Source of the DNA: an uncultured Ruminococcus sp.
Lineage (GTDB): Bacteria; Bacillota; Clostridia; Oscillospirales; Acutalibacteraceae
Length of the DNA: 57,412 bases
Direction: 5' to 3'
Assembly (NCBI GenBank): GCA_902778175.1
Contig: CACYWT010000012.1
Location: 1-57,412, forward strand
Shown: one piece after another, positions 1 to 57,412 of the stretch
Numbering within the stretch: position 1 is the stretch's first letter
Layout: the number at the start of each line of letters is the position of its first letter
Notes under the pieces: model-generated
Database searches by the model: none
What the model saw: the letters and a program-made list of their open reading frames with translations, nothing else
What the model was told of the DNA's origin: nothing
Program-made: the position numbers and the translations under genes

Positions 1-100
1 CGCCTTAGAGGGTGCGGGTGTCCGGTGGACACCTCTGCGAAGCAGAAGCACCGACCGAGCCGGCAGGCGAGACTCGGGGGACATACTTTGCGGTTATAAA
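1..100 (-). repeat. Interspersed repeat family R1, copy A (partial)
   Basis: Read on the minus strand, this stretch begins TTATAACCGCAAAGTATGTC and matches the sequence at 8993-9090 almost base for base; the one difference I see is the centre of a small palindrome (GTGTCCGGTGGACAC here, GTGTCCACTGGACAC there). It is cut by the left edge of the window, so its other end is not visible. The repeat end lies directly against the ispF ribosome binding site (AAAGGAGG). A third, diverged copy is at 23621-23738. Confidence 0.8.
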
Positions 101-115
101 AGGAGGTAGTTTACA

Positions 116-598
116 TTGAATTTCAGAGTAGGACACGGATATGACGTTCATCGTTTCAAAGAGGGAAGAAAGCTGATCCTCGGCGGTACGGAAATACCTT
201 ATGAGCAGGGGCTGGACGGTCATTCTGATGCTGATGTGCTCGTCCATGCTATAATGGATTCTCTTCTCGGCGCGGCGGCGCTCGGAGATATCGGCGGACA
301 TTTTCCGGATAATGATGACCGCTATCTCGGCGCGGACAGTATGAAGCTTTTGTCGGAAGTATGCCGCATATTGCGTGAAAAGGGCTGGGAAACAGGCAAT
401 ATTGATGCGACAGTCATTGCGCAGCAGCCTAAGCTTAAACCGTATATCGCACAGATGCGCAGCAGTATCGCCAAGGTCATCGGTATTGATGAGGATCGTG
501 TCAGCGTCAAGGCGACAACAGAGGAGCGTCTTGGTTTTACCGGCAGGCTTGAGGGTATTTCGGCTCATTGCGTATCATTGATCTATAAGAATAAATGA
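116..598 (+). CDS. ispF: 2-C-methyl-D-erythritol 2,4-cyclodiphosphate synthase
   Basis: Cytosolic enzyme of the non-mevalonate isoprenoid pathway; it converts CDP-methylerythritol 2-phosphate to the 2,4-cyclodiphosphate with release of CMP. The 160-residue length is the family norm. The N-terminal GHGYDVHRF carries the metal-binding Asp and His, [14 protein letters not shown] gives the next conserved block, and the C-terminal half has [12 protein letters not shown]. The start is TTG at 116, chosen because an AAAGGAGG site lies a few bases upstream and translation begins directly with the conserved [11 protein letters not shown]. Repeat copy A abuts the ribosome binding site on the left, so the promoter lies within or beyond that repeat. 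No partner isoprenoid gene is adjacent. Confidence 0.97.
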
Positions 599-919
599 CC
601 ATTGGAGCAGATGGTGTATTATTGTATTTTAGGCAGATAAATTTACATATTATTCATAAATCGTTCATAATAATTCAAATCAATCTCTATCATTTTATAC
701 CACTTTTTGCCTATTATTTAGGAAAGATGAACAATAAATATCATCAACACCATGCTTTAACTAAAATTCAACAATGTTTCTTGTTGAATATATCAATAAA
801 AATAAATATTATGCACAATTTTGCAATATAATATTGTTGCACAATGACAGTTGAGATTTATTCATCTTTAATTTATAATTGCATATGGTATATTTTTAAA
901 ACGATGTGAGGTGTGATCC
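599..919. other. AT-rich intergenic region with inverted repeats
   Basis: No convincing gene. The region is very AT-rich. It holds a perfect 9-bp inverted repeat, ATTCAACAA at 766-774 and TTGTTGAAT at 781-789 with a 6-base spacer. Near 826-845 there is a looser palindromic stretch around TTGTTGCACAA. The promoter for the HTH gene lies at 851-879. The repeats could be operator sites for the adjacent regulator, which is an inference from position only. Confidence 0.5.
851..879 (+). promoter_or_regulatory. Sigma-A promoter for the HTH gene
   Basis: TTGAGA at 851-856, a 17-base spacer, and a perfect TATAAT at 874-879, 41 bases before the start codon at 920. Confidence 0.75.
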
Positions 920-1171
920 ATGAGATTGCGTAAGCAGGCACTTGGAAACAGAAATCTTATCGGAGTAAGAGTTGAAGAGATCCGAAAGAAAAAAGGTATG
1001 AAGCAGAAGGAGCTTCTCGCACAGCTTCAGGTTCGCGGTGTTGATATGAATGCATCAGGTCTTTCAAAGCTTGAAGGTCAGATCCGTTATGTTACCGATA
1101 TTGAGCTTGTGGCGCTTGCAGATATTCTTGAGGTACCGGTTGACAAGCTTCTTGGCAGGGACGGAAAATGA
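920..1171 (+). CDS. Small Cro/CI-type helix-turn-helix regulator
   Basis: An 83-residue protein that is essentially one XRE-family HTH domain. The segment VRVEEIRKKKGMKQKELLAQ fits helices 1 and 2, and MNASGLSKLEGQIRYVTDIE fits the recognition helix and following turn; the end, ALADILEVPVDKLLG, is the usual closing helix of this fold. There is no effector or membrane domain. A GAGGTG ribosome binding site precedes the ATG. It is monocistronic: its own promoter is at 851-879 and a hairpin terminator follows at 1253. Its target is unknown; inverted repeats in the upstream gap make self-regulation possible. The identity of the fold is secure, the role is not. Confidence 0.85.
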   Translation: MRLRKQALGNRNLIGVRVEEIRKKKGMKQKELLAQLQVRGVDMNASGLSKLEGQIRYVTDIELVALADILEVPVDKLLGRDGK

Positions 1172-1252
1172 TCCGTGTTCCCATTCAGGCAATTTATCAT
1201 ACCCAATATACTTCTCGGTGAAGTGTTGTCATCACAATAACTGATTATCAGG

Positions 1253-1285
1253 TGCGGCTGGGTTCAGCCGCATTTAGTTTTTATA
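1253..1285 (+). terminator. Rho-independent terminator after the HTH gene
   Basis: Perfect 8-bp stem TGCGGCTG/CAGCCGCA with a GGTT loop, followed by a T-rich run (TTTAGTTTTTA). Confidence 0.85.
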
Positions 1286-1309
1286 TAAGGCGTAAATTGA
1301 TGATCAGTA

Positions 1310-1338
1310 TTGAAATTTCTTATGTATTGTTGTAAAAT
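1310..1338 (+). promoter_or_regulatory. Sigma-A promoter for the PHP phosphatase gene
   Basis: TTGAAA at 1310-1315, 17-base spacer, TAAAAT at 1333-1338, 32 bases before the start at 1371. Confidence 0.65.
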
Positions 1339-1370
1339 AAGAAACAAATGATCAGACAGGAAATGTATTA

Positions 1371-2147
1371 ATGAAAGCTAATTATCATACACATACCTTC
1401 CGCTGCTTTCATGCTGTCGGAACGGAAAGAGATTATACCGGGGCTGCAGTGTCCCTCGGACTTACTACTCTCGGTTTTTCGGATCATGCTCCTTTTCCCG
1501 ACAAGGATTTCGGACTGCGCATGAAATATGAGGATCTTCCGGCGTATCTGAAAGCAGCTGACGAAATGAAGAAGGAATATGAGGGAAGAATAAGTATATT
1601 CAAGGGGCTGGAAATTGAATATCTTCCGCAGTATAACGATTATTACAAAGCCCTCCGCTCTGAATACGGGCTGGATTATCTTCTGTTAGGGGAGCATATG
1701 TATATGTCCGGCGGAATAATAAAGAATATTTTTTTCGCGGAAAAAACATCGGACTATGTCTGTTATGCTGAAAATGTCGCAGAGGCTGCCGCGACCGGAT
1801 CATTCTGCTGTATCGCCCATCCCGATATCATGATGATAAATGATCTTCCATGGGATAAAAACTGTGATAAGGCAAGTGAAATAATTATTTCCGCTGCGGA
1901 AAAATACGATATTCCTCTCGAAATGAATGCCAACGGTTACCGCCGCGGAATACACTGTTACAGTGACGGAGAACGCTTTCCGTATCCTGACGAACGTTTC
2001 TGGAAACTGCTTTGCGGCAGTGATATAAAAGTGGTGATCGGATCGGACTGTCATGTGCCGGAACAGGTATGCGACGGTGCTGTTTCTGCTGCGGAAAAGA
2101 AATGCGCAGAACTTAAACTGAATCTTACAGAACAAATTATAGGGTGA
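1371..2147 (+). CDS. PHP-domain phosphatase, histidinol-phosphatase (HisK/HisJ) type
   Basis: 258 residues, the usual size of HisK-type histidinol phosphatases. The polymerase-and-histidinol-phosphatase metal ligands are all visible in order: NYHTHTF at the N-terminus, FSDHAPFP, GLEIEYLP, LLLGEHMY, CIAHPD, LEMNANGYR and IGSDCHVP near the C-terminus. The likely reaction is hydrolysis of L-histidinol phosphate, the penultimate step of histidine synthesis. No other his gene is in the window, so a related phosphoester substrate cannot be excluded. The ribosome binding site is weak (AGGAAA). The stop overlaps the start region of the GH3 gene, so the two probably form an operon without an obvious functional link. 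Confidence 0.85.
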   Translation: MKANYHTHTFRCFHAVGTERDYTGAAVSLGLTTLGFSDHAPFPDKDFGLRMKYEDLPAYLKAADEMKKEYEGRISIFKGLEIEYLPQYNDYYKALRSEYGLDYLLLGEHMYMSGGIIKNIFFAEKTSDYVCYAENVAEAAATGSFCCIAHPDIMMINDLPWDKNCDKASEIIISAAEKYDIPLEMNANGYRRGIHCYSDGERFPYPDERFWKLLCGSDIKVVIGSDCHVPEQVCDGAVSAAEKKCAELKLNLTEQIIG

Positions 2148-2152
2148 TGATA

Positions 2153-3451
2153 ATGAAAAAAAGAACGATAAGCCTGTTGCTGACTGCAATAATCGCTTTT
2201 TCTGCTGTAGGCGCAGCCTGCAGTGACGGACAAAAAAATGAATCATCTGCTGTTCAGAGCAGCCCGACTTCTTCACAGTTGTCAGAGGAAAGCAGCAAGG
2301 CTGAAAGCAAAGATGAAAGCAAAGATGAAAGCAAAGACGAAAGCAAGGACGAAAGCAAAACCGGAACAGTAAGTGATACTTCCGTCGAAAGCGATGCGGA
2401 CGACATTCCTGCTGCATGGAAGGACGACGGTATTTTCTCTGCAAATTACAGCCGCGCATATAAAATGGTAAAGGAAATGTCAACCGAAGAAAAGGTCGGG
2501 CAGATGATCCTTTCCGCCTGTCCTGCCATTGACGGGAGCGAAGAGGCAAAGACATACCATCTTGGCGGATATGTGCTTTTCGGCAGGGATTTTGACGACA
2601 GCATGAGTAAAAGTGAGATCACTGCGAATATCCGCTCCTATGTTGATTCTCAGGATATACCCATGATAATAGCAACAGACGAGGAGGGCGGCGAGGTAAG
2701 CCGTCTGAGCTGGAACGAGGAGCTTACGGATCATCATTTCAAATCCCCGAGGGAATTGTTTGAAATCGGAGGAATAGATGCTATAATCGAGGAAACAAAG
2801 GAAAAGAATACCCTGATGAAAAGCCTGCTGATAAATACGAATCTTGCGCCGGTATGCGATATATGCAAATCGGAAAATGAATTCATGTATGAGCGTTCTC
2901 TCGGACAGGAGGCTGATATAACCGCTGAATTTGTCCGCAGATTTACCGATGTCAGTCAGGAAAGCGGTATATCCGTTACACTCAAGCATTTTCCGGGTTA
3001 CGGAAATAATCTTGATACACATACGGGCGTTGCCGTTGACGACAGGAATTACGAAACATTTGAAAAATACGATTTTGTACCGTTTCAGGCTGGAATAGAC
3101 GCAGGGGCACATATGGTGCTTGTCAGTCATAATATTATCAACTGCATGGATCCGGATCATCCGGCTTCGCTTTCGCCGGAGGTTCACAGGATACTCCGCG
3201 AAAAGCTGGGTTTCACAGGGGTAATAGTTACCGACAGTCTTGAAATGGACGCAATAAGCAAGTATTTTACCGATTATTCTCCGTCGGTAGCCGCAGTTCT
3301 TGCAGGCAACGATATGATCTGCGTAGCGGATTATCAGCAGACATACAACGATATTCTGAATGCCGTCGAAAACGGAACGGTTGACATTGACCTTGTTGAT
3401 CATGCGGCAACAAGAATTATCGCATGGAAAATGTCAAAGGGTATGATGTAA
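2153..3451 (+). CDS. Glycoside hydrolase family 3 lipoprotein, NagZ-like beta-N-acetylhexosaminidase
   Basis: About 432 residues. An N-terminal signal (KKRTISLLLTAIIAF) runs to AVGAACSDG, a slightly atypical lipobox, so membrane anchoring is likely. A Ser/Glu/Lys/Asp-rich linker follows, partly built of a 12-base tandem repeat. The catalytic domain starts near EEKVGQMIL and has the GH3 signatures KHFPGYGNNLDTHTG (the K-H...G...D-H motif of NagZ-type enzymes) and VTDSLEMDAI with the nucleophile Asp. The compact single domain fits a hexosaminidase acting on muropeptides or glycans outside the membrane. The start at 2153 has GGGTGAT just upstream; ATG codons at 2144 and 2147 are alternatives that overlap the previous stop. 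Confidence 0.85.
   Translation: MKKRTISLLLTAIIAFSAVGAACSDGQKNESSAVQSSPTSSQLSEESSKAESKDESKDESKDESKDESKTGTVSDTSVESDADDIPAAWKDDGIFSANYSRAYKMVKEMSTEEKVGQMILSACPAIDGSEEAKTYHLGGYVLFGRDFDDSMSKSEITANIRSYVDSQDIPMIIATDEEGGEVSRLSWNEELTDHHFKSPRELFEIGGIDAIIEETKEKNTLMKSLLINTNLAPVCDICKSENEFMYERSLGQEADITAEFVRRFTDVSQESGISVTLKHFPGYGNNLDTHTGVAVDDRNYETFEKYDFVPFQAGIDAGAHMVLVSHNIINCMDPDHPASLSPEVHRILREKLGFTGVIVTDSLEMDAISKYFTDYSPSVAAVLAGNDMICVADYQQTYNDILNAVENGTVDIDLVDHAATRIIAWKMSKGMM
2309..2356 (+). repeat. 12-bp tandem repeat in the GH3 linker
   Basis: Four consecutive 12-base units close to AAAGATGAAAGC, encoding Lys-Asp-Glu-Ser four times. The array can change length without a frameshift, so the linker may vary between strains. 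Confidence 0.9.
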
Positions 3452-3459
3452 ATAAAAAG

Positions 3460-3484
3460 GACGCCGAAAAACGGCGTCTTTTTT
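3460..3484. terminator. Bidirectional terminator between GH3 gene and pyrE
   Basis: GACGCCG, AAAAA loop, CGGCGTC, then six T on the plus strand; A-runs on the left make it usable for the converging pyrE transcript too. Confidence 0.9.
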
Positions 3485-3495
3485 GATTATACGGA

Positions 3496-4173
3496 TCATT
3501 TTTCTGCGCCGTACTTTTCATAGTAGGCGTCGATAGCAGCTTTCAGCTTATCGTCGATTATGATCTTTCCCTTATATTCTTTATTGTAGAGATGTTCGAC
3601 TACCTCTGCCATTGTAACGATAGCGGTGGTTTTAAGACCGTATTTTTCCTCGATCTCTTTGAGCGCGCTCTTTGTGCCCTGACCGCGTTCCATTCTGTCA
3701 ACTGAAACTACAAGACCTACCGTTGTGATATCGCCCTGAGCCTTGATGATCGGAAGAGTTTCCTCGATAGAAGTGCCTGCGGTAGTAACGTCCTCTATAA
3801 TGACGACCTTATCACCGTCGTTTATGGGGCTGCCGAGGAGGATGCCCTTATCGCCGTGATCCTTTATTTCCTTGCGGTTTGAGCAATAGCGGATATCGGT
3901 ATCATATTTTTCGCTGATTGCGATAGTGGCTGCCACAGAAAGAGGAATACCTTTATATGCAGGACCGAACAGAACATCAAAATCAAGTCCGAAATTTTCT
4001 TTGATCGCCTGAGCATAATAGCCTCCGAGTCTGCGCAGCTGTGCGCCTGTCCTGTAGAAGCCGGTATTTACGAAGAAGGGAGTTTTTCTTCCGCTTTTTG
4101 TAACGAAATCTCCGAATTTGAGTACCTGACAGTCAACCATAAATTCAATAAATTCCTTTTTATAAGCTTCCAT
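3496..4173 (-). CDS. pyrE: Orotate phosphoribosyltransferase
   Basis: 225 residues when started at 4173, where GGAGGTAATTGAA precedes the ATG; an upstream in-frame ATG at 4209 would add 12 residues that overlap the promoter and is rejected. The enzyme joins orotate to PRPP to give orotidine 5-phosphate in pyrimidine synthesis. The PRPP-binding signature VVIIEDVTTAGTS is complete, and the flexible-loop region (RKEIKDHGDKG) is present. It stands alone, without pyrF or other pyr genes, and has its own promoter at 4205-4233. No pyr-type attenuator is seen in the short leader. Confidence 0.96.
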   Translation of the reverse strand: MEAYKKEFIEFMVDCQVLKFGDFVTKSGRKTPFFVNTGFYRTGAQLRRLGGYYAQAIKENFGLDFDVLFGPAYKGIPLSVAATIAISEKYDTDIRYCSNRKEIKDHGDKGILLGSPINDGDKVVIIEDVTTAGTSIEETLPIIKAQGDITTVGLVVSVDRMERGQGTKSALKEIEEKYGLKTTAIVTMAEVVEHLYNKEYKGKIIIDDKLKAAIDAYYEKYGAEK

Positions 4174-4204
4174 TTCAATTACCTCCGGTATTTTTGATAA
4201 TCCT

Positions 4205-4233
4205 ATCATAACACATTTTCTATGCTTTGTAAA
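4205..4233 (-). promoter_or_regulatory. Promoter of pyrE
   Basis: On the minus strand: TTTACA (4233-4228), 17-base spacer, TATGAT (4210-4205), about 32 bases before the start codon. Confidence 0.7.
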
Positions 4234-4246
4234 GCAATCACTATAC

Positions 4247-4283
4247 AGAAAGCTCCGCAGGTGGTGTTACTGCGGAGCTTTCT
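4247..4283 (-). terminator. Strong hairpin after the htrA gene
   Basis: Perfect 14-bp stem AGAAAGCTCCGCAG/CTGCGGAGCTTTCT with a 9-base loop, just downstream of the htrA stop on the minus strand. The T-run is weak, so termination is inferred mainly from stem strength and position. Confidence 0.7.
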
Positions 4284-4340
4284 TAGGAGAAAATTATGAA
4301 AAAGTAATCTTATAGGCTGTTAATGTTTATCGCTGATGTT

Positions 4341-5996
4341 TCAGTTGAAAAAATCATCACCGAATATGTCATATTCGGAAGAGGAGGGGCTTGTTCTCTG
4401 AGGAGTCTTGTTCTGAGAGGAAGAATCATTTCCGTCGGGTCTTGCATCGAGAGTAGCTTCAAGCTCTATCTCCTTACCGTCACGGTATACGGTAATCTTT
4501 ATTTTGTCACCCTTCTTGTGCTTTGCGATAATTGAGGAAACCTCACTTGCCTGGGTGATGTCCTTGTCGTCTATTTTTATAATGCAGTCCGATATTTTAA
4601 GACCGGCTTTTTCTGCGGAAGACCCGCTGCCTACTGAGCTTATATATGTGCCTGCGCGGTCTACTCTGTAAAGGAGCATATCATTTTCACTTGTAATATC
4701 CTGGAGGTTGATCCCGAGATATGCTCTGTCGGAAACATAGCCGTCCGTTTTCAGATCGTCAAGGATAGAGAGAACGTCGTTGATCGGGATAGCATAGCCA
4801 AGACCCTCAGCGGAATCTCCGGAGCTTGAGTATGCTGTTTTTGCTACTACTATGCCGATAAGGTTGCCGTTTGCATCAAACATTCCGCCGCCGGAATTGC
4901 CGGGATTGATGGCTGCATTTGTCTGAAGCAGATTCATTGTTTTGCCGTCTATCTTGATCTCTCTGTCAAGAGCGCTGATGATTCCGTCCGTGACTGTGCC
5001 GCCGAGACGGCCGAGCGGATTGCCGATAACTATTGAAGTCTGTCCGACGCTGATCTTTGCGGAATCACCGAAGGTTGCAGTGGTAAGATCGTTTTCTTCG
5101 ATCTTTATCAAAGCGATATCCACAACCGAATCGCTGCCGATGACCTTTGCTTCATATGTCTTTCCGTTTGTAAGACGTACATTGATAGTGGTCGCGTCCT
5201 CGATAACGTGATGATTAGTCAGGATATAGCCGTCCTTGGAGATGATAACGCCGCTGCCTGCGCCCTTCGATACATACTGACCGTAGAAATAGTCATATGA
5301 TGTTGATTCGGTCGTGATCTCAACTACTGAATCCTTGACCTTTGCTACTACCTCGGTTGTATTTGTGGGAGGAGTATCGGTGTTGCTTGCCTGTGTGATA
5401 ACGAGGGAGCCGTCCTTGCTTACTGAAGATTCGTTTTTTGCTCCGTCTGTTTTAGAAGTATCGGATTTGACTGCTGTGCTGTTGTTCTGGCTCATCAGGT
5501 ACGATCCTGCAAGACCGCCGCCGAGACCGACGCAGAGTGAAAGAGCGATAACTGCCGCAAAAAGCGCAGCCTTTTTGCCCGAGCCGGATTTCTTTTTCTT
5601 GGGCTTTGCAGTTACTTCCGGAGCTTTGTAGCCGTTTTCGCTGAAACCGTCGCCGTAGCTGTTGTTGTAGTAGCTGCTGTTTATCGGCTGACGGTAGGGA
5701 TCCGTATACTGCTGATAATTCTGCTGACGGCTGTAGGGCTGTGAATAGGGCTGTACCGGCTGAGTATTCTGCGGAACGCTCTGCTGATAATTATTCTGAG
5801 CAGGCTGTGAATAATATGTCTGCTGCTGTGAATAGTTATTCTGAGCAGCCTGATTATCATAGGAAGTCTGCTGCGGAGCCGACTGCTGAGCGTTATTATT
5901 TGCTGCTTCCTTCTGGGAAGAAGAGGAGATAGCCTCAAGACCTGTACCGTCTGTACGTTCTGAGTTGTTCATGTTTTCAAATTCTTTGTTTTCCAT
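4341..5996 (-). CDS. HtrA/DegP-type membrane serine protease with Gln/Tyr-rich cytosolic arm
   Basis: 551 residues. Residues 1-125 are a low-complexity Gln/Asn/Tyr/Ser/Pro-rich arm. A Lys-rich stop (KPKKKKSGSGKK) precedes one membrane span at about 142-166, which puts the arm inside and the protease outside. The trypsin-like domain has the full triad: His263 in TNHHVIEDA, Asp293 in VVDIALIKI and Ser368 in NPGNSGGGMF. A PDZ domain follows (YLGINLQDI to KHKKGDKIKITVYR). It should degrade or chaperone misfolded exported proteins. Firmicute HtrA proteins usually have a shorter N-terminal arm. A perfect TTGACA upstream is 20 bases from TATAAT, an unusual spacing that may indicate a regulated promoter. 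Confidence 0.93.
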   Translation of the reverse strand: MENKEFENMNNSERTDGTGLEAISSSSQKEAANNNAQQSAPQQTSYDNQAAQNNYSQQQTYYSQPAQNNYQQSVPQNTQPVQPYSQPYSRQQNYQQYTDPYRQPINSSYYNNSYGDGFSENGYKAPEVTAKPKKKKSGSGKKAALFAAVIALSLCVGLGGGLAGSYLMSQNNSTAVKSDTSKTDGAKNESSVSKDGSLVITQASNTDTPPTNTTEVVAKVKDSVVEITTESTSYDYFYGQYVSKGAGSGVIISKDGYILTNHHVIEDATTINVRLTNGKTYEAKVIGSDSVVDIALIKIEENDLTTATFGDSAKISVGQTSIVIGNPLGRLGGTVTDGIISALDREIKIDGKTMNLLQTNAAINPGNSGGGMFDANGNLIGIVVAKTAYSSSGDSAEGLGYAIPINDVLSILDDLKTDGYVSDRAYLGINLQDITSENDMLLYRVDRAGTYISSVGSGSSAEKAGLKISDCIIKIDDKDITQASEVSSIIAKHKKGDKIKITVYRDGKEIELEATLDARPDGNDSSSQNKTPQRTSPSSSEYDIFGDDFFN

Positions 5997-6490
5997 TATG
6001 AGTACCTCCGTATATATTTTTTTAAAGTTTAGGTTTGTTTTCCTTTGATGATGCTATTATAACCCATTTGAAAAAAGAGTGTGTCAACAAAAATAAGATT
6101 TTTTTAAAACAATTTTTTAAACTAAACTTAAAAATTTTTAAAGTTGTAAATATTTTGTTTTACACATATGTTTTAACTCTTTTTTACTGTTTTGTCAATA
6201 GCAAATCGGAGCAGAATCTTCCTTGGGTTACGCATATGCAATTTGCAGAGCCGGTTTGTTTACTGCTTTGAAACGGGTTGACCGGCGTCCGCGTCAGATA
6301 CGAATGAAAGTTTTCCAACGCTTTATGAAAGACACACATATACATAATATATGTATTATACGGAAAAATAGCATCATAATCGTTACAGTTTCCGAAAAAC
6401 CGTATTAATATCTTGAAAAAAAAGTGACGATATGGTAGAATCTGAATGTATACCGGAAATATCGGTATGGAAGTAAAAAAGGAGGATAAT
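5997..6490. other. AT-rich divergent intergenic region
   Basis: No gene supported. It separates the divergent htrA and LRR/Big_2 protein genes. On the minus strand there is TTGACA (6087-6082) and TATAAT (6061-6056) separated by 20 bases. On the plus strand the promoter at 6413-6441 serves the secreted protein. A loose palindrome (ACATATACATA...TATGTAT) lies near 6335-6357. The middle has no other structure I can name. Confidence 0.55.
6413..6441 (+). promoter_or_regulatory. Promoter of the LRR/Big_2/C39 gene
   Basis: TTGAAA at 6413-6418, 17-base spacer, TAGAAT at 6436-6441. The predicted transcript start lies at or after the ATG at 6446, which argues for the start codon at 6491. Confidence 0.7.
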
Positions 6491-8875
6491 ATGGATTTCA
6501 GAAAAATGCTCAGAAAAATAACGGCGATATCACTTTGTACTGTTATAGTCGGCGGATCAGCGGCTGTGTATACGTTATCCGGAACGGATAATACCGTATC
6601 GGCAAATGCGGCAAGCTATATGAAATTGGGAGATTTCATATATTCCAATACCGGAAATGATACTGCAACTATAATAGTATATAACGGAAATGATGAATTT
6701 GTCTGTATTCCCGATAAGATCAGCAAATACGAGGTCACTGCAATAGGCGAAAGTTCTTTCTGTGATAATACTGATATTATCAGCGTGACTCTCCCCGATA
6801 CTGTTACGAAGATCGAACAGTATGCATTTGCAGGCTGCAAAAGCCTGAAAACCATCACTATACCGTCAAGCGTCAAAACGATCGACGACGGTGCTTTCGG
6901 CTTGAAAACCGAAGAAAAGATCTATCTGAAGACTATTTACGGCGAAAGCGGCTCTGCTGCCGAAAGCTTTGCGCTGAAGAATAATATTTCTTTTGTGCAG
7001 TCAGATGCTGAAGTCCTTCCGACTTCCGTAAAGCTTAACAACACTTATCTCAACCTCGAAAAAGGTCAGAATGAAACACTTTCTGCCGTTGTGTATCCTA
7101 ATTATGCGACAGATAAAAGCTTATCATGGACTACAACCGACAGCAGTATTGTCAGCGTGACCGATAAAGGAGCGATAAAGGCAGTTTCCGCCGGAACGGC
7201 AATTATTACCGCTGCAACCTTTAACGGAAAAACTGCAAGCTGTAAGGTTGTCGTTACGGAAAAGCATACTCCTGTAAAGGAGATCAGTCTTGATAAATCA
7301 GTTATAAGCTTAGGCAGAAACGAAAGCTATACTCTCAAAGCATCATATAAACCCGTTGACGCCGTGCCTAAAACGATAAGATGGTCTTCCTCGGATAGAT
7401 CTGTCGTTACCGTATCAGGCGGAAAGATCACCGGCATCAAAAACGGTTCTGCGGTAATAACAGCATGGTCTCCCGACGGAGCGAAGGCTGTGTGCAAGGT
7501 TACGGTAAAGAATCCTCCTGAAAAATTCAGCCTTAATAAATCCGCAGTTTCACTCGGATTGGGCGAGAACTATTCTCTTTCAGCCATTATTCCCGACGGA
7601 ACGGCATCTGCTTTGAGGGTTTTCCGTACAAGCAACAGCAAGATCGTTAAAATGACAGGTACTTACTGGACAGGAAAATTTACCGCAGTCGGTATCGGTA
7701 CAGCATACGTTACCGCCAAGCTTTATAACGGAAAGGAAGCAAGCTGCAGGATCAATGTCAAGGCTGCTCCCTCACAGATAACAATAAGCAAAAAGAATAT
7801 GACTCTTTCAGTGGGCGATAAGGGAAGCCTCAGCAGTATTATCCCGTCGGATTCTGCCTGCTCAAAGAGGACCTTCCGCACCAGCAACAGCAAGGTTATA
7901 AAAATGACAAGGACCGACTGGACAGGTGAATTTACCGCAGTAGGCGAAGGTGTGGCATGGGTAACTGTCCGTAGCTACAACGGCAGGGAATCAAGCTGTA
8001 AGATAATTGTCGGCAAGCTTACGGACAAGATCGAGCTTTATACCAAAAAGAGAATAATGAAGCCCGGTCAGACAATGAATATCAGATATCATGTTCCTGC
8101 CGGACAGTCAGCAGGTGTTCTTACATATTCGTCAGGCAATCCCAAGGTATGTACTGTTAACAGCAGCGGAACAATAAAAGCTGTTGCCGTCGGAACTGCG
8201 ACAGTTACAGTATCAATGGCAAACGGAAAGAAAGCCGCTTGTCTTATCACCGTTACAAATGATTATAACAAGCTCATGACAGACGGCGCAAACAAACTTC
8301 CTCTTTATAATGATTTCCCGACAGTATGTCAGAATCCCGAACTCCCCACAGGCTGTGAATTGGGCGGTCTTGCCTCTGTGCTGCATTTCTACGGTTATGA
8401 CGCAGGCAAGATAGAGCTGGCTGATAAATACCTGAAAAAAGGACCTTTGTTCCAGACCGATCCGAGAGAGGCTTTTGTCGGTGATCCGAGAAACGGTTTT
8501 TCATACGGATGCTATGCTCCTGTAATTGTTGACTGTGCAAATAAATATCTTGCTGATCATAAATCTTCTCTGAGAGCAAGACAGCTGCATGGATATTCTT
8601 TCGAGGAATTATTCAATTTTGCGGAAACAGGTACTCCGGTAATTGTATGGGGAACATACAAGCTGGCAGAGGGCAGATTCACCGATTCGTGGAAGGCTGA
8701 CAACGGCAAGACCATCACATGGTTTGCAGGCGAACACGTTATGGTTATTTTAGGACGTGTCGGTGACAGGATATATGTAGCCGATACTGCTTACGGCTGT
8801 GTCAAGGACTATGATCTGGCACTTTTCAAGCAGAGATATATTGATCTGTTTGAGCAGGCAGTTGTAATACAGTAA
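6491..8875 (+). CDS. Secreted protein: BspA-type LRR, five Big_2 Ig-like domains, C39-like cysteine peptidase domain
   Basis: 794 residues starting at 6491 after a good AAAGGAGG site. The signal peptide is roughly MDFRKMLRKITAISLCTVIVG onward to SANAAS. A short BspA/LRR_5 segment follows (TAIGESSFCDNTDIISVTLP, then KIEQYAFAGCKSLKTITIP). Five bacterial Ig-like Big_2 repeats come next, each ending in a G-x-A-x-V/I-T pattern and a final Val-rich strand; repeats three and four are close duplicates (FRTSNSKIVKM, FRTSNSKVIKM). The C-terminus is a C39_2-type papain-fold domain with Cys in PTGCELGGLASVL, His in GEHVMVILG and Asp in YVADTAYG. Probably a cell-surface or secreted peptidase or adhesin. 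No cell-wall sorting signal is seen. The substrate is unknown. Confidence 0.88.
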   Translation: MDFRKMLRKITAISLCTVIVGGSAAVYTLSGTDNTVSANAASYMKLGDFIYSNTGNDTATIIVYNGNDEFVCIPDKISKYEVTAIGESSFCDNTDIISVTLPDTVTKIEQYAFAGCKSLKTITIPSSVKTIDDGAFGLKTEEKIYLKTIYGESGSAAESFALKNNISFVQSDAEVLPTSVKLNNTYLNLEKGQNETLSAVVYPNYATDKSLSWTTTDSSIVSVTDKGAIKAVSAGTAIITAATFNGKTASCKVVVTEKHTPVKEISLDKSVISLGRNESYTLKASYKPVDAVPKTIRWSSSDRSVVTVSGGKITGIKNGSAVITAWSPDGAKAVCKVTVKNPPEKFSLNKSAVSLGLGENYSLSAIIPDGTASALRVFRTSNSKIVKMTGTYWTGKFTAVGIGTAYVTAKLYNGKEASCRINVKAAPSQITISKKNMTLSVGDKGSLSSIIPSDSACSKRTFRTSNSKVIKMTRTDWTGEFTAVGEGVAWVTVRSYNGRESSCKIIVGKLTDKIELYTKKRIMKPGQTMNIRYHVPAGQSAGVLTYSSGNPKVCTVNSSGTIKAVAVGTATVTVSMANGKKAACLITVTNDYNKLMTDGANKLPLYNDFPTVCQNPELPTGCELGGLASVLHFYGYDAGKIELADKYLKKGPLFQTDPREAFVGDPRNGFSYGCYAPVIVDCANKYLADHKSSLRARQLHGYSFEELFNFAETGTPVIVWGTYKLAEGRFTDSWKADNGKTITWFAGEHVMVILGRVGDRIYVADTAYGCVKDYDLALFKQRYIDLFEQAVVIQ

Positions 8876-8899
8876 ACTGAAAATTAAAGATAAAGCGGT

Positions 8900-8958
8900 G
8901 CCGCACAAGGCTGTAAAGCAGACAAAATATCTGCGATACTTTCCTTGTGCGGCTTTTT
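8900..8958 (+). terminator. Terminator after the LRR/Big_2/C39 gene
   Basis: An 11-bp stem GCCGCACAAGG/CCTTGTGCGGC encloses a second hairpin (GCAGA/TCTGC) and is followed by TTTTT. Confidence 0.8.
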
Positions 8959-8992
8959 GCTGAACAGTAGTTTTTGTGTATTTTATAAAAAA

Positions 8993-9143
8993 TTATAACC
9001 GCAAAGTATGTCCCCCGAGTCTCGCCTGCCGGCTCGGTCGGTGCTTCTGCTTCGCAGAGGTGTCCACTGGACACCCGCACCCTCTAAGGGAACGACAGCA
9101 AGCCTACGGCTTGCCTTTGCTTGTTGAAAGCAAAGCTTTTAAG
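8993..9143 (+). repeat. Interspersed repeat family R1, copy B (longest)
   Basis: Starts TTATAACCGCAAAGTATG, contains GTGTCCACTGGACAC and CACCCTCTAAGG, and continues with GACAGCAAGCCTACGGC and TTGAAAGCAAAGCTTTTAA. The first 97 bases match copy A (1-100, minus strand); both ends match copy C (23621-23738). It lies against the truncated 5' end of the C45-type pseudogene, so its arrival may have accompanied loss of that gene's front half. Confidence 0.85.
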
Positions 9144-9867
9144 GGCAAGACCTGTTTCAGCTATGATCTGAGATATGTGATGGAAAACTGCACAGATGCA
9201 AAGACGTCGGCAGAATATCTTGCATCACGCAGCAGCCTATATACATATAATATGAACGGCTTTGTCACTGACGACAAGAATACATTCTGCGTAGAGCTTG
9301 TTGTCGGGGATAAGGACGGCAGGACGGTTATCCGCGACAGTAAAACAAAGCTTAAGGCAACACCGCACAAAGAACGCCTTACGGCTTAGCACCACATCTG
9401 TTGCGCCCGAAGGAAGTGCCCTTGGGGTACTCTTTTTCCGTCATTCTGCACACTCGTTTTGCACATTCTGACGAAAAAATTGGCGGCGCATCTGCGGCAC
9501 TATCTTTGTGCGGTATTGCCTTAACGATGGGATAAAATGGACAGATCCTGATTGTTTCTGTGTGGTGAACAGCTTTGCTGCCGAGGGCAATTCTGATATG
9601 ATCGACGGAATTGAAACAAATTATGTCAGATGGAGAAAATATGACCGGCTGTTTTCTTCCGAAAAGGAAAAGATCAGTTTGGCTCGTTTCAAGGAACTCA
9701 TGACAGCCGAAAAAGTAAAAGACAGCCCGGTCGTTTCTATCAGGGGTCAGTTATTGGTTCATCTTGCGGTATTCGATTTTGAAAGCCGCAGTATGCAGGT
9801 AATGTTCTGCGGAAAAGAGGATCCTGATGATATCGAATGGATAGATATCGGGAAGCTGTACAAATAA
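9144..9867 (+). pseudogene. Decayed C45-type acyltransferase/amide hydrolase, 5'-truncated and split by a MITE
   Basis: Two fragments of one gene. The front (from FSYDLRYVMENCTDAKTSA) resembles the C-terminal half of C45/linear amide C-N hydrolases (choloylglycine-hydrolase-like fold). The back is from 9523 (NDGIKWTDPDCFCVVN) to IGKLYK. Removing 9354-9522 joins ...DSKTKL to NDGIKW... in frame, which shows a single parent gene. The N-terminal half with the catalytic Cys is absent; upstream sequence is repeat copy B. About 185 residues remain of the roughly 330 expected. The family call rests on the LRYVMENC...AEYLA pattern and is tentative; the broken state is clear. A shared terminator follows at 9871. 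Confidence 0.7.
9352..9524 (+). mobile_element. MITE-like element M1, copy 1, with TTAA target duplication
   Basis: A 165-bp body (9356-9520) begins GGCAACACCGCACAAAG and ends CTTTGTGCGGTATTGCC, near-perfect terminal inverted repeats, and is flanked on both sides by TTAA (9352-9355 and 9521-9524). It has no transposase, so it would need one in trans. Excision of the body plus one TTAA restores an open frame across the host gene. A second copy with an internal deletion is at 41133-41248. A TA duplication with slightly longer terminal repeats is an equivalent reading of the ends. Confidence 0.88.
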
Positions 9868-9870
9868 AAG

Positions 9871-9906
9871 AACTGTCAGTCCGTTTATGCGGACTGACAG
9901 TTTTTT
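9871..9906. terminator. Bidirectional terminator
   Basis: Perfect 13-bp stem AACTGTCAGTCCG/CGGACTGACAGTT, loop TTTATG, followed by T-run. It lies between the convergent pseudogene and the zinc-ribbon gene. Confidence 0.92.
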
Positions 9907-9913
9907 GTGTTTA

Positions 9914-11062
9914 TCAGAAATTATAAAGCGCTCCGAGAGTTGTGCCTGATGTTAATGGAGAAACTGTGAGGTTTTTTTCGGATATTACAGGGTCATCTTT
10001 ATAAAGTATAGTTCCTGCGCTGTACGATCCCGAATCGGTAATTAAAAATACCATGGAAGAAACATCGGTGTCAAGACCGTCATATTCCATAGCCTGTTTG
10101 ACGGTAACATTTCCTGCTGCGGTTTTTCTATTCGATGAAGATGCACCTGCCTCGGCAGCCCACGAATAGTCTTTGCTTGTAATAGTTCCTGCCATTACTC
10201 CTGCGTATACGGTTTTGCAGGTGTTGCTGAGCTTTGATGCTTCGCTTTTTATATCGCTGTTTCCGGAAGAACCTTTGTCGGAGGAACCGCTGCCGGAGGA
10301 ACCCTTTCTGATATAGGTTGCGCCGTCAACATACATTTTATCTCCTTCTATGTACCATTTGCCGTATTTATCCGATGATGAAGAGGAAGAGGAAGAGGAA
10401 TCCTTGGCAGTTGAATCATACTTGTATATAATGCTTTCGCCGTAAAGCTTCATTGTCAGCTCGTTACTGTCGTTTACTTCATAATCAAAATCAAGGGATA
10501 TACCGTATTCGCTGCTGAGGGTACCCTTTCCGTTTTCTCCGAAGGTTATGGTTTCGGTTTTGCCGCTCTGAGTCCATGTTCCCTTTATCAGTTCCTTGGG
10601 GTTGTTGGCAAAAACAACAAATATCAGTACTAAAGCAACTGCGCCGCCTACAACAAGCAGTCCGAGAATAAGACCTATGGCAAGTCCGGGTCCTTTTTTT
10701 GCTCTTATAGGCTGAGGGCTGTAATTACCGTAATTCTGCTGAGGATATCCCTGCTGCCCGTAATTCTGCTGAGGATAGCTTTGCTGATTGTAATTCTGCT
10801 GGGGATAGTTTTGCTGCCCGTAATTCTGCTGGGGATAGTTTTGCTGCCCGTAATTTTGCTGAGGGTAGCTTTGCTGCCCGTAATTCTGCTGTGGGTAGCT
10901 TTGCTGCGGGTAGTTCTGCTGTGGGTAGCTTTGCTGCTGATAGTTTTGCTGAATTGGCGTATTATTTTGCTGGGGCTGATCGTCAGCTCCGAGTCTGGAA
11001 CCGCATGACGGACAGAATTTAGTACCCGGTGTGTATTCGCTTCCGCAATTGGGACAGAACAT
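9914..11062 (-). CDS. Zinc-ribbon membrane protein with Gln/Tyr/Pro repeat arm
   Basis: 382 residues from the ATG at 11062, which is 8 bases after AAGGAG; codons at 11068 and 11071 are less well placed. Order of parts: a four-Cys zinc ribbon (MFCPNCGSEYTPGTKFCPSC), an arm of repeated Gln-Gln-Asn/Ser-Tyr-Pro units over roughly residues 30-115, one hydrophobic span (GLAIGLILGLLVVGGAVALV), then an extracellular region with a DUF5640-like fold (LIKGTWTQSGKTETITFGEN to KWYIEGDKMYVDG). Poly-Ser and Gly/Ser linkers follow, then a C-terminal domain (SNTCKTVYAGVMAG to the end) resembling pilin-like pseudopilin heads. The function is unknown. The arm echoes the one on HtrA at 4341-5996. Confidence 0.85.
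   Translation of the reverse strand: MFCPNCGSEYTPGTKFCPSCGSRLGADDQPQQNNTPIQQNYQQQSYPQQNYPQQSYPQQNYGQQSYPQQNYGQQNYPQQNYGQQNYPQQNYNQQSYPQQNYGQQGYPQQNYGNYSPQPIRAKKGPGLAIGLILGLLVVGGAVALVLIFVVFANNPKELIKGTWTQSGKTETITFGENGKGTLSSEYGISLDFDYEVNDSNELTMKLYGESIIYKYDSTAKDSSSSSSSSSDKYGKWYIEGDKMYVDGATYIRKGSSGSGSSDKGSSGNSDIKSEASKLSNTCKTVYAGVMAGTITSKDYSWAAEAGASSSNRKTAAGNVTVKQAMEYDGLDTDVSSMVFLITDSGSYSAGTILYKDDPVISEKNLTVSPLTSGTTLGALYNF
10735..10970 (-). repeat. Imperfect tandem repeats encoding Gln/Tyr/Pro units
   Basis: Roughly 15- and 30-base units, on the plus strand seen as repeated TAATTCTGCTG and TAGCTTTGCTG blocks, encode the repetitive arm of the zinc-ribbon protein. All unit lengths keep frame, so the arm is likely to vary in length. 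Confidence 0.85.
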
Positions 11063-11094
11063 ATACATCACTCCTTCTTATGATTATTACTACA

Positions 11095-11122
11095 ATTATA
11101 TACTAACATATTACAGCAGCAA
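11095..11122 (-). promoter_or_regulatory. Promoter of the zinc-ribbon gene
   Basis: Minus strand TTGCTG (11122-11117), 16-base spacer, TATAAT (11100-11095), about 33 bases before the start. Confidence 0.5.
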
Positions 11123-11142
11123 ATTCAACATATATTTATTTT

Positions 11143-11296
11143 CAATTCATAATTCATAATGCATAATGCATAATGCGGCAAAGATGAGGAACTGATGACG
11201 GAAAGCCGGTTATTTTTTTCTTACTGTAATAAGGTTTTCGTTCGATGCTGTGAAAACTGTCAAAAATCAGTGCCTGTAATTATGCATTATGAATTG
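11143..11296. repeat. AT-rich element with inverted ends (family R2)
   Basis: Left end CAATTCATAATTCATAATG with further GCATAAT units; right end GTAATTATGCATTATGAATTG is its inverse minus one 7-base unit. A 33-base left-end sequence recurs at 49252-49284. It may be a small non-autonomous element or a folded-hairpin repeat; no transposase and no clear target duplication are seen. Confidence 0.6.
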
Positions 11297-11385
11297 AGCA
11301 ATATATTTTGTCTGACTCTTTGCATAAAATAAACATAATTTTTTTGTCGTAAGTGTCGATACATGGCAGGGACGCTAAAAATTTA

Positions 11386-11414
11386 TTGACTTTAACCATT
11401 TAAAGTGTTATAAT
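11386..11414 (+). promoter_or_regulatory. Unassigned sigma-A promoter, antisense to the amidohydrolase
   Basis: TTGACT at 11386-11391, 17-base spacer, TATAAT at 11409-11414. No plus-strand gene follows; the transcript would run into the 3' end of the minus-strand amidohydrolase gene. Confidence 0.6.
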
Positions 11415-11435
11415 GTACAAGTGCTTTGCAAAATC

Positions 11436-12266
11436 TCATGCGAGAATTTTTTCGGCATTTGTGCAGAGGATCATATCCTTTTCCTTGTCGGTTATACTCT
11501 CAAGGGATCTGAAATGATCGGCATATTCCTTCTGGTCGTTCCAAGGACTGTCGGTGGCGAAAAGGATCTTATCGGTGCCGTGTTTTTTTATTACCTCAAC
11601 GACCTGACTGTCGGTGGTATCGCAAAAGCTTCCGAGAGCGGCAAAGGAACAGCTTATATCAATATAGCAGCTGCTTCCGATAAGATGCTTTTTTACTTCC
11701 TCGTGCATGAATATTCCGCCGAGATGAGCAAATATCATAAACGGTTTTGCAATACCGGTTTCGTTCATCACCCTGTCAAGTACAGCCCGTCCCTTTTCGG
11801 GAGGACAGTGTATAACGTCAAAGGCAGGATCGACGCCTGCATGAGTTACGACCATAAGCCCCAGACGGGCACATTCCGTAATGATGCGGATATATTTCGG
11901 GTCGTCGATGAATGTTCCGGTATAATCGGGATGTATCTTTATTCCCCTGAAACCCTGTTTTTTAAGAGATCCGAGTTTTTCTTCGGGATCATCGTCATCG
12001 GGATGTATTCCGCCGAAGGAAACAAGATCATTGCAGGAAGCGTTAAGCTCTGCGGCAAAGCGGTTGATCGTGTCAAACTGTCCCTTGCGTGTTGCAACGG
12101 GGAGTATCACCGAGCGTCCGATACCGGCAGCTTTCATGCTTCTGCGCAGTCCGGCTATTGTTCCGTCGGAAAAACTCTGTACGGCGGGGGCTTGTTTTTT
12201 CAGTGTGCTGATAGTTTTTTCAGCGATCTTGTCGGGATATATATGTGTATGAAAATCTGTTATCAT
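11436..12266 (-). CDS. Amidohydrolase-2 family metal-dependent hydrolase
   Basis: 276 residues from the ATG at 12266, preceded by TTGAGGTG; a longer in-frame form starting at 12347 has no ribosome binding site and covers the divergent promoter region. The protein is a TIM-barrel amidohydrolase: MITDFHTHIYPDKI gives the H-x-H metal site, GIKIHPDY, VVTHAG and IFAHLGG supply later ligands, and FATDSPWNDQ near the end holds the conserved Asp. This pattern is that of amidohydrolase-2 enzymes, such as decarboxylases and lactone or amide hydrolases. The substrate cannot be told. It is divergent from the symporter gene. Confidence 0.85.
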   Translation of the reverse strand: MITDFHTHIYPDKIAEKTISTLKKQAPAVQSFSDGTIAGLRRSMKAAGIGRSVILPVATRKGQFDTINRFAAELNASCNDLVSFGGIHPDDDDPEEKLGSLKKQGFRGIKIHPDYTGTFIDDPKYIRIITECARLGLMVVTHAGVDPAFDVIHCPPEKGRAVLDRVMNETGIAKPFMIFAHLGGIFMHEEVKKHLIGSSCYIDISCSFAALGSFCDTTDSQVVEVIKKHGTDKILFATDSPWNDQKEYADHFRSLESITDKEKDMILCTNAEKILA

Positions 12267-12399
12267 ATCTCGCACCTCAATATGTAAATAGTTTTGTGCT
12301 GTATCACATCTGCGGCAAAACAGCAGTGACAGAATTGAATATAGCACAGATTATTTAAATATAAATTCCTTTATGGAATAAAAACAGGAGAAAACAAAA

Positions 12400-14001
12400 A
12401 TGGATATGTTTATCAAAGTCCTGTTTCTTGTCGTGTTCTTTGCTATCATGATAGGAGTAGGCATCTATTGTCGCAAACAGGCGACAGACGTAAACGGTTT
12501 TGTACTGGGCAACCGTTCCGTAGGCCCTTGGCTTACTGCTTTTGCATTCGGTACATCATATTTTTCAGCCGTAATATTTGTCGGCTATGCAGGTCAGTTC
12601 GGCTGGCGCTTCGGTCTTGCTTCCACATGGATCGGTCTGGGCAATGCCTTTATCGGTTCTCTTCTTGCATGGAGTGTCCTCGGCAGAAGGACAAGAGTAA
12701 TGACCCAGCATCTTGATTCGGCAACAATGCCTGATTTCTTCTTCAAAAGATATAATTCAAAGGCGTTGAAAATCGCTGCTTCGATCATTATTTTTATATT
12801 CCTGATCCCCTATACGGCTTCGCTTTATAACGGTCTTTCCAGACTGTTTGAAATGGCATTCGGTATTCCGTATATCTATTGTGTTATCGGAATGGCAGTT
12901 CTCACCGGAGTATATGTCGTGCTCGGCGGATATATGGCTACCGCAATAAATGACTTTATCCAGGGCATCATTATGATCGTCGGCATCATTGCGGTCATTA
13001 CCGCTGTTCTCCAGGTAAACGGCGGTCTGAGTGAAAGTATAGCAAAGCTTTCGCAGAAGGGCGCTGATTTCGCTACAGCCGGCGGAACAAAATTCGATGG
13101 TGTGTTCACATCATTCTTCGGTCCTGATATAATTGCGCTGATCGGCGTTGTTATACTTACTTCACTCGGCACATGGGGACTTCCGCAGATGGTTCAGAAA
13201 TTCTATGCCATCAAATCGGAAAAATCCATCAGCACCGGTACGATAGTATCAACGGCTTTTGCAATAATCGTTGCAGGCGGCTGCTATTTTCTCGGCGGAT
13301 TCGGCAGACTTTTTGCTGCCGAGGGCGAAGGCGGAAAGCCCGTCGGAGGATATGACAATATAATCCCGACAATGCTTGAAAATCTTTCGCCTATCCTTAT
13401 AGGAATAGTTGTTGTTCTTGTCCTTTCTGCATCAATGAGTACTCTTTCAAGCCTTGTGCTTACATCAAGCTCGGTGCTTACGATAGATTTTATTGATCCG
13501 GTATTCTGCTCAAAGAAGGGTCTTCCCGAAAAGAAAAAGGTTCTTCTTATGAGATTGTTCATTATATTCTTCATTACGATCTCTGCTGTTATAGCTATAG
13601 TACAGGTCAATTCTCCGGTACTGTTCATTTCGCAGATGATGGGCGTATCATGGGGAGCGCTTGCAGGAGCCTTCCTCGCGCCGTTCCTGTACGGTCTTTA
13701 TCTCAAAAGAGTGCCGAAGGCTGCGGTATGGATAAACTTCATAATCGGTATAGGTATCTCCGTTGCATCATTCATCTGCAATTTCGGCGGCATCAAATTT
13801 GACAATGCCGTGCTTGAATATTTCAAATCTCCGATAAATGCCGGTATGCTCGCAATGCTTCTCGGTCTGATAATTACACCGATAATTACCGGTATCGCTC
13901 CGACTAAGGATATTGAGCGCACGAACAAGATCTTCTCCTGCTACAACAAGAAGATCACGGTATCCGCAAAGCAGTCTATCAATGAAGATGAAGATCAATA
14001 A
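12400..14001 (+). CDS. Sodium:solute symporter (SSS family)
   Basis: 533 residues with about 13 hydrophobic segments, the layout of SSS-family transporters (PutP/PanF type). It begins with a membrane span (IKVLFLVVFFAIMIGVGIYC) followed by the family-typical FVLGNRSVGPWLTAFAFGTS; the central VYVVLGGYMATAINDFIQG block is also characteristic. It imports an organic solute with sodium at the plasma membrane. The AGGAGA site fits the start at 12400. It lies just ahead of the aryl-CoA ligase and ior genes, so an aromatic acid, amino acid or other carboxylate is a reasonable guess at the substrate; this is inference from context. Confidence 0.9.
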   Translation: MDMFIKVLFLVVFFAIMIGVGIYCRKQATDVNGFVLGNRSVGPWLTAFAFGTSYFSAVIFVGYAGQFGWRFGLASTWIGLGNAFIGSLLAWSVLGRRTRVMTQHLDSATMPDFFFKRYNSKALKIAASIIIFIFLIPYTASLYNGLSRLFEMAFGIPYIYCVIGMAVLTGVYVVLGGYMATAINDFIQGIIMIVGIIAVITAVLQVNGGLSESIAKLSQKGADFATAGGTKFDGVFTSFFGPDIIALIGVVILTSLGTWGLPQMVQKFYAIKSEKSISTGTIVSTAFAIIVAGGCYFLGGFGRLFAAEGEGGKPVGGYDNIIPTMLENLSPILIGIVVVLVLSASMSTLSSLVLTSSSVLTIDFIDPVFCSKKGLPEKKKVLLMRLFIIFFITISAVIAIVQVNSPVLFISQMMGVSWGALAGAFLAPFLYGLYLKRVPKAAVWINFIIGIGISVASFICNFGGIKFDNAVLEYFKSPINAGMLAMLLGLIITPIITGIAPTKDIERTNKIFSCYNKKITVSAKQSINEDEDQ

Positions 14002-14024
14002 TTCAAAATGCATAATTATAACAC

Positions 14025-14053
14025 TTGATTTATAGGTATAACAGAGTTACAAT
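14025..14053 (+). promoter_or_regulatory. Promoter of the paaK-ior operon
   Basis: TTGATT at 14025-14030, 17-base spacer, TACAAT at 14048-14053, 66 bases before the first ligase gene. Confidence 0.6.
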
Positions 14054-14118
14054 ATAAATAACAGGAAGGCTTGTCAAAAGTCCCGGAAGAAAATATTTTA
14101 TAAAGGAAATGATAAAAA

Positions 14119-15420
14119 ATGATGTTTCAAAAGGAAATTGAAACGATGCCGAGAGAGCAGATAGAGGCTCTTCAGCTTGAACGTCTGAAGGAAACGGTAA
14201 AATACTGCTATGACAATGTTCCGCTTTATCATAAGCGCCTTAGCGACGCCGGAGTATTTGACGGATCAAAGATCAAGACACTGTCGGATATCGAGTATAT
14301 ACCCTTTACGACAAAGGACGATTTCCGCGATAATTATCCCTTCGGTCTTATGGCTGCTCCTATGAAGGATATTGTCCGTATCCACGCTTCTTCGGGTACG
14401 ACGGGTAAGCCTACGGTCGGCGTTTATACCAAAGAGGATATCAGGATATGGGCGGATCTTGTTTCCCGTGTTGCAGTTGCAGGCGGTGTTACCTCAGAGG
14501 ATATAATACAGATCAGCTTCGGCTACGGTCTTTTCACCGGCGCTCTCGGTCTGCATTACGGACTGGAAAACCTCGGTGCGACTGTAATTCCTGCTTCTTC
14601 GGGCAATACAGAAAAGCAGCTCATGATGATGCGTGATTACGGTGTAACAGGTCTTGTTGCAACACCCTCCTATGCGCTCTATCTTTCCGAGGCAGCAAAG
14701 GAAGCTGGCTATCCGCTTTCCGATTATAAGCTCAGACTCGGTATTCTCGGTTCGGAGCCATGTACTCCGGCAATGCGTTCACAGATCGAAGCAAACTTCA
14801 ATATCCGTGTATCCGATAACTACGGCATGACCGAACTCGGCGGTCCCGGCGTTTCCGGCGACTGCGAAGCAAGAAACGGTATGCATTTTGCCGAGGATCA
14901 TTTCCTGCCCGAGATAATCGACAATGATACAGGAAAGCGTCTTGGCGAGGGAGAAGTCGGCGAGCTTGTCATAACTACCCTTACAAGAAAGGGTATGCCT
15001 GTGCTCAGATACAGAACAAAGGATATCACAAAGATCACCTATGAGCCGTGTCCCTGCGGAAGGACTCATGCGCGTATGGCAAAAACTATGGGCAGAACCG
15101 ACGATATGCTTATCATCAAGGGCGTTAATGTATTCCCGACGCAGATCGAGAATATTCTTATCAATATCAAGGATGTCGCTCCTCATTATATGCTCATCAT
15201 CACCCGTGAAAACTACAGGGATAATCTTGAGATCAAGGTCGAGCTTGAAAATGCTGCCCTGCTTGAGAATTATCAGCTGCTCAGCGGACTCAAGAAATCC
15301 ATCGAGGCAAAGATGCAGTCTATTCTCGGTCTGAGAACAAAGGTTACTCTTGTTCCGCCCAAGACAATAGAGCGTTTCCAGGGCAAGGCAAAGAGAATAG
15401 TGGATCTCAGAAACAAATAA
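14119..15420 (+). CDS. paaK: Phenylacetate-CoA ligase family protein (first copy)
   Basis: 433 residues, the full length of PaaK-type adenylate-forming ligases. The reaction joins an arylacetate to CoA with ATP cleavage to AMP and pyrophosphate. The P-loop-like HASSGTTGKPTVGVYT, the A5 motif NYGMTELGGPG, the RYRTKDIT block and the C-terminal GRTDDMLIIKGVNVFPTQIE are all intact. It heads an operon with iorA and iorB. Together they can convert an arylacetate to the aryl-pyruvate, or the reverse. The exact aryl group (phenyl, hydroxyphenyl or indolyl) cannot be told from sequence. The second copy at 17814 is clearly related but diverged. Confidence 0.93.
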   Translation: MMFQKEIETMPREQIEALQLERLKETVKYCYDNVPLYHKRLSDAGVFDGSKIKTLSDIEYIPFTTKDDFRDNYPFGLMAAPMKDIVRIHASSGTTGKPTVGVYTKEDIRIWADLVSRVAVAGGVTSEDIIQISFGYGLFTGALGLHYGLENLGATVIPASSGNTEKQLMMMRDYGVTGLVATPSYALYLSEAAKEAGYPLSDYKLRLGILGSEPCTPAMRSQIEANFNIRVSDNYGMTELGGPGVSGDCEARNGMHFAEDHFLPEIIDNDTGKRLGEGEVGELVITTLTRKGMPVLRYRTKDITKITYEPCPCGRTHARMAKTMGRTDDMLIIKGVNVFPTQIENILINIKDVAPHYMLIITRENYRDNLEIKVELENAALLENYQLLSGLKKSIEAKMQSILGLRTKVTLVPPKTIERFQGKAKRIVDLRNK

Positions 15421-15460
15421 TACCCAGACGGAATAAATACTATATTAAGGTGGTAGAAAA

Positions 15461-17200
15461 ATGAAAGAATTACTTATCGGCAATGCGGCTCTTGCGCGGG
15501 GTCTGTATGAAGCCGGCTGCGCCGTTATATCAAGTTATCCCGGTACTCCGAGTACGGAAATAACCGAGGAATTTGCAAAATATGATGATGTTTACTGCGA
15601 ATGGGCGCCAAATGAAAAGGTAGCGACTGAAACAGCATTCGGCGCATCTCTCAGAGGAAAGCGTTCAGCCTGCTGCATGAAGCACGTTGGTCTGAATGTT
15701 GCAGCCGATCCGCTTTTCACAATGTCCTATACAGGCGTAAATGCAGGTATGGTTATCTGTGTTGCTGACGATCCGGGTATGCATTCCTCACAGAATGAGC
15801 AGGATTCCCGTCATTACGCCATAGCTGCAAAGGTCCCGATGCTCGAGCCTGCCGATTCACAGGAGGCTCTTGATTTCGCAAAGACAGCATATGAGATATC
15901 CGAGCAGTTCGATACTCCGGTATTTATCAAAATGTGTACCCGTGTGGCTCATTCCCAGAGTATAGTCGAAAAGGGTGAGCGTACCGAGGTGACAAAGGAA
16001 TATGTCAAGAATCCCAGAAAATATATAATGGCTCCGGCAAACGCTATAGCCCGTCATCCGTTCGTTGAGGAAAGATGCGCAAAGCTTACTGAATATGCCG
16101 AAACTTCTCCGCTCAACAGGATCGAGGAAGGAAACGGCGGATATGATTTCGGAATAATTACTTCATCGACCTCCTATCAGTATGTCAAGGAGGTATTCGG
16201 CGACAAGGTATCCGTACTCAAGCTTGGTATGGTCAATCCGCTCCCCGTAAAGCTGATAAAGGATTTTGCAGCAAAGGCGGGCAAGGTTTATGTTATTGAG
16301 GAGCTTGATCCGATAATCGAAACGCACTGTAAAAATATCGGCATTGATGTTGTCGGCAAGGGAAAAATCTCAATTCTCGGAGAGTTCTCACAAAAGACCA
16401 TTGCCGATGCATTCGGTCTTGAAAAGAAGGAAAATGTCTGTCTTGACACCAAAGTTCCGGTACGTCCTCCGATGATGTGCGCAGGCTGTCCTCACCGCGG
16501 TATGTATTATGTTCTTGCCAAGAACAAGCTTACCGTTCTCGGTGATATCGGCTGCTATACTCTCGGTTCAATGCCGCCGCTCAATGCGCTTGATATGACT
16601 CTTTGCATGGGCGCGTCGGTTTCCGGTCTGCACGGCTATAATAAAGCAGGCAGAAACGAAACGGAAAACAAAACTGTATGCGTTATCGGTGATTCGACCT
16701 TTATGCATTCCGGCGTAACGGGACTTATCAATATAGCATATAACCAGTCAAATTCCACCGTTATCATTCTTGATAACTCGATCACCGGCATGACCGGTCA
16801 TCAGCAGAACCCGACTACGGGCAAGAATATCAAGGGTGATCCTGCAGGCAAGGTCGATCTTGAAAGCCTCTGCCGTTCCGTCGGCATCAATTCCGTAAGG
16901 GTCGTTGATCCTTATGATCTTGAACAGTGCGAAAAGGTCGTAAAGGAAGAGCTTGCAAAGAATGAGCCGTCCGTTATCATTTCACGCAGACCGTGCGTTC
17001 TTCTCAAATATGTCAAGCCGAAAAAGCCGCTGCACGTTGATCCCGAAAAATGCCGCGGATGCAAAAAGTGTATGAAATTCGGCTGTCCGGCTATCTCCTT
17101 CAGAGATGGTCACGCAGTTGTTGACAATACATTGTGCATAGGCTGCGGTGTATGCGCTACACTGTGTCCCTTCGGTGCATTTGAAAGCGAGGTAGAGTGA
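15461..17200 (+). CDS. iorA: Indolepyruvate ferredoxin oxidoreductase, alpha subunit
   Basis: 579 residues. IorA holds thiamine diphosphate and the iron-sulfur clusters; with IorB it interconverts aryl-pyruvates plus CoA and aryl-acetyl-CoA plus CO2, using ferredoxin. The N-terminal pyrimidine-binding half has SSYPGTPSTEITEEF, the middle has MMCAGCPHRGMYYVL and the TPP-binding GDSTFMHSGVTGLINIAYNQ, and the C-terminus has two ferredoxin-type cluster motifs, CRGCKKCMKFGCP and CIGCGVCATLCP. A good AAGGTGG site precedes the ATG. It sits between two aryl-CoA ligase genes, with iorB two bases downstream. Confidence 0.96.
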   Translation: MKELLIGNAALARGLYEAGCAVISSYPGTPSTEITEEFAKYDDVYCEWAPNEKVATETAFGASLRGKRSACCMKHVGLNVAADPLFTMSYTGVNAGMVICVADDPGMHSSQNEQDSRHYAIAAKVPMLEPADSQEALDFAKTAYEISEQFDTPVFIKMCTRVAHSQSIVEKGERTEVTKEYVKNPRKYIMAPANAIARHPFVEERCAKLTEYAETSPLNRIEEGNGGYDFGIITSSTSYQYVKEVFGDKVSVLKLGMVNPLPVKLIKDFAAKAGKVYVIEELDPIIETHCKNIGIDVVGKGKISILGEFSQKTIADAFGLEKKENVCLDTKVPVRPPMMCAGCPHRGMYYVLAKNKLTVLGDIGCYTLGSMPPLNALDMTLCMGASVSGLHGYNKAGRNETENKTVCVIGDSTFMHSGVTGLINIAYNQSNSTVIILDNSITGMTGHQQNPTTGKNIKGDPAGKVDLESLCRSVGINSVRVVDPYDLEQCEKVVKEELAKNEPSVIISRRPCVLLKYVKPKKPLHVDPEKCRGCKKCMKFGCPAISFRDGHAVVDNTLCIGCGVCATLCPFGAFESEVE

Positions 17201-17202
17201 TA

Positions 17203-17775
17203 ATGGCAACTAAAAATGTAATGATAGTAGGCGTGGGCGGTCAGGGATCGCTGCTTGCTTCAAAGCTTCTCGGCAGACTTCTCGTTGACGAGGGCTTTGA
17301 CGTAAAGGTGAGCGAGGTCCATGGCATGAGCCAGCGCGGCGGTTCGGTCGTGACTTATGTAAGATTCGGAGATAAGGTTTACTCTCCCGTTATCGAGGAG
17401 GGGGAAGCTGATTTCATCGTAAGCTTTGAGAAGATCGAGGCGGCAAGATATATAAGCGATCTGAAAAAGGGCGGTACGGTTATCGTAAATACTCAGCAGA
17501 TAGATCCTATGCCCGTAATTATCGGCAATGAGAAATATCCCGAAAACGTCCTTGAAGAAATGAAGGACAAGGGCGTACACGTTGACGCGATCGACGCTCT
17601 CTCACTTGCTGATGAAGCAGGATCTGCAAAGGCGTGTAATATAGTGCTTATGGGACGTCTTGCAAAATATTTCGATATTCCCTATGAGAAATGGGAAGCT
17701 GCGATCGAAAAATGCGTTAAACCGAATTTCATAGAAATCAATAAAAAGGCTTTCAGCCTCGGATATAATAACTGA
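17203..17775 (+). CDS. iorB: Indolepyruvate ferredoxin oxidoreductase, beta subunit
   Basis: 190 residues from the ATG at 17203; an in-frame GTG at 17197 overlaps the iorA stop and is less likely. This is the gamma-domain subunit of the 2-oxoacid:acceptor oxidoreductase superfamily, with the conserved N-terminal GVGGQGSLLASKLLG nucleotide or CoA-binding turn and SEVHGMSQRGGSVVTYVRFG. It has no iron-sulfur motif, which matches family knowledge that clusters sit in IorA. The 2-base gap to iorA points to translational coupling and equal amounts of both subunits. Confidence 0.95.
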   Translation: MATKNVMIVGVGGQGSLLASKLLGRLLVDEGFDVKVSEVHGMSQRGGSVVTYVRFGDKVYSPVIEEGEADFIVSFEKIEAARYISDLKKGGTVIVNTQQIDPMPVIIGNEKYPENVLEEMKDKGVHVDAIDALSLADEAGSAKACNIVLMGRLAKYFDIPYEKWEAAIEKCVKPNFIEINKKAFSLGYNN

Positions 17776-17813
17776 ATGCAAAACTACACCGTAAAACAGA
17801 AAGTGTGATCCAG

Positions 17814-19133
17814 ATGAATAACAAATATTTTCAGCCGGAATATGAAACAATGCCGGTTGAGGAAATAAAAAAGCTTCAGGACGAAAAGCTTGTCAGACAG
17901 GTAAAATATGTTTATGACAATGTGAAGTATTACCGTGACCTTATGGATAAAAAGGGCGTAAAGCCGGAGGATATAAAGGGTACGGAGGATCTTCACAAGC
18001 TGCCGTTCCTTAAAAAAGATGATCTGCGCGAGGCATACCCTTACGGGCTTCTCGGAACGGATATCAAAAACTGTGTGCGCATACACTCTACATCGGGAAC
18101 AACAGGAAAGAGAGTGGTCGCATTCTATACACAGCATGATGTCGATATGTGGGAGGATTGCTGCGCAAGAGCGATCGTTGCGGCAGGCGGCAGTTCTGAT
18201 GATGTATGCCAGGTATGCTACGGATATGGTCTGTTTACAGGCGGCGCCGGACTTCACGGCGGTTCGCATAAGGTAGGCTGTCTTACCCTGCCGATGTCCA
18301 GCGGCAATACCGACAGACAGATACAGTTCATGATGGATCTGAATTCCACTTTTCTCTGCTGTACGCCTTCATATGCGGCATACCTCGGAGAATCCCTCAA
18401 GGAAAAGGGCTATAAGCCTGAGGACAACAAGCTCAGAGCCGGTATTTTCGGAGCAGAACCCTGGACAGAGGAAATGCGCCGCGATATAGAAAAGGCTCTC
18501 GGCATAAAGGCGTATGATATTTACGGACTTACGGAAATAAGCGGTCCCGGCGTTGCATTTGAATGTGAAGAACAAAAGGGAATGCATATCAATGAGGATC
18601 ATTTTATCGCTGAGATAATTGACCCCGAAACAGGAGAACCGCTTCCGATCGGTACAAAGGGTGAGCTTGTGTTCACTTCTCTTGATAAAGAGGGTTTCCC
18701 GATGCTGCGCTACCGCACAAGGGATATCTGCGTCCTTTCGAGAGAAAAATGCTCCTGCGGAAGAACCTTCCTGAAAATGACCAAGCCGATGGGTCGAAGC
18801 GACGATATGATGATAATCCGCGGCGTAAACGTATTCCCGAGCCAGATAGAAACTGTTCTGCTCAAACAGGGATATGCGCCCAATTACCAGATCATTCTTG
18901 ACAGGGTTAATAATTCGGATACGTTTGATATAAATGTCGAGATGAATCCCGACGATTTCCCGGATTCCCCCAAGGCTATAACAAGCAAGGAAAAGAAGCT
19001 TCAGGACGCTATGAAGGCAATGCTTGGCATAAATCCGAAGATACATCTTGTTGCTCCAAAGACAATAGAGCGTTCCGAGGGCAAGGCTGTAAGGATTATC
19101 GACAAGCGCAAGAGATACGGTATCACGACATAA
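17814..19133 (+). CDS. Phenylacetate-CoA ligase family protein (second copy)
   Basis: 439 residues from the ATG at 17814; an upstream GTG at 17805 is an alternative, and neither has a strong ribosome binding site. The same motifs as in the first copy are present: HSTSGTTGKRVVAFYT, DIYGLTEISGPG, RYRTRDIC and GRSDDMMIIRGVNVFPSQIE. The two proteins differ throughout, so this is an old duplication and the substrates may differ (for example phenylacetate against indoleacetate). Two ligases around one oxidoreductase fit a pathway that serves more than one aromatic amino acid. Confidence 0.92.
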   Translation: MNNKYFQPEYETMPVEEIKKLQDEKLVRQVKYVYDNVKYYRDLMDKKGVKPEDIKGTEDLHKLPFLKKDDLREAYPYGLLGTDIKNCVRIHSTSGTTGKRVVAFYTQHDVDMWEDCCARAIVAAGGSSDDVCQVCYGYGLFTGGAGLHGGSHKVGCLTLPMSSGNTDRQIQFMMDLNSTFLCCTPSYAAYLGESLKEKGYKPEDNKLRAGIFGAEPWTEEMRRDIEKALGIKAYDIYGLTEISGPGVAFECEEQKGMHINEDHFIAEIIDPETGEPLPIGTKGELVFTSLDKEGFPMLRYRTRDICVLSREKCSCGRTFLKMTKPMGRSDDMMIIRGVNVFPSQIETVLLKQGYAPNYQIILDRVNNSDTFDINVEMNPDDFPDSPKAITSKEKKLQDAMKAMLGINPKIHLVAPKTIERSEGKAVRIIDKRKRYGITT

Positions 19134-19173
19134 TGAATTCTTTATAAAATTAACATATAAGGAGGAGTAAACT

Positions 19174-19605
19174 ATGGCAGTAAAGCAGATATCCATTTTT
19201 GTTGAGAACAGGGAAGGCAAGCTGGTGACGATCACCGACTCAATTGCCAATGCAGGAGTTGACATCCGCGCGATGAGCGTAGCCGACACACAGGATTTCG
19301 GTATTTTCAGGCTTATCGTAAACGATCCCGAAAAGGCAAAGGAAGCGCTTGAATCTTCGGGCTGCTTTGTATCAATAACGCAGGTCGTCGGAATATCCAT
19401 CCCTGACGAGCCGGGTTCGCTTGCAAAGGTAGTAAACATACTTGCAAGGTACAATATCAATATTGAGTATATGTATGCATTCATAACAGTATCCAAGAAG
19501 AATGCATCTGTAGTGCTCAGAGTTGCGGATAATGCAGCGGCAGAGAAGATACTCACCGAAAACGGAGTAAAGCTTCTTGAAGAGAAGGATATTGTTAATA
19601 TGTAA
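19174..19605 (+). CDS. Tandem ACT-domain protein
   Basis: 143 residues made of two ACT domains and nothing else: residues 1-70 (AVKQISIFVENREGKLVTIT onward) and 71-143 (ISIPDEPGSLAKVVNILARY onward). ACT domains bind amino acids and regulate enzymes. Stand-alone double-ACT proteins of this type are commonly found beside PaaK-type ligases, so it probably senses an aromatic amino acid and tunes the enzymes of this operon. That role is inferred from context. A strong AAGGAGGAG site and a terminator at 19621 show it is the last gene of the operon. Confidence 0.92.
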   Translation: MAVKQISIFVENREGKLVTITDSIANAGVDIRAMSVADTQDFGIFRLIVNDPEKAKEALESSGCFVSITQVVGISIPDEPGSLAKVVNILARYNINIEYMYAFITVSKKNASVVLRVADNAAAEKILTENGVKLLEEKDIVNM

Positions 19606-19620
19606 TTAAGTGGTTTCTTA

Positions 19621-19664
19621 ATGCTGCGGTCGGCATCATATGCATACCGCAGCATAGTTTTTTT
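19621..19664 (+). terminator. Terminator of the paaK-ior operon
   Basis: Perfect 10-bp stem ATGCTGCGGT/ACCGCAGCAT, 15-base loop, then AG and seven T. It closes the operon and shows that the next gene starts after it, at 19687. Confidence 0.93.
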
Positions 19665-19686
19665 CAGGAAAGTGAAGTGTCTGATA

Positions 19687-20151
19687 ATGTGTTTGATATG
19701 CGACAGGATAAATATGATAAAAAACGGAGAAAATCCTTATTTTGTAAAAGAGCTTAACACAGGATATGTAGTTATCGGGGATAATCAGCATTTTTACGGA
19801 TATACGCTTTTTCTCTATAAATCTCACGGAGAAATAACAGAGCTTTTTCATCTTGACGGGAAGGAAAGAGCATTATTCATGGAGGAAATGACTATCGTTG
19901 CAAAGGCAGTTTCCAATGCCTTCGGCGCAGAAAAGATGAATTATGAGCTTCTGGGAATGGGGGACGCTCATCTGCACTGGCATCTTTATCCCAGAAGGAC
20001 GGGAGATATCGGAGAGTACGGCAATCACGGGAAAGGCCCTGTATGGTGGTATCCGATGGAGAAAATGTACAGCAAAGATAATCGCCCGACAGAAAAAGAG
20101 CTTGATGAAATGAAGCAGAAACTTCTGACAGAGCTTGAAAAACTTATATGA
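19687..20151 (+). CDS. HIT-family nucleotide hydrolase or transferase
   Basis: 154 residues. The histidine-triad signature HLHWHLYPRR is near residue 105 and marks the HIT superfamily (Hint, Fhit or Ap4A-hydrolase-like). The N-terminal MCLICDRI carries the Cys pair found in many bacterial HIT proteins. An upstream in-frame ATG at 19621 lies in the terminator hairpin, so the start at 19687 is preferred although its ribosome binding site is weak. The gene is followed by a terminator and has no clear promoter of its own, so it may depend on readthrough. The natural substrate is unknown. Confidence 0.88.
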   Translation: MCLICDRINMIKNGENPYFVKELNTGYVVIGDNQHFYGYTLFLYKSHGEITELFHLDGKERALFMEEMTIVAKAVSNAFGAEKMNYELLGMGDAHLHWHLYPRRTGDIGEYGNHGKGPVWWYPMEKMYSKDNRPTEKELDEMKQKLLTELEKLI

Positions 20152-20160
20152 CAGAAAAAA

Positions 20161-20190
20161 CCGGCGCTCTTGTGAGCACCGGGATTTTTA
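20161..20190. terminator. Bidirectional terminator between HIT gene and nspC
   Basis: Stem CCGGCGCTC/GAGCACCGG with one mismatch and a TTGT loop, A-run on the left and T-run on the right. Confidence 0.85.
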
Positions 20191-20197
20191 TATAATA

Positions 20198-21337
20198 TCA
20201 CAATCTTGATTTAAAATCCTCATATCCGAATTTTTTGATAAGATCGGTCGTTCCGTCGGCTTTCAGCAGATATATGTCTGGCAGAGGCATTCCGTTGAAG
20301 GTGTTGTTCTTGACCATGGAATACATTGCCATATCGGTGAAAATCAGCTTATCTCCGACAGAAAGCGGCTCGTCAAAAGAATAATCCCCGATGATATCTC
20401 CCGCAAGGCAGGTCGGTCCTCCAAGACGGTAGGTGTATTTCTTTTCGCCTGCTTCTCCGGAGCCGAGAATGAACGGGCGGTAGGGCATTTCAAGTACATC
20501 GGGCATATGACAAGCGGCGGAGGTATCAACGATCGCAAGCTCCATTCCGTTTTCAGTAAGATCAAGGACGGTCGTGACAAGAAATCCTGCATTTATTGCA
20601 ACTGCCTCTCCCGGCTCGATATAGACCTGCACTCCGTATTCCTCTTTTATTCTTCTGACCATGCCGATAAGCTTTTCCGTATCGTAGCCGTCCTTTGAAA
20701 TATGATGTCCTCCTCCGAAGTTCAGCCATTTCATTTTTCTTATGTACTTACCGAATTTCTTTTCTACGACTTCAAGGGTTCGTTCAAGTGTGTCAGCGCC
20801 CTGCTCGCACATGGTATGAAAATGCAGACCGCTTATCCCGTCAAGCTCGTTTTCCATGAAATTTTCAAGGGTGATGCCCAGACGTGAATTTTCAGCGCAG
20901 GGATCATATATTTTTGTTTCTATCTCGGAATATCCCGGATTGATCCTCAGACCAAACTGTATTTCCGGATGGGCAAGGGCTTTTTCGCGGAAATGCCTCC
21001 ACTGGGAAAAGGAATTGAAAACGATATGATCGCAGATTTTCAGGAGTTCATCAAAATCCGCGTCCTTATATGCAGGCGAAAAGACATGGATCTGTCGGTT
21101 TCCCATTTCCTCATGCGCAAGCTTTGCCTCAAACAGACCGCTCGCTGTCGTTCCGCTGAGGTACTGCGCAATAAGCGGATAGGTGCGGTAGCAGGAATAC
21201 GCCTTTTGCGCAAGAAGGATATGGCAGTCCGTTTTTTCTCTGACGGATTTAAGTATTTCAAGATTATGTATCAGCGCCGCTTCATCAACAACATAGCACG
21301 GAGTCGGCAGCTTCTCAAGAATTTCTTCTTTTCTCAT
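20198..21337 (-). CDS. nspC: Carboxynorspermidine/carboxyspermidine decarboxylase
   Basis: 379 residues, the usual NspC size. A PLP enzyme of the alanine racemase-fold decarboxylases. It removes CO2 from carboxyspermidine or carboxynorspermidine in the alternative polyamine route. The PLP lysine lies in LLAQKAYSCY; GLHFHTMCEQ, WLNFGGGHHISKDGYD, YIEPGEAV and LGGPTCLAGDIIGDY are the conserved blocks. AAAAAGGAGAT precedes the ATG. The partner dehydrogenase (Lys1/CASDH) is not adjacent. An extended -10 (TGTTATAAT, minus strand, 21376-21368) lies about 30 bases upstream. Confidence 0.94.
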   Translation of the reverse strand: MRKEEILEKLPTPCYVVDEAALIHNLEILKSVREKTDCHILLAQKAYSCYRTYPLIAQYLSGTTASGLFEAKLAHEEMGNRQIHVFSPAYKDADFDELLKICDHIVFNSFSQWRHFREKALAHPEIQFGLRINPGYSEIETKIYDPCAENSRLGITLENFMENELDGISGLHFHTMCEQGADTLERTLEVVEKKFGKYIRKMKWLNFGGGHHISKDGYDTEKLIGMVRRIKEEYGVQVYIEPGEAVAINAGFLVTTVLDLTENGMELAIVDTSAACHMPDVLEMPYRPFILGSGEAGEKKYTYRLGGPTCLAGDIIGDYSFDEPLSVGDKLIFTDMAMYSMVKNNTFNGMPLPDIYLLKADGTTDLIKKFGYEDFKSRL

Positions 21338-21429
21338 TTTTATCTCCTTTTTTGCATGGGTGCAGTTATTATAACACGTCTGTTTTTCATAATTATAGCA
21401 GGAAAATATGTATTATTCAATTCCCTGTG

Positions 21430-21458
21430 TTGAATTTTCCGATGAAAAGATATATAAT
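21430..21458 (+). promoter_or_regulatory. Promoter of the CobW pair
   Basis: TTGAAT at 21430-21435, 17-base spacer, TATAAT at 21453-21458. A small perfect hairpin CTTTCG/CGAAAG lies in the leader just before the ribosome binding site. No Zur-type operator was recognised. Confidence 0.75.
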
Positions 21459-21504
21459 AATGTTCAGACGCTTTCGGGCGAAAGAAAAAAAGGAGAGATA
21501 TAAT

Positions 21505-22617
21505 ATGACGAAAATTGATATTTTTTCAGGCTTCCTCGGCGCAGGAAAAACAACGCTTATCAAAAAGCTCATAAAAGAAGGCTATCAGAATGAACAGATA
21601 GTCCTTATCGAAAACGAATTTGGTGAGATAGGTATTGACGGCGGCTTTCTTAAAGAGGCAGGTATACAGATCAATGAAATGAATTCCGGCTGTATCTGCT
21701 GTTCGCTTGTCGGAGATTTCCGCGAGGCGCTCGGCAAGGTTCTGGAGCAGTATCATCCCGACAGGATCCTTATCGAACCCTCAGGCGTAGGAAAGCTTTC
21801 GGACGTTATCAATGCTGTAAAGAGCGTTGCAAGCGACGAGGTGGTACTCAACAGCTTTGTTACTGTTGCGGACGCAACAAAGGTAAAGAGCTATATGAAG
21901 AATTTCGGTGAATTCTATAATAACCAGATCGAATATGCAAGCACGATAATCCTCAGCCGTACACAAAGCGTCAGCGAGGAAAAGCTTGCTAAGGCAATTG
22001 AGCTTATCCGTGAGCATAATACGAAGGCTTCTGTAGTGACTACACCGTGGGACGATCTTACCGGTGCCCAGATCCTTTCCGCGGCAGACGGCAAGGCTCT
22101 GCTTACTGTAGATGATGTTGTTGAGGAGCATCATCATCACCGCCATCATGAGGACGGCGAGGAATGTCACTGTCACGATCATGAGCATGAGCATGAGCAT
22201 CACCATCATGACGAGGACGAGCATGAGCATCACCATCATGACGAGGACGAGCATGAGCATCATCACCATCATCATCATGAGGACGGCGAGGAATGTCACT
22301 GCCACGATCACGACCACGAGCATCATCACCATCACCATGCCGATGAAGTATTTACAAGCTGGGGCGCGGAAACAGCAAAGAAATTCACCATAGATGAAAT
22401 AAAGACGATACTTGCCGCGCTTGATGATAGTGAGAGATACGGTACTATTCTCCGCGCAAAGGGTATAGTAGCCGCTCAGGACGGGACCTGGATCCATTAT
22501 GATTTCGTGCCGGGAGAATCCGATGTCAGAACAGGTTCTGCGGATTATACGGGACGTATCTGCGTGATCGGTTCAAAGCTGAAAGAGGACGAGCTGAAAA
22601 AGCTCTTCGGTATCTGA
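21505..22617 (+). CDS. CobW/COG0523 metal GTPase with long His-rich loop
   Basis: 370 residues from the ATG at 21505, after AAAAGGAGAG; the longer in-frame form from 21352 is rejected as it spans the promoter. The GTPase domain has Walker A (GFLGAGKTTLIKK), the metal-binding GCICCSL motif and EPSGVGK. Between the G domain and the C-terminal CobW domain lies a stretch of roughly 70 residues dominated by His, Asp, Glu and two Cys-His pairs (GEECHCHDH), coded by direct repeats. COG0523 proteins are zinc, cobalt or nickel chaperones. The Cys/His loop suggests a high-capacity metal buffer, most likely for zinc. It is followed 15 bases later by a second CobW-like gene. Confidence 0.93.
   Translation: MTKIDIFSGFLGAGKTTLIKKLIKEGYQNEQIVLIENEFGEIGIDGGFLKEAGIQINEMNSGCICCSLVGDFREALGKVLEQYHPDRILIEPSGVGKLSDVINAVKSVASDEVVLNSFVTVADATKVKSYMKNFGEFYNNQIEYASTIILSRTQSVSEEKLAKAIELIREHNTKASVVTTPWDDLTGAQILSAADGKALLTVDDVVEEHHHHRHHEDGEECHCHDHEHEHEHHHHDEDEHEHHHHDEDEHEHHHHHHHEDGEECHCHDHDHEHHHHHHADEVFTSWGAETAKKFTIDEIKTILAALDDSERYGTILRAKGIVAAQDGTWIHYDFVPGESDVRTGSADYTGRICVIGSKLKEDELKKLFGI
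22144..22301 (+). repeat. Direct repeats coding the His-rich loop
   Basis: A perfect 30-base unit is repeated in tandem at 22201-22230 and 22231-22260. A separate identical 29-base block (containing GAGGACGGCGAGGAATGTC) occurs at 22144-22172 and 22273-22301. Both arrangements keep frame, so the metal-binding loop probably expands and contracts. Confidence 0.9.
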
Positions 22618-22632
22618 ACGGAGTGATTAATA

Positions 22633-23583
22633 ATGACGGAAATACCGGTATATCTGTTTTTAGGTTTCCTTGACGGAGGAAAGACAAAATTTATTCAGGA
22701 TACTCTCTGCGATAAGCGTTTCCAGAACGGAGAAAGAACGCTTTGTATCCTCTTTGAGGACGGAGATGAGGAACTGGATACTTCAAAATATAAGGGCGGC
22801 GACAAGGTCACTGTAGTCGTTGCGGACGGAAAGCAGGATCTTAATACTAAATTTCTTGAAGATGCGCTGAAAAACGCCCGTGCCGAGCGCGTTATGATCG
22901 AGTATAACGGAATGTGGACGCTGCAGGAGCTTGGCATGGTGCTGCCGAGAAACTGGCAGGTCTATCAGATAATGATGTTTGCCGATGCGAACAGCTTTGA
23001 AAGCTACAATAATAATATGCGTCAGCTTGTATATGACAAGCTCAATTCCGCAGAGGTCGTTTTCTTCAACCGCTGTAAGGAGGGCTTTGACAAAATGCCG
23101 CTTCATACGATAGTGCGCGCTGTAAGCCGCCGCACTGCGATAGTATATGAATATGAGGACGGCACAGTAGAAAATGACGATATCGAAGATCCGCTGCCGT
23201 TTGATATCAATGCCCCGATAGTAGAAGTAAAGGACGAGGATTTCGGTCTGCTTTATCTTGATGCGATGGACAAGCCCGGCAATTACGACGGAAAGACGAT
23301 CCGTTTCAAGGGGCTTGTCGCAAGAAGTCCGAAATTCCCCAAGGGTTCGTTTGTCGGCGGAAGATTTGCAATGACCTGCTGCGCAGAGGATATACAGTAT
23401 GTCGGTTTCATGTGCAAATGGAAGAGCGCGGACAGCGTAAAAAATAAGGGCTGGTATATGATAACCGCAAAGGTGAAGGAAGAGCGTGACAAGATGTTCG
23501 GCGGCGAATCGGGTCCCATGCTATATGTCACAGAGGTAAAGCCTGCCGAAAAGCCGCAGGAAGAAACGGTTTTCTTCGGATAA
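22633..23583 (+). CDS. CobW-like P-loop protein fused to a DUF1980/TIGR03943-type domain
   Basis: 316 residues. The N-terminal part opens like CobW (VYLFLGFLDGGKTKFIQDTL), with a complete G-x4-G-K-T loop. It lacks the Cys-x-Cys-Cys metal motif and the G1-G3 spacing of true COG0523 proteins. From about residue 205 it has the pattern of the YcgQ/TIGR03943 C-terminal domain: PGNYDGKTIRFKGLV, GRFAMTCCAEDIQYVGF and WYMITAKV. In other Firmicutes that domain sits in a membrane protein paired with a permease; here it is carried by a GTPase-like protein and no permease gene is present. It probably acts with the His-rich CobW protein in zinc handling. The domain assignment is by pattern and should be searched. 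Confidence 0.75.
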   Translation: MTEIPVYLFLGFLDGGKTKFIQDTLCDKRFQNGERTLCILFEDGDEELDTSKYKGGDKVTVVVADGKQDLNTKFLEDALKNARAERVMIEYNGMWTLQELGMVLPRNWQVYQIMMFADANSFESYNNNMRQLVYDKLNSAEVVFFNRCKEGFDKMPLHTIVRAVSRRTAIVYEYEDGTVENDDIEDPLPFDINAPIVEVKDEDFGLLYLDAMDKPGNYDGKTIRFKGLVARSPKFPKGSFVGGRFAMTCCAEDIQYVGFMCKWKSADSVKNKGWYMITAKVKEERDKMFGGESGPMLYVTEVKPAEKPQEETVFFG

Positions 23584-23620
23584 GGTGAAAAAGCAGTATG
23601 ATCCCGTTGCGCCGAATAAT

Positions 23621-23738
23621 AACCGCAAAGTATGTCCCCCGCCTCTAAGGCGGCGGGTGCCATATATCCGTTCAGTGGGAGTAAAAATCTCCCACTGAAC
23701 GACAGCAAGCCTACGGCGTTGAAAGCAAAGCTTTTAAT
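23621..23738 (+). repeat. Interspersed repeat family R1, copy C
   Basis: It shares the left end AACCGCAAAGTATGTCCCCC and the right end GACAGCAAGCCTACGGC plus TTGAAAGCAAAGCTTTTAA with copy B, but the middle differs. The middle holds a perfect 12-bp hairpin (GTTCAGTGGGAG/CTCCCACTGAAC, 23670-23700) and a smaller GC-rich hairpin. It occupies the gap between the CobW pair and gltX and ends just before the gltX ribosome binding site. Confidence 0.85.
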
Positions 23739-23754
23739 GTAAGGAGTAAACAAT

Positions 23755-25218
23755 ATGTCAGATAAAAAGGTAAGAACCAGATTTGCGCCCAGTCCGACAG
23801 GCTTTATGCACGTCGGAAATCTCAGAACGGCGCTGTATGAATATCTTATTGCCAAGTCGCTCGGCGGAGATTTTGTGCTCCGTATCGAGGATACCGATCA
23901 GGAACGCAAGGTCGAGGGCGCGGTCGATATCATTTATAATACATTGAAAGCCGCAGGTCTGAAACATGACGAAGGCCCCGATATCGGCGGTGAATACGGT
24001 CCATATGTGCAGAGCGAAAGAAAGGATATGTATATTCCCTATGCGGAGGAGCTTATCAGAAAGGATAAGGCTTACCGCTGTTTCTGCACGAAAGAAAGGC
24101 TCGACGGTCTGAGAGCTGATTCCGATGATCCGGGAGCAGGCTATGACAGACACTGCAGAGATCTTCCGGCTGAGGAAGTGCAGGAGCTTCTCGACAAGGG
24201 TACGCCCTATGTTATCCGTCAGAAAATGCCGCTTGAGGGTACTACTACTTTTGAAGACGCTGTTTACGGAAAGATCTCCGTTGACAACAGCGAGCTTCAG
24301 GATCAGATACTTATTAAGGCGGACGGATATCCCACATATAATTTTGCAAACGTAATAGACGACCATACAATGAATATTACCCATGTTGTAAGAGGAAGCG
24401 AATACCTTTCCTCCACACCGAAGTACAATCTTCTGTATGAGGCGTTCGGTTGGGAGATCCCGACATATATCCATCTTCCGCTTATCATGGGCAAAAACGA
24501 CGACGGAACGATCTCCAAGCTTTCAAAGCGTCACGGCGCAACAAGCTTTGAGGATCTTGTAAAGGCAGGCTTCCTGCCCGAGGCTATCATTAATTATATA
24601 GCTCTTCTCGGCTGGGCGCCCAAGGATAACAGGGAAATGTTCACTCTTGACGAGTTGGTTGAAAATTTTGATATTTCGGGAATAAGCAAATCGCCTGCCG
24701 TATTCGATTACGATAAGCTTGAATGGTTCAACGGTGAATATATAAAGGCTATGACTACAGAAGAGTTTGCAGAAGCTGCAAAACCCTATTTCGACAAGGC
24801 TCTCGGAGACAGACAGTTTGATCGTGTAAAGCTTGCGTCTATCCTTCATCAGAGAACAGTCCGTCTTACCGAAATCCCTGAGAAGATAGCGTTTTTCGCA
24901 GAGCAGCCGGATTATGATAAGGAATTGTTCGTCAATAAAAAGAGCAAGACAAATCTTGAAAATGCTCCCGGTCTGCTCAAAGCGGGAATTGAGGCTCTTG
25001 AAGCGCTTGCAGTATGGGATCATGACAGTATACATGACTGTCTTATCGGTCTTGCGCAGAAGCTTGAGGTCAAAAACGGCACTGTAATGTGGCCGGTGCG
25101 CATAGCCGCATCCGGAATGACGGTTACTCCGGGCGGCGCGGTCGAGATACTCGATATTCTCGGAAGAGAAGAATCGCTTGCAAGACTGCATAAGGGACTT
25201 GAAAAGCTTGAGGGCTGA
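23755..25218 (+). CDS. gltX: Glutamate-tRNA ligase
   Basis: 487 residues. A class I aminoacyl-tRNA synthetase that charges tRNA-Glu. The N-terminus [22 protein letters not shown] contains the HIGH-type motif and [14 protein letters not shown] the KMSKS-type motif. The C-terminal anticodon-binding helical domain is complete. The site AAGGAGTAAACA precedes the ATG. The leader is made of interspersed repeat copy C. glnS follows 26 bases later, so the two related synthetases are probably co-transcribed. Confidence 0.97.
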
Positions 25219-25244
25219 TTTCATATAATAAGGAGGAATGTACA

Positions 25245-26930
25245 GTGGCAGAAGAGATCAGGGAAAATGAAGGCGGCGGCGCCAATTTTATAGAAAACTT
25301 TATTACGGAGGATATAGCGGAAGGCGGAGCTTATGAGGGTGAAACAGTCCATACGCGTTTCCCTCCCGAGCCGAACGGATATCTGCATATAGGTCATGCA
25401 AAGGCAATATGCATTGATTTCGGCATGGCGGAAAAATTCGGCGGTATCTGCAATCTCCGCATGGACGATACTAATCCCACAAAGGAAGACGTAGAATATA
25501 TCGACGCGATAGAAGAGGATATAAAATGGCTCGGCTTTGACTGGGAGGACAGATTCCATTTTGCGTCGGATTATTTTGATCAGATGTACGGATTTGCCGT
25601 TGAGCTTATCAAAAAGGGTCTTGCGTATGTTTGCGAGCTTACTCCCGAACAGATGAGGGCTAACCGCGGAGATCTCACTACTCCTGCCACAAGCCCCTAC
25701 CGTGACAGACCGGCAGAGGAAAGCCTTGACCTTTTTGAACGCATGAAAAACGGCGAATTTGAAGAGGGAACAAAGACTCTCCGCGCAAAGATAGATCTTG
25801 CAAGCGGCAATTTCAATATGCGCGATCCGGTCATTTACCGTATAAACCGCATACCTCACCACAGAACAGGGGAAAAATGGTGCATCTATCCGATGTATGA
25901 TTTTGCTCACCCGATAGAGGACGCGATGGAGGGTATAACACATTCTCTCTGTACGCTTGAATTTGAGGATCACAGACCGCTTTATGACTGGGTCATTGAT
26001 AATATCACAGCGCCCTGCAAGCCTCGTCAGATCGAATTTGCAAGACTCGGCATAAACAATACCGTAATGAGCAAGCGCAAGCTTCGTCAGCTCGTTGAGG
26101 ACGGTTATGTCGCAGGCTGGGACGATCCGCGTATGCCGACGCTCTGCGGTCTGAGAAGAAGAGGCTATACTCCTGCCTCGATCCGCAGCTTCTGTGAAAA
26201 GATAGGCGTATCAAAGACGAACAGCGTTGTTGAATACAGTTTTCTTGAACATTGTCTGCGTGACGATCTCAATGAGAATGCTGCGCGTGTAATGTGTGTG
26301 CTTGACCCGGTAAAGCTTGTTATCACAAACTATCCCGAGGGAAAGACAGAATCATTTGAGGTGGAAAACAATCCTCAGAAGGAAGAGGACGGCAAGCGGA
26401 CGATCACATTCAGCAGAGAGCTTTATATCGAAGCGAGTGATTTCCTTGAGGAAAAGATCAAGGGCTACAACCGTTTCTATCCCGGAAATGAGGTACGGCT
26501 GAAATCAGCGTATATCGTAAAATGCACAGGCTGCAAAAAGGACGAAAACGGCAAGGTCGTTGAGGTCTATGCGGAATACGATCCCGAAACCCGCGGCGGC
26601 GATACGCCCGACGGACGCAAGGTAAGGGGTACGGTACACTGGGTGAATGCCGAGGATCATCTTGAAGCCGAGGTAAGGCTTTACGATAATCTGTTTACCG
26701 ATCCGGAGCCGGATACGGGCGACAAGAACTTCCTTGATTATATTAATCCCGAAAGCCTCACCGTTCTTAAAAACTGCAAGATAGAAAGCTCGGTCGCAGG
26801 TGCGTCAGCGCCTAAGCATTATCAGTTCATGCGTCTGGGTTATTTCTGTATCGACAAGGACAGCACCCCCGATGCGCTGATATTTAACCGCAGCGTTTCG
26901 CTCAAGGACGGATTCAAGAAAAACAGGTGA
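25245..26930 (+). CDS. glnS: Glutamine-tRNA ligase
   Basis: 561 residues starting at a GTG after AAGGAGG. The catalytic core has [18 protein letters not shown] (HIGH motif), the GlnRS-specific [18 protein letters not shown], and [10 protein letters not shown] (KMSKS equivalent). A beta-barrel anticodon-binding region follows ([17 protein letters not shown] onward to the end). It charges tRNA-Gln directly. Many Firmicutes lack GlnRS and use misacylation followed by GatCAB amidotransfer, so this gene in tandem with gltX marks a lineage with the direct route, probably gained by old horizontal transfer. No sign of recent transfer (codon use like its neighbours). Confidence 0.97.
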
Positions 26931-26934
26931 TAAT

Positions 26935-27360
26935 ATGAAAACCGCCTTTATTACGGCATATCATAAAAAATACCTGATACTTATAATTGCAGGCGGTCTT
27001 TTTTGTATTCTGACTGATCTTATCGGTATCAGACCGGCAGTTCCGTCAGGCATTTCCGGAACAGGTCTGAGATTCCCTCTGCCTGATGTCATAATCCTTC
27101 CGCTCCTCTGTACTGCTGCTGGGATCGCTGTGGGTCTGACGGCAAAAAGACAGCTGACGGCGGCGGCATACGGCTTTTGTTTCGGGCTGTGTCAGTTTTT
27201 GCTTCCGCTGGTACTGTATTATTTCATACTGCACAGCGGAATGAAGGAGCAGGCGTGGGGAAGAGCTTTATGCGGAATACCCGTCACTCCTGCCTTTGCC
27301 TGGGGAGCGTTTACGGTAAAGGATAAGATCAGGCATTTTTTGAAGGAAAACAAGGAATAA
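26935..27360 (+). CDS. Small integral membrane protein of unknown function
   Basis: 141 residues with four likely membrane spans: YLILIIAGGLFCILTDLIGI, VIILPLLCTAAGIAVGLTA, AAAYGFCFGLCQFLLPLVLYY, and a weaker one near ALCGIPVTPAFAWGAF; it ends in a charged tail. I do not recognise a family. It starts five bases after glnS and has normal codon use, so it is probably expressed with glnS. Nothing in the context gives a function. Confidence 0.7.
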   Translation: MKTAFITAYHKKYLILIIAGGLFCILTDLIGIRPAVPSGISGTGLRFPLPDVIILPLLCTAAGIAVGLTAKRQLTAAAYGFCFGLCQFLLPLVLYYFILHSGMKEQAWGRALCGIPVTPAFAWGAFTVKDKIRHFLKENKE

Positions 27361-27449
27361 AGTCACTTACTGACGAGCGCGGCAAAAGATCTGCTGCGGA
27401 TATATGAAACAATGCCGGCAGCGCGCCGGAAGGAGGCATATGTACTGTT

Positions 27450-28502
27450 ATGATGAAAAATACAAGCGCGATTATCCTTGCAGGCGGCGAGGGTAAGAGA
27501 ATGAAATCAAACCGCCCGAAGGTCCTCAGCGAGGTCGTTTTCCAGCCTATGCTCAAATGGGTAATAGATGCGGTGAGAGCTGCCGGAATAAAAGATATCT
27601 GCGTCGTTACGGGCAGCAAAAGGGAATATGTCGAGGAATATCTGAAAACGCTTCCCTTTGAAGTCGAAACTGTATTTCAGCCCCAGCGCCTCGGAACAGG
27701 TCATGCCGTGATGATGGCAAAGTCTTTCCTTGAAAAACACAGGGGAAGTGATGTGCTGATACTTAACGGAGATGCTCCCTTCGTCGGAGTGGAAACGATC
27801 AGGAATGCATTCGTTGTCCATAACCAGACAGGAGAGATCGACCCGGAAGTGTTCGATTGGGAAGAGGAAAGAGAACCTTCACCGAACAGAGGCTGCACCG
27901 TTATTTCCGCAGAGGTTGAAAATCCTTCGGGCTACGGACGTATCGTCCATGAAACCGATTCCGAGGTATTTTTTAACCTGCGCACTCTGAAGGCGATAGT
28001 CGAGGAAAAGGAAGCTACTGACGAGATCAGAAAGATAAAGGAAGTCAATTCCGGCGCTTACTGGTTTGAAACAGATACGCTGCTCGACGCCCTCGGCAAG
28101 CTTACCAAAAGTGAAAAGACGGGAGAATATTATCTCACCGATACGGTTGCTATAATCAAAAACAGCGGCAATGCAGTAATGTCATATAAGGCAAAAAATG
28201 CAGATTCCGTACTCGGTGCAAATGACTGCGTCCAGCTTGCTCAGCTCAATGAGATCGCCAGAATGAGGATCCTTACAAAGCATATGAAAAACGGAGTCAG
28301 TATTCCCTGCACGGACGGAGTTATTATCGGCAGAGAAGTCAGTATCGGGGCAAATACCACTATTCTTCCGGCTTCGGTGATACGCGGAAAGACAACGATC
28401 GGTACCGGTTGTGAGATTGGTCCGGCTGTTCTTATTGATTCCTGTAAGATACCTGACGGAAGTACGCTGAGCAGCGTGACAATGAAGAATCAGGTTTTGT
28501 GA
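27450..28502 (+). CDS. glmU: Short GlmU-like UDP-GlcNAc pyrophosphorylase lacking most of the acetyltransferase domain
   Basis: 350 residues against about 455 for full GlmU. The uridyltransferase half is intact: AIILAGGEGKRMKSNRPKVL, PQRLGTGHAVM, LILNGDAPF, GYGRIVHE and EVNSGAYWF. The C-terminus has only a few hexapeptide turns (GVIIGREVSIGANTTILPAS, VIRGKTTIGTGCEIG) and stops before the acetyl-CoA site and catalytic His. It should make UDP-GlcNAc from GlcNAc-1-phosphate but not acetylate GlcN-1-phosphate. Another enzyme would then be needed for acetylation. The start is at 27450 or 27453, 13-16 bases after AGGAGG. It is followed by prs. Confidence 0.88.
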   Translation: MMKNTSAIILAGGEGKRMKSNRPKVLSEVVFQPMLKWVIDAVRAAGIKDICVVTGSKREYVEEYLKTLPFEVETVFQPQRLGTGHAVMMAKSFLEKHRGSDVLILNGDAPFVGVETIRNAFVVHNQTGEIDPEVFDWEEEREPSPNRGCTVISAEVENPSGYGRIVHETDSEVFFNLRTLKAIVEEKEATDEIRKIKEVNSGAYWFETDTLLDALGKLTKSEKTGEYYLTDTVAIIKNSGNAVMSYKAKNADSVLGANDCVQLAQLNEIARMRILTKHMKNGVSIPCTDGVIIGREVSIGANTTILPASVIRGKTTIGTGCEIGPAVLIDSCKIPDGSTLSSVTMKNQVL

Positions 28503-28624
28503 AGTGTCTGATATAAATGGCAATTATTGTTTTGTGCATATTAAATTGATTTTTCCGAAAATCAAACAATATTTGCGCAAATGATACGAAATTCCTTCAA
28601 AAATCTTGTTTGTCGGCTAAAAAC

Positions 28625-28653
28625 TTGATTTTTTCGGGGATAGGTATTAAAAT
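28625..28653 (+). promoter_or_regulatory. Promoter of prs
   Basis: TTGATT at 28625-28630, 17-base spacer, TAAAAT at 28648-28653, 67 bases before the start. Confidence 0.65.
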
Positions 28654-28720
28654 ATTAAATATAAAAGGAAGGCTTATGCTTCCGGACATAACAGAAAAAT
28701 TGAATTGGAGGAAGAGTTCA

Positions 28721-29680
28721 ATGAATTTTCACGGCAAGGATATAAAGATCTTTACCTGTAACTCGAACAGACCTGTAGCTAAACAGATCGCTGACTGTCT
28801 GGGTATTCCCGTCGGCAAATCCGAGGTGACCAGCTTCAGTGACGGCGAGATCGCAGTTTCTCTGCATGAATCTGTCAGAGGTTCCGAATGTTTCATCGTA
28901 CAGTCCACCTGCGCTCCCGTTAATGACAATATCATGGAGCTGCTTATCATGATCGACGCAATGAAGCGCGCTTCTGCTGCAAGGATCACCGCGGTCATTC
29001 CCTATTTCGGATATGCCCGTCAGGACAGAAAGGCAAAGGCTCGTGATCCGATCTCTGCAAAGCTTGTTGCAGACCTTATTACAAGCGCAGGCGCTGACAG
29101 AGTTCTTACAATGGATCTCCACGCTGCACAGATACAGGGCTTCTTCAATATTCCCGTAGACCACCTTGTAGGCGCGCCGATACTTGCAAATTATTTCAAG
29201 AAGATGATCGGCGACAATCCTGACGATTATGTTGTGGTTTCTCCTGATCTCGGTTCCGTGACCAGAGCAAGAAATTTCGCAACACGTCTGGGCTGCTCCA
29301 TTGCTATAATTGACAAACGCCGTCCCAAGGCTAATGTCAGCGAAGTAATGAATATCATCGGTGAAGTCAAGGACAAGAAGGTTATCCTCGTTGACGATAT
29401 GATAGATACCGCAGGCACACTCTGCAACGCTGCTCAGGCAGTTGTAGAAAAGGGCGGCGCTACCGAGGTTTATGCAGGCGCTACCCATGCAGTTCTTTCG
29501 GGACCTGCTATCGACAGGATCAGAAACAGCGTTATCAAGCAGGTTATCCTTCTTGATACCATTACTGTTCCTCAGGACAGATATATCGACAAATTCATCA
29601 CTCTTCCCGTAGCTCCCGTATTTGCCGAGGCTATCGAGAGAATTTATGAGGACAAGCCGGTTTCTTCCATTTCTGTCTGA
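28721..29680 (+). CDS. prs: Ribose-phosphate pyrophosphokinase
   Basis: 319 residues from the ATG at 28721 (TTGGAGGAAGAG upstream), the normal size; a longer in-frame form from 28610 is rejected because it spans the promoter. The enzyme makes PRPP from ribose 5-phosphate and ATP for purine, pyrimidine, His and Trp synthesis. The conserved SDGEIAVSLHESVRGSECFI, PYFGYARQDRKAKARDPISA, TMDLHAAQIQGFFNIPVDHL and the PRPP-binding VILVDDMIDTAGT are complete. The glmU-prs order is a conserved firmicute arrangement. A terminator follows. Confidence 0.97.
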   Translation: MNFHGKDIKIFTCNSNRPVAKQIADCLGIPVGKSEVTSFSDGEIAVSLHESVRGSECFIVQSTCAPVNDNIMELLIMIDAMKRASAARITAVIPYFGYARQDRKAKARDPISAKLVADLITSAGADRVLTMDLHAAQIQGFFNIPVDHLVGAPILANYFKKMIGDNPDDYVVVSPDLGSVTRARNFATRLGCSIAIIDKRRPKANVSEVMNIIGEVKDKKVILVDDMIDTAGTLCNAAQAVVEKGGATEVYAGATHAVLSGPAIDRIRNSVIKQVILLDTITVPQDRYIDKFITLPVAPVFAEAIERIYEDKPVSSISV

Positions 29681-29709
29681 TTCCGGATTCACAATATAGC
29701 ATAATTACC

Positions 29710-29748
29710 CTGCGCAGGCTTCTTTGGATAAGAGTCTGCGCAGTTTTT
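29710..29748 (+). terminator. Terminator of prs
   Basis: Stem CTGCGCAGGCT/AGTCTGCGCAG (one G-U pair), 12-base loop, then TTTTT. Confidence 0.9.
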
Positions 29749-29843
29749 GTTTGTTTTCATGGAAAGATATGGACAATATGGGATACTTGCTTAAATTTTG
29801 AAAATTAATTATTAAAAAAATATGGAGAATTTACATTTTATAC

Positions 29844-29872
29844 TTTACATAAAAGAAAAAAAGTGTTAAAAT
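29844..29872 (+). promoter_or_regulatory. Promoter of nifJ
   Basis: TTTACA at 29844-29849, 17-base spacer rich in A, TAAAAT at 29867-29872. The predicted start is around 29879, inside the palindrome described next. Confidence 0.7.
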
Positions 29873-29876
29873 TATA

Positions 29877-29901
29877 GTCGGTACAATGCACTTGTACCGA
29901 C
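29877..29901 (+). promoter_or_regulatory. Perfect palindrome over the nifJ start site
   Basis: GTCGGTACAA (29877-29886) and TTGTACCGAC (29892-29901) form a perfect 10-bp inverted repeat with the 5-base spacer TGCAC. It lies 4 bases after the -10 box. It may be a repressor operator, or a 5' hairpin that protects the mRNA of this highly expressed gene. It does not match the Rex consensus I know. Confidence 0.75.
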
Positions 29902-29953
29902 TGACTTAATCAACTTTTAATAAGTCATTATTATACATAAGGAGGAATTTCCA

Positions 29954-32900
29954 ATGGCAAGAAAAATGAAAACCATGGACGGTAACAACGCTGCGGCTCA
30001 TGTTGCGTATGCGTTTACCGAAGTAGCAGGTATCTATCCTATTACTCCGTCCAGCCCGATGGCAGACTATGTTGACCAGTGGTCCGCTCAGGGTCTTAAA
30101 AACATTTTCGGCACAACCGTAAAGGTTTCCGAGATGCAGTCCGAGGCAGGTGCTGCGGGTACGGTTCACGGCTCTCTTAATGCCGGTGCACTTACAACAA
30201 CATTCACCGCTTCTCAGGGTCTTCTTCTGATGATCCCTAATATGTACAAGATCGCAGGTGAGCTCCTTCCGGCCGTATTCCACGTTTCTGCCCGCTGCGT
30301 AGCTTCACACGCACTTAACATTTTTGGCGACCATTCCGACGTATATGCCTGCCGTCAGACAGGTTTTGCTATGCTCGCTGAAACAAATACACAGGAGGTT
30401 ATGGACCTTGCTCCCGTTGCTCATCTTGCAGCGATCGAAGGCAGAGTTCCGTTCATTAACTTCTTCGACGGCTTCAGAACCTCTCATGAGATCCAGAAGA
30501 TCGAGATCTGGGATTATGAGGATCTTAAAGAAATGTGCGATATGGATGCAGTTGCTGCATTCAGAAAGAGAGCGCTCAACCCTGAGCGTCCCGTAATGCG
30601 CGGCTCACACGAGAACGGTGATATCTTCTTCCAGCACAGAGAAGCCTGCAATAAATTCTATGATGCAGTACCTGAGATCGTTGAGAAATACATGGGCAAG
30701 ATCAATGATAAGCTCGGTACAGACTATAAGCTCTTCAACTACTACGGTGCAGAGGATGCTGAGCGCGTTATCATCGCTATGGGCTCTATCTGCGACGTTG
30801 CAGAAGAAGTTATCGACTATATGAACGCTAACGGCGAGAAGGTCGGTCTTGTAAAGGTAAGACTGTACCGTCCGTTCAGAGCAGACAAGCTTGTTGAAGC
30901 TATTCCTGCAAGCGTCAAGAAGATCGCTGTTCTCGACAGAACAAAGGAACCCGGCGCTCTCGGCGAGCCTCTCTACCTCGATGTTGTAGCTGCTCTTGCC
31001 GCACAGGGAAGAACAGGCATGAAGGTTGTCGGCGGCCGCTATGGTCTTGGTTCCAAGGATACTCCTCCTTCAAGCGTATTCGCAGTATATGACGAGCTTG
31101 CAAAGGACGATCCGAAGGCACAGTTCACTATCGGTATCAACGATGACGTTACAATGCTCTCACTCGAAGAGAAGCCCGCTCCGAATACGGCAGCAGAAGG
31201 CACGATCGAGTGCAAGTTCTGGGGTCTCGGCGGCGACGGTACTGTCGGTGCTAACAAGAACTCCATCAAGATCATCGGTGACTATACACAGAAGTATGTT
31301 CAGGCTTACTTCCAGTACGACTCAAAGAAAACAGGCGGTGTAACTATTTCTCACCTCCGTTTCGGCGACAAGCCCATCAAGAGCCCGTACTATATCAATA
31401 AGGCTGACTTTGTTGCATGTCATAACCCGTCCTATATCCTCAAGGGCTATAAGATGGTTCAGGACGTTAAGCCGGGCGGCGTATTCCTCATCAACTGCCA
31501 GTGGAGCGCAGATGAGCTGAATACTCACCTCAATGCTGAAACAAAGCAGTATATCGCTAAGAACAATATCCAGCTCTATACAGTAAACGCTATCGACCTT
31601 GCTGAGCAGATCGGCATGGGCAAGCGTACAAATACTATCCTCCAGGCTGCATTCTTCGCTCTTGCAAAGGTAATGCCGATCGAAGAGGCTGTACAGCATA
31701 TGAAGGACGCTGCTACAAAGTCTTACCTCAAGAAGGGTCAGGAAATCGTTGACATGAACCATAAGGCTATTGACGCCGGCGTCAACGCATTCGTAAAGAT
31801 CGACGTTCCCGCTGACTGGGCTGATGCTGTATCAACAGCTGCCGAGAGCGAGCTTACAGGTCCCGAAAAGACTGTCAAGATGGTAAAGGGTATCCTTGAG
31901 CCGGTTGACAAGATGGACGGCGACAGCCTCCCTGTATCTGCATTTATGGAGCATACAGACGGTACATTCGAGCTTGGCGCATCTGCATATGAGAAGCGCG
32001 GCGTTGCAGTTATGGTTCCCGAGTGGAATGCTGAGACCTGCGCAAAGTGTAACAAGTGCTCATTCGTATGTCCTCATGCTACGATCCGTCCCTTCGCTCT
32101 GACAGAGGAAGAGGCTGCAAAGGCTCCCGCAAATACAAAGATCGCTCCCAAGCCGATCGTTAAGACAGATTACAAGTATACACTCGCAATTTCTCCGATG
32201 GATTGTATGGGCTGCTCCGTCTGCGTAGGCGTTTGTCCGACAAACTCCCTCAAGATGGTTGCGCGCGAAACTCAGGATGATCAGCAGGCAGTATTTGATT
32301 ATTGTGTTGCTAATGTTACAGAGAAGGCTGAAACAGCTAATCCTGCAACAGTTATCGGCAGCCAGTACAAGAAGCCGCTGCTTGAGTTCTCCGGCTCATG
32401 CGCAGGCTGTGCAGAAACTTCTTACGCTCGTCTTATCACCCAGCTCTTCGGTGACAGAATGTATATCTCCAATGCAACAGGTTGTTCCTCTATCTGGGGC
32501 GGCCCGGCTGCTACATCACCGTATACCACAAACGCTGAGGGTCACGGTCCTGCATGGGCAAACTCACTGTTTGAGGATAACGCAGAGCACGGCTATGGTA
32601 TGTACCTCGGTCAGAAGGCTATCCGTGAAAGACTTATCGCTGACCTCGAGCAGATCGCAGCAGGCGAAAAGGCTCCCGAAAGCGTAAAGGCTGCTATTGC
32701 TGACTTCATGGCTACAAAGGACGACGGCGAAAAGAATGCTGCGGCTGCAAAGGCAGTAGTTGCAGAGCTTGAAAAGCTCGATTGTGACTGCCCGACAAGA
32801 AAGGACGTCCTCGACAACAGCGAGTACCTTTCCAAGAAGTCCATCTGGATCTTCGGCGGCGACGGCTGGGCATATGATATCGGCTTCGGCGGCGTTGACC

Positions 32901-33484
32901 ATGTTCTCGCAGCAGGCGAAGATGTAAACATCATGGTATTCGATACCGAGGTTTACTCCAACACAGGCGGACAGGCTTCCAAGGCTTCACAGATCGGTCA
33001 GGTAGCTCAGTTTGCAGCAGCAGGTAAGTCTATTGCAAAGAAATCTCTTGCAGATATCGCTATGAGCTACGGCTACATCTATGTTGCTCAGATCGCAATG
33101 GGTGCTGATCAGAACCAGACACTCAAGGCTATCAGAGAGGCTGAGGCTTATCCGGGCCCGTCACTCATCATCGGCTACGCTCCCTGTGAGATGCACTCCA
33201 TCAAGGGCGGCATGAAGAACTGCCAGGCTGAGATGAAGAAGGCTGTTGAGTGCGGCTACTGGAATATGTTCCGTTATGATCCGCGTCTCAAGGCTCAGGG
33301 TAAGAATCCGTTCCAGCTTGACAGCAAGGAACCCAAGACCTCTTACCGTGACTTTATTCTCGGTGAGGCTCGTTACAGCGCACTGACCCGTTCCTTCCCG
33401 GAGAGAGCAGAAGAGCTCTTCAAGAAGGCTGAGGAGAAGTCCGTTGAAAGATACGAGGAACTCAAAGAGCGTTCAGGCAACTGA
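29954..33484 (+). CDS. nifJ: Pyruvate:ferredoxin (flavodoxin) oxidoreductase
   Basis: 1176 residues, the single-chain form common in anaerobes. It converts pyruvate and CoA to acetyl-CoA, CO2 and reduced ferredoxin. The N-terminal domain has AYAFTEVAGIYPITPSSPMA. The middle has two ferredoxin cluster motifs, CAKCNKCSFVCPH and CMGCSVCVGVCP. The C-terminal TPP domain has the CAGCAETSY cluster ligands, GDGWAYDIGFGGVDHVLA and FDTEVYSNTGGQASKAS. The codon bias (many GCT, AAG, GTT) suggests high expression. The leader is about 75 bases, with a palindrome at the start site. It is monocistronic with a strong terminator and probably feeds ferredoxin to hydrogenase and IorAB. Confidence 0.98.
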   Translation: MARKMKTMDGNNAAAHVAYAFTEVAGIYPITPSSPMADYVDQWSAQGLKNIFGTTVKVSEMQSEAGAAGTVHGSLNAGALTTTFTASQGLLLMIPNMYKIAGELLPAVFHVSARCVASHALNIFGDHSDVYACRQTGFAMLAETNTQEVMDLAPVAHLAAIEGRVPFINFFDGFRTSHEIQKIEIWDYEDLKEMCDMDAVAAFRKRALNPERPVMRGSHENGDIFFQHREACNKFYDAVPEIVEKYMGKINDKLGTDYKLFNYYGAEDAERVIIAMGSICDVAEEVIDYMNANGEKVGLVKVRLYRPFRADKLVEAIPASVKKIAVLDRTKEPGALGEPLYLDVVAALAAQGRTGMKVVGGRYGLGSKDTPPSSVFAVYDELAKDDPKAQFTIGINDDVTMLSLEEKPAPNTAAEGTIECKFWGLGGDGTVGANKNSIKIIGDYTQKYVQAYFQYDSKKTGGVTISHLRFGDKPIKSPYYINKADFVACHNPSYILKGYKMVQDVKPGGVFLINCQWSADELNTHLNAETKQYIAKNNIQLYTVNAIDLAEQIGMGKRTNTILQAAFFALAKVMPIEEAVQHMKDAATKSYLKKGQEIVDMNHKAIDAGVNAFVKIDVPADWADAVSTAAESELTGPEKTVKMVKGILEPVDKMDGDSLPVSAFMEHTDGTFELGASAYEKRGVAVMVPEWNAETCAKCNKCSFVCPHATIRPFALTEEEAAKAPANTKIAPKPIVKTDYKYTLAISPMDCMGCSVCVGVCPTNSLKMVARETQDDQQAVFDYCVANVTEKAETANPATVIGSQYKKPLLEFSGSCAGCAETSYARLITQLFGDRMYISNATGCSSIWGGPAATSPYTTNAEGHGPAWANSLFEDNAEHGYGMYLGQKAIRERLIADLEQIAAGEKAPESVKAAIADFMATKDDGEKNAAAAKAVVAELEKLDCDCPTRKDVLDNSEYLSKKSIWIFGGDGWAYDIGFGGVDHVLAAGEDVNIMVFDTEVYSNTGGQASKASQIGQVAQFAAAGKSIAKKSLADIAMSYGYIYVAQIAMGADQNQTLKAIREAEAYPGPSLIIGYAPCEMHSIKGGMKNCQAEMKKAVECGYWNMFRYDPRLKAQGKNPFQLDSKEPKTSYRDFILGEARYSALTRSFPERAEELFKKAEEKSVERYEELKERSGN

Positions 33485-33506
33485 TAACTGATAAATAAGT
33501 TAATTA

Positions 33507-33546
33507 TCCCGGTCGGTCACCTTTCGGCGGCTGACCGGGATTTTTT
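33507..33546 (+). terminator. Terminator of nifJ
   Basis: Stem TCCCGGTC/GACCGGGA extended by further inner pairs, followed by six T. Confidence 0.92.
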
Positions 33547-33714
33547 GTCATTATATGCAATTTATATAAACAACAGGGAAATACTGTTTTGTTTTTCTAC
33601 TGATTATGCGAAATTTTTATAGAATAAATATAGAAATTCAATATCTGGATATGATAAAATGAATATGTTAATATCTCGACTGCCGAAAGGCAAAATATAA
33701 AAGGGGGAAATAAT

Positions 33715-35760
33715 ATGAACAGTAAAATCAAATCCTGCATATGTAAGGTACTTGCTGGCGCAATGGTATTTGCTATTGCGGCAGGAACTCTTCCGCTTGC
33801 ATCATCACAGCTTGATCTCGGTATCAAGGCAGAGGCGCGCTGTGTAGAAAAGACGGACGGTACGGTTCTTGCATACGACTATGACGAGGAAACAGGTACT
33901 GTGACCGTAAAGCCCGGAACTTATAAGGATCCCTATTTTGATTATGATTTCTTTGAAAAAATCAACTATAACAATTTGAATAAGGTCGTTATCGGCAAGG
34001 GCGTAGTATTGAAGGGCGACTGCTCATACCTTCTCTGGGAAAGTGGTGTAAAGACAGTTGATATGCGCGGCGCGGATACATCGGGAATGACGGATTCATC
34101 ATTCATGTTCTCTGCCTGCCGTGAGCTTACCAAGGTGTATCTGGCAGGTATGGATACTTCTGATGTTACCAATATGTCACAGATGTTTTCTTGCTGCGAA
34201 AAGCTTGCTTCCGTTGATCTTACAGGCTTCAATACAAGTAAGGTCACTGATATGCAGTTTATGTTTGATGATTGTTATGTTCTGAAAAAGCTTGATCTGA
34301 GCAGTTTTGATACGAGCAAGGTCGAAATGTTCAACGGGATATTCTATGGCTGTACTGCCTTGACTACTCTGGATATATCAAATTTCTCTGTCGAGAGTGC
34401 AGATGATCAGAGCAATACGGGCATATACTTCAATTACTGTCCTAATCTCAGAAAGATCAAAATATCCGATAAGTTTAAAATCGGTGAGGATCAGCAGCTT
34501 AATAACAAGGGAAATACTCCCGATTCCACAGGGATAATCAAGGGCTGGAAAAAGAGCGGAGATGCAACAAATACAGTCGTATCCGGTGACGGTGATTATG
34601 CCGTATTAAGCGGAGCAGGAACATATGTATGGGTTATTGAGGATACAGGCATACGTCATCATATGGACGGAAGCACCCTCTATCTTACAGCCGGCGAATA
34701 TGACAAAAATATGCTGTCAGATGTATGCAGCTATTATAAGGACGGCTGGGACGCTTATTGGGATCCGGTGATCTATAAGATCGTTTTCGGCAAGAATACT
34801 GTTCTTGCAGGTGACTGCGAGGAGATGTTCAGCATTTTTGTAACGGGTTATAGTGAAGTTGTCGAATTCGAGGGTGTTGTTGATCTCGATAAAGTTACAA
34901 ACACAGATGAAATGTTCACCGGTGCAATTATCAAGAGTATTACCTTCAAAAAAGGAACAAAAATAACCGAATCCATGTGTTTCCCCAACGAGTCATTTCT
35001 TAACAGGGGAATGTATGATATTATAAATTATTCAGGCTGGGCTAAGGAAAGCGAGCCGGATAAGGTGCTTCCGATCGGTGAAAATGAATCTTATCTTTCA
35101 TTCACTGCCGACGGCGGAAAATATATTCATCTCCAGAGCGATCCGAAACCGCTGAAGAATGGCTCGTATTTAAATATACATGATTATATTAATAACGGAG
35201 ATAACGATAAATGCTCCGATGATAACAACTTCCTTGCGGCAGAGCTTGGCGATACGATAACTCTTTACGGAGTGGGAGACGGCGGCGATCCTTATTATTC
35301 ATTTACATATATGTATAAGAAGAGTACGTCGGATACATGGATAAAGATCGGAGAAAAATACAAGCAGGTCTATTCCGCAAGCTTCAAGCCTACAAAGGCA
35401 GTGAATTATGATGTGGCAATAATCGTAAAGGACGAATCCGGTGCTACAAAGATGAAGACCTTTACCGTAAGCGTAAAGCCGAAGCTCAAGAATAATTCCT
35501 ATGTGGTATCCGAAAATATCAAGGTCGGTGAGAAGATAGTTGTCAAGGGTGCTGCCGAGGGAGGCTCCAAGGGATATAAATATGCTTTCTATTACAAGAA
35601 GCAGAAGAACTGGGAGTGGCTCCCGATGGTTGAAGAATACACCACCAAGAGCATTGCCATAAAGCCGAAATCTGCTGTTACATACGATATCAAGGCTGTG
35701 GTAAAGGACAGTGAAGGAAGAACGAACGAAAAATACTTTACTGTAAACGTAACAAAATAA
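33715..35760 (+). CDS. Secreted BspA/DUF285 surface protein with duplicated C-terminal module
   Basis: 681 residues after a clear AAAGGGGG site. A signal peptide spans roughly residues 1-40 (ICKVLAGAMVFAIAAGTLPL core, then SSQLDL...EARC). Residues about 110-240 carry DUF285/BspA-type repeats of the form Asp-Thr-Ser-x-Val-Thr-x-Met-x-x-Met-Phe: DTSDVTNMSQMFSCC, NTSKVTDMQFMFDDC, DTSKVEMFNGIFYGC. A weaker set recurs around 340-420. The C-terminus has two similar modules of about 80 residues, each with a YSFTYMYKK or YKYAFYYKK strand and ending in FTVSV or FTVNV. No sortase or dockerin signal is seen. Probably an adhesin or surface layer protein. Confidence 0.85.
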   Translation: MNSKIKSCICKVLAGAMVFAIAAGTLPLASSQLDLGIKAEARCVEKTDGTVLAYDYDEETGTVTVKPGTYKDPYFDYDFFEKINYNNLNKVVIGKGVVLKGDCSYLLWESGVKTVDMRGADTSGMTDSSFMFSACRELTKVYLAGMDTSDVTNMSQMFSCCEKLASVDLTGFNTSKVTDMQFMFDDCYVLKKLDLSSFDTSKVEMFNGIFYGCTALTTLDISNFSVESADDQSNTGIYFNYCPNLRKIKISDKFKIGEDQQLNNKGNTPDSTGIIKGWKKSGDATNTVVSGDGDYAVLSGAGTYVWVIEDTGIRHHMDGSTLYLTAGEYDKNMLSDVCSYYKDGWDAYWDPVIYKIVFGKNTVLAGDCEEMFSIFVTGYSEVVEFEGVVDLDKVTNTDEMFTGAIIKSITFKKGTKITESMCFPNESFLNRGMYDIINYSGWAKESEPDKVLPIGENESYLSFTADGGKYIHLQSDPKPLKNGSYLNIHDYINNGDNDKCSDDNNFLAAELGDTITLYGVGDGGDPYYSFTYMYKKSTSDTWIKIGEKYKQVYSASFKPTKAVNYDVAIIVKDESGATKMKTFTVSVKPKLKNNSYVVSENIKVGEKIVVKGAAEGGSKGYKYAFYYKKQKNWEWLPMVEEYTTKSIAIKPKSAVTYDIKAVVKDSEGRTNEKYFTVNVTK

Positions 35761-35774
35761 TATCAAAAAAACAA

Positions 35775-35809
35775 GGACTGCCCATTATCCTTAATGCGGC
35801 AGTCCGTTT
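35775..35809 (+). terminator. Terminator after the DUF285 protein gene
   Basis: Stem GGACTGCC/GGCAGTCC, 15-base loop, then GTTTT. Confidence 0.85.
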
Positions 35810-35828
35810 TGTATATAGCATATGCAGC

Positions 35829-35860
35829 AAGGGACGCCCTTTTTACAGGACGTCCCTTTT
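35829..35860. terminator. Second hairpin between DUF285 gene and ilvC
   Basis: Stem AAGGGACG/CGTCCCTT around a 14-base loop, T-run on the plus strand. It probably serves as the ilv operon terminator as well. Confidence 0.7.
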
Positions 35861-35926
35861 GCAGCAACAGTCGGAATGACTGTTATATCTGATTTTCGCA
35901 ACAGATCGGCAGCGCCGGCTTATTTA

Positions 35927-36988
<1,062 letters not shown>

Positions 36989-37010
36989 TTATATGAAATC
37001 TGTCAGATCG

Positions 37011-37502
37011 TCATTTGCGGGCGGCAGTCGAATCCTTTTCGATAGCAACTGTGCCTGTTCTGACAATCTCACGGATGCCATAAGGCTTGAGTAGATCCGT
37101 AAGCGTTTCAAAACGCTCAAGGGTATCTGCAAACTGCAGAGTCATTGTGTTGACGGAAACGTCAACGATCTTTGCGTCCATAAGCTCGGCTATTTTCATG
37201 ATGTCGAGCCTTTGCTTTGCCGGACAGCTCACCTTTATCAGTGAAAGCTCACGGCTGATATATTCGCCCTGAGCATAGGTGCGTACCTTTATTACGGGAA
37301 TGACCTTATTGAGCTGTTTTTCGAGCTGTTCTATGATATATTCGTCGCCGTCGGCAACTATAGTCATACGGGAAATATCCGGATCCTCGGTTATTCCTAC
37401 CGCAAGGCTGTCGATATTGAAGGCTCTGCGTGAGAAAAGACCGGAAACCTTGGAGAGAACGCCGGGATGGTTTTCAACGAGAACAGAAAGAGTATATTTC
37501 AT
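37011..37502 (-). CDS. ilvN: Acetolactate synthase, regulatory (small) subunit
   Basis: 163 residues, also called IlvH. The N-terminal ACT domain (MKYTLSVLVENHPGVLSKVS) binds valine for feedback control; the C-terminal ALS_ss_C domain (ELSLIKVSCPAKQRLDIMKI onward) activates the catalytic subunit. GATAAGGAGG precedes the ATG. The gene starts 12 bases after ilvB, which fits coupled synthesis of the two subunits. Confidence 0.97.
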   Translation of the reverse strand: MKYTLSVLVENHPGVLSKVSGLFSRRAFNIDSLAVGITEDPDISRMTIVADGDEYIIEQLEKQLNKVIPVIKVRTYAQGEYISRELSLIKVSCPAKQRLDIMKIAELMDAKIVDVSVNTMTLQFADTLERFETLTDLLKPYGIREIVRTGTVAIEKDSTAARK

Positions 37503-37514
37503 ATCGGCGCCTCC

Positions 37515-39134
37515 TTATCTTGAAGTTGTATTCGGATGAACATTGCAGACCAGAACGAACGGTTTGTCGCTTTGCATCATCTTTTCGGCAAGAGCCTCAG
37601 CTTCTTCATTGCTGTAAGCCATAGCCGAATCAATGCCGTAAGCCTGCGCAAGCTTTACGAAATCGGGGATCGTTTCAAGCTCGGTAACTGCATAGCGGCT
37701 CCCATAATGCAGATCCTGGAGCTCATGCACCATTCCGAGAACGGTATTGCGCATAACGATTATCTTTACATTGAGATTTTCCTGAGCGATAGTTGCAAGC
37801 TCATTGAGCGACATCTGGAACGAACCGTCGCCGCATACTGCGATGACGTCTCTGTCGGGACGCGCCATTTTAGCTCCTGCCGCAGCAGGGACGCTGTAGC
37901 CCATAGTTCCCATACCGCCGGAGGTGAAAAATCTTCCGTCGCGTATACGGTAGTTATTTGCGCACCAGATCTGATTCTGTCCGACGTCGGCGCACATGAT
38001 CGCCTTCGGACGGAGCTTTTCGGAAAGATGGGCGATAAAGCTTTTCGGCTCGACATATCCGTCGTATTTCCGGACGCTTACCGTATATTCATCCTTCCAC
38101 TTTGCGATCTGCTGTTTCCACTCGTCAGGAGTGGTATAATCGACAGATTTCAGCATCTGGGAAAGGACATTTTTCATATCGCCTACGATCGGTATAGAGG
38201 TTTTCATATTCTTTCCGATCTCGGCAGGATCTATATCAATATGTATTACATTTGCGTGTTCAACGACCTGATCGGGCGAGGCAACTGCTCTGTCCCCGAC
38301 TCTTGCTCCGCACAGGATAACAAGATCTGCATTATGTACGGAAACATTTGCAGCTTTCATTCCGTGCGAGCCGAGCATACCCACATAACGCGGATCATTT
38401 GTCGGCATTATGCCTATACCCATCATTGTGGAAACGACGGGGATACCGGTCTTGTCTACAAATTCGCGGAATTTCGGCTTTGCTCCGGAAGAAAGCACAC
38501 CGCCTCCGGCGCAGATTATCGGACGCTTTGACTGTGAGATCATATCCAGAGCGCGCTTTATCTGCATAGGGTGACCGTGGACGCTGGGCTTATATCCGAT
38601 GATATTGACCTTTTCGGGATAAACAAATTCCCCGACAGTCCCTGTCTGAACATCGACCGGCACATCAATAAGAACCGGACCGGGACGCCCTGTTGACGCA
38701 ATATGGAAAGCCTCCTTGAAAACACGGGGCAGATCGGCAGTATCCTTGACAAGATAGCTGTGCTTTACGAATGATTCGCAGGCGCCGGTGATATCCGCCT
38801 CCTGAAAAACATCTCTGCCGAGTACATCGCTGCGTACCTGTCCGGTAATGCAGACGAGGGGAATAGAATCCATATATGCTGTGGCAATACCCGTGATCAT
38901 ATTCAGTGCGCCGGGACCCGAGGTCGCTACGCATACGCCTACAGTGGACAGCGCTCTTGCATATCCGCTGGCGCAGTGCGCCGCATTCTGTTCCTGACGG
39001 ACAAGCACCGCCTTGATATCCGTATGGGTAAGCTCGTCAAAAAAAGGACAGATTACTGCTCCGGGATATCCGAACAGAACCGATACACCCTCTTCCTGAA
39101 GGCATTTTACCATTATTTCAGCACCGCTGATCAT
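37515..39134 (-). CDS. ilvB: Acetolactate synthase, catalytic (large) subunit
   Basis: 539 residues from the ATG at 39134, preceded by GGAGTGATT; an in-frame form from 39269 would lie upstream of the promoter and is rejected. A TPP- and FAD-dependent enzyme condensing two pyruvates or pyruvate and 2-ketobutyrate. SGAEIMVKCLQEEGVSVLFG with GYPGAVICPFFDEL and RQEQNAAHCASGYARA (catalytic Glu) are at the N-terminus. VCGDGSFQMSLNELATIAQE is the TPP site. It heads ilvB-ilvN-ilvC. The leader is only about 25 bases, so no T-box or peptide attenuator fits before it. Confidence 0.97.
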   Translation of the reverse strand: MISGAEIMVKCLQEEGVSVLFGYPGAVICPFFDELTHTDIKAVLVRQEQNAAHCASGYARALSTVGVCVATSGPGALNMITGIATAYMDSIPLVCITGQVRSDVLGRDVFQEADITGACESFVKHSYLVKDTADLPRVFKEAFHIASTGRPGPVLIDVPVDVQTGTVGEFVYPEKVNIIGYKPSVHGHPMQIKRALDMISQSKRPIICAGGGVLSSGAKPKFREFVDKTGIPVVSTMMGIGIMPTNDPRYVGMLGSHGMKAANVSVHNADLVILCGARVGDRAVASPDQVVEHANVIHIDIDPAEIGKNMKTSIPIVGDMKNVLSQMLKSVDYTTPDEWKQQIAKWKDEYTVSVRKYDGYVEPKSFIAHLSEKLRPKAIMCADVGQNQIWCANNYRIRDGRFFTSGGMGTMGYSVPAAAGAKMARPDRDVIAVCGDGSFQMSLNELATIAQENLNVKIIVMRNTVLGMVHELQDLHYGSRYAVTELETIPDFVKLAQAYGIDSAMAYSNEEAEALAEKMMQSDKPFVLVCNVHPNTTSR

Positions 39135-39165
39135 ATAATCACTCCAAAAAATCCAGTTACGAACT

Positions 39166-39194
39166 ATTATACCATTATAGAATTGTAGTGTCAA
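39166..39194 (-). promoter_or_regulatory. Consensus promoter of the ilvBNC operon
   Basis: Minus strand: perfect TTGACA (39194-39189), 17-base spacer, perfect TATAAT (39171-39166). Both boxes match sigma-A consensus in full. Confidence 0.93.
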
Positions 39195-39305
39195 GTAACA
39201 AAATGCACATGAGCGTTTTTTTGACCGTTTTTTGACATTTTCCGGACAGGAAATGGCGCATATTTCCATTTCCGGGTACGGATCAGATAATATTGTTTCA
39301 AGTGA

Positions 39306-39334
39306 TTGAATAAGGGCGGATTATATGATACAAT
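39306..39334 (+). promoter_or_regulatory. Promoter of the adenine deaminase gene
   Basis: TTGAAT at 39306-39311, 17-base spacer, TACAAT at 39329-39334, 37 bases before the start. Confidence 0.7.
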
Positions 39335-39370
39335 ATTATAAATTAATGTCATTGAATGGAGCATGGTGAA

Positions 39371-41068
39371 ATGGACAGAACAAAGCTTATCTATACCGCG
39401 CAGATGAAAGACAAGCCCGATCTTGTGCTGAAGAATGTGAAGGTCATAAATGTCTTTACCGGAGAGATAATTCCCGGCGATATTGCAGTGAAGGACGGAA
39501 TCATCGTCGGTGTCGGGGATTACAGCGCAGATAACGAACGTGACCTTGAGGGGCGGTATGTTTGTCCGGGATTCGTCAATGCTCATCTCCATGTGGAATC
39601 CTCTATGGTAACTCCGGAGGAATATGTGATGGAGGAACTGAAATGGGGAACAACTACACTGATAACCGATCCTCATGAATTTGTCAATGTTGCCGGAATT
39701 GAGGCAATAAAGAATATTCTTGCCGCTGCCGGGCGCAGTCCCGCGAATTATTATGTCATGCTTCCTTCGTGCGTTCCCTGTACGCCGTTTGAACATTCCG
39801 GAGCAGTGCTTGAGGCTGATGATCTGGCTGCGTTCAGGGATCACCCGAATGTTCTCGGCCTTGGAGAGATGATGAACAGCGTCGGTGTTCTTGCAGGGGA
39901 TAAAAAAGTTATTGATAAGATAGACAGCTTTTCCGATATGGTTATAGACGGACATTTTCCGCGCGGAACGGGCAGAAAGCTTAACGCCTATGTTACTGCC
40001 GGAATACATACCGATCATGAAAGTATCTCATATGATGAAGCGATCGAAAAGCTCAGAACGGGAATGGCTGTACTTGTCAGAGAAGGCTCTGCAAGCCGTA
40101 ACCTTGATGATATCATGCGCGGAATAATATCCGAAAAAGTTGATATCTCGAACCTTGCATTCTGTACCGACGACAAGCATCTTGCCGATATCCGCCGTGA
40201 GGGTACGATACGGCATAATATAAGGAAAACAATTGCTCTTGGCATGGATCCTGTCAAGGCTATACAGATAGGCACTATAAATGCCGCAAGAATATTTGGT
40301 TTGAAGAATATCGGTGCTGTCGGGTGCGGATACCGTGCGGATATTGTAGTGCTTGATGATCTTGAAAATATGACAATATATGATGTATATAAGGATGGTG
40401 TTCCGGTATCGGAAATAAAGAAGCCTGAAAAGATTTATTCGGATTATATGCTCGATGATGTAAAAAACGCATACATTGACAAGGAAGCCTTTAATGTACC
40501 GGTCAGGAAAAGCTACAGCGTCATAGGAATAATCAATAATCAGATCATGACAAAAAAACTCACCATGACCCATGATGAGGTAATGAAGGGTCTTGCCGAC
40601 GGAAGTGTGCGCAAGATAGCTGTTATAGAACGACATAACAGGACCGGAAACCATGCTGCTGCATATATTACAGGCTATGGACTGCGTCACGGTGCGATAG
40701 GCTCTACTATTGCACATGACAGCCATAATATAGTTGTTGTCGGAGATAATAATGATGATATGCTGCTTGTCGTGAATGAGCTTAAAAGGATCGGCGGAGG
40801 TTACGTTGTTGCCGAAAACGGAAAAATTTCCGGCAGACTTCCGCTGAGTCTTTGCGGTCTTGTCAGCGTCGAAACGGCGGATGAATTTATCCCCGAACTT
40901 GACAGTATAATTGATACCGTCAGGAATATGGGAGTGAATCCTGAGATTGATCCGTTTATCACGCTCTCATTTATGGCTCTTCCTGTTATTCCCGAGCTGA
41001 GAATTACCGACTGCGGTCTTTTTGATGTCGGATCATTCGGTTTTGTCGATCAGAATGATGAAATCTGA
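39371..41068 (+). CDS. ade: Adenine deaminase
   Basis: 565 residues from the ATG at 39371 (GGTGAA upstream); the ATG at 39356 is the alternative. It deaminates adenine to hypoxanthine with metal in an amidohydrolase barrel. The conserved blocks are YVCPGFVNAHLHVESSMVTP, TTLITDPHEFVNVAG, LGEMMNSVG, DGHFPRGTG and the C-terminal-domain HDSHNIVVVGDNNDDM. The length and the two-domain layout match bacterial Ade rather than the adenosine-deaminase type. It is divergent from ilvB; the two promoters are about 110 bases apart. It probably serves purine salvage or nitrogen release. Confidence 0.95.
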   Translation: MDRTKLIYTAQMKDKPDLVLKNVKVINVFTGEIIPGDIAVKDGIIVGVGDYSADNERDLEGRYVCPGFVNAHLHVESSMVTPEEYVMEELKWGTTTLITDPHEFVNVAGIEAIKNILAAAGRSPANYYVMLPSCVPCTPFEHSGAVLEADDLAAFRDHPNVLGLGEMMNSVGVLAGDKKVIDKIDSFSDMVIDGHFPRGTGRKLNAYVTAGIHTDHESISYDEAIEKLRTGMAVLVREGSASRNLDDIMRGIISEKVDISNLAFCTDDKHLADIRREGTIRHNIRKTIALGMDPVKAIQIGTINAARIFGLKNIGAVGCGYRADIVVLDDLENMTIYDVYKDGVPVSEIKKPEKIYSDYMLDDVKNAYIDKEAFNVPVRKSYSVIGIINNQIMTKKLTMTHDEVMKGLADGSVRKIAVIERHNRTGNHAAAYITGYGLRHGAIGSTIAHDSHNIVVVGDNNDDMLLVVNELKRIGGGYVVAENGKISGRLPLSLCGLVSVETADEFIPELDSIIDTVRNMGVNPEIDPFITLSFMALPVIPELRITDCGLFDVGSFGFVDQNDEI

Positions 41069-41087
41069 GTAAAAAATGATTATTCAG

Positions 41088-41116
41088 TAGACAAAAGATA
41101 AAAAATGTGGTATATT
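41088..41116 (+). promoter_or_regulatory. Probable promoter of the small lipoprotein gene
   Basis: TAGACA at 41088-41093, 17-base spacer, TATATT at 41111-41116. If used, MITE copy 2 lies in the 5' untranslated region. Confidence 0.5.
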
Positions 41117-41132
41117 CAGATTATGAGATACA

Positions 41133-41248
41133 GGGTAATACCGAACAAAGATAGTGCCGCAGATGCGCCGTCAATTATTTCGTCAGATTGTGAAAAACGA
41201 GCGAAGTTGACCTGACGGTTATCAAGCGAGTTTTGTGCGGTGTTGCCA
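41133..41248 (-). mobile_element. MITE-like element M1, copy 2 (internally deleted)
   Basis: Left end GGTAATACCGAACAAAG and right end TTTTGTGCGGTGTTGCC are the family's inverted ends with a few changes. The first 70 or so bases (ATAGTGCCGCAGATGCGCC onward) match the reverse complement of copy 1 at 9356-9520 closely. At about 115 bases it lacks part of the interior. No clear target duplication remains, so it is older than copy 1. Confidence 0.8.
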
Positions 41249-41283
41249 TAGGAAAGCCTATATATTTCCGGAGGTAATATAAT

Positions 41284-41724
41284 ATGAAGAATAAAGCAAA
41301 GCTTATTTCTGTTATTGCTGTGTTTATTACGCTGTGTACATTTATGACAGGCTGCAGCCTGATCGGGATTGGCAAGCCTTCTTCACTTGAAGAATATCTT
41401 TATGACGATATGGTCCAGAGAAAGCTGAGCGTCCAGGTCAGTGCAATGAATAAGCTCGGCAATGATATATATGATGAAGTAACGCTCTATGTCGAGGAGG
41501 ATACGAAGCTCGTATATGATTTCCGTTTCAAGAATAATCCTGAACTGAATTACCTGTTTTTTAGTGATACTATTCAGGAAACGATGAATGCTCCTGATTT
41601 TGACAAACAGTTTGAACAGAGTCTTAAAGGTGTCCGCAATTCTGTAGGCGACGGAAGCATTACATTTATCATCAGATACCGTGGATCTGACGGAAAGATA
41701 GTCGGTGAGAAAGAAGTAGGATGA
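41284..41724 (+). CDS. Small lipoprotein of unknown function, possibly DUF4854-like
   Basis: 146 residues after a strong CCGGAGG site. The signal peptide ISVIAVFITLCTFMTGCSLI contains a good lipobox (MTGC), so it should be a membrane-anchored exported lipoprotein. The mature part is charged, with a hydrophilic helix (SSLEEYLYDDMVQRKLSVQV) and a C-terminal strand (ITFIIRYRGSDGKIVGEKEV). The pattern recalls small DUF4854 lipoproteins, but I am unsure. Its upstream region contains MITE copy 2. The function is unknown. Confidence 0.78.
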   Translation: MKNKAKLISVIAVFITLCTFMTGCSLIGIGKPSSLEEYLYDDMVQRKLSVQVSAMNKLGNDIYDEVTLYVEEDTKLVYDFRFKNNPELNYLFFSDTIQETMNAPDFDKQFEQSLKGVRNSVGDGSITFIIRYRGSDGKIVGEKEVG

Positions 41725-41781
41725 TCATACCGAAGAAACTGACGGACATGAATGATTTCCCTTCGGCGCTGAAAAAAAGGC

Positions 41782-41810
41782 TTGCAAAACGGGAAATAGT
41801 GTGTTATAAT
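41782..41810 (+). promoter_or_regulatory. Promoter of rplS
   Basis: TTGCAA at 41782-41787, 17-base spacer, TATAAT at 41805-41810. Confidence 0.85.
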
Positions 41811-41816
41811 ATTTAA

Positions 41817-41925
41817 GTCTTTGAAACCGTCACTTGTGATGGGGTTCGGAGCATGGCGCAAGCCGTACTTTGAAACGGACAGTCCTCTGCTGAAAAAAGC
41901 ATGAATGTCTATAATAACAGGAGGA
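41817..41925 (+). ncRNA. Likely L19 ribosomal-protein leader RNA
   Basis: About 110 transcribed bases precede rplS. They contain short helices, for example GGC-GCAA-GCC with a GNRA loop (41856-41865) and CCGT/ACGG (41866-41881). Firmicute rplS genes often carry an autoregulatory L19 leader at this place. The assignment is from position plus visible helices and has not been checked against a covariance model. Confidence 0.45.
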
Positions 41926-41932
41926 ATAAAAA

Positions 41933-42277
41933 ATGGACGCACTTAAAAAGATCGCGGAGTCATCCGTGAAGGCTGAAAAGCCGCAGTTCGAGATCGGTGA
42001 TACGGTTCGTGTAAGCGTAAATATCCGTGAGGGAGACAGAGAAAGAATCCAGATGTTCGAGGGTACAGTCATTGCCAAGAGAGGCAGCGGCGTAGCCGAG
42101 ACCTTTACTGTTCGCCGCCTTTCCTACGGCGTAGGCGTAGAGAGAGTATTCCCTGTAAACTCTCCTAACGTTGTTGACGTTAAGATCGTCAGACACGGTA
42201 AGGTTCGCAGAAGCAAGCTCTATTACCTCAGAGGCAGAGTCGGTAAGGCTGCTAAGGTTAAAGAACAAATCAAATAA
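41933..42277 (+). CDS. rplS: 50S ribosomal protein L19
   Basis: 114 residues, the usual length. It sits at the 30S-50S interface. The conserved core [52 protein letters not shown] and [18 protein letters not shown] is intact. AGGAGG precedes the ATG. It has its own promoter and leader and a terminator after it; the signal peptidase genes downstream are placed in the usual firmicute order. Confidence 0.98.
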
Positions 42278-42284
42278 TTACCAT

Positions 42285-42312
42285 AAAAAAGGGACTGTAT
42301 TGTCCCTTTTTT
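42285..42312 (+). terminator. Terminator of rplS
   Basis: AAAAAAGGGAC/GTCCCTTTTTT stem with loop TGTATT; the six-T run is part of the stem. Confidence 0.9.
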
Positions 42313-42339
42313 GCTATCTGTTACCGAGGTGACGGCAAA

Positions 42340-42765
42340 ATGAAGATCAAAGAAAAATATGCTTCATCGCGGCAGCGTTATATCGAGATGACCGATTTTC
42401 TTTCGTCGCTGAGAAGCGCAAAGGGCTTTATTTATTTCATTTTGCTCTCGGCAATGATATTTACCGTGATATTCAATTCACTATTCGGGATATTCAGTAT
42501 TCCGGGCGCAGAACTCAAGGGCAGCGACAATGTTGCTGTTGTTGCGGAAAAAACCGCGCACGGACTGAAAGACGGAGATGTGGTTCTTGTTGACGGCGCG
42601 GACGGCTTCTGCTGCGCGGAGATCAGGACAGCGGAAAACGGTTATTATACCGGAAAAGAAGATGATCCGGTCAAGCTTGATGAAAATAAAATTATCGGAC
42701 GGGTAAGGTTTGTATTGTTTCCGGTGAGCTGTTTCGGAGACGATCCGCATAAGCTTTGCGTCTGA
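42340..42765 (+). CDS. Membrane protein, possible degenerate signal peptidase I paralogue
   Basis: 141 residues with one membrane span (FIYFILLSAMIFTVIFNSLF). The soluble part reads like a reduced S26 peptidase: GLKDGDVVLVDGADG lines up with SLRSGDRLIL-type segments, and NKIIGRVRFVLFPVSCFG lines up with ENIIGKAEFRIFPPKTIG of the gene next door. The catalytic Ser (S-M) and Lys (K-R) blocks are missing, so it should be inactive. It sits directly between rplS and two active-looking lepB genes. Homology to S26 is my inference from these two segments; it could instead be an unrelated small membrane protein. Confidence 0.6.
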   Translation: MKIKEKYASSRQRYIEMTDFLSSLRSAKGFIYFILLSAMIFTVIFNSLFGIFSIPGAELKGSDNVAVVAEKTAHGLKDGDVVLVDGADGFCCAEIRTAENGYYTGKEDDPVKLDENKIIGRVRFVLFPVSCFGDDPHKLCV

Positions 42766-42787
42766 CAAATAATAAGGGGTGTTGATC

Positions 42788-43411
42788 ATGTCTGAAAAAG
42801 AAAGAATCTCAGCTGAAGAAAAAGAAACGGATAAAGCCGTTAAAACTACAGTGACAGATGTTGCTGACGAAAAAGAAAGCTCCGGTGTTTCGGCTTTTTT
42901 GTTTGAATGGGCAAATGCTTTGATAGTTGCGCTTGTTTTTGTAGTGCTGCTGCTGACATTTGTTTTCAGACAGGTGACCGTAAAGGGCGATTCCATGAAT
43001 GATACCCTCAGATCCGGAGACAGGCTTATACTTTATAATTTTATGTATACTCCTAAATATGGGGATATCGTGGTCGTTACGCACGGACAGAAATATGAAG
43101 ATCCGATAATCAAAAGGGTTATCGCTACAGAGGGGCAGTCCCTCAATATCAATTATGATACAGGCGAGGTCAGCGTTGACGGGGTGATACTCGACGAACC
43201 CTATATCAAGGGCGAAACGATACGCCTCAAACATCCGCTGGAGATCCCGGATAAGATCCCGGAGGGATATGTTTTTGTAATGGGTGACAACAGGGAAAAT
43301 TCACTCGACAGCCGCAGCACCCAGATCGGTCTGATACCAGTCGAAAATATTATCGGCAAGGCTGAATTCAGAATATTCCCCCCGAAAACTATCGGAAGTG
43401 TATATTCCTGA
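42788..43411 (+). CDS. lepB: Signal peptidase I (first copy)
   Basis: 207 residues. It cuts signal peptides from exported proteins at the outer face of the membrane. A charged cytosolic arm is followed by one span (WANALIVALVFVVLLLTFVF). The catalytic Ser is in VKGDSMNDTLRSGDRL and the general-base Lys in DPIIKRVIA; GYVFVMGDNRENSLDSR is the box-E motif. GGGGTG precedes the ATG at 42788. A similar gene follows at 43482. The pair and the degenerate neighbour look like a tandem expansion. Confidence 0.94.
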   Translation: MSEKERISAEEKETDKAVKTTVTDVADEKESSGVSAFLFEWANALIVALVFVVLLLTFVFRQVTVKGDSMNDTLRSGDRLILYNFMYTPKYGDIVVVTHGQKYEDPIIKRVIATEGQSLNINYDTGEVSVDGVILDEPYIKGETIRLKHPLEIPDKIPEGYVFVMGDNRENSLDSRSTQIGLIPVENIIGKAEFRIFPPKTIGSVYS

Positions 43412-43481
43412 GAGATCAGTACTAAAGTCGGCACAGTTGTTTCCGGCAGCTGTGCCTGTGACTTGAATAAGAGGTTTGATA

Positions 43482-44102
43482 ATGTCAGAAAAGAAAAATA
43501 TTCCGGATAAGAAAAAAGAAACAGCCGGATTCGTTTTTCATGAGGAAGAAGTAAGTACCGGAGCTGCATCAATATTATTCAGCTGGACAAAAGCATTCAT
43601 TCTTGCGATGATATTTGTAGTGCTGCTGCTGACGTTTGTTTTCAGACAGGTGACGGTTAACGGCGATTCGATGAATAATACCCTGAGATCGGGCGACAGA
43701 CTTATCATTACGAATTTTCTAACGAATATTATGTATACTCCCGAAAACGGAGATATTGTTGTTGCGGCGGATGATCAGAAATATAATGATCTTATTGTCA
43801 AGAGGGTCATCGCAACGCAGGGTCAGCACCTGACGATCAACTATGAAAACGGAGAAGTGAGCGTTGACGGTGTTATCCTTGACGAACCATATATAAAGGG
43901 AAAAACTGTCCGTCTTAAAGATCTGCAGGAGATCCCGGAAATAATCCCGGAGGGCTATGTTTTCGTTATGGGCGATAACAGGGAGTTTTCTCTCGACAGC
44001 CGCAGCAAAAGGATCGGGCTGATACCTGTTGAAAACATTCTGGGAAAAGCAGAGGCGAGAATATATCCTTTTGGTTCAATAGGATTGATTACTGACAGAT
44101 AG
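43482..44102 (+). CDS. Signal peptidase I (second copy)
   Basis: 206 residues, closely alike to the first copy over the catalytic part: VNGDSMNNTLRSGDRL (Ser), NDLIVKRVIA (Lys), GYVFVMGDNREFSLDSRSK. The span is WTKAFILAMIFVVLLLTFVF. The first 40 residues are different, which suggests that the cytosolic arm has diverged freely. It starts 70 bases after the first copy, with AAGAGG upstream. Two type I peptidases may differ in substrate or expression time, as known for SipS and SipT in Bacillus. Confidence 0.93.
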   Translation: MSEKKNIPDKKKETAGFVFHEEEVSTGAASILFSWTKAFILAMIFVVLLLTFVFRQVTVNGDSMNNTLRSGDRLIITNFLTNIMYTPENGDIVVAADDQKYNDLIVKRVIATQGQHLTINYENGEVSVDGVILDEPYIKGKTVRLKDLQEIPEIIPEGYVFVMGDNREFSLDSRSKRIGLIPVENILGKAEARIYPFGSIGLITDR

Positions 44103-44110
44103 GTGAAAAT

Positions 44111-44998
44111 ATGGAAGAAATAAAGTCAATACAGTGGTTTCCGGGTCATATGACCAAAACCAGAAGAAAGATAGAATCTCAGCTCAGGCTTATTGATGCG
44201 GTGGCTGTTCTTCTTGATGCAAGAATACCATTTTCAAGCTGCAATCCCGACCTGCGCAGCATAATCAATAATAAGCCGAGAATAGTCGTGCTGAATAAAT
44301 GCGATATGGCTGATCCTGCACAGACAAAAAAATGGCTGGCGCTTTTCCGACAGAAGAATATTGCTGCAATAGCTCTTGACTGTAAATCAGGCAAGGGCTT
44401 AAATGCTTTTATTCCGACGGTGAAAAATGTGCTTGCGGACAGGATCAGCGCATGGAATTCCAAGGGAATGACAGGCAGAACGATCAAGGTAATGGTGGTG
44501 GGGATACCGAATGTCGGCAAATCCTCGTTCATCAACCGAATGGCAAAACAGAACAGGGCAAAGGTCGAAGACCGTCCCGGTGTTACCAGGGGCAATCAGT
44601 GGTTTACCATCGGCAAGGGCTTTGATCTTCTTGATACTCCCGGTGTGCTGTGGCCGAAATTTGACGACCCGGCAGTAGGAGAAAGGCTTGCGTTTATCGG
44701 TTCGGTAAAAGATGATATCCTTGATACTGAACAGCTTTCGGGCAGACTTCTCGAATATCTCCGTGATAATTTCCCGGATCCGCTTTGCGCAAGATATAAG
44801 CTTGATAAGGCGGAAATAATTACGATGCAGGGCTATGATATCCTTGCAATGATCGGCAGAAAAAGAGGAATGCTGGTATCCGGAGGAGAAATCAATACAG
44901 AGCGCGCTGCTGCGACTGTACTTGATGAATTCCGTAATGCATCGCTCGGCAGGCTGACAATAGACAAGGCGGAGGATCATACAGATGTTAGAATTTGA
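44111..44998 (+). CDS. rbgA: Ribosome biogenesis GTPase A (YlqF)
   Basis: 295 residues. A circularly permuted GTPase that acts in late assembly of the 50S subunit. The permuted order is visible: G4 ([10 protein letters not shown]) comes before G1 ([18 protein letters not shown]) and G3 ([10 protein letters not shown]). The N-terminal [16 protein letters not shown] and the C-terminal helical domain are typical. It lies in the standard lepB-rbgA-rnhB-yraN order and overlaps rnhB by 14 bases. Confidence 0.97.
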
Positions 44999-45587
44999 AG
45001 AGCTTTATACTTCTCAGGGGTTCAGAGCAATATGCGGCGTTGACGAGGCAGGCAGAGGACCGCTTGCAGGTCCGGTATTTGCCGCGGCGGTGATACTGCC
45101 TGAGGGTCTGGAAATAGAAGGCGTTACCGATTCAAAAAAGCTGTCCGAAAAAAAGAGAGATGAGCTTTTTGATGTTATCTGCGAAAAGGCGATTGCATAT
45201 TCCATCGCCAGCGCAAGCGTTGAGGAAATAGAAGAACTTAATATACTTCAGGCTGATATGCTTGCAATGAAACGCGCGGTCGAAGGGCTTTCCGTAAAGG
45301 CTGATTTTGCAATGATAGACGGAAATAAAACTCCTGCACTTGATATACCGAGCGTTGCCATAGTAAAGGGCGACGCAAAAAGCGAATCAATAGCCGCTGC
45401 CTCGATTCTTGCAAAGGTCAGCAGGGACAGACTTATGATGGAGATGGCGGAAAAATATCCGCAGTATAAATTTGAAAAGCATAAGGGCTACGGGACCAAG
45501 CTCCACAGAGAGGCGATCCTTGAATACGGTCCGTGTGAGATACACCGTATGTCGTTCCTGAAAAAGCTTTACAGCGGAAAATCATGA
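44985..45587 (+). CDS. rnhB: Ribonuclease HII
   Basis: 200 residues. It removes RNA from RNA-DNA hybrids, including single ribonucleotides. The acidic active site is intact: [20 protein letters not shown] gives Asp-Glu, IDGNKTP the third Asp, and [20 protein letters not shown] the following block. Overlaps rbgA upstream and yraN downstream (ATGA-type), so translation of the three is coupled. Confidence 0.97.
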
Positions 45588-45973
45588 ACGGCAGGACGGA
45601 AAAACAGAAGGTCGGGGATCTCGGTGAAAGGGCTGCCGCCAAAATGCTTGAGGATAAAGGCTTTACGGTCGTAACGTGTAATTTTCACACAAGATACGGC
45701 GAGATTGACATAATCGCCAGTGATGAAAAGTATATTGTTTTTGCAGAGGTCAAGACCAGAAATATTGATTCTGCCGCAGGCGGCGCGGAATATGTTGACG
45801 CAAGAAAACAAAAGAAGATCATACTTTCGGCAATGCTGTGGATCGAACAGAATAATTGCGATCTTCAGCCGAGATTTGATGTCGTAGAGGTGGAATATGA
45901 CCGCCGCAGCGCAAGTATTATCAATACGGGACATATTGAAAATGCCTTTGACGCTCATGATCTTATTTTTTAA
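45584..45973 (+). CDS. UPF0102 endonuclease-like protein YraN
   Basis: 129 residues. The restriction-endonuclease-like fold is recognisable from [37 protein letters not shown] and VKTRN, with Asp-x(n)-Glu-x-Lys positioned as in nucleases. The family lies next to rnhB in most bacteria and its cellular role is poorly defined. Start codon overlaps the rnhB stop. Confidence 0.93.
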
Positions 45974-45984
45974 GGAGCAGTAAT

Positions 45985-46914
45985 ATGCAGTTGTTTGATA
46001 TGCACTGCGATACTCTGTATCGCGCCTATACTGAAAACAGTACGCTTTTCAATGATGATTTCCATATCTCTTTCGGAAAAACAAGGGGAATATCCCCTTA
46101 TATCCAGTGTCTTGCCGTATGGATCCCCGATGAATACAGGGGAGAAGACGCATGGGAGCTTTTCTGCGGATGCCGCAGCCTTCTTGATGAGCAGCTCGCA
46201 GGAAAAGGGATCACATTGTGCAGAACGGCTGACGATATCCGCAGGGTCACGGAAAACCGCAGTACGGGAGCAATACTCACCGTTGAGGGCGGCGCGGTAC
46301 TCGGCGGAAGGATCGGAAGGCTGAGCAGCCTTTACGATATGGGCGTTCGCATGATGACGCTGACATGGAACGGCAGGAACGAGCTTGGCGACGGGATCGG
46401 TGAAGCTGATGACATGGGGCTTACCGATTTCGGGAAAGAATGTGTCCGTGAAATGGAAAGGCTCGGGATCGTAATTGATCTGTCCCATGCCGGAGAAAAG
46501 CTTTTTTCCGATGTCGCGGCAATAACGGAAAAACCGTTTGTGACCTCACATTCCGACAGCAGGAGCATAGGTTCTCATAAAAGAAATCTGACAGATGAAC
46601 AGTTTTGCTGCCTGATGGAAAGGGGCGGCATAACAGGATTAAATTTTTGCGCGGAATTTCTTAATAATAACAAGACAAATGCGAAAATGTATGATATAAT
46701 AAGACACGCGGAGCATTTTATGTCGCTCGGCGGTGAAAAAAATATCGCTATGGGCGGAGATTTTGACGGAGCCGATATCCCGGCGGATATGTCCGGTATA
46801 GAAACAATGCCTGCATTATATGAATTATTCCTCCGGTATTTTCCTGAGGAAACCGTAAACGCTATATTTTTCGGCAATGCCTTCCGTTTCTTTACGGATA
46901 TACTTGCCGGATAA
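45985..46914 (+). CDS. Membrane dipeptidase family (peptidase M19)
   Basis: 309 residues after AAGGAGCAG. The fold is a zinc amidohydrolase barrel: DMHCDTLYRAY (H-x-D), TVEGGAVLGG (bridging Glu), IDLSHAGEK and TSHSDSRSIGSHKRNLTD (His ligands), and GGDFDGADIP (Asp). It hydrolyses dipeptides, including those with D-residues in family members. No signal peptide, so a cytosolic role in peptide use or cell-wall turnover is likely. It may be read with the rnhB group, being 11 bases after yraN. Confidence 0.92.
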   Translation: MQLFDMHCDTLYRAYTENSTLFNDDFHISFGKTRGISPYIQCLAVWIPDEYRGEDAWELFCGCRSLLDEQLAGKGITLCRTADDIRRVTENRSTGAILTVEGGAVLGGRIGRLSSLYDMGVRMMTLTWNGRNELGDGIGEADDMGLTDFGKECVREMERLGIVIDLSHAGEKLFSDVAAITEKPFVTSHSDSRSIGSHKRNLTDEQFCCLMERGGITGLNFCAEFLNNNKTNAKMYDIIRHAEHFMSLGGEKNIAMGGDFDGADIPADMSGIETMPALYELFLRYFPEETVNAIFFGNAFRFFTDILAG

Positions 46915-47031
46915 AATATACACCAGATCACCAATTGTCCTGATACGACCTTCCGCTGACGGAAGAGATCACCGTACAGCAGACTGCACGGATCAGTGGC
47001 GGCGGTACAACTAAAGAAAGAGGGAAAAGCT

Positions 47032-48537
47032 ATGAAGTACAACAGCACAAGAAACAAAAACGCAGTAGTCAGCGCATCTCAGGCGATCGCACAGGGCATT
47101 TCCGAAGAGGGAGGACTTTTTGTTCCCCAGGATCTGCCTAAGTACAGCCTTGAAGAGATCGGCGCGATGACAAAGACCGATTATAGAGGCAGAGCAAAAA
47201 AGATAATGGGAGATTTTCTTGAGGATTTCACGGCTGATGAGATCAGCGAAAGCGTTGATGCAGCTTATACCGCAGAAAAATTCGGCGGAGAGAATCCCTG
47301 CCCGATATCATATATCGAAAGCGGAAATAAGAAAATGTCCCTTCTGGAGCTGTGGCACGGACCGACATCTGCATTCAAGGATATGGCTCTCCAGATACTT
47401 CCGCATCTTCTGACTAAATCCCTCAAAAAGACCTGCGACGGAAAACAGGCGGTTATCCTCGTTGCTACAAGCGGCGATACGGGTAAGGCTGCGCTTGAGG
47501 GTTTCAAAGATGTTGACGGAACAAAAATAATGGTATTCTATCCCGAAAACGGCGTTTCTCCCATGCAAAAGCGTCAGATGGCAACTCAGCAGGGCGGTAA
47601 TGTCAGCGTTGTTGCTATCAAGGGTAATTTTGATGACGCCCAGACAGGCGTAAAGAAGATATTCACCAATAAGGAGATCAAGGATAAGCTTGCGGAAAAC
47701 AATATGCTGTTCTCCAGCGCGAACTCAATTAACTGGGGTCGTCTGCTGCCGCAGATCGTATACTATTTCTCAGCTTACTGCGATATGGTAAGCGAGGGGA
47801 AGATCAAGCTCGGTGATGAGATCAATGTCTGCGTTCCTACTGGTAATTTCGGCAATATCCTTGCTTCCTTCTATGCGATGAATATGGGTCTGCCGATCCG
47901 TAAATTCATCTGCGCGTCAAATGCAAATAATGTCCTGACCGATTTCATCAGAACAGGCACATATGATAAAAAAAGACATTTCTATACAACTATTTCTCCT
48001 TCAATGGATATTCTTGTATCAAGTAACCTTGAAAGACTTCTCTATCATCTGACGGACGGAAATGACGCGGCTGTCGCTTCAATGATGAAGTCGCTCAGCG
48101 AAGACGGCGTTTATACCGTAAGCGGGGATATCAAGACAAAGCTTGACAAATATTTCTGGGGCGGCTGCTGCGATGACGAAAACACCAAAAAGACAATAAG
48201 CAGACTTTACAAAGAGGAAAATTACCTCTGCGATACACATACAGCCGTTGCCGTAAACGTATATGAGCAGTATGCTTGTGAAACAGGCGATCTTACTCCG
48301 ACTGTTATCGCTTCCACTGCAAGCCCGTATAAATTTGCGAAGGCAGTACTTTCCTCCGTTTCGGATAATGCTCTGCCTGATGATGAATTTGCGATGGTGG
48401 ACGCGCTTTCCGCAGAAACAAAAACCGAAGTACCTGCTCCGCTTGCTGCGCTCAAGAATGCAAAAGAACGCTTTGATCTCTCCTGTGAGGTCGAAGAAAT
48501 GCCGCAGACAGTGCTTGGCGGTCTGAAAATCGGCTGA
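47032..48537 (+). CDS. thrC: Threonine synthase
   Basis: 501 residues from the ATG at 47032 (GAGGGAAAAG upstream); an upstream start at 46996 is less likely. A PLP enzyme that converts O-phosphohomoserine to threonine. It opens with YNSTRNKNAVVSASQAIAQG and holds the PLP Lys in LWHGPTSAFKDMALQ and the phosphate loop in VATSGDTGKAALEG. The length is of the longer bacterial and fungal class. The leader, 46915-47031, has two small stem-loops (CTTCCG/CGGAAG near 46953; CCGT/ACGG near 46973-46992); no known riboswitch was recognised. Confidence 0.96.
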   Translation: MKYNSTRNKNAVVSASQAIAQGISEEGGLFVPQDLPKYSLEEIGAMTKTDYRGRAKKIMGDFLEDFTADEISESVDAAYTAEKFGGENPCPISYIESGNKKMSLLELWHGPTSAFKDMALQILPHLLTKSLKKTCDGKQAVILVATSGDTGKAALEGFKDVDGTKIMVFYPENGVSPMQKRQMATQQGGNVSVVAIKGNFDDAQTGVKKIFTNKEIKDKLAENNMLFSSANSINWGRLLPQIVYYFSAYCDMVSEGKIKLGDEINVCVPTGNFGNILASFYAMNMGLPIRKFICASNANNVLTDFIRTGTYDKKRHFYTTISPSMDILVSSNLERLLYHLTDGNDAAVASMMKSLSEDGVYTVSGDIKTKLDKYFWGGCCDDENTKKTISRLYKEENYLCDTHTAVAVNVYEQYACETGDLTPTVIASTASPYKFAKAVLSSVSDNALPDDEFAMVDALSAETKTEVPAPLAALKNAKERFDLSCEVEEMPQTVLGGLKIG

Positions 48538-48538
48538 T

Positions 48539-49225
48539 ATGGTATATACGATTGCCGATCTTCATCTGTCCTTCGGAACAGACAAGCCGATGGATGTTTT
48601 TCCGGGGTGGGATCACTATACGGACAGGATAGCCGAAAACTGGCAGAAACTTGTTACTCCGGAGGATACCGTGGTCATAGCCGGGGATATTTCATGGGCT
48701 ATGGATATACGGGAAACAACAAAGGATTTTTCATTCATTAATGCCCTGAGCGGCAGAAAGCTGCTGCTCAAGGGCAATCATGATTACTGGTGGACGACAA
48801 AAGGCAAGATGGACAGATTTCTTGCCGAAAGCGGCTTTGACACGATGTCGATACTCCACAATAATTATTATACAGCCGACGGAACAGCGCTTTGCGGATC
48901 GAGGGGCTGGTTTTATGATGCGGAAACTGATGCCGATATGAAAGTTCTCAACCGTGAGGTCGGCAGGCTTCGTATGTCGATAGAGCCTGCGATAAAGGCA
49001 GGATATGACCCGATAGTATTTCTTCATTATCCGCCTATATACAATAATACGGAATGTGCCGAGATAATGAATGTGCTGCGTGAATACAGCATCAAGAAAT
49101 GCTTTTACGGGCATATTCACGGAGGAAATGCCGCAAAGAGAGCCTTTATCGGAAATTACGGCGGAACGGAATTCCGTCTTGTCTCATGCGATCATCTGAG
49201 ATTCACACCGCTTGCGGTCATATAG
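48539..49225 (+). CDS. Calcineurin-like metallophosphoesterase
   Basis: 228 residues starting one base after the thrC stop. All five metal motifs are visible in order: IADLHLSFG, VIAGDISWAMD, LKGNHDYWW, VFLHYPPIY and YGHIHGG. The family includes phosphodiesterases and phosphatases of many kinds, and the substrate cannot be inferred. Coupled to thrC by position. A weak ribosome binding site suggests that translation depends on thrC. Confidence 0.9.
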   Translation: MVYTIADLHLSFGTDKPMDVFPGWDHYTDRIAENWQKLVTPEDTVVIAGDISWAMDIRETTKDFSFINALSGRKLLLKGNHDYWWTTKGKMDRFLAESGFDTMSILHNNYYTADGTALCGSRGWFYDAETDADMKVLNREVGRLRMSIEPAIKAGYDPIVFLHYPPIYNNTECAEIMNVLREYSIKKCFYGHIHGGNAAKRAFIGNYGGTEFRLVSCDHLRFTPLAVI

Positions 49226-49251
49226 ATATCCGTAATAAGCAGAACCGTTTT

Positions 49252-49284
49252 TTAATTCATAATTCATAATGCATAATGCATAAT
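49252..49284 (+). repeat. R2-type AT-rich end sequence
   Basis: AATTCATAATTCATAATG followed by two GCATAAT-type units is identical to the left end of the element at 11143-11296. No matching right end is seen nearby, so it is a partial copy or a solo end. Confidence 0.7.
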
Positions 49285-49410
49285 GATGCAGGTGCGCACC
49301 GCACCGGGCAATTCAAGTTGGTCGAAGCGAACACTCGTAAGTCGCAGTTTTTACTAACTGCCGATCGCGGCATAGTAGTTGAATGACGATAGAACTTTCA
49401 ACGCGAAAAC

Positions 49411-49533
49411 GGGTGCAGGGAGCTTGCTCCCTGCCGAGGTCCGGGCGAGCAGCCCGGGCGGGTTTGGGCGGCAGCCCAACAGGAGGGCGGGTTTGGGCGG
49501 CAGCCCAACAGGATGGCGGCAGCCCGACAGGAA
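49411..49533. repeat. GC-rich palindromic and tandem repeats, REP-like
   Basis: A perfect 9-bp hairpin GCAGGGAGC/GCTCCCTGC (49415-49434) is followed by CCGGGC/GCCCGG (49441-49457). Two near-identical units of about 29 bases (49456-49485, 49486-49514) each hold the small palindrome TTGGGCGGCAGCCCAA, and a shortened third unit ends at 49533. It resembles bacterial REP-like sequences; no tyrosine transposase is in the window. Confidence 0.8.
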
Positions 49534-49545
49534 GGCAAGAAAAGC

Positions 49546-49574
49546 TTGACTAAACGGAAAGACTATATTATAAT
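49546..49574 (+). promoter_or_regulatory. Promoter of tig-clpP-clpX
   Basis: TTGACT at 49546-49551, 17-base spacer, perfect TATAAT at 49569-49574. The predicted start is near 49581, giving a leader of about 127 bases. Confidence 0.9.
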
Positions 49575-49585
49575 GTATTCTGGTT

Positions 49586-49661
49586 CGCTCTATTGATTGC
49601 GGCGCTGCCGCGTGGGACGGGAAACCGTTGGGCACCTTAGAGCGGATGGCGGCTTGTCCGC
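49586..49661 (+). ncRNA. Candidate structured leader of tig
   Basis: CGCTCTA (49586-49592) pairs with TAGAGCG (49638-49644) to close a multi-branch fold. Inside are GCGGC/GCCGC (49599-49611) and ACGG-GAAA-CCGT with a GNRA loop (49617-49628), extended by GTG/CAC. An alternative helix GCGGA/TCCGC (49642-49646, 49657-49661) competes with the closing stem. This could be a regulatory RNA; no known family was recognised. Confidence 0.45.
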
Positions 49662-49707
49662 AGAATAATAAAAAGAAGCGAAGAGCTTCACAATGGAGGA
49701 AAATAAA

Positions 49708-50997
49708 ATGGCACTTAAATCATCAAACAAAGTTGAAACAAACCGCTATGAGCTTGTTATCGAGATCGACGGCGATACCTTTATGAAGGCAGTCGATAAG
49801 GTATACAAGAGAGAGTCAAAGAAGATCACTCTTCCGGGTTTCCGCAAGGGCAAGGCTCCGAGAAGACTGATCGAGAAGGAATACGGCGAAGGCGTATTCT
49901 ATGAAGATGCTATCAAGGATCTTTATCCCGAGGCAGTTGTTACGGCTTCCGAGGAGGCTGGTCTTGCAATAGTAAGAGATCAGATCGACCTTGACGTAGA
50001 AAAAGCAGACAAAGAGGGTCTTACACTCAAGGTTGTAATTACTGTTGAGCCTGAAACGGATATCAAGGATTACAAGGGTATCGAATATACTCCTGTTTCA
50101 CTTGAGATCACTCCCGAGGATATCGACGAGGAGATAAAGAAGGTCCAGAAGAGAAACAGCCGTATCGTTACCGTAGAGGACAGACCTGCTCAGAATGACG
50201 ACGTTGTCGTTATCGACTTCAAGGGACTGCTCAACGGCGAGGCTTTTGAGGGCGGCACAGCAGAAAACTACAGTCTGACTCTCGGCAGCGGCGCATTCAT
50301 TCCCGGCTTTGAGGATAAGATCATCGGCCACAGCACAGGCGAGGAATTTACTATCGACGTAACATTCCCTGAGGATTATCAGGCAGAAGAGCTTAAAGGC
50401 AAGGACGTTCAGTTCGAGATCAAGATCCATGAGATCAAGACTCATGAGCTTCCTGAGGTTGACGAAGAATTTGTAAAGGATGTCAGCGAATTCGATACGG
50501 TTGATGATTATAAGGCTGATCTCAAGGCTAAGCTCGAAGAAACACGCAAGAAGGACGCAGAGCAGAGCAAGGAAAACCAGATCGCAGAAAAGCTTACAGA
50601 GCTTCTTGAGGCTGAGATCCCTGAGGCTATGTACAATAATCAGCTCGACGTTATTATCGACGAATTTGCCATGAACCTGCGTTCACAGGGTCTTGACCTC
50701 AACACATATATGCAGTACACAGGTCTTACAGAGGATAAGCTCCGTGAAACATATCATGACAGAGCAGAAGCTCAGGTCAAGCTCAGACTTGCACTTCGCA
50801 AGATCGCAGAGCTTGAGGGTCTTAAAGCAAGCGACGAGGATGTGGAAAATAAGTATGCCGAGCTTGCTGAGCAGTATAAGGTAGACGTTAAGAGAGTAAA
50901 GGCTGCATTTGCACCCAAGGATATCGCAGGCGATATCGAGTCCGAGAGAGCTATGAATCTCGTTAAGGAAAATGCAGTAGAAAAAGCAGCTGAATAA
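49708..50997 (+). CDS. tig: Trigger factor, ribosome-bound chaperone and prolyl isomerase
   Basis: 429 residues from the ATG at 49708, 8 bases after GGAGG; an ATG at 49693 overlaps the ribosome binding site. It binds the ribosome at the exit tunnel and helps nascent chains fold. Its ribosome-binding loop is GFRKGKAPRRLIEKEYG. The FKBP-type PPIase domain spans roughly 150-240 (VVVIDFKGLLNGEAFEGGTA to FEIKIHEIK). The helical C-terminal domain completes the protein. It is followed by clpP and clpX. A GCCGTCGG/CCGGCGGC hairpin (51041-51061) lies in the tig-clpP gap without a T-run. Confidence 0.98.
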   Translation: MALKSSNKVETNRYELVIEIDGDTFMKAVDKVYKRESKKITLPGFRKGKAPRRLIEKEYGEGVFYEDAIKDLYPEAVVTASEEAGLAIVRDQIDLDVEKADKEGLTLKVVITVEPETDIKDYKGIEYTPVSLEITPEDIDEEIKKVQKRNSRIVTVEDRPAQNDDVVVIDFKGLLNGEAFEGGTAENYSLTLGSGAFIPGFEDKIIGHSTGEEFTIDVTFPEDYQAEELKGKDVQFEIKIHEIKTHELPEVDEEFVKDVSEFDTVDDYKADLKAKLEETRKKDAEQSKENQIAEKLTELLEAEIPEAMYNNQLDVIIDEFAMNLRSQGLDLNTYMQYTGLTEDKLRETYHDRAEAQVKLRLALRKIAELEGLKASDEDVENKYAELAEQYKVDVKRVKAAFAPKDIAGDIESERAMNLVKENAVEKAAE

Positions 50998-51105
50998 TCC
51001 CTGCGTAAAGGTCAAGAATATATAAAGTATGAAATAAGATGCCGTCGGTTTTTCCGGCGGCGCCTTATGCGATAAACATATAAAAAAAGATCGGAGGTAA
51101 TTCTG

Positions 51106-51687
51106 ATGCCATTAATTCCTTATGTTGTAGAACAGACAAACAGGGGAGAACGTTCATACGATATCTATTCCCGTTTGCTCAACGACAGAATAATAATGCT
51201 GACCGAAGAAGTCAATAATGCTACTGCAAGCGTTATCGTTGCGCAGCTTCTTTTCCTTGAGGGACAGGACGCTACCAAGGATATCAGTCTTTATATCAAC
51301 AGCCCCGGCGGATCGGTAACAGACGGTATGGCTATCTATGATACGATGCAGTATATCAAATGTGACGTTTCTACTATCTGCATGGGTATGGCAGCGTCAA
51401 TGGGCGCTTTCCTGCTTGCGGCAGGCGCAAAGGGCAAGCGTTATGCCCTTCCGAACAGTGATATCATGATCCACCAGCCTCTCGGCGGCGCTCAGGGTCA
51501 GGCTACGGATATCATGATCCATGCGGAGCATATTGTCCGCACAAAGAAAAAACTCAATACTATTCTCGCAGAAAAAACAGGTCAGCCGTATGACGTTATC
51601 GTAAGAGATACCGAGCGTGATAATTTCATGACTGCTCAGCAGGCAATGGAATACGGTCTGATAGACAAGGTCATCACACAACGGTAA
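51106..51687 (+). CDS. clpP: ATP-dependent Clp protease, proteolytic subunit
   Basis: 193 residues. The catalytic triad is intact: Ser in [14 protein letters not shown], His in [18 protein letters not shown] and Asp in [11 protein letters not shown]. The N-terminal [20 protein letters not shown] forms the axial region in known structures. It forms a tetradecameric chamber that works with ClpX or ClpA/ClpC. GATCGGAGG precedes the ATG. clpX follows 12 bases later. Confidence 0.98.
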
Positions 51688-51699
51688 GGAGCGGCGCAA

Positions 51700-53019
51700 A
51701 TGGCTAATATTGACGACAATAAGAGAAGTATCTGCTGTGCCTTCTGCGGACGTCCGCAGGAGCTGGTCGGACGTATAATACAGGGCGTCGGCGGCGCATA
51801 TATCTGTGATGAATGTGTAATGCGCTGCGTGAATATGCTGCGCGGTGAAGATGATTACGACGTTTATGACGAAGAGGATTCCTTCCCGGATTTTGCAGAG
51901 CTTCCCAAGCCGATGGAGATCAAGGCACTGCTTGATGAATATGTCATAGGACAGGATGAGGCGAAGATCTCGCTTGCCGTTTCCGTATATAACCATTACA
52001 AGAGAATAAACTATCATAATGAAGATGATGTTGCGCTGAATAAGAGCAATATCCTTCTTCTCGGACCTTCGGGCGTCGGCAAGACGCTTCTTGCCCAGAC
52101 GCTTGCAAGGATACTTGATGTGCCGTTTGCCATAGCTGATGCGACAACTCTGACAGAAGCAGGCTATGTCGGTGAGGACGTTGAAAATATCCTGCTCCGT
52201 CTTATTCAGGCTGCGGATTTTGATATAGCAAGAGCAGAACGCGGTATCATTTATGTTGACGAGATCGACAAGATCGCGCGTAAATCCGAAAATCCGTCCA
52301 TTACCCGCGACGTCAGCGGCGAGGGAGTTCAGCAGGCGCTGCTCAAGATACTGGAGGGTACGGTCTCAAATGTACCGCCGACAGGCGGAAGAAAGCACCC
52401 TCAGCAGGAGTTTATACAGATAGATACGACTAATATTCTGTTTATCTGCGGCGGAGCTTTTGACGGTCTTGAAAAAACGGTGGAAAAGAGGTTGGGTTCG
52501 TCCTCACTCGGATTCAATGCTGATATACGTTCCAAGGTCGAGCTTGATACAACAAGCTGGATGCAGGAGGTCATTCCGCAGGATCTCGTGAAATTCGGAC
52601 TTATCCCAGAGCTTGTCGGCAGACTTCCGGTAGTTACCGCGCTCAATGGACTTGATGAAAACGCGCTTGTGCGAATACTCAGAGAGCCGAAGGATTCTCT
52701 GATAAAGCAGTATACAAAGCTTTTTGCAATGGACGAGGTAGAGCTTGTATTTGATGATGATGCTCTGCTGGAAATAGCAAAGAAGGCTATAGAAAGACAC
52801 ACAGGTGCAAGAGGTCTGCGCTCCATTATGGAGGAGCTTCTGAAAAACCTCATGTACGAAGCACCGTCTGATGATACGATCAGCAGGATAATAATAACTG
52901 CCGATGCGGTCAGGGGTGAAGGTGAGCCTGTTGTTGAACGCAGCAAGCTCAGGAAAAAGCCGCGCAAAGCTGCCGAGGTCAAAACAACAAAGAAAAAATC
53001 CAAAAAAACTTCGGCATAA
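51700..53019 (+). CDS. clpX: ATP-dependent Clp protease, ATPase subunit ClpX
   Basis: 439 residues. An N-terminal four-Cys zinc-binding domain ([15 protein letters not shown]...CDECVMRC), Walker [16 protein letters not shown], Walker [17 protein letters not shown], and [20 protein letters not shown] with the ClpX-specific segment are present. The C-terminal tail is Lys-rich ([20 protein letters not shown]) and longer than in many ClpX proteins. It unfolds tagged substrates and feeds them to ClpP. It closes the tig-clpP-clpX unit with a terminator. Confidence 0.98.
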
Positions 53020-53051
53020 TATTTGCGTCAAAGCGGCAAATACGAACTATC

Positions 53052-53094
53052 AGCTCCACTTGCATTTCAGCCTGATCTGTAAGTGGAGCTTTTT
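53052..53094 (+). terminator. Terminator of clpX
   Basis: Stem AGCTCCACTT/AAGTGGAGCT, 19-base loop, then TTTT; a further seven-T run follows shortly. Confidence 0.88.
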
Positions 53095-53118
53095 ACTATT
53101 TTTTTCCGGAGGTCATAT

Positions 53119-53817
53119 ATGCGCTATACTACACTTCTTATGGATGCCGATGAAACGATCTTTGATTTCGGAAAATGCGAATACTTTGCCCTGAAAGGGA
53201 CGATCGAATCATACGGACTTCGTTTTGACGAGCGTGTGCATAAAACATTCTCAGAGATCAATAAGGATCTGTGGAAGGAATTTGAGAAGAATAATATTAC
53301 AAATGCACAGCTGAGGGTACAGCGTTTCCGTGAGCTTATCGCGGAATGTTTTGACGGCTTTGAAGAAGCGTCGGCTTTGTCAGAAGAATACATATCCCAG
53401 CTTTCCCGTCAGGCTGTGCTTATTGACGGTGCGTATGAAGCAGTCGAAAAGCTTTCGCATGATTTTACGCTTTATCTGATAACCAACGGAATAAGCAGGG
53501 TGCAGAGAGGACGGCTGGCTCGTACTGAAATAACGCGCTTTTTTGATGATGTTTTCATTTCCGATGAAATGAACGTACAGAAACCGAAAAAAGAATTTTT
53601 CGATATCGTTCTCGGCAGTATAGAAGAGAAGAACAAGGCAAGAATACTTGTTGTCGGAGATTCGCTGACCTCCGATATGCAGGGCGGAAGAAATGCCGGG
53701 CTTGATACCTGTCTTTATGATCCGTCTGACAGAGTTGCCCTTCCTGATCCGCTTTGTGACTATAAGGTCGGATCACTGACCGATATTTTCCGTATAGCGT
53801 CGGAGGAAAAGTTATGA
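53119..53817 (+). CDS. HAD-superfamily hydrolase, YjjG-type
   Basis: 232 residues from the ATG at 53119 after CCGGAGGTC; an in-frame start at 53083 lies in the terminator and is rejected. Haloacid-dehalogenase motifs are complete: DADETIFDF (D-x-D), ITNGISRVQRGRL (Thr), KPKKEFFD (Lys) and VVGDSLTSDMQGGRNAGLDT (acidic pair). The pattern and size match YjjG/YfnB-type nucleotide phosphatases, which remove phosphate from UMP, dUMP and noncanonical dNMPs in characterised members. It overlaps the following pseudouridine synthase gene by four bases. Confidence 0.9.
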   Translation: MRYTTLLMDADETIFDFGKCEYFALKGTIESYGLRFDERVHKTFSEINKDLWKEFEKNNITNAQLRVQRFRELIAECFDGFEEASALSEEYISQLSRQAVLIDGAYEAVEKLSHDFTLYLITNGISRVQRGRLARTEITRFFDDVFISDEMNVQKPKKEFFDIVLGSIEEKNKARILVVGDSLTSDMQGGRNAGLDTCLYDPSDRVALPDPLCDYKVGSLTDIFRIASEEKL

Positions 53818-54665
53818 AATTCATAGTTCCCGAAGAACTTGACGGCGTCACACTGAAAAGCTTTCTGAGAAAACACTGTTCTGTTTCCGCAAGGACGCTT
53901 GCAAAGCTCAAGCGCACCGAAAACGGAATATGTCGCGGCGGCAAAGTGATCCGCAGTATTGATATTCTCTCGGCAGGAGATGAAATAGAAATATCACTTC
54001 CGGAAGATGACGCTTATATAGAACCTGCCGATCTTCCGGTTAAAATTGCATTTGAGGACGAAAATGTAATTGCTGCGGTAAAGCCTGCCGGTATGCCTGT
54101 TCATCCCGTGGGGGAATACCAGAAAAATACCCTTGCCAATGCAGTCGCTTTTCATGCGCGGCAAATGGGGGAAAGCTACAGCTTTCGTCCGGTAAACAGG
54201 CTTGATAAAGATACCTCTGGTCTTGTGCTTTGCGCTAAAGACCGCTTTAGCGCCGCTTTTCTTCAGGGACACTGCGATAAGGAGTATATTGCCCTTTGTC
54301 AGGGAAAGATCACCGGCAGCGGAACCATAGACAAACCGCTGCGGATCAGGGAAGGTCATTCCATACAGAGGGAGATCGGGCAGGACGGCGTAAGGGCGGT
54401 AACGCATTACCGGACAATAAGAAATTACGGGGAAGATCATACTTTAGTCGCGCTTCGTCTTGAAACAGGACGGACGCATCAGATCCGCGCTCATTTTTCG
54501 GGCATTGGTCATCCGCTTGCAGGGGACGATATGTACGGCGGCAGCAGGGATCATTTTCCAAGACAATGTCTGCATTGCCGTGAGCTGAGCTTTATTCATC
54601 CGATAAGTAAAGAAAGGATCACAGTATGCAGTGAAATTGATTTTTTTGACGAATATACAGATTGA
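53814..54665 (+). CDS. RluA-family RNA pseudouridine synthase
   Basis: 283 residues. An S4-like N-terminal part (RKHCSVSARTLAKLKRTENG) is followed by the catalytic domain with FRPVNRLDKDTSGLVLCAKD, which holds the catalytic Asp in R-L-D, and LETGRTHQIRAHFSGIGHPL. It converts uridine to pseudouridine in rRNA or tRNA; the family does not allow the site to be named (RluA/RluC/RluD). The four-base overlap with the HAD gene makes them an operon. A terminator follows. Confidence 0.92.
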   Translation: MKFIVPEELDGVTLKSFLRKHCSVSARTLAKLKRTENGICRGGKVIRSIDILSAGDEIEISLPEDDAYIEPADLPVKIAFEDENVIAAVKPAGMPVHPVGEYQKNTLANAVAFHARQMGESYSFRPVNRLDKDTSGLVLCAKDRFSAAFLQGHCDKEYIALCQGKITGSGTIDKPLRIREGHSIQREIGQDGVRAVTHYRTIRNYGEDHTLVALRLETGRTHQIRAHFSGIGHPLAGDDMYGGSRDHFPRQCLHCRELSFIHPISKERITVCSEIDFFDEYTD

Positions 54666-54672
54666 CCGCACG

Positions 54673-54705
54673 GGCAGCTTATCATCATACGATAAGCTGC
54701 CTTTT
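54673..54705 (+). terminator. Terminator after the pseudouridine synthase gene
   Basis: Perfect 11-bp stem GGCAGCTTATC/GATAAGCTGCC, 7-base loop, TTTT. Confidence 0.92.
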
Positions 54706-55067
54706 CCGTTAAATGCTGACTGATACCGCGGTGTTGTCCGGATCTTGTTGAATTGAAATAATTATTTTATTGATTTATTGGTAATAAATAAGTTCTTATT
54801 ACCGTGAGATAAGCATATATATAATTATATCACCGCTGCATCAGATGCATATGAGAAACGGAGGACAGTGATAATTAGTTAAAAGAAGAGGTACATAAAG
54901 AGAAACAGTTTCATACAATGCTCACGCTGAATACAATATACTGTGCTGATTTTGCAGCAAAGTGATTATTTTATGTCCGAGCAGGACAAAATAATAAGGA
55001 AACGTCTGATCTTTGCATGATGTTTCCCGATCGGCGCATCAAATAAAAATTCGGAGCGTGAAAAGCT
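54706..55067. other. Intergenic region upstream of the MazF-type gene
   Basis: No convincing gene. It contains a perfect 8-bp inverted repeat GGTAATAA/TTATTACC (54780-54803) overlapping a weak promoter (TTATTA 54796-54801, 18-base spacer, TATAAT 54820-54825). A 15-codon frame at 54973-55020 (begins MSEQDKIIRKR) has no clear ribosome binding site. No MazE-like antitoxin frame could be found. Confidence 0.55.
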
Positions 55068-55439
55068 ATGCTTATCAGAAGAGGCGATATCTATTATGCA
55101 GATCTCAGTCCGGTAGTAGGTTCGGAGCAGGGCGGAGTGCGCCCGGTGCTGATAATACAGAATAATGTCGGGAACCGCTACAGTCCGACTGTGATAGCCG
55201 CCGCCATAACCAGCAGGGGTACAAAAGCTGATCTGCCGACGCATATAAAACTGTTTGCATCGCGCAGCGGACTTACCAAGGATTCGGTAGTATTGCTTGA
55301 ACAGATACGAACCCTTGATAAAACACGGCTCAGAGAGAAGATGGGGACGCTCAGCCCGTATGATATGTATAAGGTTGACGAAGCGTTGTCAATAAGTTTC
55401 GGTCTGGGCGCGGAGAATGTTCATAAACAGGCAACATAA
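55068..55439 (+). CDS. MazF/PemK-family endoribonuclease toxin
   Basis: 123 residues. The family opening [40 protein letters not shown] with the conserved Arg-Pro-Val, and the [13 protein letters not shown] and [12 protein letters not shown] blocks are all there, so the protein should be an active mRNA interferase cutting at a short motif. The ATG at 55068 follows CGGAGCG. In Bacillus the equivalent ndoA is preceded by its antitoxin gene ndoAI; no antitoxin gene is visible here. It lies directly before spoIIGA-sigE. A strong hairpin separates them. Confidence 0.93.
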
Positions 55440-55449
55440 TTGCAGAATG

Positions 55450-55482
55450 GGGAGAATGTACCGGAGGACGGTATATTCTCCC
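55450..55482 (+). other. Long perfect hairpin between mazF-type gene and spoIIGA
   Basis: GGGAGAATGTACCG pairs with CGGTATATTCTCCC over 14 bp (one G-U pair) with the loop GAGGA. No T-run follows, so it is not a classic terminator. It starts 10 bases after the toxin gene's stop and may act as a barrier, mRNA end or structured element. Confidence 0.7.
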
Positions 55483-55598
55483 TGATATTCCTGAAAAGAC
55501 ATTTTCAGGGGGTTTATGTAGTAAAACGAAGGATAATATTTTCAGACAAAATACTGCTGCCGGCTGTGATATTATTGATAAAAAGCAGGGGGACGGAT

Positions 55599-56432
55599 AT
55601 GAAACAGACAATATATATTGATGTGCTTTTCTGCGTTAATTTTGTAATAGACTATCTTATACTTCTTACCGTCAGAAAATTCATGAATATTTCCTGCCGT
55701 CTGAGAAGAATGCTTACCGGCGCGGCTGTCGGCGGTATTTGTTCGTTTGTGATACTTCTGCCGCCTGTCAGCTCAGGTCTGTCCATTGTCGCCGGGATAA
55801 TAATTGCAGGCTTTGTCGTTGCTGCTGCATTCTGCCCGATAGACAAAAAAACATTTCTGAAAACAACAGCGGCTTTTTTTCTGATAAGTTTCGGATACTG
55901 CGGAGTAATGATCGCGGTGCTGATAATTTTTTCCCCGTCTGAACTGCTTATACGCAATAACAGCGTATACATAGGTATTTCGCCTATTGTTCTGGTTATT
56001 ATGAGCGCGGTATGTTATGCCGTAATGCGCGTTATCCTGAGAATAACATCGAGGGGAACATCAGAAGAGAATAATTGTTTTCTTGAAATAAAGCGTCAGG
56101 GAAAGGTCATATCCTGCCGGGGAAAAGTCGATACGGGCAATTCACTTCATGAACCGTTTTCCGGCGATCCGGTGATAGTTGTAAAAAGCTCATTGTTTCC
56201 GGATATCGGGAAACAGAGTGATATCTCACATGAAGACGCTGTCAGCCGGGGGTTCAGAATGATACCGTATAATTCAGTCGGCGGCGGAGGTTTTCTGCCG
56301 GCTTTCCGTCCGGAAGAAATCATAATCAGCGAAAAGGGAATAAAGCATCATGTTCAGGGGTATATAGCTTTATGCAGTCAGGAAAGGATAACATCGGAAA
56401 CTGACGCTCTGATACCGCCGGAACTGATGTGA
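55599..56432 (+). CDS. spoIIGA: SpoIIGA-type sigma-E processing peptidase
   Basis: 277 residues from the ATG at 55599 (CAGGGGGACGG upstream); a longer frame from 55440 covers the hairpin and is rejected. The N-terminal half has about five membrane spans (IDVLFCVNFVIDYLILLTVR, then VGGICSFVILLPPVSSGL and others). The C-terminal domain holds the aspartic-protease-like site CRGKVDTGNSLHEPFSGDPV. It sits in the septum of the sporulating cell and cleaves pro-SigE. It is followed 44 bases later by sigE, the classical pair. Confidence 0.95.
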   Translation: MKQTIYIDVLFCVNFVIDYLILLTVRKFMNISCRLRRMLTGAAVGGICSFVILLPPVSSGLSIVAGIIIAGFVVAAAFCPIDKKTFLKTTAAFFLISFGYCGVMIAVLIIFSPSELLIRNNSVYIGISPIVLVIMSAVCYAVMRVILRITSRGTSEENNCFLEIKRQGKVISCRGKVDTGNSLHEPFSGDPVIVVKSSLFPDIGKQSDISHEDAVSRGFRMIPYNSVGGGGFLPAFRPEEIIISEKGIKHHVQGYIALCSQERITSETDALIPPELM

Positions 56433-56476
56433 ATAAACGCAATACAGGAAAATAAATCAAAACAGGGGGTAATCGT

Positions 56477-57211
56477 ATGGACAAACTGAAGAGAATATCC
56501 GCGCCCGTTGTCAGCGGCATAAGCAGATTATTTATGATGGTGATGGGCAAGGACGGGATCTATTACATAAACGGTCCCGAAACACTTCCGCCTCCGCTTG
56601 AGGCAAAAGATGAAGCGCTTATAATGGAGAGGATCTCTGCCGGAGATGAAAAAGCGAGAGAACCGCTTATCACACATAATCTCAGACTTGTTGTCTATAT
56701 CGCTAAAAAATTTGAAAGTACGAGCGTATGCGTAGAGGATCTTATTTCCATAGGGACTATCGGGCTTATCAAGGCTGTCAATACCTTCCGTCCGGAAAAG
56801 GGGATAAAGCTTGCAACATATGCGTCGCGCTGTATTGAAAATGAAATACTGATGTACCTGCGTAAGATATCACAGCAGAAAAATGAGATTTCGATAGATG
56901 AACCGTTGAATGTGGATTATGACGGAAACGAACTGCTCATTGCAGATGTGCTTGGCAGCGACAGCAATACCGTTAATGTTCGCATAGAAAAGGAATCAGA
57001 GGAAAATCAGTTATTGCAGGCGGTTAATCGTCTGGGGAAAAGGGAGCTTTCGATAATGGAGCTGAGATTCGGTCTTAACGGTTATAAACCGCATACTCAG
57101 AAAGAGGTTGCTGATATGCTCGGAATATCGCAGTCATACATTTCCAGGCTTGAAAAAAAGATAATAAGACGGCTCAGAAAAGAAATAAGTGAAGAAACAA
57201 AAAGTGCATAA
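56477..57211 (+). CDS. sigE: Sporulation sigma factor SigE (pro-sigma-E)
   Basis: 244 residues after AGGGGGTAATC. Residues 1-27 or so are the pro-sequence, ending near [14 protein letters not shown], the same context as the Bacillus cleavage site. Region 2 is [18 protein letters not shown] and [20 protein letters not shown]. Region 4 is [14 protein letters not shown] and [20 protein letters not shown]. It directs mother-cell genes in early sporulation once SpoIIGA removes the pro-sequence. Many firmicutes have sigG next; the next 200 bases here are AT-rich without a gene. Confidence 0.97.
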
Positions 57212-57374
57212 TTATGACATAACGGGTAAATAAAATTCGATGTAATTATAAATAAAAAATAACTGTAATGTACATTAAAACTATATAATATAATCACAAA
57301 ATTAATACAGACAGTAAACTCAGCCCAATAAAAAATACAATTTGTAAAAAGCGGAAAAAGTTTGAAAAAAGGTG

Positions 57375-57403
57375 TTGACAAAGAGGAGGGAATGTGGTAT
57401 TAT
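57375..57403 (+). promoter_or_regulatory. Strong promoter at the right edge
   Basis: Perfect TTGACA at 57375-57380, 17-base spacer, TATTAT at 57398-57403. The gene it serves lies beyond the window. The strength resembles promoters of stable-RNA or sporulation genes, but I cannot tell which. Confidence 0.75.
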
Positions 57404-57412
57404 AACAAAGCT

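Follow-up and report, generated by a model that had tools for sequence, protein, structure and literature searches.

A strand-specific fold in a family of MITEs, one of which interrupts a truncated Ruminococcus gene

What has happened to this gene?

A gene in this stretch of Ruminococcus DNA is interrupted by a short repeat at positions 9352-9524, and the question that the locus raises is whether taking the repeat out gives the gene back, and what kind of repeat it is. Our short answer is that the insertion itself is an ordinary event, and that the family behind it is the more interesting subject. Throughout, the window means the whole 57,412-nucleotide stretch that was analysed (contig CACYWT010000012.1, from an uncultured Ruminococcus sp.), and the features discussed are collected in Table 1.

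A preliminary description of this DNA had proposed a 165-bp body with inverted ends between two TTAA copies, and those ends proved to be exact. With the TTAA copies counted in, the inverted repeat grows to 22 nt (9352-9373 against 9503-9524, 95% complementary). The element is short and non-coding with 18-bp terminal repeats, in other words a MITE, and there is no open reading frame of at least 80 amino acids within its 165 bp, which bears out the statement that it carries no transposase. The further suggestion that it arrived recently is plausible though undated, given the identical duplications and the open flanks; this copy already falls about 32 bp short of the fuller body of its family, and it lacks the hairpin tip. 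The shorter copy elsewhere in the window lies directly upstream of a ribosome-binding site and an ATG (41284), between near-matching flanks (ACAG/ATAG).

Table 1. Positions of the element, its parts and its surroundings in the window
Feature	Position	Strand	Remarks
MITE body	9356-9520, 165 bp	minus	better-folding strand, read 9520 to 9356
Target duplication, left copy	9352-9355	none	TTAA
Target duplication, right copy	9521-9524	none	TTAA
Left terminal inverted repeat	9356-9373	+	GGCAACACCGCACAAAGA
Right terminal inverted repeat	9503-9520	-	GGCAATACCGCACAAAGA on minus
Side hairpin	9374-9385	-	beside left terminal repeat
Extra hairpin insert	9403-9430	none	common to many copies, not all
Second, shorter copy of folded element	41134-41247, 114 bp	+	RNA model 39.7 bits, E 6.3e-8
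Left remnant of interrupted gene	9143-9351	+	tblastn to 10 homologue loci, 40-67% identity
Right remnant, to stop of gene	9525-9867	+	47-66% identity to the 10 homologue loci
Second repeat family, R2	about 8995-9142	+	adjoins 5' break of interrupted gene

Does removing the element restore the gene?

The deletion of 169 bp (3x56+1) shifts the left reading frame by one, onto the right one, and since one frame in three would fit by chance, homologues are needed to judge the rejoining. The right remnant matches 11 of 99 genomes, these being the window genome and ten others, all of the same genus, and the ten homologue matches sit in stop-free open frames of 468-501 codons. In all ten loci the left remnant is matched as well, directly before the right piece, and the junction DNA holds neither the insert (0/10) nor a TTAA (0/10); the TTAA must thus have come from the window species' own CTT-AAC codons. 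At the protein level the window's DSKTK-L / NDGIKW stands against CSTELNDGLNW in the best homologue, full proteins having been read for four of the ten. The uninterrupted homologues for which the preliminary description had asked therefore exist, and one refutation that it had named, flanks that are separate genes (the frames then agreeing by the one-in-three chance), is ruled out by ten loci carrying both pieces adjacent without the insert and retains virtually no probability.

What is rejoined, however, is not the gene. About 283 N-terminal codons are missing, and the break lies beside the second repeat, R2. The match to the left remnant begins at GKTC in five of the ten homologue loci, whereas in the remaining five BLAST extends it by 12-13 residues, into letters of the R2 tail; we read this extension as chance because the tail is common to twelve R2 copies. 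A search for the N-terminal 283 residues of one homologue, run without a positive control, gave no match elsewhere in the window genome, and the one homologue protein searched against Pfam had no match there. The gene is broken twice, so that the idea of exact restoration holds for the frame and fails for the gene: removing the MITE rejoins a fragment.

R2 is itself abundant, a query covering it giving 47 matches in the window genome, its own copy included; copies lie in L062-L072. Twelve aligned copies have a constant head and tail and a variable middle; we also noted that the head (about 95 bp) is near-identical, that the tail measures about 45 bp, that there are hairpins and that several matches lie at contig ends. 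By eye, R2 showed no target duplication.

How common is the family, and where does it insert?

The window genome holds at least 44 BLAST matches to the MITE (40 of 142 candidates scored), and its terminal 20-mer, at up to three mismatches, gives 100+73 matches there against 1+0 for the reversed pattern. Chance is excluded, and this is a multicopy MITE. Including the window genome, the family is found in 36 of 64 genomes of the genus, and several copies sit at contig ends. Among the at least 80 end-sequence matches listed on named genome contigs are the type strain Ruminococcus callidus ATCC 27760, a Ruminococcus flavefaciens MAG and many MAGs of Ruminococcus or unnamed Clostridia; the few from other taxa (for example L163 and L210) may be chance.

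The target site was read from 128 distinct elements (36-420 bp long, no more than 5 mismatches over both ends together, 20 clean flanking bases). Identical 4-bp flanks occur in 88 of them, against one at a control offset, and three agree at 5 bp. The commonest duplications are TTAA (40), TAAA (12), TTTA (8), TTAG (4) and CTAA (4), and the pattern YTAR fits 48 of the 88 and not the other 40. The family prefers TTAA without being bound to it: 48 of the 88 duplications are something else.

Most copies avoid genes. Of the 24 window-genome elements with identical duplications, only the copy described here has 60 or more open codons in matching frames on both sides, whereas 31% of 568 random holes at the same loci have them; at 40 codons, five of the 24 are open on both sides, compared with 50% of random holes. 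From this deficit we take the family to be mostly intergenic. The window copy is the exception, inside a gene that is truncated as well.

In several window-genome copies (L008, L010, L012, L014, L016, L018, L021, L027 and L029) the left end departs from GCACAAAGA and reads GCTGGGAGA, GCCGGGAGA or nearly so, a change that disrupts the outer pairing on just one side.

Which transposase could have moved it?

A DDE_Tnp_1 search of the 64 genus genomes found a full transposon of the kind that the preliminary description had suggested looking for. At this locus (L252), an intact frame for a 325-residue transposase lies between TTAA copies; the protein belongs to the IS5 family (NCBIfam NF033581, 308 bits against a cut-off of 140) and the ends are GGCAACACCGCACAAAGA and GGCAACACCACACAATAA, so that the left repeat of the window element is identical to one end at 18/18 positions and to the other at 15/18. 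L269 is a degenerate relative with this layout, its frame interrupted by stops, and a protein search gives relatives in 19 of 64 genus genomes. Among the 30 transposase loci listed, ends of the element's type (at most one mismatch in 12) occur at 11 distinct places, at three of them on both sides (L282, L285, L292), and three more distant relatives carry GGAAACACTGAATAAA at one end.

The window genome, a draft of 118 contigs, gave neither a DDE_Tnp_1 nor an L252-like match. Of the two genomes with most first-look candidates, G045 (240) and the window genome (141), neither shows an L252-like transposase, which speaks against such a partner. Other partners were considered as well. An IS701-type transposase (Pfam DDE_5) occurs at nine loci in seven of the 64 genomes, in none with matching ends; paired ends up to 4 kb apart (loci L136-L215) enclosed no convincing autonomous element; and an adjacent repeat end in L384 has a duplicated flank and GC-rich open frames, in which no transposase was seen by eye.

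We think, going by the ends, that an IS5-family transposase like that of L252, supplied in trans, would have moved the element, and that this partner is now either absent from the window genome or not assembled. The element is a non-autonomous MITE of an order-wide family and has inserted at a TTAA in a gene that also misses its 5' part. A strictly TTAA-specific enzyme, piggyBac-like or other, would account for TTAA being the commonest duplication (40/88), but is very improbable given 48 non-TTAA duplications around intact ends and an IS5-family transposase within an element that has matching ends.

Such an assignment has precedents: YTAR is reported as the usual duplication of IS5 (PMC10359306), and some MITEs of Porphyromonas gingivalis are described as having IS5-type ends (PMC4596501). 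The element is likewise short and non-autonomous, its terminal repeats match the IS5 family, and its 4-bp duplication agrees with YTAR in length and in its commonest form, TTAA. It differs in having a looser target (48/88 fit), in a host genome without a detected transposase, whose presence is usual for such MITEs though not strictly required, and in a folded body that is conserved across many genera and several end types.

Does the body fold, and on which strand?

The body is not filler: it forms a long imperfect hairpin that has internal loops and carries a side hairpin. Once sorted by orientation, the bodies share one architecture. The fold was tested on the minus strand in 29 diverse elements, drawn from 48 of 165-175 bp, of which 32 were left after an 88% identity filter; three of these (L040, L006, L177) were removed, and one (L147) was turned round. 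With a 67-pair structure taken from one member, 91.0% of cells are paired; sliding the partners by 1-3 columns lowers this to 35-50%, a control somewhat favourable to the fold since the structure comes from an aligned sequence. In addition, both sides have changed at 40 pairs, compared with 22.5 (sd 2.4) in shuffles, none of 500 reaching as high, although the sequences share ancestry and cell counts are not independent events. The base pairs of the body are kept by compensatory change. The outer pair of the side hairpin is kept in all 29 elements of this genus-level set, but among the 74 rows from other genera about 30 have gaps in this hairpin.

The plus strand, tried as the folded one, has little covariation: RNAalifold gives it 21 pairs at -22 kcal/mol, against -124.9 on the minus strand, where other settings were used and the comparison is not strict. 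The window element matches an RNA model of the family with 81.5 bits on minus and 31.8 on plus, and its minus-strand fold has -81.0 kcal/mol (z -9.0). Across 86 elements (145-235 bp, no N, oriented by sequence features) the energy is lower on the minus strand in every one, with means of -85.1 and -64.6 kcal/mol; measured against shuffles, z averages -9.0 on minus and -5.8 on plus, the minus strand being lower in 82 and the plus strand favoured in four (L023, L040, L148, L236).

The minus strand is lower in energy because wobble pairs outnumber their mirror mismatches. There are 199 G.U cells and 47 A.C cells; 33 columns favour G.U and eight A.C, with five ties (sign test, p 1e-4); single transitions that depart from the commonest pair are split 75 (G.U) to 20 (A.C); and, counted by sequence, 28 elements favour G.U, none A.C and one is tied. 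The body is adapted to folding on the minus strand in particular. This points to selection on an RNA or, less probably, on one strand of DNA; since single-stranded DNA tolerates G.T as well, the wobble excess alone is no proof of RNA.

How far does the fold reach beyond the genus?

With a covariance model of the fold, matches were found in 55 of 295 genomes and 32 of 148 genera of the order (E up to 1e-3), which we take to be Oscillospirales; many of the weaker ones cover only the inner hairpin (about positions 26-134). In a phylum sample the model matches three of 398 genomes (E up to 1e-5), the window genome and two others of the same order; most non-matching genomes of that sample are without listed kinship, but the result argues against generic hairpin matches.

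At 69 places from 69 sources (none in L391 at E up to 1e-9, two in L316), mostly in other genera although L332 belongs to the window's own, the terminal repeats differ widely and the core is retained. Their best similarity to the training sequences has a median of 0.71, one (L314) being identical to a training sequence, and the 4-bp duplication is identical at 19, has one mismatch at 20 and is neither at 30. The strand at these places was chosen by the model, which biases the 69/69 result. A model-fitted alignment of 74 rows is 88.7% paired, against 38-49% when slid, and has 445 G.U and 146 A.C cells, with columns at 39 to 13; both alignment and strand choice lean to the model here, and five rows are second-strand matches of the same places.

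Some of the differing ends are those of other IS5 variants: GGCAACACCGCACAATT is found as in L269, and GGAGACACTGATTAAAT is near GGAAACACTGAATAAA. A class with GGTTCAGGTGTC-like ends has a 7-bp direct repeat in two of six copies, extending in one of them into the end sequence, and possibly represents another transposon type, for which these repeats are only suggestive.

What might the folded strand do?

We favour the view, with a probability of about 0.72, that this is a MITE mobilised by IS5-family transposases whose body acts as a strand-specific folded RNA, most likely in a self-serving role. The folded strand would then serve the element itself, for instance as part of a transcript that is processed or stabilised and so renders insertions tolerable. 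For bacterial MITEs, three papers (PMC10969869, PMC3049150, PMC2229807) describe transcripts with stem-loops, processing by RNases and effects on mRNA, and our literature search, which covered few subscription journals, turned up no account of this element, nor of MITEs in Ruminococcus. The upstream gene points the same way as the element in 35 of 86 cases and the opposite way in 41, with none called in 10; with no such bias, read-through would make either strand, and a simple scan identified no promoter inside the element.

A bolder version, which we hold tentatively and at somewhat less than even odds, is that a mobile structured RNA, seen so far in a single bacterial order, rides MITEs independently of the transposase, the RNA and not the DNA ends being the unit under selection. 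The terminal repeats would then change from one IS5 subgroup to another, and perhaps to those of a different kind of transposon, while the core stays conserved.

By analogy with ERIC and the Neisseria Correia elements, the body could instead be a cis-regulatory segment of mRNA, co-transcribed and then cut or protecting an end, and kept for its effect on host genes. Such roles are described for other bacterial MITEs; 23 of the 24 copies do not have 60 open codons in matching frames to left and right, a state found in 69% of random holes; and a gene starts shortly after the copy at 41134. However, the purging of harmful insertions also gives intergenic placement, and the absence of a consistent orientation relative to neighbours makes us think this reading unlikely.

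We consider it rather improbable that this is an ordinary MITE, in which the body would be a passive palindrome of DNA without any role for its folded strand, its complementarity maintained by template-switch repair and common ancestry. In favour of this view, palindrome correction, too, would change both sides of pairs, the elements show no orientation bias relative to genes, and long stem-loops are common in bacterial MITEs (PMC10969869, PMC2229807). Palindrome correction is strand-blind, yet wobbles outnumber mirror mismatches by 199 to 47 and the minus strand is lower in energy in 86 of 86, and the inner core persists despite quite different end sequences.

Why does it matter, and what does it resemble?

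Bacterial MITEs are often treated as passive leftovers, with their stem-loops a by-product of the inverted ends. Covariation and the strand-specific wobble excess suggest that here the folded body is under selection across many genera, and make it a testable question whether small mobile repeats spread because of the RNA that they encode. The covariance model can also be used for annotating such elements in gut and rumen bacteria.

ERIC, BOX/RUP/SPRITE and Correia are likewise mobile repeats of 100-200 bp with long stem-loops. They have other hosts and ends, and may or may not share what the present family shows, a covariation-supported, strand-specific fold that occurs together with different terminal repeats. 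With the structured RNA families of Rfam it shares a covarying secondary structure on one strand, but it is mobile, has transposon ends and, at the loci searched, matches none of them: the window has no match in Rfam 15 at gathering thresholds, and 14 additional loci have none within the element at E up to 1. Two weak CRISPR-repeat matches in L336 lie outside the element.

What else travels with the family?

The extra hairpin insert at 9403-9430 is a hairpin cassette, CCCGAAGGAAGTGCCCTTGGGG, of 25-28 bp that occurs inside the element in several genomes and in either orientation (L145, L171, L222; the orientation opposite to the window's in L145 and L171), and is a third mobile or shuffled piece. 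One 369-bp relative with similar ends (L111, G044:C295) has other hairpin repeats nested inside it.

Plasmid records contained no match to the element. Ten viral contigs carry the end sequence, several in a MITE-like form, with full-length copies in L128, L129 and L131, and two unannotated fecal phage records have partial BLAST matches, one of which (L312) holds a full 172-bp element. This copy is identical to that of L314, in the complete genome of another family, and the identity may mark a possible route between hosts.
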